Origin: Clostridia bacterium
GTDB lineage: Bacteria; Bacillota; Clostridia; Christensenellales; Aristaeellaceae
Assembly (NCBI GenBank): GCA_017397765.1
Contig: JAFQIB010000005.1
Location: 1-33,214, forward strand
Direction: 5' to 3'
DNA: 33,214 nt
Of the stretch, positions 1-33,214 are shown one piece after another; within the stretch, counting starts at the first letter, position 1, and every line of letters begins with the position of its first letter. The notes under the pieces are model-generated. The model was given only the letters and a program-made list of their open reading frames with translations, was not told where the DNA came from and made no database searches. The position numbers and the translations under genes are program-made.

Positions 1-139
1 GCTCGCGCCGACTAGCGAGAGCAAATGCTTGCATTTGCCGAGCATAGCCAGCGCCGGGCTTGTCCCGGTGATGGCCGAGTGACCAGTGAGTGAGTGCAAA
101 ACCTCGACAAAGTGCCTATAGCACTTTGTCGATACGCTG
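1..139 (+). repeat. Palindrome-rich intergenic repeat, copy A (inverted relative to copy B)
   Basis: This segment matches the reverse complement of 32898-33036 at 133 of 139 positions by eye, with no gaps. Differences fall at 4, 43, 46, 55, 67 and 80. It contains several inverted repeats: a perfect 12-bp stem with a 5-nt loop at 104-132 (TCGACAAAGTGC / GCACTTTGTCGA), a near-perfect palindrome at 21-38 (GCAAATGC-TT-GCATTTGC), and a long imperfect stem at 47-75 with loop CTTGT. Differences 55 and 67 are partners in that stem (C-G here, T-A in copy B). It has no plausible coding frame. The element probably extends left of base 1, because copy B continues as a GGCGC/GCGCC palindrome where this copy is cut. 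Confidence 0.9.
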
Positions 140-174
140 AGGCGCATCCTATACTTGCCTTGTAGGATGCGCCT
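140..174. other. Perfect 12-bp hairpin abutting repeat copy A and overlapping the -35 region
   Basis: AGGCGCATCCTA (140-151) pairs perfectly with 163-174 around an 11-nt loop. It starts exactly where the conserved repeat ends. A different 12-bp hairpin occupies the same position beside copy B. No U-tract follows on the + strand, so it is not a convincing terminator in that direction. Its 3' half overlaps the presumed -35 element of the two-component operon. Confidence 0.7.
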
Positions 175-188
175 GTTTATGCTATAAT
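160..188 (+). promoter_or_regulatory. Sigma-A promoter for the two-component / alarmone operon
   Basis: TTGTAG (160-165), a 17-bp spacer and TATAAT (183-188), with an extended -10 TGC at 180-182. The expected transcription start is near 195. This leaves a leader of about 19 nt before the response-regulator ATG at 214, with AAAGGAG at 197-203. Confidence 0.75.
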
Positions 189-213
189 GGAAATACAAAG
201 GAGCTGGATATAG

Positions 214-891
214 ATGTTTACCATTCTGGTTGTAGAGGACGATCTGACGCTGCAGCGCATGATGTGCGCCTTTTTGGGCATGAACGGCTATCGCACGCTG
301 CCCGCCGCCAACGGTCAGGAGGCGCTGGACGCAATCGAAAAGGTAATGCCGGACATGGTGATTGCGGACGTGATGATGCCCGTCATGGACGGCTGGGAGC
401 TGACGGAGGAGCTGCGCAGCGCCTATCCCCTGCTGCCCATCATGCTGGTCACCGCCCGGGACTCCATCGAGGACAAGCGAACCGGTTTTACCGCCGGTGC
501 AGACGATTATCTGACCAAGCCCGTGGATCTGGACGAGCTGCTGCTGCATGTGCAGGCGCTGCTGCGCCGCAGCCGGGCCATGACCAGCCACCGCATCACC
601 ATCGGTGAGACCGTACTTGATTATGACAGCCTGACCGTGCGGCGGGGCGATATTCTGCTGACGCTGCCCAAGAAGGAGTTTTTCCTGCTGTTCAAGCTGC
701 TCTCCAGCCCGATGCAGATCTTCACCCGCCGCCAGCTGATGGATGAAATCTGGGGCATGGATTCCGACAGCGACGAGCGCACGGTGGACGTGCATATCAA
801 ACGGCTGCGCGAAAAGTGCGAGGTGTTCCCGGATTTCTCCCTCGTGACAGTCCGCGGCCTGGGCTATAAGGCGGTCAGGAACGATGCTTAA
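214..891 (+). CDS. OmpR/PhoB-family response regulator
   Basis: The 225-residue protein has an N-terminal receiver domain (about 1-115) and a C-terminal winged-helix DNA-binding domain (about 125-222). Receiver residues are in place: acidic pair D9/D10, phospho-acceptor D52 in IADVMMP, T80 and K102. The wHTH carries the usual TVDVHIKRLREK recognition-helix region and the terminal VRGLGYKA wing. It should be activated by phosphotransfer from the kinase encoded next, which it overlaps by 8 nt. The ATG is preceded by AAAGGAG and a strong promoter. Length is normal for the family. The signal sensed and the target genes cannot be read from the sequence. Confidence 0.95.
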   Translation: MFTILVVEDDLTLQRMMCAFLGMNGYRTLPAANGQEALDAIEKVMPDMVIADVMMPVMDGWELTEELRSAYPLLPIMLVTARDSIEDKRTGFTAGADDYLTKPVDLDELLLHVQALLRRSRAMTSHRITIGETVLDYDSLTVRRGDILLTLPKKEFFLLFKLLSSPMQIFTRRQLMDEIWGMDSDSDERTVDVHIKRLREKCEVFPDFSLVTVRGLGYKAVRNDA

Positions 892-2257
892 GCGCTATTT
901 TCAGCCCTATACCTTCCGCAGCAGAATGATGATGGCGCTGTATCTCAGTGCGGCCTTTGCCGCAGTGATTTCCCTGCTGTTTGCCTATGTTATCAGCCAT
1001 GCCAACGTGCAGAGCGAGCTGCAGCTGCAGCAGCAGGCGCTGGCAGTCTATCTGCTGGAAATGGATAGCCGCACCGAGCTGTCAACCACAACCATGGTCG
1101 GCATGCTTGATGACGTGGAGGACACCCATGTGGAGCTTGTCACTGCAGCGTCCCCCGAGCTTCCGGAGGAATTTCTGCAGGAAAACAACGCCCGGCGGGT
1201 CATGTCCGTGCTGGATGACGTGACAGATACGCCCATCACCTATGTGCAGCTGGAGGATGGCATCGTCCGGATTTCCTCCCTGTATCGCCGCTCCCTGTTC
1301 GTGGTGGCCTTTTTCCGCGTCATCTCTGCGTCGCTATCCTACCTGGCAGTTTTCGTGCTGATGACTACGGTAGCATCCTTCTATCTTTCCAAGCCCGTTC
1401 AGGTGCTTACCCGCGCTCACGAACGGGTGCAGGAGGGAGATTTCACCGTCCGATTGCCGGACAATCAGCCCGGCGAAATGGGCGAGCTGATGCGCTCCTT
1501 CAACGATATGACAGAAGCCCTCGGCTCCACCGCCTATCTGCAGAAGGACTTTATCAGCAGCATTTCCCATGAGTTCAAAACGCCCATCGCCTCCATCCGC
1601 GGCTTTGCCAAGATGCTGCAGATGCCAGGCGTCACCGAGGAGCAGAAGGCGGAATACATCCGCCTGATCGCGCAGGAATCCGACCGCTTGTCCCGGCTTT
1701 CCGAAACGCTTTTGCGACTTTCTGCCCTGGAGCAGCAGACGGCCCTGGCCAGCCTGACCACCTTCTCCCTGGACGAGCAGCTGCGGCAGGTCATCCTGCG
1801 GCTGGAGCCCTCCTGGAGCGCCAAGGACATCGGCTGGCAGCTGGAGCTGGAGGAGATCCGCATCACCTCCGATCAAGAGCTGCTCAATCAAGTCTGGGTC
1901 AATCTGCTGCAGAACGCCATCAAGTTTTCCCCCGACGGCAGCGACATTGAGGTTCGCATCTGCCGCGATGGAAACGCCGTTGTGGAAATCAAGGATCACG
2001 GCTGCGGCATGACGGAGGAAACACAGCAGCGAATCTTCGACAAGTTCTATCAGGCGGACAAGAGCCGCAGGCAGGAGGGCGTTGGTCTGGGGCTGAGCCT
2101 GGTCAAGCGCATCGTGGATATGATGGGCGGCAGCATCAGCGTCCGCTCCGCCCTCCACGAAGGCTCTACCTTCCGGGTGGAGCTTCCCATCAGCCCGCCC
2201 CGTCATCACCACACAGAAACGACCAATTCCCCAACGGAGGCACTGAAGCATGGCTGA
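884..2257 (+). CDS. Membrane sensor histidine kinase (HAMP, HisKA, HATPase)
   Basis: The 457-residue protein has a transmembrane helix at about 15-38, an extracytoplasmic sensor of about 100 residues, a second transmembrane helix near 145-168, and a HAMP linker to about 220. The dimerisation/phospho-acceptor helix follows, with H229 in SSISHEFKTPIAS. The ATPase domain shows the N box (NLLQNAIKFS), G1 box (DHGCGM) and G2 box (GVGLGLSLVK). It is the cognate partner of the overlapping response regulator. The C-terminus ends in a His/Thr/Pro-rich tail. The gene overlaps the following alarmone synthetase gene by 8 nt, so translation of the two is probably coupled. The sensor region resembles no ligand domain I recognise. 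Confidence 0.95.
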   Translation: MLKRYFQPYTFRSRMMMALYLSAAFAAVISLLFAYVISHANVQSELQLQQQALAVYLLEMDSRTELSTTTMVGMLDDVEDTHVELVTAASPELPEEFLQENNARRVMSVLDDVTDTPITYVQLEDGIVRISSLYRRSLFVVAFFRVISASLSYLAVFVLMTTVASFYLSKPVQVLTRAHERVQEGDFTVRLPDNQPGEMGELMRSFNDMTEALGSTAYLQKDFISSISHEFKTPIASIRGFAKMLQMPGVTEEQKAEYIRLIAQESDRLSRLSETLLRLSALEQQTALASLTTFSLDEQLRQVILRLEPSWSAKDIGWQLELEEIRITSDQELLNQVWVNLLQNAIKFSPDGSDIEVRICRDGNAVVEIKDHGCGMTEETQQRIFDKFYQADKSRRQEGVGLGLSLVKRIVDMMGGSISVRSALHEGSTFRVELPISPPRHHHTETTNSPTEALKHG

Positions 2258-2936
2258 CGAAAAGCAGATGCACCGGATGAGTGCAGAATTCCAGCGGATG
2301 GTGGACGATTTCTTTGCCATCCAATGCCGCTATTCCGCCGCGATGCGCGAGATCCAGACGAAGCTGGAGATCCTGGACGACGAGTTCCAGATGCGGCATC
2401 GCCGCAACCCCATCCATCACATGCAGTCCCGGCTGAAATCCATCCAGAGCATGATGGAAAAGCTGCAGCGCAAGCAGTTTGCCGTCAGCATGGAAAGCGC
2501 TGTGGAAAACCTCTATGACATTGCCGGTATCCGCGTCATCTGTTCCTATGTGCAGGACGTGTATACCGTAGCAGAGCTGCTGACCTCCCAGGACGACGTG
2601 AAGCTGGTTCACAAACGGGACTACATCCGTCACCCCAAGCCCAACGGCTACCGCAGCCTCCACCTGATTGTGGAGATTCCCGTTTTCCTGCAGGAGGGCC
2701 GCATCATGGTGCCGGTGGAGGTGCAGATCCGTACCATCGCCATGGATTTCTGGGCCTCGCTGGAGCATTCCCTGCGCTATAAGGCGGACGGGGCCGTTCC
2801 GGAGGAGATCTGCAGTGAGCTGCAGCAGGTCGGCGAGGACATTGCCGCCCTGGACGAAAAAATGCAGGCCATTCACGATCGGATCGACGCAGCCGTCGCC
2901 CGGAATCTCCCGAAGGAAAAAGACTTTCTGCCCTGA
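2250..2936 (+). CDS. Small alarmone synthetase (RelA/SpoT-domain GTP pyrophosphokinase)
   Basis: The 228-residue protein consists of a single (p)ppGpp synthetase domain with flanking helices. It has no HD hydrolase, TGS or ACT domain, which is the layout of the RelQ/YjbM class. Visible synthetase signatures are NLYDIAGIRVIC, the substrate-binding stretch KRDYIRHPKPNGYRSLH, and VEVQIRTIAMDFWASLEH with its conserved Glu, Gln and Arg. It should transfer pyrophosphate from ATP to GTP or GDP in the cytosol and so raise the alarmone level. Its start lies 8 nt inside the upstream kinase gene. This ties its expression to a two-component system, which suggests alarmone output controlled by an external signal (inference). 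Confidence 0.9.
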   Translation: MADEKQMHRMSAEFQRMVDDFFAIQCRYSAAMREIQTKLEILDDEFQMRHRRNPIHHMQSRLKSIQSMMEKLQRKQFAVSMESAVENLYDIAGIRVICSYVQDVYTVAELLTSQDDVKLVHKRDYIRHPKPNGYRSLHLIVEIPVFLQEGRIMVPVEVQIRTIAMDFWASLEHSLRYKADGAVPEEICSELQQVGEDIAALDEKMQAIHDRIDAAVARNLPKEKDFLP

Positions 2937-2984
2937 ATAAACGCCTGGCAGTGCGCCATACTATCCGCAAAGGAGGAATGCGCG

Positions 2985-3419
2985 ATGCTGGGCTTTTTCT
3001 GTGCGCTGATCGCCGGCGCGGCAATGAGCATCCAGGGCGTGATGAACACGCGTCTGGGCGACAAGGTGGGCGTATTGGAGACCAATGCACTGGTACAGGG
3101 CGTTGGCTTTGTGCTGGCGCTGCTGATCGCCTGGTTCTTTGGTAAGGGGAATATCCGCCTGATCGGCCAGTCGCCCTGGTATACCTGGCTGGGCGGCGTG
3201 ATTGCGCCGATCATCACGGTGACGGTCATGCTCTCCATCAAGGGGCTTTCTCCGACGGTTGCCATCTCCGCCATTTTGCTGGCCCAACTGACCGTCGCTG
3301 CCCTGATTGACGCATTCGGATGGCTGGGTGCGGAGCGTACGCCCTTTACATGGCAGAAATATGTCGGCGTCGGCCTGATGGCTGCCGGCGTGCTGATGAT
3401 GAAATGGAAGACCAGCTGA
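2985..3419 (+). CDS. Small DMT-superfamily membrane protein (DUF606/YdcZ-like)
   Basis: The 144-residue, very hydrophobic protein has about four to five transmembrane helices. It opens with GFFCALIAGAAMSIQGVMNTRLGDKVG, typical of the YdcZ/DUF606 branch of drug/metabolite transporters. These are half-size units that usually work as homo- or hetero-dimers. AGGAGG at 2971-2976 with 8-nt spacing supports the ATG. It lies 48 nt after the alarmone synthetase in the same direction and is probably the last gene of that operon. The substrate is unknown. Confidence 0.8.
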   Translation: MLGFFCALIAGAAMSIQGVMNTRLGDKVGVLETNALVQGVGFVLALLIAWFFGKGNIRLIGQSPWYTWLGGVIAPIITVTVMLSIKGLSPTVAISAILLAQLTVAALIDAFGWLGAERTPFTWQKYVGVGLMAAGVLMMKWKTS

Positions 3420-3488
3420 AACCCGACAAGCTTCGCACTGTGCTGTCGAACGGTTCCGCCGATTCGACAAAGGGAGTGCCCTTTCTCC

Positions 3489-3518
3489 GCAGGGAATCCC
3501 TGTGTCTTTCATGAATAA
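3489..3518 (+). promoter_or_regulatory. Candidate sigma-H promoter of the spoIIA operon
   Basis: GCAGGGAAT (3489-3497) resembles the sigma-H -35 (RnAGGAwwT, one mismatch). After 12 bp comes a -10 region with GAATAA (3513-3518), matching the core of RnnGAATww except for the leading purine. spoIIA is a classic sigma-H target in spore formers. The predicted transcription start is near 3523-3525, inside or just after the 5' arm of the hairpin at 3517-3549. Confidence 0.55.
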
Positions 3519-3551
3519 ACCTCCCGTGAATATCTGTCACAGGAGGTTTTT
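3517..3551 (+). terminator. Terminator-like hairpin covering the spoIIAA ribosome binding site
   Basis: AAACCTCC (3517-3524) pairs with GGAGGTTT (3542-3549). After one mismatch, GTGA (3526-3529) pairs with TCAC (3537-3540), leaving a 7-nt loop. The 3' arm runs into TTTTT (3547-3551). It would end read-through transcription from the operon upstream. The same 3' arm contains the spoIIAA ribosome binding site AGGAGG (3541-3546, 8 nt before ATG 3555), so any longer transcript would also hide that site. Confidence 0.7.
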
Positions 3552-3554
3552 CTT

Positions 3555-3878
3555 ATGCTGCAATCATACCGCGACGGCAGCAGGCTGGTCGTGCGGCTGG
3601 CAGGCGAGCTGGATCATTACTGCGCCCAGAGCGTCCGCCGGGAGCTTGACAGGCTCATATCGGATCAAAGCATTCGCTGGCTGATCCTGGATTTTTCCGT
3701 GCTGCAATTTATGGATTCATCGGGCATCGGCGTGATCCTGGGCCGATACCGTCAGATGCGGGACCGGGGCGGTCAGGTGGGCGTGATCCACATGTCCCCG
3801 CATATCGCCCGCATCTTCCACATGTCCGGCATGGACAGAGTTATCCATCAGCTTGACCATCAGGAGGCAGCGCAATGA
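3555..3878 (+). CDS. spoIIAA: Anti-sigma-F factor antagonist SpoIIAA
   Basis: The 107-residue STAS-domain protein contains GELDHYCAQSVR near the N-terminus. The phosphorylation loop FMDSSGIGVILGRYRQM places the regulatory serine at S55, equivalent to Ser58 of the Bacillus subtilis protein. Unphosphorylated SpoIIAA binds SpoIIAB and releases sigma F in the forespore; SpoIIAB phosphorylates it to switch it off. Length and residue spacing are normal. The next gene overlaps it by 4 nt (ATGA). Confidence 0.95.
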   Translation: MLQSYRDGSRLVVRLAGELDHYCAQSVRRELDRLISDQSIRWLILDFSVLQFMDSSGIGVILGRYRQMRDRGGQVGVIHMSPHIARIFHMSGMDRVIHQLDHQEAAQ

Positions 3879-4312
3879 ACAGGCACAATGAAATGGAGAC
3901 GGTCTTCCTCAGCGTCCCGGAAAACGAAAGCTTTGCCCGGGTGGTCATTGCTGCCTTCGCGGTGCAGATGTCACCCACGGTATCCGAAATCGCCGATATC
4001 AAGACCGCTGTCTCTGAAGCGGTCACAAATGCCATTGTCCATGGCTACGAAGGCACGCGGGGTATGGTGACGCTCCGTGCGGTCATAGACGGTACGGTGC
4101 TTTCCGTCGAGGTTACAGATCAGGGACGGGGCATCTCCAATGTGGCACAGGCCATGGAGCCCTTTTATACCACCCATCCCGAGCAGGAGCGCAGCGGCAT
4201 GGGCTTTGCCGTCATGCAGACCTTCATGGATGAGGTCAACGTGACCTCCACCCCTGGCAGCGGAACCACCGTGCGCATGTGCAAACGCATCGCCCCGGAG
4301 GCGAGGCATTGA
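3875..4312 (+). CDS. spoIIAB: Anti-sigma-F factor and serine kinase SpoIIAB
   Basis: The 145-residue GHKL-fold kinase shows the N box (SEIADIKTAVSEAVTNAIVHG), G1 box (VTDQGRGI) and G2 box (SGMGFAVMQTFMD). It holds sigma F inactive in complex with ATP and phosphorylates SpoIIAA. Its ATG overlaps the end of spoIIAA, and its stop codon overlaps the TTG start of sigF. The three proteins are therefore probably made in matched amounts. Family assignment is firm from both motifs and context. Confidence 0.95.
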   Translation: MNRHNEMETVFLSVPENESFARVVIAAFAVQMSPTVSEIADIKTAVSEAVTNAIVHGYEGTRGMVTLRAVIDGTVLSVEVTDQGRGISNVAQAMEPFYTTHPEQERSGMGFAVMQTFMDEVNVTSTPGSGTTVRMCKRIAPEARH

Positions 4313-5004
4313 GCAGCGCCTTCGCAGAAGAGCTGCTTGAAGCCCGTCAGACCGGCCCCGAAGCTATGCAGGCGCTGGCGGAAAAGCATCTGCCGCTGGT
4401 GGGAGCGATGGTGAAGCGCTATCCGACCGGCAGCACGCATCGTGAAGAACTATACCAGCAGGGCGTGATCGGTCTGATGAAGGCGCTCAAAGACTTCGAC
4501 CCTGCCCGCGGCACCGCCTTCTCCACCTACGCAGCCGCCCTCATCCTCGGAGAAATGCGGATGCTGCACCGCAGGGATGCCCCCTTGCATATTCCGCGGA
4601 CGGAAACAGCTTTGCGCAGGCGTATCCGGCAAGAAGTGGATAAGCTTCGGGTGCGCCTTTGCAGAGAGCCCACCGTCACCGAGCTCGCCGAAACCTTGCA
4701 TATGGACGCTGCAGAGCTGATGCTGCACATGGATGATCTCTCCGTTGTCTCCTGCGATGCACCCAGCCCCGGCGGAACGCCGCTTTATGCGCTGCTGAGC
4801 GATCCGGAGGACTTTCAGCGCAGGCTGGAGCTGCGGGATCTGCTTGCCCGTTTACCCGCAAAGGATCGTCAGCTGATTCTGCTGCGGCACAGGCTCGGGA
4901 TGACGCAATCGCAGGCAGGGCAGCGGCTCGGCATGAGTCAGATGCAGGTCAGCCGCAGGGAGAACGCCATCAGAAAACGTCTTCGGGAAGCGCTACGGGA
5001 ATGA
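4309..5004 (+). CDS. sigF: Sporulation sigma factor sigma F (SpoIIAC)
   Basis: The TTG at 4309 is the preferred start. GGAGGCGAGG lies just upstream, and TTG overlaps the spoIIAB stop by 4 nt, matching the coupling of the previous pair. An in-frame ATG at 4279 would extend 34 nt into spoIIAB and has no comparable site. The 231-residue product has region 2 (EELYQQGVIGLMKALKDFDPARG, then FSTYA), region 3, and a region 4 helix-turn-helix (MTQSQAGQRLGMSQMQVSR). It directs early forespore transcription after release from SpoIIAB. Confidence 0.93.
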   Translation: MSSAFAEELLEARQTGPEAMQALAEKHLPLVGAMVKRYPTGSTHREELYQQGVIGLMKALKDFDPARGTAFSTYAAALILGEMRMLHRRDAPLHIPRTETALRRRIRQEVDKLRVRLCREPTVTELAETLHMDAAELMLHMDDLSVVSCDAPSPGGTPLYALLSDPEDFQRRLELRDLLARLPAKDRQLILLRHRLGMTQSQAGQRLGMSQMQVSRRENAIRKRLREALRE

Positions 5005-5039
5005 AAAAGGCGGACGATGCTGAGCTCGTCCGCACTTTT
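5004..5039. terminator. Bidirectional terminator between sigF and the ferredoxin-like gene
   Basis: GCGGACGA (5010-5017) pairs with TCGTCCGC (5026-5033). The sequence is followed by ACTTTT on the + strand and by CCTTTTT on the - strand. It sits between two convergent genes, 5 nt after the sigF stop and 6 nt before the stop of the - strand gene. Confidence 0.85.
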
Positions 5040-5044
5040 CAGCT

Positions 5045-5320
5045 TCACAGCTTTGGCAGCACCGCTTCCCGGACAATCCGGTCTGCATCTGCCTTTTCCA
5101 CATGATAATACCGCTCCGTGCCAATGCGTACACAGGGGCCCTCTGCGCATTCACCGAGGCAGTGGGCCCGGAAGATTTCCACCTTGTCCGCAGCGCCATA
5201 TGCCTCCAGCGCCCTTTGAAAGGCCGTCTCCAGCGGCTGTCCGCCGCCTCCTGCAGCGCAATGAATGCCGCCGCAGATGCGCATGCGGAGCTTATCGGAA
5301 TCAAGTATCAGCCTGGTCAT
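5045..5320 (-). CDS. Thioredoxin-like [2Fe-2S] ferredoxin domain protein
   Basis: The 91-residue protein matches the thioredoxin-fold [2Fe-2S] ferredoxin family related to the NuoE/HoxE C-terminus. Four cysteines sit in two clusters: CGGIHC near the N-terminus and CLGEC in the second half, followed by a further Cys in AEGPC. It probably carries electrons or serves as a small subunit of a redox complex, although no partner enzyme is nearby. It lies 14 nt after the purine phosphorylase gene on the same strand, with GGGAGG 6 nt before the ATG. The two are probably co-transcribed, with no obvious functional link. Confidence 0.8.
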   Translation of the reverse strand: MTRLILDSDKLRMRICGGIHCAAGGGGQPLETAFQRALEAYGAADKVEIFRAHCLGECAEGPCVRIGTERYYHVEKADADRIVREAVLPKL

Positions 5321-5334
5321 GCCGTTCCTCCCGT

Positions 5335-6036
5335 TCAGGCGATTTCAAGGGCAATCTCCATCATCTGGGTGAAGGAGTTCTGCCGCTCCTCTGCGCTCAG
5401 CCCCTCGCCGGTGAAGGGATTGTCGGAGATGGTGCAGATGGACAGGGCGTTCTTGCCGGCTCTTGCCGCATTGAGATACAGCGCTGCCGCTTCCATTTCC
5501 ACCGCCAGCACGCCAAGACCCTGCAGAATCTTTCCCTGCGGACGCTCGTCATAGAATACGTCCGAGGAGTACAGCGCGCCAGGCACGATGTGCGCCCCCA
5601 GCTTTTCGCCGGCCTCCATGGCAGCCTTGAGCAGCTCCCAGGAGCAGCAGGGCGCCAGATGGCCCTGGAAGCCATACTGTTCCCCAAAGCTGGAATTGGT
5701 ATACGCGCTCATGCCGGCCACGATATCCCGCACCTGCAGCTTCTCCGACAGCATGCCTGCGCTGCCCACGCGGATGATATTGTCCACATCGTAGAAATTG
5801 AACAGCTCATAGGAATAGATACCGATGGAGGGCATGCCCATGCCGCTGGCCATGACGGACACCCGCTTGCCCTTGTAAAAGCCAGTATGACCCTGCACAC
5901 CGCGGGTGTTGTTGACCAGCACGGCGTCCTCAAGGTAATTGTCTGCGATATACTTTGCCCGCAGGGGATCGCCGGGCATCAGCACGGTACGGGCAAAATC
6001 GCCGGCCTTTGCGGTGATATGGGGCGTCGGGATCAT
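5335..6036 (-). CDS. deoD: Purine-nucleoside phosphorylase, DeoD type
   Basis: The 233-residue protein fits the hexameric low-molecular-mass phosphorylase family. Visible signatures are the start TPHITAKAGDFA, VLMPGDPLRAKYIA with the phosphate-binding Gly/Arg, the ASGMGMPSIGIYSYEL block, the ribose-binding EMEAA and the base-binding SDNP. It cleaves purine (deoxy)ribonucleosides with phosphate to base and (deoxy)ribose-1-phosphate for salvage in the cytosol. The ATG at 6036 is chosen because it has AGGAGC 7-8 nt upstream and gives the family's usual N-terminus. A longer in-frame reading to 6240 would run through its own promoter and the divergent one. Confidence 0.95.
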   Translation of the reverse strand: MIPTPHITAKAGDFARTVLMPGDPLRAKYIADNYLEDAVLVNNTRGVQGHTGFYKGKRVSVMASGMGMPSIGIYSYELFNFYDVDNIIRVGSAGMLSEKLQVRDIVAGMSAYTNSSFGEQYGFQGHLAPCCSWELLKAAMEAGEKLGAHIVPGALYSSDVFYDERPQGKILQGLGVLAVEMEAAALYLNAARAGKNALSICTISDNPFTGEGLSAEERQNSFTQMMEIALEIA

Positions 6037-6073
6037 AGGAATCGCTCCTTTCATAAAACGGTCTGTTTTTTCT

Positions 6074-6082
6074 ATTGTAGCA
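6074..6082 (-). promoter_or_regulatory. Extended -10 promoter for deoD
   Basis: On the minus strand this reads TGC-TACAAT, an extended -10 element, about 38 nt upstream of the deoD start codon. The matching -35 region is weak (GTACAA-like near 6097-6102), as is common for extended -10 promoters. It is divergent from the ygiQ promoter, about 50 bp away. Confidence 0.5.
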
Positions 6083-6133
6083 TGGAAGGGACTGTTTTGT
6101 ACAGAGGGATTTTCCCTGCTGGGCTCCTGCGCC

Positions 6134-6162
6134 TTGACTTTGCAGCGCCAATCATCTACAAT
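6134..6162 (+). promoter_or_regulatory. Sigma-A promoter for the YgiQ-type gene
   Basis: TTGACT (6134-6139), exactly 17 bp, then TACAAT (6157-6162). The start codon at 6195 follows about 26 nt after the expected transcription start, with AAAGGAG just before it. Confidence 0.8.
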
Positions 6163-6194
6163 ATCTGCATACCCTTCATAAAGGAGTATGAAAC

Positions 6195-8141
6195 ATGAAC
6201 ACGACTTTTCTCCCCGTGACAATGGCGGAATGCCGGGCACGGGGCTGGGACGCGCCCGACTTCGTCTACGTCTGCGGAGACGCCTATGTGGACCACCCCT
6301 CCTTCGGGCATGCCATCATCAGCCGCGTGCTGGAGCAGGCCGGCTATCGCGTCGCCATGCTCTGCCTCCCGCCCTGGCAGGATGAATCCGCCTTCAAGCA
6401 GTTCGGCCGGCCCCGGCTGGGCTTCCTGGTGTCCTCCGGCGTCATTGACAGCATGGTCAACCACTATACGGTAGCCAGGAAACGCCGGCATGACGATTCC
6501 TATGCCCCCGGCGGAAAAGCCGGTATGCGGCCCGACCGGGCGACGATCGTATACTGCAACCGCATCCGTCAGGCTTACCGGGACGTGCCGATCCTTATCG
6601 GCGGCGTGGAGGCCAGCCTCCGCCGCTTCAGCCATTATGATTACTGGGATGACAAGGTGCGCCACAGCGTGCTGGTGGATTCCGGAGCGACGCTGCTGAT
6701 GTACGGCATGGGAGAAAAGAGCATCATCGAATGCGCCAACTGGGTTGCAGACGGCATGAATCCTGCTGAGCTGCCCAGGATCCGCGGCATCTGCTATATG
6801 TCCAAAACCGCCGATCCCACCTGTTTGCAGCTGCCCAGCCATCAGGAGGTCATCGCTGACCGCAAAAAATATTGTGAAGCTTTCACCCTGCAGTACGACG
6901 AGCAGGACCCCATCCGGGGCAAGCGCCTCTGCCAGCAGCAGGATAAGGATCGCTATCTGATCCAAAACCAGCCTGCCCTGCCCCTGTCCCGCGAGGAGCT
7001 GGACGCAGTCTATGCACTGCCCTATACGCGAACCTGGCATCCCATGTATCAAAAGGAGGGCGGCGTCCCTGCCCTGCAGGAGGTTGAGTTTTCCCTCTCC
7101 TCCACCCGCGGCTGCTTTGGTTCCTGCAGCTTCTGCGCCATCACCTTCCATCAGGGCCGCATCATCCAGAGCCGCAGTCCGGAGTCCATCGTTGAGGAAG
7201 CCCGGATGCTGACAAAGCTGCCCAACTTCAAGGGCTATATCCACGACGTCGGCGGCCCGACGGCCAACTTCCGCAAGCCCGCCTGCCAGAATCAGCTGAA
7301 GGTCGGCACCTGCAGGCAGCGGCAGTGTCTTTTCCCTAAACCCTGCAAAAACCTGGAGGTCGATCACAGGGAGTTCATGTCCCTGCTGCGGCAGCTGCGG
7401 GAGCTGCCAAAGGTCAAGAAGGTATTCGTCCGCTCCGGACTGCGCTATGATTATATCATGGCAGACCGGGACACCTCCTTCCTGAAGGAATTCTGCGAGC
7501 ATCATGTATCCGGCCAGCTGAAGGTTGCACCGGAGCATGTCTGCTCCTATGTGCTGGACAGGATGGGCAAGCCCCGGCGGGAGCTCTACGACGCCTTCTG
7601 CCAGCGGTATGCCCAGGTCAACGAGAAGCTGGGCAAGAAGCAGTACCTGATCCCCTACCTGATGTCCAGCCATCCCGGCAGCGATCTGAACGCCGCCATC
7701 GAGCTGGCCTGCTATCTGCGGGATATCGGCTTCCAGCCTGATCAGGTGCAGGACTTCTACCCCACCCCCGGCACGCTGTCCACCTGTATGTTCTATACCG
7801 GGCTTGATCCCCGGACGATGAAACCCGTCTTCGTTGCCCGCTCTCCGGAGGACAAGGCCATGCAGCGGGCGCTGATGCAGTTCGGCAATCCGCGGAATCA
7901 CGAACTGGTGCGCAAGGCGCTCCGGCTGGCCGGCCGGGAGGATCTGATCGGCCGAAGCCGGGAATGCCTGGTGCCGCCGGAACGGGAGCCCCAGCGCAGC
8001 AAGCCGGGCAGCAGCAGACGGGACAATCCCGCCCATGAGCGCAAGGCCATCCGCCATGCGGACAAGAATCCTCAGAAGCCCCGCCGCCACGGCCGGGAGG
8101 AAGGGCCGCAGAGCCGCGGACATGGTCGGAAATCCCGATAA
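6195..8141 (+). CDS. YgiQ-family radical SAM protein
   Basis: The 648-residue protein belongs to the YgiQ family of large radical SAM enzymes. An N-terminal region of about 290 residues begins FLPVTMAECRARGWDAPDFVYVCGDAYVDHPSFG in family style (only partly quoted here: GDAYVDHPSFG). The 4Fe-4S/SAM motif is C307-x3-C311-x2-C314 in TRGCFGSCSFC. A DUF3362-like C-terminal region follows, then a basic, Arg/Lys/Pro-rich tail from about residue 600. The reaction is not established for the family. It is a single gene with its own promoter and terminator, typical for this conserved anaerobe protein. The charged tail might bind nucleic acid (inference). Confidence 0.92.
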   Translation: MNTTFLPVTMAECRARGWDAPDFVYVCGDAYVDHPSFGHAIISRVLEQAGYRVAMLCLPPWQDESAFKQFGRPRLGFLVSSGVIDSMVNHYTVARKRRHDDSYAPGGKAGMRPDRATIVYCNRIRQAYRDVPILIGGVEASLRRFSHYDYWDDKVRHSVLVDSGATLLMYGMGEKSIIECANWVADGMNPAELPRIRGICYMSKTADPTCLQLPSHQEVIADRKKYCEAFTLQYDEQDPIRGKRLCQQQDKDRYLIQNQPALPLSREELDAVYALPYTRTWHPMYQKEGGVPALQEVEFSLSSTRGCFGSCSFCAITFHQGRIIQSRSPESIVEEARMLTKLPNFKGYIHDVGGPTANFRKPACQNQLKVGTCRQRQCLFPKPCKNLEVDHREFMSLLRQLRELPKVKKVFVRSGLRYDYIMADRDTSFLKEFCEHHVSGQLKVAPEHVCSYVLDRMGKPRRELYDAFCQRYAQVNEKLGKKQYLIPYLMSSHPGSDLNAAIELACYLRDIGFQPDQVQDFYPTPGTLSTCMFYTGLDPRTMKPVFVARSPEDKAMQRALMQFGNPRNHELVRKALRLAGREDLIGRSRECLVPPEREPQRSKPGSSRRDNPAHERKAIRHADKNPQKPRRHGREEGPQSRGHGRKSR

Positions 8142-8167
8142 CTTCCGCTCCTGAAAACAAAATGAAA

Positions 8168-8209
8168 GCCGCACAGGCTGCGCCAAGCAGTCTCCTGTGC
8201 GGCATTTTT
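8168..8209 (+). terminator. Terminator after the YgiQ-type gene
   Basis: GCCGCACAGG (8168-8177) pairs with CCTGTGCGGC (8194-8203). An inner CTGC/GCAG stem and a 3-nt bulge continue the hairpin, and ATTTTT follows. It lies 26 nt past the ygiQ stop. It may weakly serve the convergent TetR gene as well. Confidence 0.88.
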
Positions 8210-8882
8210 ATCGTTGTATCGCGCCGAGCACTTCGTCCCATTCCTCCACCCGGAGGATCTCCACCGAGCCGTAGGGAGCATCCAGCAGCACCTCCACCGC
8301 ACGGCGATACTTCTCCAGCAGATGCAGCAGCGAGGTTGTCTCCACCCGGCTGCCCTGCGGCGCACTGGCCAGCGCAGCGGCAATTTCCATCCAGCAGTGA
8401 TTCACCGTGTGCAGAATCACCGCTTCCATCCCCTTTGCCGGCGGGTAAACGACCCCGGCAGCAGCAGCGGCGGCGACCTCCGCCTCCAGCAGCGGCAGGA
8501 AGGTTTCCTTGAGCGCATCCTGGTAGGTCATGGCGATGGCGCGGCCCTCCGGCTTGTCAATCCCAGGCAGCAGCAGCCTGACGAAATCAGCCTCCCCGCG
8601 CCGCAGCGGCATAAAAGCATACAGGAGTGCGTTGATGCGGGCCACGGGCGTATCGGCAGCCTTCAGCGCATTCTGCGCGTCCTCCGCTGCCCGGACCGCC
8701 CGGCGGTCGCACAGGGCCTTCAGCACCTCTTCCTTGCTGGCAAAATGATGGTAAAAGCCGCCCTTGGAGATATGCTCAGCGTCGAGAATGTCCTGCACGC
8801 TGGCAGCCTCGTAGCCCCGCTCGCAGAACAGCTTCTCCGCCGCATTCAGCAGCACCTGGCGTTTTTCCTCACCCTTGCGCAT
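8208..8882 (-). CDS. TetR-family transcriptional regulator
   Basis: The 224-residue protein has an N-terminal TetR helix-turn-helix (about 8-55): AAEKLFCERGYEAASVQDI, then the turn and recognition helix through SKGGFYHHFASKEEVL. A helical ligand-binding domain of about 165 residues follows and is not recognisable by sequence. The ATG at 8882 is set by AAAGGAGT with 8-nt spacing; the longer reading runs through the divergent sbcD gene. It has its own promoter. TetR regulators often control a neighbour or themselves, but sbcDC is an unusual target, and I see no clean operator palindrome in the 177-bp divergent gap. Confidence 0.9.
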   Translation of the reverse strand: MRKGEEKRQVLLNAAEKLFCERGYEAASVQDILDAEHISKGGFYHHFASKEEVLKALCDRRAVRAAEDAQNALKAADTPVARINALLYAFMPLRRGEADFVRLLLPGIDKPEGRAIAMTYQDALKETFLPLLEAEVAAAAAAGVVYPPAKGMEAVILHTVNHCWMEIAAALASAPQGSRVETTSLLHLLEKYRRAVEVLLDAPYGSVEILRVEEWDEVLGAIQR

Positions 8883-8914
8883 ACATCCGACTCCTTTATC
8901 CAAGTGGTCTGTAT

Positions 8915-8944
8915 AGTATAGGCCAAAATGCTGCCTTTCGTCAA
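8915..8944 (-). promoter_or_regulatory. Sigma-A promoter for the TetR gene
   Basis: Read on the minus strand: TTGACG (8944-8939), an 18-bp spacer, then TATACT (8920-8915). It lies about 33 nt upstream of the TetR start codon. Confidence 0.65.
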
Positions 8945-8999
8945 GGGCAGCAGCATATTCTCCCTGCAATTCCCTGCCGGCAGTCAACGGATTGCCCGC

Positions 9000-9028
9000 T
9001 TGACGAAACCCCTGCAATCGGCGATAAT
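9000..9028 (+). promoter_or_regulatory. Sigma-A promoter for sbcDC
   Basis: TTGACG (9000-9005), a 17-bp spacer and GATAAT (9023-9028). The expected transcription start is about 25 nt before the sbcD ATG at 9060, which is preceded by AGGAAAGGA. Confidence 0.7.
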
Positions 9029-9059
9029 AGAGCTTGAACACACAGGAAAGGATGATACC

Positions 9060-10214
9060 ATGAAGCTGATGCATCTGGCCGATCTGCATCTGGGCGTTTC
9101 GCTGCACAGGTATTCCCTGCAGGCGGAACAGACAGAGATGCTGCAGTCGCTGTGCCGGATCGCCGGAGAGGAAAAGCCGGACGCCATCCTCATCGCCGGG
9201 GACGTGTACGACCGAAGCATTCCGCCGGTCTATGCCACGCAGATGCTGGATACCTTTCTGGCGGCGCTCAGCCGGATCGCCAGGGTGTTTGTCATCAGCG
9301 GCAATCACGATTCCGCCGAGCGGCTGGCCTTCCTGTCCGAGCCGCTGGAAAGGGGCGGTCTGCATATCTCCCCCGTCTATCGGGGAACCGTCACGCCCAT
9401 CACGCTGGCAGATGCGAACGGCCCGGTGGATATCTGGCTCGTGCCCTATCTGAAGCCTGCCTACGTCCGTCCCTGGTTCCCTGATGAGACGCTGGAGAAC
9501 ACCAATGAAGCCCTCCGCTGCGCCCTTGCCCATCTGAAGCTCGATCCCAGCCGCCGCAATGTGCTGGTTGCCCATCAGTTCGTATCCGGCGGCAAGGTCA
9601 GCGAATCCGCCATGGCCCAGCTGGCAACGGCGGACGTGTATGTCGGCGGCATTGACATGGTGGACGCCCATCTCTTCGCCCCCTTTGATTATGTGGCGCT
9701 GGGCCATCTGCATCAGGCGCAGAACGTGGGCAGCGAGCGCATCCGCTACTGCGGCACGCCCATGGCCTATGATTTTTATGAAGCAAACGCCGTCAAGTCC
9801 GTCACCATGGTCGAGCTTGCCGGAGATCGCTCCCTTTCCATCCGGGAGATTCCCATCCCTCAGCCAAGGCCCCTGGTGGAGGTGCGCGGCAGCTTTGATG
9901 AAGTCACCGGCACGGAGGCAATCCGGCAGGCAGACAGGAACGCCTACACCCATGTGATCCTCACCGATGACCAGCCGGTGCCGGACGTCCTGAACCGGCT
10001 GCGCCAGGTCTATCCTTACCTGACCCATCTGGACTGGGACAATGCGCGTACCCGGCATGAAGCGGATTTCTCCGCAGCTGCAGATGTGAAAAAACATACG
10101 CCCGCCAGCCTCTTTGCGGAGTTTTTCCAGACCATGAACCATGCAGACATGACGCCTGAGCAATCCGATTATGTGGATCAGCTGATCCGGGAAATCTGGG
10201 AGGACAAGGCATGA
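9060..10214 (+). CDS. sbcD: Exonuclease subunit SbcD (Mre11-type)
   Basis: The 384-residue metallophosphoesterase has the two-manganese nuclease motifs in order: D8 and H10 (DLHLG), D48 (GDVYD), N82-H83 (GNHD), a later His in VLVAHQFV, and GHLH. A C-terminal capping and SbcC-binding region follows. With SbcC it forms the ATP-dependent nuclease that opens hairpins, degrades double-strand ends and clears DNA-protein blocks. The ATG at 9060 gives the standard MKLMHLADLHLG start. The longer in-frame upstream sequence contains the promoter, so it is not coding. It overlaps sbcC by 4 nt. Confidence 0.96.
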   Translation: MKLMHLADLHLGVSLHRYSLQAEQTEMLQSLCRIAGEEKPDAILIAGDVYDRSIPPVYATQMLDTFLAALSRIARVFVISGNHDSAERLAFLSEPLERGGLHISPVYRGTVTPITLADANGPVDIWLVPYLKPAYVRPWFPDETLENTNEALRCALAHLKLDPSRRNVLVAHQFVSGGKVSESAMAQLATADVYVGGIDMVDAHLFAPFDYVALGHLHQAQNVGSERIRYCGTPMAYDFYEANAVKSVTMVELAGDRSLSIREIPIPQPRPLVEVRGSFDEVTGTEAIRQADRNAYTHVILTDDQPVPDVLNRLRQVYPYLTHLDWDNARTRHEADFSAAADVKKHTPASLFAEFFQTMNHADMTPEQSDYVDQLIREIWEDKA

Positions 10215-12997
10215 GACCACTGAAGCTGATTCTGAGTGCCTTTGGCTCCTATGCAGGAACACAGGAGCTGGATTTCACGCGTCTTGGCGAAAATGGGCTG
10301 TACCTCATCTGCGGCGACACCGGCGCAGGCAAGACCACCATTTTCGACGCGATTTCCTACGCCCTGTACGACAGCCCCTCCGGCGGCGGCGAAGCCCGGG
10401 CCGATATGCTGCGCTCCAACAAAATGCTGCGCAGCCTGTATGCCGATCCGTCCGCGCCCACCTATGTTTCCCTCACCTTTTCTCATCACGATCAGGTCTA
10501 TACCATCCGCCGCAGCCCTGCGTATATGCGCCGGAAGCTTCGCGGCGAAGGACTGGTAGAGGAACGCCCCACTGCGGAGCTGACGCTTCCCGATGGAACG
10601 ATCGTTGCCGACCGCACCGTCAACAGCCGGCTTGTCAGCCTTTTGGGGCTGAGCCGGGAGCAGTTCAAGCAGGTGTCCATGATCGCACAGGGCGAATTCC
10701 GGGAGCTGCTGAAGGCGGATACGGACAAGCGGATCGCCCTGTTCCGCGATTTGTTCTCCACCGCCGATTACGGCCGCCTGCAGGATCGGCTGGCAGAAGA
10801 TGCAGCGGCGCAGAAGCGCCTGTGCGATGAACATCGCCGCAGCATCCGCGACGCCCTTCGTTTGATTGCCTGTGCGCCGGATTCTGCCTGCGCTGACTGC
10901 CTGAAGCCGCTGACGGAGGATGCGCTTCCGCCCGCAGAAGCAGATGCACTGTTTTCCGCCATCATTTGCGAGGATGAAGCAGCCGAGAAAGCCCTGACCG
11001 CTCATCTGGCTGAACTGGAGCAACAGCGCGGGATTGCCCTCGGCCAACAAAGTCAGGCATTGCAGCGGCAGCAGCTGCTTGGGCAGCTGAATCAGTCCCA
11101 GGCTGCCCTTCAGCAGGCCCAGTCCCTTTCCGCCGCTGCAGAGACTGCCCTGCAGAGCGCCCGTACACAGCAGGCACAAGCTGCCCTGCAGCTGGAGGAA
11201 GCCGCAGCCATCGAAGCGCTGATGCCCGAATACGATCGCCGCGAAGCCGCCCAGAAGGAGCTGCGCGCCCTGGATGCGCGGCAGAAGCAGCTGCTCCAGG
11301 CCACTGCCGATCTGCGACGGATGATCGCCGCGCAGGAGGCAGAGCTGCATCGCGGCAGGGAGGAACAGGCGGCACTTGCCGGATGTGCCGCAGAAGCAGA
11401 GCGGCAAAAACATGCCCTTGAAACCGTGGAACGAAAGCTGGCTGATCTTCAGGCGCTCTACACTGAACATGACGCACTGCTGACCGCCCGCATGCAGCAG
11501 GTCAAGCTCTCCGCCCTTTGTCAGGACGCAATAGCCGCCACCACCCGGGCACAGCTTGCATATCAGAACCTGTCTGCCATGTGGTATGCCCATCAGGCAG
11601 GCCATCTGGCCCGGGAGCTGCTGCAGCCGGGGCTTCCCTGCCCGGTCTGCGGCAGCCTGGAGCATCCCCGGCCCGCCGAGCTGCCGGCAGAAGCGGTGAA
11701 CAAGGCAGACGTTGAAGCTGCGGAGCTTGCCCGGGATACAGCCCGTCAGCAGGAGCATGAAGCCCGCCGCGCCTTTGATGTGGCAGCCTCCGATATTCAG
11801 CTGCGGGAAAATGCAGTTTCCAAAGCAGCCCTGTCCTGTCTTGGACAGGCGCTGTCCGATGCGCTGCCCGGCGCAATGGAGGAACAGCGGCGCGAGCTTT
11901 TCATACAGAAGAAATCAGCGTCCGAAGCGCAGCGCACCGCATCCAGTGGCGCTGACCGCCATGCGCAGCTGAGCAAAGCGATTCCCGTGCTTGAAGGCAA
12001 CCTGAACGGCAATCTGACGAAGCTACAGGAAATCACCACCTCCATGGCTTCTCTGGAAGCGACCAGACAGGCACTGGAAACACAGATCCGGAACGCTTCC
12101 CAGCGTCTATCTTTTCCCGATCGGGCATCCGCACAGCAGCGTGTTTCGCAGCTCCGGCAGCAGTCTGCCAGGGCGGATAAGGCAGCTGCCGATGCTGATC
12201 AGGCCTGGCGCAGCGCTTCTGAAGCCGCCAAAGCCCATCAGGGGCAGGCAGAGGCTTTCCAGACCCAGCTTTCTTCGATCCCGGAATACAGCCTGTCAGC
12301 GCTGCAAGCCCAGCTCCTGCAGCTTGATGCGCTTCGGGAAACGCTTACCCGGCAAAGCCGAGCCCTGATCGTCCGCCTGGGGCAAAACCGGCAGTTGCAG
12401 GCGCAGATCACTGCTGCCCGGCAAGCGCTTGTCCGGGAGGATCAGCGGCTGTCCTGGCTGACAGCGCTGGCCCGCACCGCCAACGGCCGCCTGGAGGGGC
12501 AGGAAAAAATCATGCTGGAGGCCTACGTCCAGATGGCCTACTTTGAGCGCATCCTGCTGCATGCAAACCGGCGGATGCGGATCATGAGCCGGGGGCAATA
12601 TGAGCTTGTACGCGCCGCTTCCGCTGACAACAAGCGCAGCCAAAGCGGTCTGGAGCTCAACGTCCGGGATTATGTGAACAACACCGAGCGCAGCGTCGCT
12701 TCCCTTTCTGGCGGCGAAGCTTTCCTGGCCAGCCTCTCCCTTGCGCTGGGCATGTCCGACGAGATCCAATCCCAGGAGGGCGGCATTGATCTGGAGGTTC
12801 TCTTTGTGGACGAGGGCTTCGGCTCTCTGGATGAAGAGCTGCTCCGCGTTGCCATTGGAACGCTGAAATCCCTGAGCGAAAACCACCGGCTGGTCGGCGT
12901 GATCAGTCATGTGCAGGAGCTCCGGGAGCGGATCGACCGCAAGATCATCGTCACCAAGGATCAGACCGGCGCAAGCCATGCCCGCATCGAAGCATAA
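10211..12997 (+). CDS. sbcC: Exonuclease subunit SbcC (Rad50/SMC-type ATPase)
   Basis: The 928-residue protein opens with the Rad50-type lobe and Walker A GDTGAGKTT (35-43). Long Gln/Ala-rich coiled coils flank a zinc hook C477-P-V-C480. The C-terminal lobe carries the ABC signature SLSGGEAFLASLSLALG (near 830) and Walker B VLFVDEGFGSLD (near 865). ATP binding and hydrolysis drive conformational control of the SbcD nuclease. Length is somewhat short, but all motifs are intact. The ATG overlaps the sbcD stop. I see no clear terminator before the ECF gene. Confidence 0.96.
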   Translation: MRPLKLILSAFGSYAGTQELDFTRLGENGLYLICGDTGAGKTTIFDAISYALYDSPSGGGEARADMLRSNKMLRSLYADPSAPTYVSLTFSHHDQVYTIRRSPAYMRRKLRGEGLVEERPTAELTLPDGTIVADRTVNSRLVSLLGLSREQFKQVSMIAQGEFRELLKADTDKRIALFRDLFSTADYGRLQDRLAEDAAAQKRLCDEHRRSIRDALRLIACAPDSACADCLKPLTEDALPPAEADALFSAIICEDEAAEKALTAHLAELEQQRGIALGQQSQALQRQQLLGQLNQSQAALQQAQSLSAAAETALQSARTQQAQAALQLEEAAAIEALMPEYDRREAAQKELRALDARQKQLLQATADLRRMIAAQEAELHRGREEQAALAGCAAEAERQKHALETVERKLADLQALYTEHDALLTARMQQVKLSALCQDAIAATTRAQLAYQNLSAMWYAHQAGHLARELLQPGLPCPVCGSLEHPRPAELPAEAVNKADVEAAELARDTARQQEHEARRAFDVAASDIQLRENAVSKAALSCLGQALSDALPGAMEEQRRELFIQKKSASEAQRTASSGADRHAQLSKAIPVLEGNLNGNLTKLQEITTSMASLEATRQALETQIRNASQRLSFPDRASAQQRVSQLRQQSARADKAAADADQAWRSASEAAKAHQGQAEAFQTQLSSIPEYSLSALQAQLLQLDALRETLTRQSRALIVRLGQNRQLQAQITAARQALVREDQRLSWLTALARTANGRLEGQEKIMLEAYVQMAYFERILLHANRRMRIMSRGQYELVRAASADNKRSQSGLELNVRDYVNNTERSVASLSGGEAFLASLSLALGMSDEIQSQEGGIDLEVLFVDEGFGSLDEELLRVAIGTLKSLSENHRLVGVISHVQELRERIDRKIIVTKDQTGASHARIEA

Positions 12998-13111
12998 TTC
13001 TTTGAAAATTCATTACAATTTCCGAAAAACTTAACAAAATTTCGGGAAGAAACCGGAAGGCAGGTTCGTTATATGGATGATCGAGAAATTCAGCGAAAGG
13101 AGGCCGGCGAC
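12998..13111. other. AT-rich gap between sbcC and the ECF sigma gene
   Basis: This 114-bp stretch is clearly richer in A and T than the genes around it. It holds an inverted repeat CCGAAA-N12-TTTCGG (13022-13045). I find no convincing sigma-A promoter or terminator. GAAACC (13049-13054) and CGTTAT (13067-13072) look like ECF promoter halves but are spaced only 12 bp apart. An in-frame ATG at 13073 lacks a good ribosome binding site. Confidence 0.5.
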
Positions 13112-13654
13112 GTGGAACAGGCGTTGGTCTATTCTGCTGCAGCGGTGGAAGAGCCACAGGATCTTTCCGCCTATTACGGGCAGCTGTACGAATCGTACGC
13201 AACAGACGTACTTCGCATGTGTTATTTCTACCTGGCAGACCGCCAGAAGGCCGAGGACGTCGTGCAGGATGTGTTCGTCCGGCTGATGACCACCAACCCG
13301 GTGCTTCAGCCCGGAAAGGAGAAATCATGGCTGCTGAAGGTCGCCATGAACCGCTGCCGGGATCTGTGGCGCGGCGCCTGGCTCAAGCGCGTTGTACTGG
13401 GCAGCCCGGTCTTTGAGCTCATCCCCGCAGCGGATGAGTACGCACAGATCGGCGAAAAGCAGGAAATGATGAACGCCATCAACCACCTGCCCGCCATGTT
13501 CAAGGAAGTCATCCTGCTGCATTATTATCAGGGCTATGGGATCTCCGAGATTTCAGACATGATGGGATTGCCGGAGGGCACCATCTCCTCCCGGCTTTCC
13601 CGCGCCCGTAAAAAACTTGAAGAATTGCTCTTGAAAGGAGGCGAGGAACAATGA
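13112..13654 (+). CDS. ECF-type RNA polymerase sigma factor
   Basis: The 180-residue protein has region 2 (YESYATDVLRMCYFYLADRQ, then AEDVVQDVFVRLM) and a region 4 helix-turn-helix (GYGISEISDMMGLPEGTISSRL). A linker of about 50 residues joins them and there is no region 3, as expected of the ECF group. I prefer the GTG at 13112, because AAAGGAGG (13096-13103) lies 8 nt before it. The in-frame ATG at 13073 would put that site inside the gene. Its stop overlaps the next gene (ATGA), which encodes a probable membrane anti-sigma factor, the usual ECF arrangement. The signal is unknown. Confidence 0.9.
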   Translation: MEQALVYSAAAVEEPQDLSAYYGQLYESYATDVLRMCYFYLADRQKAEDVVQDVFVRLMTTNPVLQPGKEKSWLLKVAMNRCRDLWRGAWLKRVVLGSPVFELIPAADEYAQIGEKQEMMNAINHLPAMFKEVILLHYYQGYGISEISDMMGLPEGTISSRLSRARKKLEELLLKGGEEQ

Positions 13655-14613
13655 AGCAGACAAAGCCCATGGACATCGAAGCCATGCTGCGCGATCTGCC
13701 CAGCGATGCGGACAAGGCCCTGGACGGCCTCTACGCCACGCCGTTCCTCAAGGCACGCATTGACCGTGCCGCAGAAGCAAAAAAGCGTGGGCACGGGATT
13801 CCGGCACTGCCCAAATGGGCCCCGGCACTGTGCTGCTGTGCGCTGGTGCTGGTGATTGCGCTCGTGGCGCTGCCCGGCGGCAATTCCCAGCCCGGAACGC
13901 TGATCAATTCCGCTACGCTGGGCCAGCCCACGGAAGCGCCTGCCGGGGTGCTGACTGCAGATCTTCGCAGCGGCGATATCTCCATCAGCGCCTCCCCCGC
14001 CAAGCCCGGCTACCGCAACATCTGGTCCGAGGTGCACAACGGTTCCTTCCCGCTGATCGGTATCCAGGGCAAGTATTACCGGATGCTGACCAACCCCAAC
14101 ACCGTTGACGCCTCCCTGCTGGGCGCACAGATTGCGGAGATTGAGGAGTTCACCACCGAGCCTTCCCTCTCCGGCGCGGACGCAGTCCTCTCCAATGCCG
14201 CCGACTTTGGCACGGCGGTGTATGAGGTCAGCGGCGCTCCCTCCGGTGCACTGGTTGCCGCCGAGGTCAACGGACGCATGCGCCTGTTCCAGCGCGTGAG
14301 CTTCAACGGCAATGCCCTGCGCGGCAAGGAAAAGCTGGCCAATACCCTGGCAGCCTCCAACCAGGTCATCGGCATGGAGCTCAGCGGCGTCGGTACCGTG
14401 ACCGATCCCGCCGCCTGTCAGGCCCTGACCGAGACGCTGCTGGATTATGCCTCCTATGAATCCAGCGGCAGCATCTCCTCCCGGCAGGCTCTGCTGATCG
14501 AGCTGAACAACGGCCTGGTGCTTCAGCTGGCCGTGAAGGGCGATAATCTGGCGGGCTGCGGCGTATGGAGCTGCCCCGAGTTCTTTGAAGCCTTTGAAGC
14601 TTCCCTCGACTGA
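13651..14613 (+). CDS. Single-pass membrane protein, probable anti-sigma factor
   Basis: The 320-residue protein has a cytoplasmic segment of about 54 residues, one hydrophobic helix at about 56-75 (with a run of three cysteines), and an extracytoplasmic domain of about 240 residues. The N-terminal segment (MDIEAMLRDLPSDADKALDGL) is the part expected to hold the sigma factor. It lacks an obvious zinc-binding HxxxCxxC motif. I do not recognise the outer domain. The assignment rests on the 4-nt overlap with an ECF sigma gene and on the topology, both typical of ECF/anti-sigma pairs. A DUF4367- or DUF4179-type relationship is possible but cannot be confirmed by eye. Confidence 0.6.
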   Translation: MKQTKPMDIEAMLRDLPSDADKALDGLYATPFLKARIDRAAEAKKRGHGIPALPKWAPALCCCALVLVIALVALPGGNSQPGTLINSATLGQPTEAPAGVLTADLRSGDISISASPAKPGYRNIWSEVHNGSFPLIGIQGKYYRMLTNPNTVDASLLGAQIAEIEEFTTEPSLSGADAVLSNAADFGTAVYEVSGAPSGALVAAEVNGRMRLFQRVSFNGNALRGKEKLANTLAASNQVIGMELSGVGTVTDPAACQALTETLLDYASYESSGSISSRQALLIELNNGLVLQLAVKGDNLAGCGVWSCPEFFEAFEASLD

Positions 14614-14625
14614 TTCTCATTCAAG

Positions 14626-14657
14626 CCGTCTGCGCCCTTGCGCAGGCGGTTTTTTTT
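14626..14657 (+). terminator. Terminator after the putative anti-sigma gene
   Basis: CCGTCTGCGC (14626-14635) pairs with GCGCAGGCGG (14640-14649), with one G-T wobble and a 4-nt loop, followed by eight T residues (14650-14657). It separates the first ECF unit from the second. Confidence 0.93.
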
Positions 14658-14676
14658 CCGTTATACTGTCATCAGA

Positions 14677-14703
14677 TGAACCTTTCGGCCACCGAAATAC
14701 GAC
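14677..14703 (+). promoter_or_regulatory. Possible ECF-type (self-regulated) promoter
   Basis: TGAACC (14677-14682) resembles ECF -35 elements and CGAC (14700-14703) resembles an ECF -10. The spacing is about 17 bp, depending on where the -35 is taken to end. It is the best promoter-like sequence between the terminator and the second ECF gene. A small inverted repeat TTTCGG-CCA-CCGAAA (14683-14697) lies inside it. Confidence 0.3.
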
Positions 14704-14746
14704 TGTCAGAGTGAAATGCATTTCATGCCCGGAAAGGAGGAGCCTC

Positions 14747-16033
14747 ATGGACATATGGCAGCAGCGATGGCAAGCATACCACGGCGCCGTCGAACGCTAT
14801 GTACATATTCGCATCAGCAGCGCTGCAGACGCTGAGGATGTGATCCAGGAGGTGTTCTCCGCTGCTTTTTCTGCCCCGCACAAGCCCAGCAGCGAAGAAA
14901 GCTTCCGCCTGTGGCTGATCGGGATCGCCCGAAACAAATGCGCCGATTATTTCCGGAAAAAATACAGACGCCCTGAGCTTCCCCTGATCGCTGCAGAGCA
15001 GATTGCCGTCCTTCCGCAGCGCTTTGCCCGCACCGGAGACAGCCTCGTGCTGGATACGCTGGAGAAGCTCAGTTTGCAGGATCAGCAGATCCTTCGCCTG
15101 TGCTACTGGCAGGAGCTGCCGCAGCAGGAGATCGCGCTGCGGCTCGGCATTCCGCTGGGAACGGTCAAAAGCCGGTTGCATCATGCGCGGGAGCGTTTCC
15201 GGGCCGCCTACCCTGTCAAACCGAAAGGAGTTTCCACGATGAAGACCATCATGCCTGACAAGCTGCCTGATTACACCATTACGCCCTCTGATCAGCCGCC
15301 CTTTGTCTGCCGCTGGGAGGAGCTGATGGGCTGGTTTATCGTTCCCCGGCTGGGCGAAAGGCTCTCCTGGGCCATGTATGACTTTCCCGACAAGCTTCGA
15401 ACTGAATCAAACGATCTGGCTGTTACAGGCCGGGCCATGATCCATCACACAGAAGGCGTTGAAATTGAGATCAGCACCCACGATCCCCTGGAGCAAAACC
15501 AGACCGGCGATGACCGACGCTATGTGCAGCGCGGGCTCATCGCCCAGCTCACCGATACGCACTGCCGGATTCTCTCCGAAACGCACACGCAAAACGGCAT
15601 CAAGCAAACCTATACCTATCTGGACGGCGATGATTTCCTGTCAAACTGGGGCTTCGGGCCGGATAACTGCGGCAATGAGGTCGAACTGAAGCCAAAGGGC
15701 CTCATGACGCGCAACGGCAACACGATCACCACCTTGCAGGGGCAAAAGGAGCTGCTCGACGTCGTTGGCCGGTATACCGTGCAAATCAATGGGAAAACCT
15801 TTGATACGGTTTGTCTTGTATTGCATGAAGCCTATAGCAGCGGCACGCTGTCGGAGCAGTTTATTGACCGGAATGGCCGCACCGTGCTATGGCGGCGCTT
15901 CAACGCTGACGACTGGCACCTTGCCCACTATGGCAAGCGATGGTCGGAAATGCTGCCGAACGAAGAGCAGATCATCGTCAACGGTCAGACCTATGTACAC
16001 TGGTATGACTGCATCACCAGCTACATCCTTTGA
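14747..16033 (+). CDS. ECF sigma factor fused to a large C-terminal domain
   Basis: The 428-residue protein begins with a compact ECF sigma factor (about 1-160). Region 2 contains SAADAEDVIQEVFSAAFSAP, and region 4 contains LPQQEIALRLGIPLGTVKSRLHHAR. A domain of about 260 residues follows, rich in Trp, Tyr and Asp; it ends in HWYDCITSYIL and has no transmembrane helix. I recall similar extensions on sigma factors of Bacillus-like organisms but no known function. The ATG at 14747 is set by AAAGGAGG and falls after the terminator. Inside the gene, AAAGGAG (15224-15230) stands 8 nt before an in-frame ATG at 15239. The 264-residue C-terminal domain could therefore also be made alone. Confidence 0.85.
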   Translation: MDIWQQRWQAYHGAVERYVHIRISSAADAEDVIQEVFSAAFSAPHKPSSEESFRLWLIGIARNKCADYFRKKYRRPELPLIAAEQIAVLPQRFARTGDSLVLDTLEKLSLQDQQILRLCYWQELPQQEIALRLGIPLGTVKSRLHHARERFRAAYPVKPKGVSTMKTIMPDKLPDYTITPSDQPPFVCRWEELMGWFIVPRLGERLSWAMYDFPDKLRTESNDLAVTGRAMIHHTEGVEIEISTHDPLEQNQTGDDRRYVQRGLIAQLTDTHCRILSETHTQNGIKQTYTYLDGDDFLSNWGFGPDNCGNEVELKPKGLMTRNGNTITTLQGQKELLDVVGRYTVQINGKTFDTVCLVLHEAYSSGTLSEQFIDRNGRTVLWRRFNADDWHLAHYGKRWSEMLPNEEQIIVNGQTYVHWYDCITSYIL

Positions 16034-16052
16034 TATACCAGGAAAACCCACC

Positions 16053-16081
16053 TTGACAAAACAGGAAGAGTATGCAAGAAT
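16053..16081 (+). promoter_or_regulatory. Candidate sigma-A promoter for the SH3b-repeat gene
   Basis: A perfect TTGACA (16053-16058), 17 bp, then AAGAAT (16076-16081), a weak -10. The start codon at 16133 would lie about 45 nt after the transcription start. Confidence 0.45.
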
Positions 16082-16132
16082 TGATCCATCCTGTTCGTTG
16101 TATTTTTGAACGGATTCAAAGGATGTGATGGA

Positions 16133-17386
16133 TTGAAGAGATATACGCTTCCAATTGCAGCGCTCTGCCTGTCTTTGTTCAGCACCCCCGCTGCTGCAGC
16201 CGATCCGGTTTATGCAACGCCCGAACCCTTACCCGGCTATACGCTGCAAGCGTCGGATGAACCGCGTCTTGTCTATGCAGCCAAGAGCATCAAGGCCAAT
16301 ATCGCCGGATTTATCCAGCCCGGCGAGGAACTAAACGTTCAGGTGCTTGAGATTTCCTCAGACTGGTGCTTCATCAGCTTCCAGACCGACGGCGGCGTAC
16401 GTTACGGATATCTGCCTCGTTCCTGCTTCCAGTCTGCGCCGCAGGCAACGCCCACACCGCCGCCTGCGCTCACCTATGCAGCCGGAACTCCTGCCTGGGT
16501 GAAAAACATTTCTGAAGGCTACCGGCTGAATCTGCGCCAGTCGCCTTCCACCGCCGCAGCTTCCCTGGGCAAATACTTTACCGGCACGCCGCTTTTGCTG
16601 ACCGGTACTGTCGAAAACGGCTTTGCAGAAGTCCTGCTGGCTGATACCCTTCTTGGCTGGATGGATATCCGCTATCTGACAACAGAGGCTGCTGCCTTTG
16701 TACCAGAGCTGCCCATGGTCACCGTCAACAATCCCGGCGGCGGCGCAACACTTCGCTCCGGGCCTTCGACGTCTTCATACAAGCAGGGCTGGCTGTCCCA
16801 CGGCACGGCTGTAACCGTGCTCGGCGTCCGTTCTGACGGCTGGTATCATATCCTGGTGAACGATGAGGCCGGCTACATAGCTGAAACCATGCTCTCCGGT
16901 TCCTTCGCCTCCGGCTATGGCATGGACAGCGACAATCCCACGCTGACCAATCAGCTGACAGACAGCCAGACGCAGGTATTCATCAATACCCGTTCTGCAA
17001 CAGACCGGCTCAATCTTCGCAAATCTGCCAGCTCCTCAGCCAAATCCCTTGGCCGCTTCAGTACGGGAACGCCTGCGACGGTCATCAGCTATACCCGCAC
17101 CGGTTGGGCCTATGTGCGCATCGGCCAGACAGAGGGGTATGTGGCGGCGGATTATCTGACCGCAACCCAGCCCGCCCGTTACGGCATTCCCTATACCGTC
17201 CGCAACAGCCGGGCAAACGGCCTGAACCTGCGCAGCACCCCTTCTACTGGTGGCGAGCTGCTGCTCTTCGTGCCCAACTACAGTACCGTCACCGTCCTCG
17301 GCGAGCTGTCTGACGGCTGGTGCTATGTGGATTATCAGGGCGTTGTCGGCTATATGCTTGGCTCCAGCCTGAAGCAGGTACAATAA
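16133..17386 (+). CDS. Secreted protein with about five SH3b-type repeats
   Basis: The 417-residue protein starts at TTG 16133, giving MKRYTLPIAALCLSLFS, a classic signal peptide cleaved after about AAA-ADP. AAAGGA at 16119-16124 supports it; a TTG at 16106 would add a hydrophilic leader of nine residues. About five bacterial SH3-like modules follow. The last four have the recurring core LNLRxSPS...LGxxxxGTxxxVL...GWxxV...GYVxxxYL. Such modules bind peptidoglycan peptides or other wall polymers. No catalytic domain is present, so it is likely a wall-bound structural or binding protein. It follows the second ECF gene by about 100 nt with its own promoter and terminator. Confidence 0.85.
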   Translation: MKRYTLPIAALCLSLFSTPAAAADPVYATPEPLPGYTLQASDEPRLVYAAKSIKANIAGFIQPGEELNVQVLEISSDWCFISFQTDGGVRYGYLPRSCFQSAPQATPTPPPALTYAAGTPAWVKNISEGYRLNLRQSPSTAAASLGKYFTGTPLLLTGTVENGFAEVLLADTLLGWMDIRYLTTEAAAFVPELPMVTVNNPGGGATLRSGPSTSSYKQGWLSHGTAVTVLGVRSDGWYHILVNDEAGYIAETMLSGSFASGYGMDSDNPTLTNQLTDSQTQVFINTRSATDRLNLRKSASSSAKSLGRFSTGTPATVISYTRTGWAYVRIGQTEGYVAADYLTATQPARYGIPYTVRNSRANGLNLRSTPSTGGELLLFVPNYSTVTVLGELSDGWCYVDYQGVVGYMLGSSLKQVQ

Positions 17387-17426
17387 GCTTCAGACCGGCG
17401 CCCTGAAGGGAGCTGCACAGCACACA

Positions 17427-17463
17427 AACTCCGGTTCACAGCCAGGCTGTATCCGGAGTTTTT
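17427..17463 (+). terminator. Terminator after the SH3b-repeat gene
   Basis: AACTCCGG (17427-17434) pairs with CCGGAGTT (17453-17460). An inner ACAG/CTGT stem lies within it, and the 3' arm runs into TTTTT. Confidence 0.88.
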
Positions 17464-17560
17464 CTGTACCTTTGTTCTACGCATGCGCTCTGTCACATCA
17501 TGCGCTTTTTCTCCACTGTCAGCTCAATTGCAAACCGGTCTTCGCTACACCCGTTCAACA

Positions 17561-17593
17561 CAAAAATGACCGCTGTGTTTCCACAGCGGTCAT
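17561..17593 (-). terminator. Terminator of the large minus-strand glycan-uptake operon
   Basis: A perfect 12-bp stem (ATGACCGCTGTG with CACAGCGGTCAT, 17566-17577 and 17582-17593) with a 4-nt loop. On the minus strand it is followed directly by TTTTTG. It lies 34 nt past the stop of the binding-protein gene. Confidence 0.93.
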
Positions 17594-17627
17594 GATTATT
17601 TTACAGATAATCAACTGTCTGTTGCGA

Positions 17628-18971
17628 TTACTTCGCGTTGAACTCGTCGCAAGCAGCCTGCCAAGCGGGCATACCAGCGTCGATCAGGGTCTGCACGTCG
17701 GAGCCAGCCAGCTGCCACAGCAGGGAGTTGCCCAGCACGTCGTTCTGGGTGCCCAGGTACACGACCTTGTTATCGGTGGCGTGAGAGCCTTCACGCAGCA
17801 TAGCGTAGGTCTCGTCAACAGCGCGCTCGTCGGTGTAGTTGTACTTGTTGCCGATCCAGCCGAACTCGTCGTCATAACCGGGAGTGGGGTTGGTCCACAT
17901 ATCGTAGATGAAGGCGATCTTCTGGACTTCCTCAGCAGTGTAGCAGCTGGGGATCAGAGTGGTGTTCTCGGAAGCAACATGCAGGTAGTTGTCACCCTCG
18001 TTGGGCACGGGGAAGGCCACGCAGCCCCACTCGTCTTCCATGTCAGCCATTTCGGAGTTGTCGTTGTAGCCGCCGTAGGTCTGGTAGATGTAGAAGGCGA
18101 ACTTGCCCTGCTTCCAGGCTTCCTTGTACCAGTCCCAGTTAGCGCCTTCGGGAGTGTGCATCCAGTACTTGTCCTGGATACCCTTGCCCCAGTTCAGCGC
18201 GTCGATGGTGGCTTGAGAGTTCATGGTGGGCTGCAGCTTGCCTTCGGCGTCGTAGTCGAAGAAGGAGCCGCCGTTGCCGAACACGGCCAGAACGTACATG
18301 TCGTCGCCGGAGCCGCCAACGCCGTAGATATCGATGATATCGTCGTTGTCAACGTCCTTGGTGGTGGCCTTCAGCAGCTCTTCGAAAGCAGCCCAGGTCC
18401 AGGTGCCAGCAGCCTGCATGTCATAGATGGTGTTCCAGTCGATGTTGGCCTCTTCCAGGATGCGCTTGTTGAAGTACACGCAGCCGCGGGGCTCGGTAGC
18501 ACCGGTGGACACGCCGTAGACGTCGTCGCCGATCTTCCAGGCGTTCAGGGTGAAGGTGTTCCACTTCTCAGCGGAGAAATCGTAGTCGCCCCAGGAAGCG
18601 GCCACGCCGTTGGCAACCAGGGAGCCGACCTTGCCGGGCTCGATGATGTAGGCGCGCAGAGAGCCGTCGGGGGTGTTGTTGAAGTTGATCATTTCTTCGG
18701 CACAGGTGCCCCAGTCGCCGCCCTGCTTCTGCTCGATGACGACGTTGTAGGTCTCCATCAGCCAGTCGCGGTAGTCGTACTGAGCCTGCTGCTCCTCGGT
18801 GGGTTCCTCGGCACGCTTGCCTTCGCCAGACCAGTAGTCGTAGATGGTGACGGTGGCGCCGCCAAAGTCGATGCCGGGCACAACTTCGGGGTAGCCTTCG
18901 GGCGCTTCAGCCAGAGCCACGATGCCGGACAGCATCATAGCGGCCAGAAGCAGAGCAACCAGTTTCTTCAT
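17628..18971 (-). CDS. Extracellular solute-binding protein of a sugar ABC importer
   Basis: The 447-residue protein has a signal peptide (MKKLVALLLAAMMLSGIVALA) and then a type-1 sugar-binding fold of about 420 residues. Trp- and Tyr-rich stretches (TWTWAAFEELL, ANWDWYKEAWKQGKFAFYIYQTYGG) are typical of oligosaccharide binders. It would deliver ligand to the two permeases encoded just upstream. The ATG at 18971 is set by AAAGGAGGAA; a reading from 18998 would include that site. No lipobox cysteine follows the signal sequence, which is unusual for a Bacillota binding protein, so membrane retention is unclear. It has its own promoter, consistent with higher expression than the permeases. Confidence 0.88.
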   Translation of the reverse strand: MKKLVALLLAAMMLSGIVALAEAPEGYPEVVPGIDFGGATVTIYDYWSGEGKRAEEPTEEQQAQYDYRDWLMETYNVVIEQKQGGDWGTCAEEMINFNNTPDGSLRAYIIEPGKVGSLVANGVAASWGDYDFSAEKWNTFTLNAWKIGDDVYGVSTGATEPRGCVYFNKRILEEANIDWNTIYDMQAAGTWTWAAFEELLKATTKDVDNDDIIDIYGVGGSGDDMYVLAVFGNGGSFFDYDAEGKLQPTMNSQATIDALNWGKGIQDKYWMHTPEGANWDWYKEAWKQGKFAFYIYQTYGGYNDNSEMADMEDEWGCVAFPVPNEGDNYLHVASENTTLIPSCYTAEEVQKIAFIYDMWTNPTPGYDDEFGWIGNKYNYTDERAVDETYAMLREGSHATDNKVVYLGTQNDVLGNSLLWQLAGSDVQTLIDAGMPAWQAACDEFNAK

Positions 18972-18996
18972 AATGGGTTCCTCCTTTTTATTTTCC

Positions 18997-19032
18997 ATAT
19001 AAGCGATTCACTTCTGTGCAATACGCTTATAT
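18997..19032 (-). promoter_or_regulatory. Long hairpin in the 5' leader of the binding-protein gene
   Basis: ATATAAGCG (18997-19005) pairs perfectly with CGCTTATAT (19024-19032). Inside it ATTCAC pairs with GTG(c)AAT around a 4-nt loop. It lies between the promoter and the ribosome binding site. It could stabilise the 5' end of this mRNA or act as a DNA operator. Confidence 0.55.
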
Positions 19033-19046
19033 AGTAACGAAACTAT

Positions 19047-19064
19047 TTGTGACCCCTGTCACAA
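19047..19064. promoter_or_regulatory. Symmetric operator candidate TGTGA-N6-TCACA
   Basis: TTGTGAC (19047-19053) and GTCACAA (19058-19064) form a perfect inverted repeat. Its core equals the CRP-type consensus TGTGA-N6-TCACA. It sits about 5-20 nt downstream of the predicted transcription start, a place suited to repression. No CRP-like gene lies in the window. Confidence 0.5.
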
Positions 19065-19074
19065 TGACTATGTT

Positions 19075-19103
19075 ATTATACACCAAGTGAAGCCAAATTA
19101 CAA
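19075..19103 (-). promoter_or_regulatory. Internal sigma-A promoter for the binding-protein gene
   Basis: Minus strand: TTGTAA (19103-19098), 17 bp, TATAAT (19080-19075). It gives a separate transcript for the distal binding protein, with a leader of about 95 nt. Confidence 0.75.
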
Positions 19104-19127
19104 GTAGTTTTTGTATATTTCCTGTAC

Positions 19128-20138
19128 TTATTCCTTGCTGCCGGTCATCGCCAGGGACTGAACGAAGGTCTTCTGCGTAAAGCAGTAGAGGATGATCAGC
19201 GGGACGAAGCAGATCAGCACGCCGATGGCGATCAGCTGCTGCTGACGGCCGTTGGGCACGATGACCGCTTTGGTCTGGTCCGCAGAGAAGTAACGGCTCA
19301 TGCGGGAGACGATGGAGGACAGCTGGACAGAATACAGGGAATAGGCGCTGAGGAAGTTACGGCTGTAGAACAGATCCGTCCACTGCCAGACGAAGGAGAA
19401 CAGGAAGCAGCTGGCGATGGTGGGCATGGCGTCGGGCAGCATGATCTGCGTGAAGGTACGCATCGTGCTGCAGCCGTCCACGAACGCCGCCTCTTCCAGG
19501 CTGTCCGGCACGTTCTTGAAGTACTGACGGAGCATGTAGATATACAGACCGTTCTTCAGACCCATACAGGTCAGGCTCATCATGGCGTAGGGAATGATGG
19601 AGGTACGCAGGTTGATGGTCTTCCCTGTCAGCGCCTTGAAGATGCCGAAGATATCAAAGCTCGCAAAGTACATGTACAGAGAGGTCTGGATCGTCGTCGG
19701 AGGGACGATGATCAGCAGCACCACGCAGGCGAACCAGAATTTCTTCAGCGGGAACTCGTAACGAGCGAAACCGTAGGCCACAAAGGTACAGGAGATGACC
19801 TGCAGCACAGACACCAGCAGAGAGATCCAAAGGGTGTTGAGCATGGAGTGCGGGAAATCTGTCAGGTCAAAAACGATCCGGTAGTTATCCAGCGTCAGGT
19901 GACGGGGCACCAGCACGATGGTGGAATCGTACAGATCGGGCTCCTGCATGAAGCCGGTGGAGAAACGGATCAGGATGGGCTGGATGATCATGAAGCACAG
20001 ACCAAACAGCAGCAGCGCACGGGCGATGGACATCGTCTTGCTCTTGATCTCCCGCTTGAGCAGATAGCCCTCGCTGCGCCGGTTGCGATCCCAGAAGCTC
20101 TTGTTCTTACCAATGAAGACAGTATTGTTTTTACTCAT
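19128..20138 (-). CDS. Carbohydrate ABC transporter permease (MalG-like)
   Basis: The 336-residue protein has a cytoplasmic N-terminus of about 38 residues followed by six transmembrane helices. The cytoplasmic EAA loop reads EEAAFVDGCSTMRTFTQIMLP and contacts the ATPase. It would pair with the permease encoded directly upstream, which it overlaps by 8 nt, and take ligand from the downstream binding protein. No ATPase gene accompanies them, as is usual for Bacillota sugar importers served by a shared MsmX-type ATPase. Confidence 0.92.
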   Translation of the reverse strand: MSKNNTVFIGKNKSFWDRNRRSEGYLLKREIKSKTMSIARALLLFGLCFMIIQPILIRFSTGFMQEPDLYDSTIVLVPRHLTLDNYRIVFDLTDFPHSMLNTLWISLLVSVLQVISCTFVAYGFARYEFPLKKFWFACVVLLIIVPPTTIQTSLYMYFASFDIFGIFKALTGKTINLRTSIIPYAMMSLTCMGLKNGLYIYMLRQYFKNVPDSLEEAAFVDGCSTMRTFTQIMLPDAMPTIASCFLFSFVWQWTDLFYSRNFLSAYSLYSVQLSSIVSRMSRYFSADQTKAVIVPNGRQQQLIAIGVLICFVPLIILYCFTQKTFVQSLAMTGSKE

Positions 20139-21111
20139 AAGACTTCACCGCCTTCGTGATGATGAACGAGCTGACGCCGATGAACGCCAGGGCGATCGCA
20201 AAGTACAACCAGCTCATTGCGGCAGAGACGCCGAGTTTGAAGTCCTGATAGGTGACCTGGTAGATCAGCTCCATAACCTTGTTATCGTTCTTCATGAAGA
20301 AGTCGATAATGGTATAGATGCAGTTGACCAGCAGCAGCGGGGAAACCATGGGGAAGGTGATCTTCCAGAAGGCTTCCCAGCCGGAGCAGCCTTCCACGTT
20401 CGCCGCCTCGTACAGGGAGGGCGAAATGGACTGCAGGCCGGACAGGAACACGATGATCTGGATGCCGGAAGCCATGACGATATCGTAGATGGAGTCGATC
20501 ATGGTGAAGACGACTTCAAAGAACGAATTTGCCACGCCGGAAACCTGCAGCAGATCCTGCAGCGCCTGTGAGATATTGATGCCCGAGGAGCCCTCAACCG
20601 CCTCCGCCATACCGGCCATCATGTCGTAGAATTCGTTCTGATGCTCAATGCCGGGCAGAACGCCGGAGGACAGGATGACAGGCAGGAAGAAGATCGCGCG
20701 GCAGAGCACGCGGCCCTTGAATTCCTGGTTGAGCAGCACCGCAATCACGAAGCTCAGCACCAGCGTTGCGATGGTGTTGATGATCATCTCGCCGGATTCT
20801 TCCACGATCAGCGTGTTGTACTCCGGGTCAACCAGCAGCGCAGTCTTGTAGTTGCCCAGCCCCACAGGGGTCAGCTCGTAGCCCTGGCCAGGAACCATCT
20901 TCACGTCATTGAAGGAGAAGTTGAAGGACTCCACCATCGGCTTGCACATGAAGACAAGGAAGCCGATGATGAAGGGCAGGATGAACAGCGTACCGATGCG
21001 TGCATTGCGCGCACGCATGGTACGGAAGGTCGCATTGCCGGGGATGTAAGTCTGAACGGCTTCAACAATCCCGTCATACCAATGCTCACGGGGTGCGTTT
21101 TGATTCGCCAT
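20131..21111 (-). CDS. Sugar ABC transporter permease (MalF-like)
   Basis: The 326-residue protein has an N-terminal cytoplasmic stretch of about 38 residues and six predicted membrane helices. The EAA motif is YEAANVEGCSGWEAFWKITFP. The segment from about 150 to 205 (HQNEFYDMMAGMAEAVEG and onwards) is an insertion longer than usual, probably an external loop. It partners the next permease. The ATG lies 3 nt after the DUF5696-like gene, with AAAGGGGG as ribosome binding site. Confidence 0.92.
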   Translation of the reverse strand: MANQNAPREHWYDGIVEAVQTYIPGNATFRTMRARNARIGTLFILPFIIGFLVFMCKPMVESFNFSFNDVKMVPGQGYELTPVGLGNYKTALLVDPEYNTLIVEESGEMIINTIATLVLSFVIAVLLNQEFKGRVLCRAIFFLPVILSSGVLPGIEHQNEFYDMMAGMAEAVEGSSGINISQALQDLLQVSGVANSFFEVVFTMIDSIYDIVMASGIQIIVFLSGLQSISPSLYEAANVEGCSGWEAFWKITFPMVSPLLLVNCIYTIIDFFMKNDNKVMELIYQVTYQDFKLGVSAAMSWLYFAIALAFIGVSSFIITKAVKSYE

Positions 21112-21114
21112 CGA

Positions 21115-23679
21115 TTACTGCCCCCTTTCTACAATGTAGCTTCTTGCAGGAACGTTCACGCCGTCAGCGGTGTACGCTTCACTGCCGTAGTTGACATAGA
21201 CCTTGACACCATTCTCATAGCCGGTGACCGCCAGGTTGTCGCCAATGCGGTCATGGGAGACGATGCGCTGCTGGTTGAGGCCTTCCATGTCTGCCTGATA
21301 CTTGGTGATCAGCTCTGCAGCCTGCTCAGCCCAGTCGGCGTAATTGGAGCCGCAGTAGGTGGAATGCACAGTATCCTGCAGCACCCAGGTGTCCTCAGCC
21401 ATGAAGGTGAAGTTCAATCCGGCGCCGTATTCAGCGCAGCGCAGGAACTCCTGCCAGTAGTCGCCGGCCAGGTTGATGGGATCACCGGTGTAATCCTTCA
21501 TACCGTGCAGGGCGATCTGGTAGAACGGCACAGCCTTGTCAATGATGTTGTACTTGGTGCCGGTCAGATCCATATCCGTGATGATGTCTGCATAGGGCAC
21601 TGCGTAGTCATTGCCGTTGCGGATCATCACGCTCTGGTTATTGGCCTTGGCATTCTTCAGGGTCTGGACGTTCATGTCCTTCACCTGCTCACGAGTCGTG
21701 GTATCCTTGGGGTTGTAGTCCGCACTCAGGAGCGTACCGATGTCGCGGAAGGACACACCATATGCGCCCATCTCCGACAGGGCCTTGAGCATATTATCCG
21801 TGCTTGCCTGCGCATAGTCAGGGCGCACCAGATAGAAGCTGTCAAGCCATTCAGCAGGCTGGAACTGAACCGGGTCAAAGGGCAGCAGCTCAATCTGCTC
21901 GCGGGTGGTGTAGCGGGCCGCATGGTTGAAGGCAATGAAGCCCTCCAGGATGCCGCTGTCATAAGCGAAGCAGTTCACGCCGTCAAAGTAGAGCGGCACG
22001 TTCAGGGACTTCGCCTTGGCAATCAGCTGCGTCATGGCCTTGCGGCCGCCCAGCTGACGGATGACGTCCACATCGGTGAACACCTGCTGCGTAATACCGC
22101 CGTTTGCCCAGCCGGCAAAGCGAACATTCAGGTTGTTCACTCCCCTGCCGGTCATGTCCGCAATGATCTCCTCAGCCTGCGCAAAGGTCGTGGTGGCCAC
22201 CACGGAATCAATGGGCAGACCGAACTTAACAACCGTCTTGTCAATCGCGCCGATCATTTCCACCGCGACGGGGCTGTTCTGAGACGCCTTGGCAGCTGCC
22301 ATCTCGGGGTAGGTTTCGCGCAGGTAGACGCCGTAAGCGTTCGCCATATCCACATAGTTCGTGGAATCCAGGAAGCGATAGCGATGGATCAGCGTTTCCT
22401 GGGGCAGGCCCGCCTCAAACATGTACACCAGCTGAGCGGTCTTGGCAGACACGTTGTACTGGTCCGCATGGATGACATTGTACTTGGCGTTCAGGGAGTT
22501 ATAGCTGCTGTAACGGCCGCTGATATCCGCCTGGATGCCGCCAAAGGAGGTTGCACCCTCCATGAAGCACAGGAAGGAGCCGCCGTTCTTGGCCATGCCG
22601 AACACCGGGAAGCTGTTGCGGGTCTCATTCACCATCTCGTTGCGGCGGACTGCGTAGTCCCAGCCGTAGAGGTTGGCGTAGTAGCTGTTCTGCAGGGTCT
22701 TGCCGTTATTGAAGTTGATCAGCGCGCCGCCGCCTTCGGGAATCAGCATGAAGCCCTCATCCGTCGTCTCAGCCGCACCGAACATGGGCAGAGGCGTGAT
22801 GTTGGTGATGGGGTAATCGGTCTTGTAGCGGATATCGCCGTAGGGCACCTCGACCACCAGATCATTGCCTTCCAGACGGTAGACCAGGCTGACATTGAAC
22901 ACAGCGCCGGAATTATCCTTGGAGCCGGCCACCAGCTGCTGATCGATCTCGTAATCAGCCTGGGTGTAGCCGCCCTCTGCGAAGTAATCCTGGATCTTCT
23001 TCTTGTTGTTCTCGGAGGTGTTGGACTTGAGGATGTACAGCGCCTGCTCCGTCACGGAGGGGTACAGGGCGATGATCTCATCCTTGTTCTTCTTGGAATC
23101 CAGCTTGGCAGGCTCATACAGCGTGTAGTTGCTGGAGAGCTTCTTCTGCGTAGCCTTCTTCATGTTGGCAACGAACTGATCGTAGCGCTCCTTGGTGATG
23201 GCCGTGGGGATGCAGTAGATCTTTTCGATCTTGCCGACCGCGTACTTCACCTTGATGGAGCCATCCTCCTGCTGGTCAATGGCGTAGTTGCCATTCACGA
23301 TGGAGAACTTGTAGTTGTTCAGATCCACCGTGCCGCTGGAGGTGGTGTAGGAAACGATCGCCGTTGCCTGCATGGACTCCTTGTAGGCGGAGTTGGCAAT
23401 GGGATCGGAATCAGCCTTGGCAGGATTGGAAAGCCATTCCTGACCGGTCGCCTTGTTGGTGACCTTGAAATGCGTCGTCGTGGGGTCCATTTCAAAGGAC
23501 AGCTGATCGTTTTCCATGACAAGGGGCTTCGTGTCCCCTTCGTAGTACATGATTTCAGGGCTTTCCAGCGCAGCGGTATCTTCTTCGGTATACAGCGGAA
23601 TGATGACAAAGAATACCAGCGCAGCAATCAGGGCGATCACAATCAACCAGGAAAGCAAGCGCAAAATGAGTTTCTTCAT
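21115..23679 (-). CDS. DUF5696-like membrane-anchored surface protein, possible glycosidase fold
   Basis: The 854-residue protein has one N-terminal membrane helix (about 7-28), so the bulk lies outside the cell. The first part (about 40-450) looks like a beta-rich domain with GH-type phrases such as EGGGALINFNNGK. The second part (about 480-810) resembles a TIM barrel, with alternating strands such as NNLNVRFAGW, VPLYFDGVNCF, GVSFRDIG and FTFMAEDTW. The last 45 residues read like a beta-sandwich end. I recall DUF5696 proteins beside YIP1 and sugar importers in Paenibacillus-like genomes. A glycan-processing role is inferred from fold impression and context; no catalytic residues are assigned. 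AAGGAGGG precedes the ATG. Confidence 0.65.
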   Translation of the reverse strand: MKKLILRLLSWLIVIALIAALVFFVIIPLYTEEDTAALESPEIMYYEGDTKPLVMENDQLSFEMDPTTTHFKVTNKATGQEWLSNPAKADSDPIANSAYKESMQATAIVSYTTSSGTVDLNNYKFSIVNGNYAIDQQEDGSIKVKYAVGKIEKIYCIPTAITKERYDQFVANMKKATQKKLSSNYTLYEPAKLDSKKNKDEIIALYPSVTEQALYILKSNTSENNKKKIQDYFAEGGYTQADYEIDQQLVAGSKDNSGAVFNVSLVYRLEGNDLVVEVPYGDIRYKTDYPITNITPLPMFGAAETTDEGFMLIPEGGGALINFNNGKTLQNSYYANLYGWDYAVRRNEMVNETRNSFPVFGMAKNGGSFLCFMEGATSFGGIQADISGRYSSYNSLNAKYNVIHADQYNVSAKTAQLVYMFEAGLPQETLIHRYRFLDSTNYVDMANAYGVYLRETYPEMAAAKASQNSPVAVEMIGAIDKTVVKFGLPIDSVVATTTFAQAEEIIADMTGRGVNNLNVRFAGWANGGITQQVFTDVDVIRQLGGRKAMTQLIAKAKSLNVPLYFDGVNCFAYDSGILEGFIAFNHAARYTTREQIELLPFDPVQFQPAEWLDSFYLVRPDYAQASTDNMLKALSEMGAYGVSFRDIGTLLSADYNPKDTTTREQVKDMNVQTLKNAKANNQSVMIRNGNDYAVPYADIITDMDLTGTKYNIIDKAVPFYQIALHGMKDYTGDPINLAGDYWQEFLRCAEYGAGLNFTFMAEDTWVLQDTVHSTYCGSNYADWAEQAAELITKYQADMEGLNQQRIVSHDRIGDNLAVTGYENGVKVYVNYGSEAYTADGVNVPARSYIVERGQ

Positions 23680-23693
23680 TTCTTACTCCCTCC

Positions 23694-24371
23694 TTAATAC
23701 AAGCGGAATGCGATCTCACGATACAGAGAGATGAAGAAGCTCGCCGCATCGCCCAGAAGGCTGAAGAACACCAGCAGCAGGAAAATGATAATCAAAGCAC
23801 CGACAACGGTCACAACCAGGAAGACCATCGTCTTTCCGGGGCTGTAATCATGCACCTGCATCAGACCGATGAACACCAGGAATACACTCCAGACAACCGA
23901 AAAGCTGCCCAGCACCGTATAGAAGGCGTACTCGTCAAAGGAAAGGAAGTTGCTGATGAACACCATGGGCAGCTGGATCATCGTGTAAGGAACCAGCGCA
24001 TAGCACATGGCGATGTAGATGTCGCTGAAGCGACCCTTGCCGTCAAACAGCGTGGTCATGGACCAGTTGGCCAGACACAGGATCAGGAAGGGCAGCAGCA
24101 GCGACGCTGCCTGCTCAAAAACGTTGATATACTGCAGCGGCGCGTTGATGAACTGGAAGTTGGTGTACATCAGCTGCAGCACGCGGGTGACCAGGAACAG
24201 CAACAGGAAGGTAGTGGCTGCGGCAAAGGAGCCGCGCTTTTCATGGGTCAGATCCCAGAAACCGTCAAAGGGATGGAACAACACATACTTGGCATACTTC
24301 AGGGATGCAACATACTTGTCCCACTTTGCACGGCGGGCTGCATTTTTAGTGCTGGACTTTGTTGCGCTCAT
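23694..24371 (-). CDS. YIP1-family multi-pass membrane protein
   Basis: The 225-residue protein has a basic N-terminus of about 30 residues and five to six hydrophobic helices. The feature FHPFDGFWDLTHEKRGS before the first helix is typical of bacterial YIP1 (PF04893) proteins in glycan loci. Its biochemical role is unknown. The gene begins 26 nt inside the end of the NHL-repeat gene, with GGAGGTGG as ribosome binding site, and is followed 14 nt later by the DUF5696-like gene. The tight packing suggests these three products act together, perhaps as a membrane assembly. Confidence 0.7.
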   Translation of the reverse strand: MSATKSSTKNAARRAKWDKYVASLKYAKYVLFHPFDGFWDLTHEKRGSFAAATTFLLLFLVTRVLQLMYTNFQFINAPLQYINVFEQAASLLLPFLILCLANWSMTTLFDGKGRFSDIYIAMCYALVPYTMIQLPMVFISNFLSFDEYAFYTVLGSFSVVWSVFLVFIGLMQVHDYSPGKTMVFLVVTVVGALIIIFLLLVFFSLLGDAASFFISLYREIAFRLY

Positions 24372-25857
24372 GCGTTTCCACCTCCATCCTCATCTTCTTG
24401 ACCTTGCCCAGCGCGATCGGGACGATCAGCACCAGCGCCAGAACCACCACGATCCACAGGATGTTCGCTTCCACCATTTCCTTGCGGTAGAAACGGAACG
24501 CGCGGCCGTAGTTTTCGCGGTCATTGGCCATCTTGAAGTAATCCATGGCCTCTTCATACTTTTCCTGACGCATCAGGGAGCGGCCAATGCCAATGAATGC
24601 CAGGTTGTAGTTGGCATTATGGGTCAGCACTTCCTCCCACAGAAGAGCAGAACCGTCATAGTCGCCCTTGAGGTAGGAATCCGTTGCGTCGTAGATCATC
24701 TGGCCGTATTCCGTGGGCGTAAAGGCAGTAATCGCACCGCCGTTCTGATCCAGAACGAACAGGTCGTTGCCCATATGCTCAATGGAAATGGCAGAGTTGA
24801 ACGCGCCCTCGCGGCTGCCGCTGGTACCGAAGGCCCAAAGCATGACGCCCTGGCTGTCGTAGCCGAAGATACGGCCGCGGGTCTGGTCGATAACGACATA
24901 GATGTCGTTTTCCAGCACGGTGATGTCCACCAGCTTGGAGGGGCCCTTCAGGACAGAGCCTTCCAGCCAGTACAGATCGCCGATGGGAGGATAGCGGTCA
25001 TTCTTGATCAGGATATCATTGCCGATACCGTTCAGGCGGCGGATGGGCTGGGCCACATCCCAGAGCAGATCATACTCGCTGAACGAGACGTTGGTGGCGT
25101 AGATGAAGGATTCCGGATCAATGTAGATGTTGCGGTACTCCGTAGGCACGAAGGAAGCCTGCTGCTCACGCTGCGCCTTGGTCATGAAGTAGTTCTTCCA
25201 GATGTACTCTGCGAAGTTGTAGCTGACCTTGTTCGCACCGATGAAGCCGGTGAAGCTGCCGTCTGCTTCAAACTTGGCAAGGCCCTTGTTGACGTTGGTG
25301 GCCAGCACGAACACGCGGCCGGAAACGTCCACAACGATCTTTGCGGGCAGGAAGCTCAGGCTCTGGTCAAAGGTCGCATCGGTGGGCTTGGTCAGCTGCT
25401 GGATAAAGTTCAGGTCCTTATCCACCATCACCACGCGGCCATTGTTGGTATCCGCAATATAGATGTTCTCGTTCACATCTACGAACACGTCCGTGGGCGT
25501 ATTGAAGGTCGTTACCTCAGTGCCCTGGATCTGATCGATCACCCGGAACAGTTCATAGCTGCTGCCATTCCTGCGGATCTGGAGAATCCGGTTGTTGCCC
25601 GTATCGGCAACATAGATGTCGTTATTGCGCACAAAGAGGCTCTGGGGCTTCTTCATCGCAACGTCAAGGCCCAGGTCTTTGCTGTAGATCACCTTTTCAA
25701 CGCGGTAGGCGTCGGGCGATTCACGAATGTCACTCCAGTAGTCATAGTTGTATGTATAAGTACTGGGGTAGGCGTCATCCACAGCCAGGGCTGTGGTCAT
25801 TGAAGCGAGCATGAATACGGTCATGATCAGCGCTAAAAGCCGGTGCATCACCTTCAC
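24346..25857 (-). CDS. Secreted NHL-repeat protein with TPR-like segment and C-terminal anchor
   Basis: The 503-residue protein has a signal peptide (LLALIMTVFMLASMTTALA) and a beta-propeller of NHL-type repeats. Typical blades are PQSLFVRNNDIYVADTGNNR and PTDVFVDVNENIYIADTNNG. A TPR-like pair follows near 395-455 (GDYDGSALLWEEVLTHNANY, EKYEEAMDYFKMA), then a transmembrane helix at about 470-492 and a short basic cytoplasmic tail. The start is taken as GTG 25857, because AGGAGGGG lies 7 nt before it; an in-frame ATG at 25896 would place that site inside the gene. It probably sits outside the membrane as a scaffold or glycan-binding partner (inference). Confidence 0.75.
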   Translation of the reverse strand: MKVMHRLLALIMTVFMLASMTTALAVDDAYPSTYTYNYDYWSDIRESPDAYRVEKVIYSKDLGLDVAMKKPQSLFVRNNDIYVADTGNNRILQIRRNGSSYELFRVIDQIQGTEVTTFNTPTDVFVDVNENIYIADTNNGRVVMVDKDLNFIQQLTKPTDATFDQSLSFLPAKIVVDVSGRVFVLATNVNKGLAKFEADGSFTGFIGANKVSYNFAEYIWKNYFMTKAQREQQASFVPTEYRNIYIDPESFIYATNVSFSEYDLLWDVAQPIRRLNGIGNDILIKNDRYPPIGDLYWLEGSVLKGPSKLVDITVLENDIYVVIDQTRGRIFGYDSQGVMLWAFGTSGSREGAFNSAISIEHMGNDLFVLDQNGGAITAFTPTEYGQMIYDATDSYLKGDYDGSALLWEEVLTHNANYNLAFIGIGRSLMRQEKYEEAMDYFKMANDRENYGRAFRFYRKEMVEANILWIVVVLALVLIVPIALGKVKKMRMEVETHERNKVQH

Positions 25858-25915
25858 GGTCAGTCCCCTCCTGTTCTTTTGATTTTTCAAAGCCAATTGA
25901 TGTGTGTCCGAAGGC

Positions 25916-27127
25916 TTAATCCTTGATACCGGAGCTTGCCATGGTCTCCAGGATCTGGCTCTGGCTCAGGATGAAGATGGCAATCGGGACAGCCATGACC
26001 ACAACGGTAACGGCTGCGGCCTGACCGGTACGGGCAATACCGCCGGCCTGGATCTGCTGCAGTGCGTACACCAGGGTCTTTTTGGCTTCGGAGTAGATGA
26101 CCGTAGAAGCGCTGGTATTCCACAGGCTCTGCACGCTGAAGATGATAACCGTCAGCCAGGCAGGCTTGACGTTGGGCATCACGATGCTCCAGAAGATGCG
26201 GAACTCGTTGGCGCCGTCAATCTTCGCTGCTTCAATCAGCGCAGTGGGCAGACCTTCCATGAACTGCTTCATCATGAACAGACCAATGGGAGCGGCAAAC
26301 GCAGGCAGCAGCAGCGCCCAGTAGGTATCGATCATGTTCAGCTTGCTCATGATCACGTAGTTCGGGATACCGGTCACATAGCCGGAGAACATCAGGGCAG
26401 TGGTGACGACGGTGAAGAAGAACCGTCCGCCGGGGAAATCGTACTTGGCCAGCACGAACGCCGCCATGGAGGCAATGATCAGATGGCCGAAGGTACCGAC
26501 TGCCGTGATGAACACGGTGTTGAGGATGTAGCGGCTGAAGGGCACCCAGCTCTGACCCATGGTAACGATCAGGTCAGAGAAGTTGTCCAGGGTGGGATGC
26601 TTGGGGAAGACCGTGGGCGGGAAGCGGAACAGCTCGTCCAGGGGCTTCAGAGAAGAACCGATGGCGAAGATCAGCGGGAACGCCATGGCGAAGGCAACGA
26701 CGGCCAGCATCAGATAGATGCCGATATCGCCGCCCAGGGAGCGGTTGGGATGGCGGCGCTTGAACAGATGCTTGCGGGGCTTCTGGATGCGCTCGCCGCG
26801 GAGCTCTGCCAGGCGGTGCAGCTCATCTGCACGGCTCATGGAGCGGGGCCGGTTGTCCCACTGCTGATCCATGTAGTGGTAGACCTTCAGGCCGTTGGGC
26901 AGGTAGTAAACGTATTCGGTGCCGTCCGCCATCTTGATGGTGATGGTGCTGGCCATGCCGCCATTGCGGACGTTCTTGAGCACGGCAATGTCCGGATAGG
27001 GCATTTCGATCGTCATCTTTTTGGAGATGAACTTTGCCAGGCGCTCCTCGGCGATCAGCTCGCCCCGGTACTTCTTCCCTTTCAGCGTCAGGGTACCGTT
27101 GGATTTGTAATTATTCTTATTACTCAT
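25916..27127 (-). CDS. Carbohydrate ABC permease with a long cytoplasmic N-terminal extension
   Basis: The 403-residue protein has a normal six-helix MalG-type permease in its C-terminal two-thirds (from about residue 130). The EAA loop is IEAAKIDGANEFRIFWSIVMP. Before it comes a soluble extension of about 125 residues with beta-strand character (GTLTLKGKKYRG, ASTITIKMADGTEYVYYLPN) and a basic linker (KPRKHLFKRRHPNR). Family members normally have 20-40 residues here. The ATG at 27127 starts 1 nt after the upstream permease stop. An in-frame TTG at 27148 would lie inside that gene. The extension could contact the ATPase or a regulator (inference). Confidence 0.88.
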   Translation of the reverse strand: MSNKNNYKSNGTLTLKGKKYRGELIAEERLAKFISKKMTIEMPYPDIAVLKNVRNGGMASTITIKMADGTEYVYYLPNGLKVYHYMDQQWDNRPRSMSRADELHRLAELRGERIQKPRKHLFKRRHPNRSLGGDIGIYLMLAVVAFAMAFPLIFAIGSSLKPLDELFRFPPTVFPKHPTLDNFSDLIVTMGQSWVPFSRYILNTVFITAVGTFGHLIIASMAAFVLAKYDFPGGRFFFTVVTTALMFSGYVTGIPNYVIMSKLNMIDTYWALLLPAFAAPIGLFMMKQFMEGLPTALIEAAKIDGANEFRIFWSIVMPNVKPAWLTVIIFSVQSLWNTSASTVIYSEAKKTLVYALQQIQAGGIARTGQAAAVTVVVMAVPIAIFILSQSQILETMASSGIKD

Positions 27128-27128
27128 A

Positions 27129-28079
27129 TCAGGTACCCACCTTTTCAAGTGCTGCAGAAATGAACTTCTTGCACAGAATCATGACCAGGAACAGCAGCGT
27201 GGCGATGGCGGAAGCGTAGCCCATCTCGAAGCGGCTGAAGCCGTAGTCGAACAGATGCGTGACGACGGTGCGGGCGGCATAGTCCGTAGAGGGGAAGCCG
27301 GCCAGGGCACGCGGCACGTCACAGACGTTGAAGGCAGAGGTGATGCTCATAACCGCACCGAAGAGCAGCATGGGCTTCATGCTGGGCAGGGTGATGTGAT
27401 ACAGCTCCTGCCAGCGGTTGCGGACGCCGTCCACATAACCGGCCTCGTACATGCTCTTGTCGATGCCCTGGAAACCGGCGACGAAGGAAAGGAAGCCGGT
27501 GCCCATGCTCATCCACAGGATGACGATGATCAGCACAGGCATGATGTACTGCGGATTCGTCAGCCACAGGATGGGCGCATCAATCAGGCCGGTGTTCATC
27601 AGGAAGGAGTTCAGGTAGCCGTAAGCATCGCCGCGGAAGATGATGGAGAAGATGCTGTAGGCGTTGCCGGCGATACTGGGCGCATAGAAGATCACGACCG
27701 CGATAGCGCGCAGCCACTTGGGCAGCTCGTTGATGAACCATGCGAACATGAAGGACAGGATGTAGCCCACAGGGCCGGTGATGACCGCGATGACGAAGGT
27801 GTTCTTCACCGAGGTCAGGAAGACCTCGTCCTGCAGAACCAGGTTGATGTAGTTCTGCAGGCCGATGAAGCGGGCAGGCTCCAGAATGTTGTAGTAGGTG
27901 AAGCCGTAGAAGATCGAGGTACCGATGGGGAGAATGAAGAAGGTGAAGAACAGGAGCGCATAGGGAGCGAGGAAGAGATAGCACACCTTGTTATTCTTCG
28001 CCTTTTGCCAGCCGTAACGGAACTGCTCAGATTTCATCTGCATGTAGCGTCCGGCCAGACCAGCCTGATGCTGACTCAT
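27129..28079 (-). CDS. Sugar ABC transporter permease (MalF-like)
   Basis: The 316-residue protein has about 30 cytoplasmic residues, then six membrane helices. The EAA loop is YEAGYVDGVRNRWQELYHITLP, and DEVFLTSVKNTFVIAV marks the start of the permease core. It overlaps the preceding binding-protein gene by 4 nt (ATGA) and is followed after 1 nt by its permease partner. Together with the anchored binding protein they form the first of two importers in this operon. Confidence 0.93.
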   Translation of the reverse strand: MSQHQAGLAGRYMQMKSEQFRYGWQKAKNNKVCYLFLAPYALLFFTFFILPIGTSIFYGFTYYNILEPARFIGLQNYINLVLQDEVFLTSVKNTFVIAVITGPVGYILSFMFAWFINELPKWLRAIAVVIFYAPSIAGNAYSIFSIIFRGDAYGYLNSFLMNTGLIDAPILWLTNPQYIMPVLIIVILWMSMGTGFLSFVAGFQGIDKSMYEAGYVDGVRNRWQELYHITLPSMKPMLLFGAVMSITSAFNVCDVPRALAGFPSTDYAARTVVTHLFDYGFSRFEMGYASAIATLLFLVMILCKKFISAALEKVGT

Positions 28080-30991
28080 TTCGTTGCCTCCTCTCCATCA
28101 AGCGGCAGGCCGAATTCCTTACGCTTGATCTCGATTTCTTCATTAATAGTATGCGTGTAGGTCAGCAGGGTCTCACGGGGATCGTCCTTGTCATTGATGA
28201 CCTTGCGGATCGCGTTGGTCATGTGACGGGTGGTGGAGTAGCCGCCGGCGATCTCCGGGAAGCCGCGGGACCAGGCCTGCTGCTCAGCCAGCACTGCCAG
28301 CTCGTCGCTGGACCAGGCCAGCTTCTGCAGCGCCTCGGTGTTTGCGGTGGCGTAACGGGCGGAGGAGCCCAGCACGCTCTCCATCTCACGGCCGAAGCGA
28401 GCCTGCGCTTCTGCATCGACCCACCACTTCATGAATTCCCAGGCATTCTTCTTGACGTTCTCGTCGTCGGTGGCGATCATCATGCAGCAGGCACCGTTGG
28501 CATGTACGCTGCGGTCGATGGTGCCGTCCTCCTGAACGGTGCCGGGATAGAGGGTGAAGTCCCACAGACCGCGGATCTCGGGCGCGGAAACGGTCAGGGT
28601 GTTGTACAGAGTGTACTGGCCGACGCCGATGGGCATTTCGCCGGAACGGAAGCGGCTGACGAAGTCAAACACGGTAGGCAGGCCGTAATCGTTGTACAGG
28701 CTGGTGTAGAACTCGAAAGCCTTCACGCCTGCCTCGCTGTCGATCACGGTGCGGGTCTTGCGGTCATTGTAGATGTTGCCGCCGTGCTGATAGATCATGG
28801 CGTTGAAGCCGGACATATCAACATTGGAGATATCCGGGAACGGAATGCCCACGGACATGTTGTTGCCCTGCACGGTGGGCAGGATGGCAATGATGTCTTC
28901 CCAGGTCTTGGGCGGCTCGATGCCCAGATCCTCCAGGATGTCCGTACGGTAGAACAGCACTGAGAAGATCTGCGTCTCGGGCAGGCCGTAGATGCCCTTG
29001 TGCACACCGTTGTCGTAGGTCAGGGGCTCCAGCGCGCTGGCGTAGAAGGGCTTGACCACCTCGTCGAAGTCCTCGAACTGGGTCAGATCCTCGACAGCAT
29101 TACGCATGGCGTAGTTGACAGCGAACCAGCCGTCGACCGTCAGCACGACGTCAGGGCCGATGCCGGCCATAACGGCGCTCAGGATCGCGTCCGCAGCAAC
29201 CAGCTGCACGTTGACCTTGATGCCGGTCTCGTTGGTGAAGGAGTCATCGATCATGGTCTTCAGGACGGTGGACTGGTCACGGCCGGCCACCAGCCAGACC
29301 TCGATCACGTCGTCCGCGCCCTCTTCGTACACATCGCCCAGGGAGTTGTAATCAACAAAGTAGGAAGCGACGCAGGCATTGATCTCATGGATCAGGCCGC
29401 TGAAGAAATTGGTGGAAACCTTCTTCAGCTTGGCGTCCTCACCGGAAACGACGATCAGGTCGACGTCCAGCTTGGATTCCGCCATGCTCTGCATAGCCGT
29501 GCCAAGGCTGGTGATGTTATCCTTGAAGTTGGAGAAGGACTGGGTGATGCGCTCCTCGCGCTCCAGGAACTGCTCCAGCTGCACAGCCAGCGTCTGGGCG
29601 ACGGCCACACGGTCATTCTTCTGACCGGTCAGCTCAACCGTATCGTCCACCAGCTTGTACAGGCGCATCCGCTCCAGGTCCATGGCCTCCATGACTTCCG
29701 GATACACCTTGCTCAGGTTGTAATCGCGGAAGCGGTCGGGCGTCACGCCGGTCAGCACCAGGATCTTGCGGTAGATCTGATTCAGGCGGTAGATGCTGGC
29801 TTCCATCTCCTTGAGAATGACGCCCATATCACCCAGGGTGACTTCCATACGGATGGAATGCTTGCCTGCAGTCAGGTAGAAGCGGTAGGGCGTGCCCTCG
29901 TCGTCCGCCAGGGTGCGCAGCTTCCAGCTGGTGTCATAGGCAAAGGCCACGGACGCCATGTCCTCGAAGGGCACTTCCCCATCGATATAGATGGTACGGC
30001 AGGACAGGCCGCCGCGCTGATAGGTCTGGCGGGCCTTGATGGAAATGTTGTAGTAGCCGTCCTCCGGCACCTCAAACTCCCATTCGATCCACTGGCCTGC
30101 GTTGTTCCACGGATCGCCGCCGATGTAGTTCAGGATGGTATGGTACACATCATAGGGCTCCGTGTTGGGGGCCGCATGGTCATACCGGGCATACAGGGAG
30201 GGAGAAGAGCGGGTAGCCGCAGCCTCACCCTGAATGGTGGTGGTGTACTTCTTGCCTTCCTCGGTCATGGCTGCTTCGGGCTGCGCCTGCAGGTAGGCCT
30301 CGTAGGTCTGATGCGGCGCAACAGGCAGAAGCGCGATGCTGCGGATGATCACAGGCTCATTGACCGCCTTGAAGGAGAGCTTGTTTTCGCCCTGCTCAAA
30401 GTAGAAGCGGTAGGGCTCGGTCTCATAGCCCATATCATCCCGGCAGAAAGCGGTCTGATATTCGTACTTTTCCACCTGCGTGGGACGAATCTCATTGCCC
30501 TGGTTGTCCTTGCGGACTTCACCGCCGTCGTTCCACAAACGGGAGAAGCACAGCGTGTCAGCGCCTGCAAAGGGCAGCACATCGTTGATATACAGCGCAC
30601 GCTCCACATCAACGCCGCGGGATTCGACCGTCAGGTACTCGATCTGCACGGCATACATACCTGCCTGGGGCACGTTGACCTTCCAGGAGGTATATGCACG
30701 ATCAGAGGTGTAGACCACGTTCTGACCAGCCTCATCCTGCTGCAGCTCGCCGTCGCCTTCAAAGGCTGCAACGTCCACAGCAATAGTCTCCGTGCCTGCT
30801 GCGGCGCCCTCATGAGCCTTCAGATAGACTTCATAGGTGTCGTCGCGGCCGATGCCGGAGACGTCTGTACTCAGGTCCTTGCCTTCGTACTTGTCATGAT
30901 AATTCTGCGGATCGCTGTCCAGGAACAGAACAGCAACAGCCAGAATTGCCACAACCAGAACGCCGACAAGAATACGCCACTTTTTTTGCAT
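28076..30991 (-). CDS. Membrane-anchored binding protein with two extra beta-sandwich modules
   Basis: The 971-residue protein is about twice the usual size for a binding protein. An N-terminal helix (about 7-25) without a cysteine or a clear cleavage site probably anchors it. Two CBM35/CBM6-like modules follow (about 50-225 and 230-400). Both show the repeated design Y-E-A/V-YLKA...PxxGxYxIxIxYxT...IDGEVPF...PYRFYxxxGKHSI. A helical linker (about 405-555) is next. The C-terminal 400 residues form a type-1 sugar-binding domain (YGLPETQIFSVLFYRTDILE). It is the first gene of the operon and overlaps the permease gene by 4 nt. The modules may hold a polysaccharide near the importer (inference). 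Confidence 0.85.
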   Translation of the reverse strand: MQKKWRILVGVLVVAILAVAVLFLDSDPQNYHDKYEGKDLSTDVSGIGRDDTYEVYLKAHEGAAAGTETIAVDVAAFEGDGELQQDEAGQNVVYTSDRAYTSWKVNVPQAGMYAVQIEYLTVESRGVDVERALYINDVLPFAGADTLCFSRLWNDGGEVRKDNQGNEIRPTQVEKYEYQTAFCRDDMGYETEPYRFYFEQGENKLSFKAVNEPVIIRSIALLPVAPHQTYEAYLQAQPEAAMTEEGKKYTTTIQGEAAATRSSPSLYARYDHAAPNTEPYDVYHTILNYIGGDPWNNAGQWIEWEFEVPEDGYYNISIKARQTYQRGGLSCRTIYIDGEVPFEDMASVAFAYDTSWKLRTLADDEGTPYRFYLTAGKHSIRMEVTLGDMGVILKEMEASIYRLNQIYRKILVLTGVTPDRFRDYNLSKVYPEVMEAMDLERMRLYKLVDDTVELTGQKNDRVAVAQTLAVQLEQFLEREERITQSFSNFKDNITSLGTAMQSMAESKLDVDLIVVSGEDAKLKKVSTNFFSGLIHEINACVASYFVDYNSLGDVYEEGADDVIEVWLVAGRDQSTVLKTMIDDSFTNETGIKVNVQLVAADAILSAVMAGIGPDVVLTVDGWFAVNYAMRNAVEDLTQFEDFDEVVKPFYASALEPLTYDNGVHKGIYGLPETQIFSVLFYRTDILEDLGIEPPKTWEDIIAILPTVQGNNMSVGIPFPDISNVDMSGFNAMIYQHGGNIYNDRKTRTVIDSEAGVKAFEFYTSLYNDYGLPTVFDFVSRFRSGEMPIGVGQYTLYNTLTVSAPEIRGLWDFTLYPGTVQEDGTIDRSVHANGACCMMIATDDENVKKNAWEFMKWWVDAEAQARFGREMESVLGSSARYATANTEALQKLAWSSDELAVLAEQQAWSRGFPEIAGGYSTTRHMTNAIRKVINDKDDPRETLLTYTHTINEEIEIKRKEFGLPLDGEEATK

Positions 30992-31026
30992 AAACTCACC
31001 ACTCCTGTTGCTTTGATGGGAACGCC

Positions 31027-31081
31027 AAAAGAAAAAAGCCTCTCATGCAATTCCCTGGCCCAACGCAATGCTCTTGCAGGC
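31027..31081 (-). promoter_or_regulatory. Foldable leader ending in a U-rich run, possible attenuator
   Basis: In the 120-nt leader of the minus-strand operon, GCCT and AGGC (31081-31078 and 31041-31038) can enclose smaller helices. They are followed by TTTTTTCTTTT. The closing stem is short and the loop large, so this is weak as a terminator. Confidence 0.25.
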
Positions 31082-31118
31082 ATGAAAGCACTGCGCTAAA
31101 GCATAACGACTTTCTTTA

Positions 31119-31147
31119 ATTATAGGTATTGGTACTAAATTTGTCAA
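31119..31147 (-). promoter_or_regulatory. Consensus sigma-A promoter of the glycan-uptake operon
   Basis: Minus strand: TTGACA (31147-31142), exactly 17 bp, TATAAT (31124-31119), a perfect match to both consensus boxes. The transcription start should be near 31112, about 120 nt before the first gene. Such a strong promoter would need a repressor or attenuation to be controlled. Confidence 0.9.
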
Positions 31148-31243
31148 GAAATTTCTGTGCATCCTGTGTGTATTTCTCATCAAAAATTGCACTTTCCCCG
31201 ATATTTTTGTCTCTCTTAATAATTCGTTATCTTTTCTTCATAA

Positions 31244-31258
31244 TTGGAATCGTTTTCA
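31244..31258. promoter_or_regulatory. cre-like operator (CcpA or another LacI-family regulator)
   Basis: TTGGAATCGTTTTCA matches WTGNAANCGNWNNCW at every fixed position, and the opposite strand also matches when shifted by one base. It lies between the two divergent promoters: about 100 bp upstream of the GH26 start site and about 135 bp upstream of the operon start site. Confidence 0.55.
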
Positions 31259-31322
31259 TTATTCATGTCTCTTTCCGGCTTTGAAACTGACCACACATTT
31301 GTTTGCTTTCGATATTTTTTTC

Positions 31323-31351
31323 TTGATGCATCCGTTCATCTGTGCTAAACT
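31323..31351 (+). promoter_or_regulatory. Promoter of the GH26 gene
   Basis: TTGATG (31323-31328), 17 bp, TAAACT (31346-31351), with an extended -10 TGC (31343-31345). The start codon at 31395 follows about 37 nt after the expected transcription start, with GGGAGG at 31379-31384. Confidence 0.65.
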
Positions 31352-31394
31352 GTAGGCAATCCATCCGAATATACCTACGGGAGGCTGGTATCTA

Positions 31395-32843
31395 ATGAAG
31401 AAACCCCTTTGGTTCATCCTCATCGTTCTCACGCTCCTCTTGGTCATTTCTGCCCAGGCAGAGGGAACCGTCACCTACGAGGCAGAGGAAGCTGTCATCC
31501 ATGGCAGCCTTCGGGTTAGCGCTGAAGCCGCTGCTTCAAATCGGAAAGTGGTCGGTTTGTTCCAGAATCAGGAAGATTCGCTGGTGTTTACCGTTTCTGT
31601 TCCCGCCGAAGGATTGTATGATTTGTCCTTCGTCACCAAGGGCGTGGGCGGAAACAAGACCAACAACGTCCTGGTTGACGGCAAGCAGATCGGCACGATC
31701 CAGTCTATCTTTTTCTATTCTCCTTCTGAAATCAAGGGGGTTCACCTCACTGCAGGCGAGCATCAGATCGCCCTGACCGTATCCGGCGGCTATTTCAATG
31801 TTGACTGCCTGAAGGTTTCCCCTGCCCCCACCATTCCCAATAGCGTTTTCAAGGTTGAGCCCACGCTCATCAACCCCAACGCGACCGAGGAAGCCCGCAA
31901 ACTTTTCGCCTACCTGTGCGAATCCTACGGCAAGGTAACCCTCTCCGGTCAGTTCTGCGACAATGGCTTCGACGGGCCCGAAATCAAGGCTGTGTATGAA
32001 GTAACCGATAAGTATCCCGCCATTCTGGGCCTGGATATGATGGATTACACGCCCTCCCGTCAGGCCATGGGCGGCCGCAGCACCGCCGTGGAAACTGCCA
32101 TTGATTATCACAACGCCGGCGGCATCATCACCTTCAACTGGCATTGGGGCGCTCCGAAGCAATACATCCGGGCAGGCGTGGACGGAAACGGCAATCCCAA
32201 CTGGTGGGGCGGCTTCTATACCGCCAATGTCAACTATGATATCACTACTATTCTCGACGGCAGCGACGCCGAGGGCAAGAAGCTGCTGGACAAGGATATT
32301 GAAGGCATTGCCAAGCAGCTGCTGCGCCTGCAGGACGCCGGCGTGCCGGTGCTCTGGCGGCCGCTGCACGAGGCTTCCGGCGGCTGGTTCTGGTGGGGCG
32401 CCAAAGGCCCCGAGCCCTGCAAGCAGCTCTGGATCTATCTCTACGATCAGCTGACCAACGTCTACGGCTGCAACAACCTGATCTGGGTCTGGAACGGCCA
32501 GGCTGCCGACTGGTATCCCGGTGATGAATATGTGGATATCATCAGCGAGGATATCTATGCCGACAAGCGCTCCTACAGCGCACAGATCGGCAAATTCATG
32601 GAAGCGCTGGACTACACCGACACCAACAAGATCATTGCCCTGTCGGAAAACGGCGTCGTCTTTGATATGGAGCAGGTGCTGCTGACCAATGCCCGCTGGG
32701 CCTGGTTCAACACCTGGAGCGGCGAGTTCATCCAGCGGGACGGCCAGTTCTCCGATGAATACACCGAGTATGATATGCTCTACTTCACCTACAACAGCGA
32801 TTATGTCATCACCCTGGATGAGCTCCCCGCCCTCTACGAGTGA
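31395..32843 (+). CDS. Secreted GH26 beta-mannanase-like enzyme with N-terminal CBM
   Basis: The 482-residue protein has a signal peptide (1-22, ending ISAQA) and a CBM35/CBM6-like module (about 26-145, starting VTYEAEEAVIHG). A GH26 catalytic barrel follows (about 155-480). The acid/base Glu is E326 in WRPLHEASGGWFWWG and the nucleophile is E418 in IIALSENG. Other family marks are GLDMMDY, ITFNWHWGAP and NLIWVWNG. GH26 enzymes mostly cut beta-1,4-mannans; a few act on beta-1,3-xylan or mixed glucans. It lacks a transmembrane tail or sorting signal, so it is probably released. It is divergent from the uptake operon and shares its control region. Confidence 0.93.
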   Translation: MKKPLWFILIVLTLLLVISAQAEGTVTYEAEEAVIHGSLRVSAEAAASNRKVVGLFQNQEDSLVFTVSVPAEGLYDLSFVTKGVGGNKTNNVLVDGKQIGTIQSIFFYSPSEIKGVHLTAGEHQIALTVSGGYFNVDCLKVSPAPTIPNSVFKVEPTLINPNATEEARKLFAYLCESYGKVTLSGQFCDNGFDGPEIKAVYEVTDKYPAILGLDMMDYTPSRQAMGGRSTAVETAIDYHNAGGIITFNWHWGAPKQYIRAGVDGNGNPNWWGGFYTANVNYDITTILDGSDAEGKKLLDKDIEGIAKQLLRLQDAGVPVLWRPLHEASGGWFWWGAKGPEPCKQLWIYLYDQLTNVYGCNNLIWVWNGQAADWYPGDEYVDIISEDIYADKRSYSAQIGKFMEALDYTDTNKIIALSENGVVFDMEQVLLTNARWAWFNTWSGEFIQRDGQFSDEYTEYDMLYFTYNSDYVITLDELPALYE

Positions 32844-32867
32844 TGCGTCTCCCCTATTGAACAGGCA

Positions 32868-32896
32868 GCGCCCTCCGGTCTTCCACCGGAGGGCGC
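32868..32896 (+). terminator. Perfect 12-bp hairpin after the GH26 gene
   Basis: GCGCCCTCCGGT (32868-32879) pairs perfectly with 32885-32896 around a 5-nt loop, 25 nt after the GH26 stop. No T-run follows directly, so it may end transcription only together with the next hairpin (32905-32933), which is followed by GGTTTTG. It sits 1 nt from the conserved repeat, as the hairpin beside copy A does. Confidence 0.6.
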
Positions 32897-32897
32897 A

Positions 32898-33036
32898 CAG
32901 CGTATCGACAAAGTGCTATAGGCACTTTGTCGAGGTTTTGCACTCACTCACTGGTCGCTCGGCCATCACTGGGACAAGCCCAGCGCTGGCAATACTCGGC
33001 AAATGCAAGCATTTGCTCTCGCTAGTCGGCGCAAGC
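32898..33036 (-). repeat. Palindrome-rich intergenic repeat, copy B
   Basis: This is the reverse complement of 1-139 with six differences and no gaps. The 12-bp stem with 5-nt loop is at 32905-32933, and the region 32898-32940 is identical to copy A. The imperfect stem equivalent to 47-75 of copy A carries a T-A pair where copy A has C-G. The stem with loop CTTGT is thus conserved through two matched changes. Confidence 0.9.
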
Positions 33037-33203
33037 GCCTCCCTCGTGCAACGACAAGTCGTTCTCCCGGCCGTTCGTTCGTGTAAGGAAGCTTTTCCTG
33101 ACGGAAAAGCACGAAAATCGCCGCGCAGGGGCTTCGCCCCGTTTAACCGCCCCGAAGGGGCTCGCCGATTTCCGATCTAAAGTCAGAGGGCTTGCGAGCC
33201 CTC
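33028..33203. other. Dense hairpin cluster continuing repeat copy B
   Basis: There is no coding frame, but six short inverted repeats lie one after another: GGCGC-AA-GCGCC (33028-33039), AACGAC-AA-GTCGTT (33050-33063), GCTTTTCC-TGAC-GGAAAAGC (33091-33110), GGGGC-TTC-GCCCC (33128-33140), GCCCC-GAA-GGGGC (33149-33161) and GAGGGCT-TGCG-AGCCCTC (33186-33203). CGAAAATCG (33112-33120) can also pair imperfectly with CGATTTC (33166-33172), enclosing two of the hairpins as a three-way junction. The start of this cluster overlaps copy B, and the left end of the window is cut where the matching part of copy A would lie. Confidence 0.6.
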
Positions 33204-33214
33204 CGACACCTCCC

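Follow-up and report, generated by a model that had tools for sequence, protein, structure and literature searches.

Elements of the IS1182 family are among the closest described systems. In staphylococci, IS1272/TnSha1 of this family insert into hairpins, several of which are confirmed terminators, and the sites described in PMC4923244 have no primary-sequence consensus. The targeting of palindromes by some IS1182 members is attributed in the same paper to Siguier et al. 2015. For the family, ISFinder direct repeats of 2–60 bp are quoted (PMC7335449), and IS1182 is named among the families that are over-represented between convergent genes (PMC9208149).

The window, that is, the whole 33,214-nt stretch analysed here, carries a 139-nt repeat at either end, in opposite orientations (copies A and B). 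To judge from its ends, its flanks and a related IS in the same genome, this repeat is very probably the right portion of a non-coding MITE (about 200–340 bp), mobilised in trans by a palindrome-targeting DDE transposase of the IS1182 family, mainly at intrinsic terminators. The relevant features of the window are as follows.

1–139, plus strand: copy A, the right part of a MITE of about 336 bp (L037); its left part lies on contig C47 of this genome, at the contig end
8–78, plus strand: module 1 in copy A, comprising hairpins P2 and P3 without the 5' strand of P1; a stand-alone repeat elsewhere
104–132, plus strand: right-end hairpin, overlapping the right inverted repeat
125–139, minus strand: right terminal inverted repeat CAGCGTATCGACAAA (minus-strand reading)
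140–174, plus strand: terminator-like hairpin AGGCGC...GCGCCT followed by GTTTATG, the right copy of the target duplication of copy A; the left copy is at the C47 end
214–891, plus strand: response regulator, a neighbouring gene, followed by a histidine kinase (884–2257)
31395–32843, plus strand: glycosyl hydrolase family 26 with CBM35, a neighbouring gene with a hairpin after its stop codon
32867–32897, minus strand: hairpin GCGCCCTCCGGT...ACCGGAGGGCGC, the right-hand member of the target duplication around copy B; its partner is C95:58239-58267
32898–33214, minus strand: copy B of the MITE, minus its first 19 nt, which are near the end of contig C95
32959–33048, minus strand: module 1 in copy B, complete including P1 (model score 82.9 bits)

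Extent and forms of the element

The 139-nt query gives 52 matches in its own draft genome (3.13 Mb, 158 contigs), of which 12 are the right-end palindrome matching itself and 40 are copies of the element or fragments. An earlier note on this DNA had guessed that the genome holds many copies, and the repeat indeed occurs in at least 40 places (E < 1e-20), some of which are the two halves of a copy divided between contigs; the figure is a lower bound, since 40 of 95 first-look candidates were scored. The same note took the 139 nt to be the unit, which was too short. The complete element is about 336 bp long and bounded by imperfect terminal inverted repeats; the 139 nt are its right part, and the real left end lies about 200 nt further left, outside the contig of copy A. 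In copies away from contig ends, the common left end at this distance is CAGACCATCAACAAACCC or CAGACTGTCAAAAAAGG, and the right end, read on the other strand, is CAGCGTATCGACAAA or CAGCGTGTCGAAAAA in most copies. Sorted by ATC or GTC, the two end types match in 16 of 21 elements and are mixed in the other 5. A degenerate end pattern, CAGNNNRTCNAMAAA, has 133 matches in the genome, as against 4 for the reversed control.

The build is modular, as copies occur both with and without module 1. Forms with this inner module are mostly 322–336 bp long, while those without it, together with one that has an unrelated interior, measure 199–247 bp. The MITE is therefore a composite, some copies of which hold an extra P1-P2-P3 module of about 90 nt that is itself interspersed and is probably a mobile folded repeat of the genus. 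One far longer copy of 1715 bp (L058 441-2155; G000:C38:8040-9754) has genes for a SAM methyltransferase and a GNAT acetyltransferase near its right end and is flanked by a duplication that is a perfect 27-bp hairpin; this may be a case of cargo capture.

The element also accounts for contig breaks in the draft genome. Both window copies continue on other contigs, copy A on C47 and copy B on C95, whose end overlaps the window end; the contig ends of the window are thus assembly breaks inside the element.

Hairpin target sites and a candidate transposase

At the flanks of the element, the duplicated target is a whole hairpin of about 20–38 nt. Of the 28 elements whose two flanks lie on a single contig (27 MITEs and one IS), 26 show this, namely 25 MITEs and the IS. 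The 26 consist of 22 that were listed first (with alignments for 19) and four that were added after a looser reading of the right end (L072, L073, L075 and L077); one-end-truncated copies (L038, L041, L043, L074) and copies cut by contig ends are excluded from the 28. The two exceptions are L046, with a 12-bp duplication within a palindrome, and L065, with 4 nt at most. Both window copies carry the hairpin duplication once the adjoining contigs are read. For seven split copies, the hairpins allowed the halves on different contigs to be matched (the C47 end with the window start, the C95 end with the window end, and five more), and all agree.

In a fold test entered only by elements with a detectable duplication, 36 of 38 strand readings (19 elements) were better than all 100 simple shuffles. 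A T- or A-rich flank, as expected for intrinsic terminators, is present at 21 of 22 sites, compared with 4256 of 20000 random places (21%). The duplicated hairpin is typically an intrinsic terminator; one of those 22 targets (L062) is a module-1 hairpin instead. It is hardly credible that the flanking hairpins are terminators carried or captured by the element rather than target duplications: this would fit the finding that the flanking repeats are hairpins in nearly all copies (26 of 28), but each site has its own hairpin, which matches on either side of the element, and the IS behaves likewise.

Two sites have a more complex history. In L062 (380-594; G000:C36), the MITE lies inside hairpin P2 of a module-1-like copy, and that hairpin is duplicated. 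In L060 (305-503; G000:C12), a 199-bp element with similar ends and an unrelated interior adjoins the end of another copy; the same hairpin is present more than twice, so that this site has apparently been hit twice.

A search with NF033551 (IS1182) finds one intact gene in the same genome, L082 (415 bits, intact ORF), with the Pfam domains DDE_Tnp_1_6, DUF772 and DDE_Tnp_1. The IS has the ends CAGCCTGTCAAAAAAGGTCG and CAGCTTGTCAAAGAAGCC, and its target duplication is a perfect 25-bp hairpin, AAACCACCCGTCAAACGGGTGGTTT. At its right end an inverted sequence stands beside the terminal repeat, as in the MITE. Its left end shares 19 of 20 bases with the GTCAAAAAA subfamily of the MITE (L042, L066), and its right end agrees with that of L062 at 13 of 16. 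The end of the other subfamily, CAGACCATCAACAAA, is found before an incomplete IS1182-family gene of a different genus in the family (L084, end type CAGACCATCAACAAAG); here too a hairpin precedes that end. Given that L082 matches it in left end and in duplication type, the element is most probably a MITE mobilised by a transposase of the IS1182 type. The statement in the earlier note that the repeat matches no IS family therefore finds no support: the full element has IS1182-type ends, and its own genome holds an IS of that family with the same left end and duplication type. What tells against the IS1182 reading are the five MITEs with mixed ends, the two exceptional flanks (L046, L065) and the low gene count: one intact IS1182-family gene was seen in this genome, and matches above the family cut-off occur in 2 of 40 genomes. 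IS1634 was also considered as the parent and rejected; it has no match in the same genome, and 2 of 21 genomes matched, one of them above the cut-off and in another family.

A mechanism can be proposed on this basis. With a terminator hairpin either single-stranded or extruded as a cruciform, the transposase would join the ends of the element to the feet of this hairpin, and filling in of the long stagger would copy the whole hairpin. Insertion would be nearly harmless, since the host gene would retain one full terminator with its T-run. The element is a clear natural case of a bacterial mobile element that targets a shape, the hairpin, and not a sequence, with that same shape as its duplication. 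As target and duplicated shape coincide, the way in which IS1182-type transposases cut becomes testable.

The three-hairpin module

Relatives match the 139 nt mostly as two separate pieces, at about 8–78 and 81–139. The first piece is part of a unit of about 90 nt with three hairpins (P1, P2, P3) that is found alone across the genus, singly or in tandem; the period is about 91–93, and 12 of 81 arrays or singletons are tandem. In the module, blocks of unpaired bases are conserved and a GCTTGC loop mostly so, and an internal loop has GA mismatches. Covariation is strong. In an alignment of 68 copies (A1), both sides of a pair are changed in 221 cells, as against 60 in shuffled controls, and the covariation score is 0.370, compared with at most 0.067 when the structure is slid. 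A second alignment of 138 model hits (A2) gives 464 double-change cells against 124 shuffled and a score of 0.414 against at most 0.060 slid, with a lean to A1, from which the aligning model was built; for both alignments, the shuffled and slid controls only partly remove the relatedness of the sequences. The covarying pairs include those of P3 (window positions 55/67) and of P2, at whose base G-C and A-U switch (73 and 48 of 125 distinct rows).

These data also place the differences between the window copies, which share 133 of 139 positions, as had been counted before; the six that differ are 4, 43, 46, 55, 67 and 80. Positions 55 and 67 are indeed partners in hairpin P3, with a compensatory change (C-G in A, T-A in B), and the family alignment ranks this column pair among the strongest covarying ones. 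A further stem proposed in the earlier note, CTCGC/GCGAG with position 4, has no support in the family alignment, which puts position 4 in the P1 loop; the single-sequence fold of copy A, contrary to this, does pair that region. The change at 43 turns a G-C into a G-U pair according to the family alignment, that at 46 disrupts a T-A pair, and the one at 80 falls in none of the covarying helices. With only 2 of 6 differences compensatory, the two-copy argument for selection was thin but pointed in the right direction. Folding z scores are −5.4 for copy A and −3.2 for copy B with 12 extra bases. Of the earlier interpretation, conserved folding and high copy number stand, while the 139-nt unit and the lack of an IS family do not; the covariation, well above the controls, belongs to the separable module 1 and not to the whole repeat. 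Module 1 supplies a strongly covarying structured repeat without an Rfam family match: at the gathering score there is no match to Rfam, and at E<=5 there are three weak ones far below that score.

In principle, such a fold could be selected in a functional cis-acting RNA, for example in translation or mRNA stability, for which the MITE would be merely the carrier. This reading is possible, if rather doubtful. It would account for covariation far above both controls, for the conserved unpaired blocks, GCTTGC loop and GA mismatches, and for the position of the module relative to genes: a Shine-Dalgarno sequence plus a start codon follows within 45 nt in 35 of 81 cases, whereas the other side of the module gives 10 of 81 and random places give 414 of 4000 (10%). 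The test is crude, as it overlooks cases at the ends of loci and may count chance starts; 46 of 81 failed it. On the strand read, G-U mispairs are commoner than A-C in A1 without P1 (22 vs 6) and in all of A2 outside P1 (37 vs 20); G-U pairs are nevertheless rare, and after rows are collapsed at 85% identity the counts are 16 vs 8 outside P1 (p 0.15) and 8 vs 1 in P1. RNA action is weakly favoured by these counts. Paired changes can also arise through DNA template switching in palindromes, which weighs against selection as RNA, and copy number, tandem arrays, one empty site and the inversion in two copies (L073, L075) favour a mobile repeat. Any role of the folding may lie at the level of RNA or of DNA.

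That module 1 moves separately from the MITE appears from those two copies (L073, L075; G000:C21, C43), where it is inverted and located elsewhere in the MITE, with a longer P2 stem. The gene ahpC provides an empty site. Among 18 genus genomes, 7 have a DNA match to it, one of which is a 29-base chance match. Five loci carry the module (one as two tandem units), L246 has the same gene junction without the module and is the empty site, and in L247 ahpC lies in another context, likewise without the module. The empty site reads TTAAGGAGG-GTAA and filled sites AGGAGG-module-AGGAGG-, with the Shine-Dalgarno core doubled, which suggests that the module duplicated the Shine-Dalgarno sequence at ahpC. 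This doubling concerns one locus, with similar, often imperfect repeats seen elsewhere by eye. One of the filled loci and the empty one belong to a single draft (G010, 71% complete, 5% contaminated), so that they may represent two strains.

It is unlikely that module 1 represents a new class of structured mobile element, one that inserts into Shine-Dalgarno sequences, regenerates them through duplication and spreads both alone and inside terminator-targeting MITEs, its fold being selected as RNA. If so, safe-site strategies at start and at stop signals would be combined in one lineage. By eye, module 1 also lies just upstream of tRNA-like sequences (L137, L140) and of a possible RNase P-like RNA (L138).

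The distribution of the module is narrow. It was found in 3 of 248 genomes of an order-wide draw, its own included (stricter filters, 17 candidates scored per genome), and in 67 stretches of a genome-contig collection, all titled as Clostridia or Clostridiales MAGs except one Candidatus Faecaligallichristensenella; both results contradict a wide taxonomic spread. The relatives that carry it are titled Clostridia MAGs, many with animal-gut sample names. An origin from a virus or phage was rejected, the MITE core pattern being absent from the viral collection and the module-1 pattern present in 4 viral stretches; these are from IMG/VR (L251-L254, pattern and model search).

In most aligned copies GTAG precedes the P3 palindrome, as in GTAG-tagged REPs, which raises the question of whether a RAYT (Y1 tyrosine transposase) moves the repeats as palindromes of the REP/BIME kind. 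This is very improbable. Y1_Tnp occurs in 5 of the 16 genus genomes searched, the present one included, and was not found in G006 (21 module-1 matches) or G011 (15 such matches), a co-occurrence judged on drafts of 68–96% completeness; the MITE, moreover, resembles the DDE element L082 in its inverted ends and hairpin duplications. The present genome has one Y1 tyrosine transposase match (L172; PF01797; G000:C63:34787-35143), with one internal TGA.

Comparison with known systems

In the literature, no description of this MITE or of module 1 was noticed, nor one of a MITE duplicating a whole terminator, a weak negative that covers mostly freely accessible papers. The targeting of hairpins or palindromes has already been reported for the IS1182 family, and the MITE is therefore a variant on a known theme. 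Like IS1272/TnSha1 as described in PMC4923244, it has hairpin or terminator targets and would depend on an IS1182-family transposase. Unlike IS1272, for which the same paper describes deletion of part of the hairpin and no target duplication, the present mobile unit, which is non-coding, duplicates the hairpin in full.

For module 1, a repeat that is BOX-like or REP-like, no known family was found. REP/BIME sequences, as outlined in PMC3733652, share with it a palindrome behind a GTAG tag, intergenic location and many copies; module 1 differs in being a three-hairpin unit and in having no RAYT link in the genomes searched. In build, the composite resembles the pneumococcal BOX element as presented in PMC3049150, also an interspersed repeat with flanking modules and an optional inner module that would fold if transcribed. 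The inner module of BOX can be repeated in tandem, whereas module 1 is present or absent in the MITE and forms tandem arrays in its stand-alone copies. The MITE, unlike BOX as depicted there, targets mainly terminator hairpins, and the likeness drawn here is an analogy of build.
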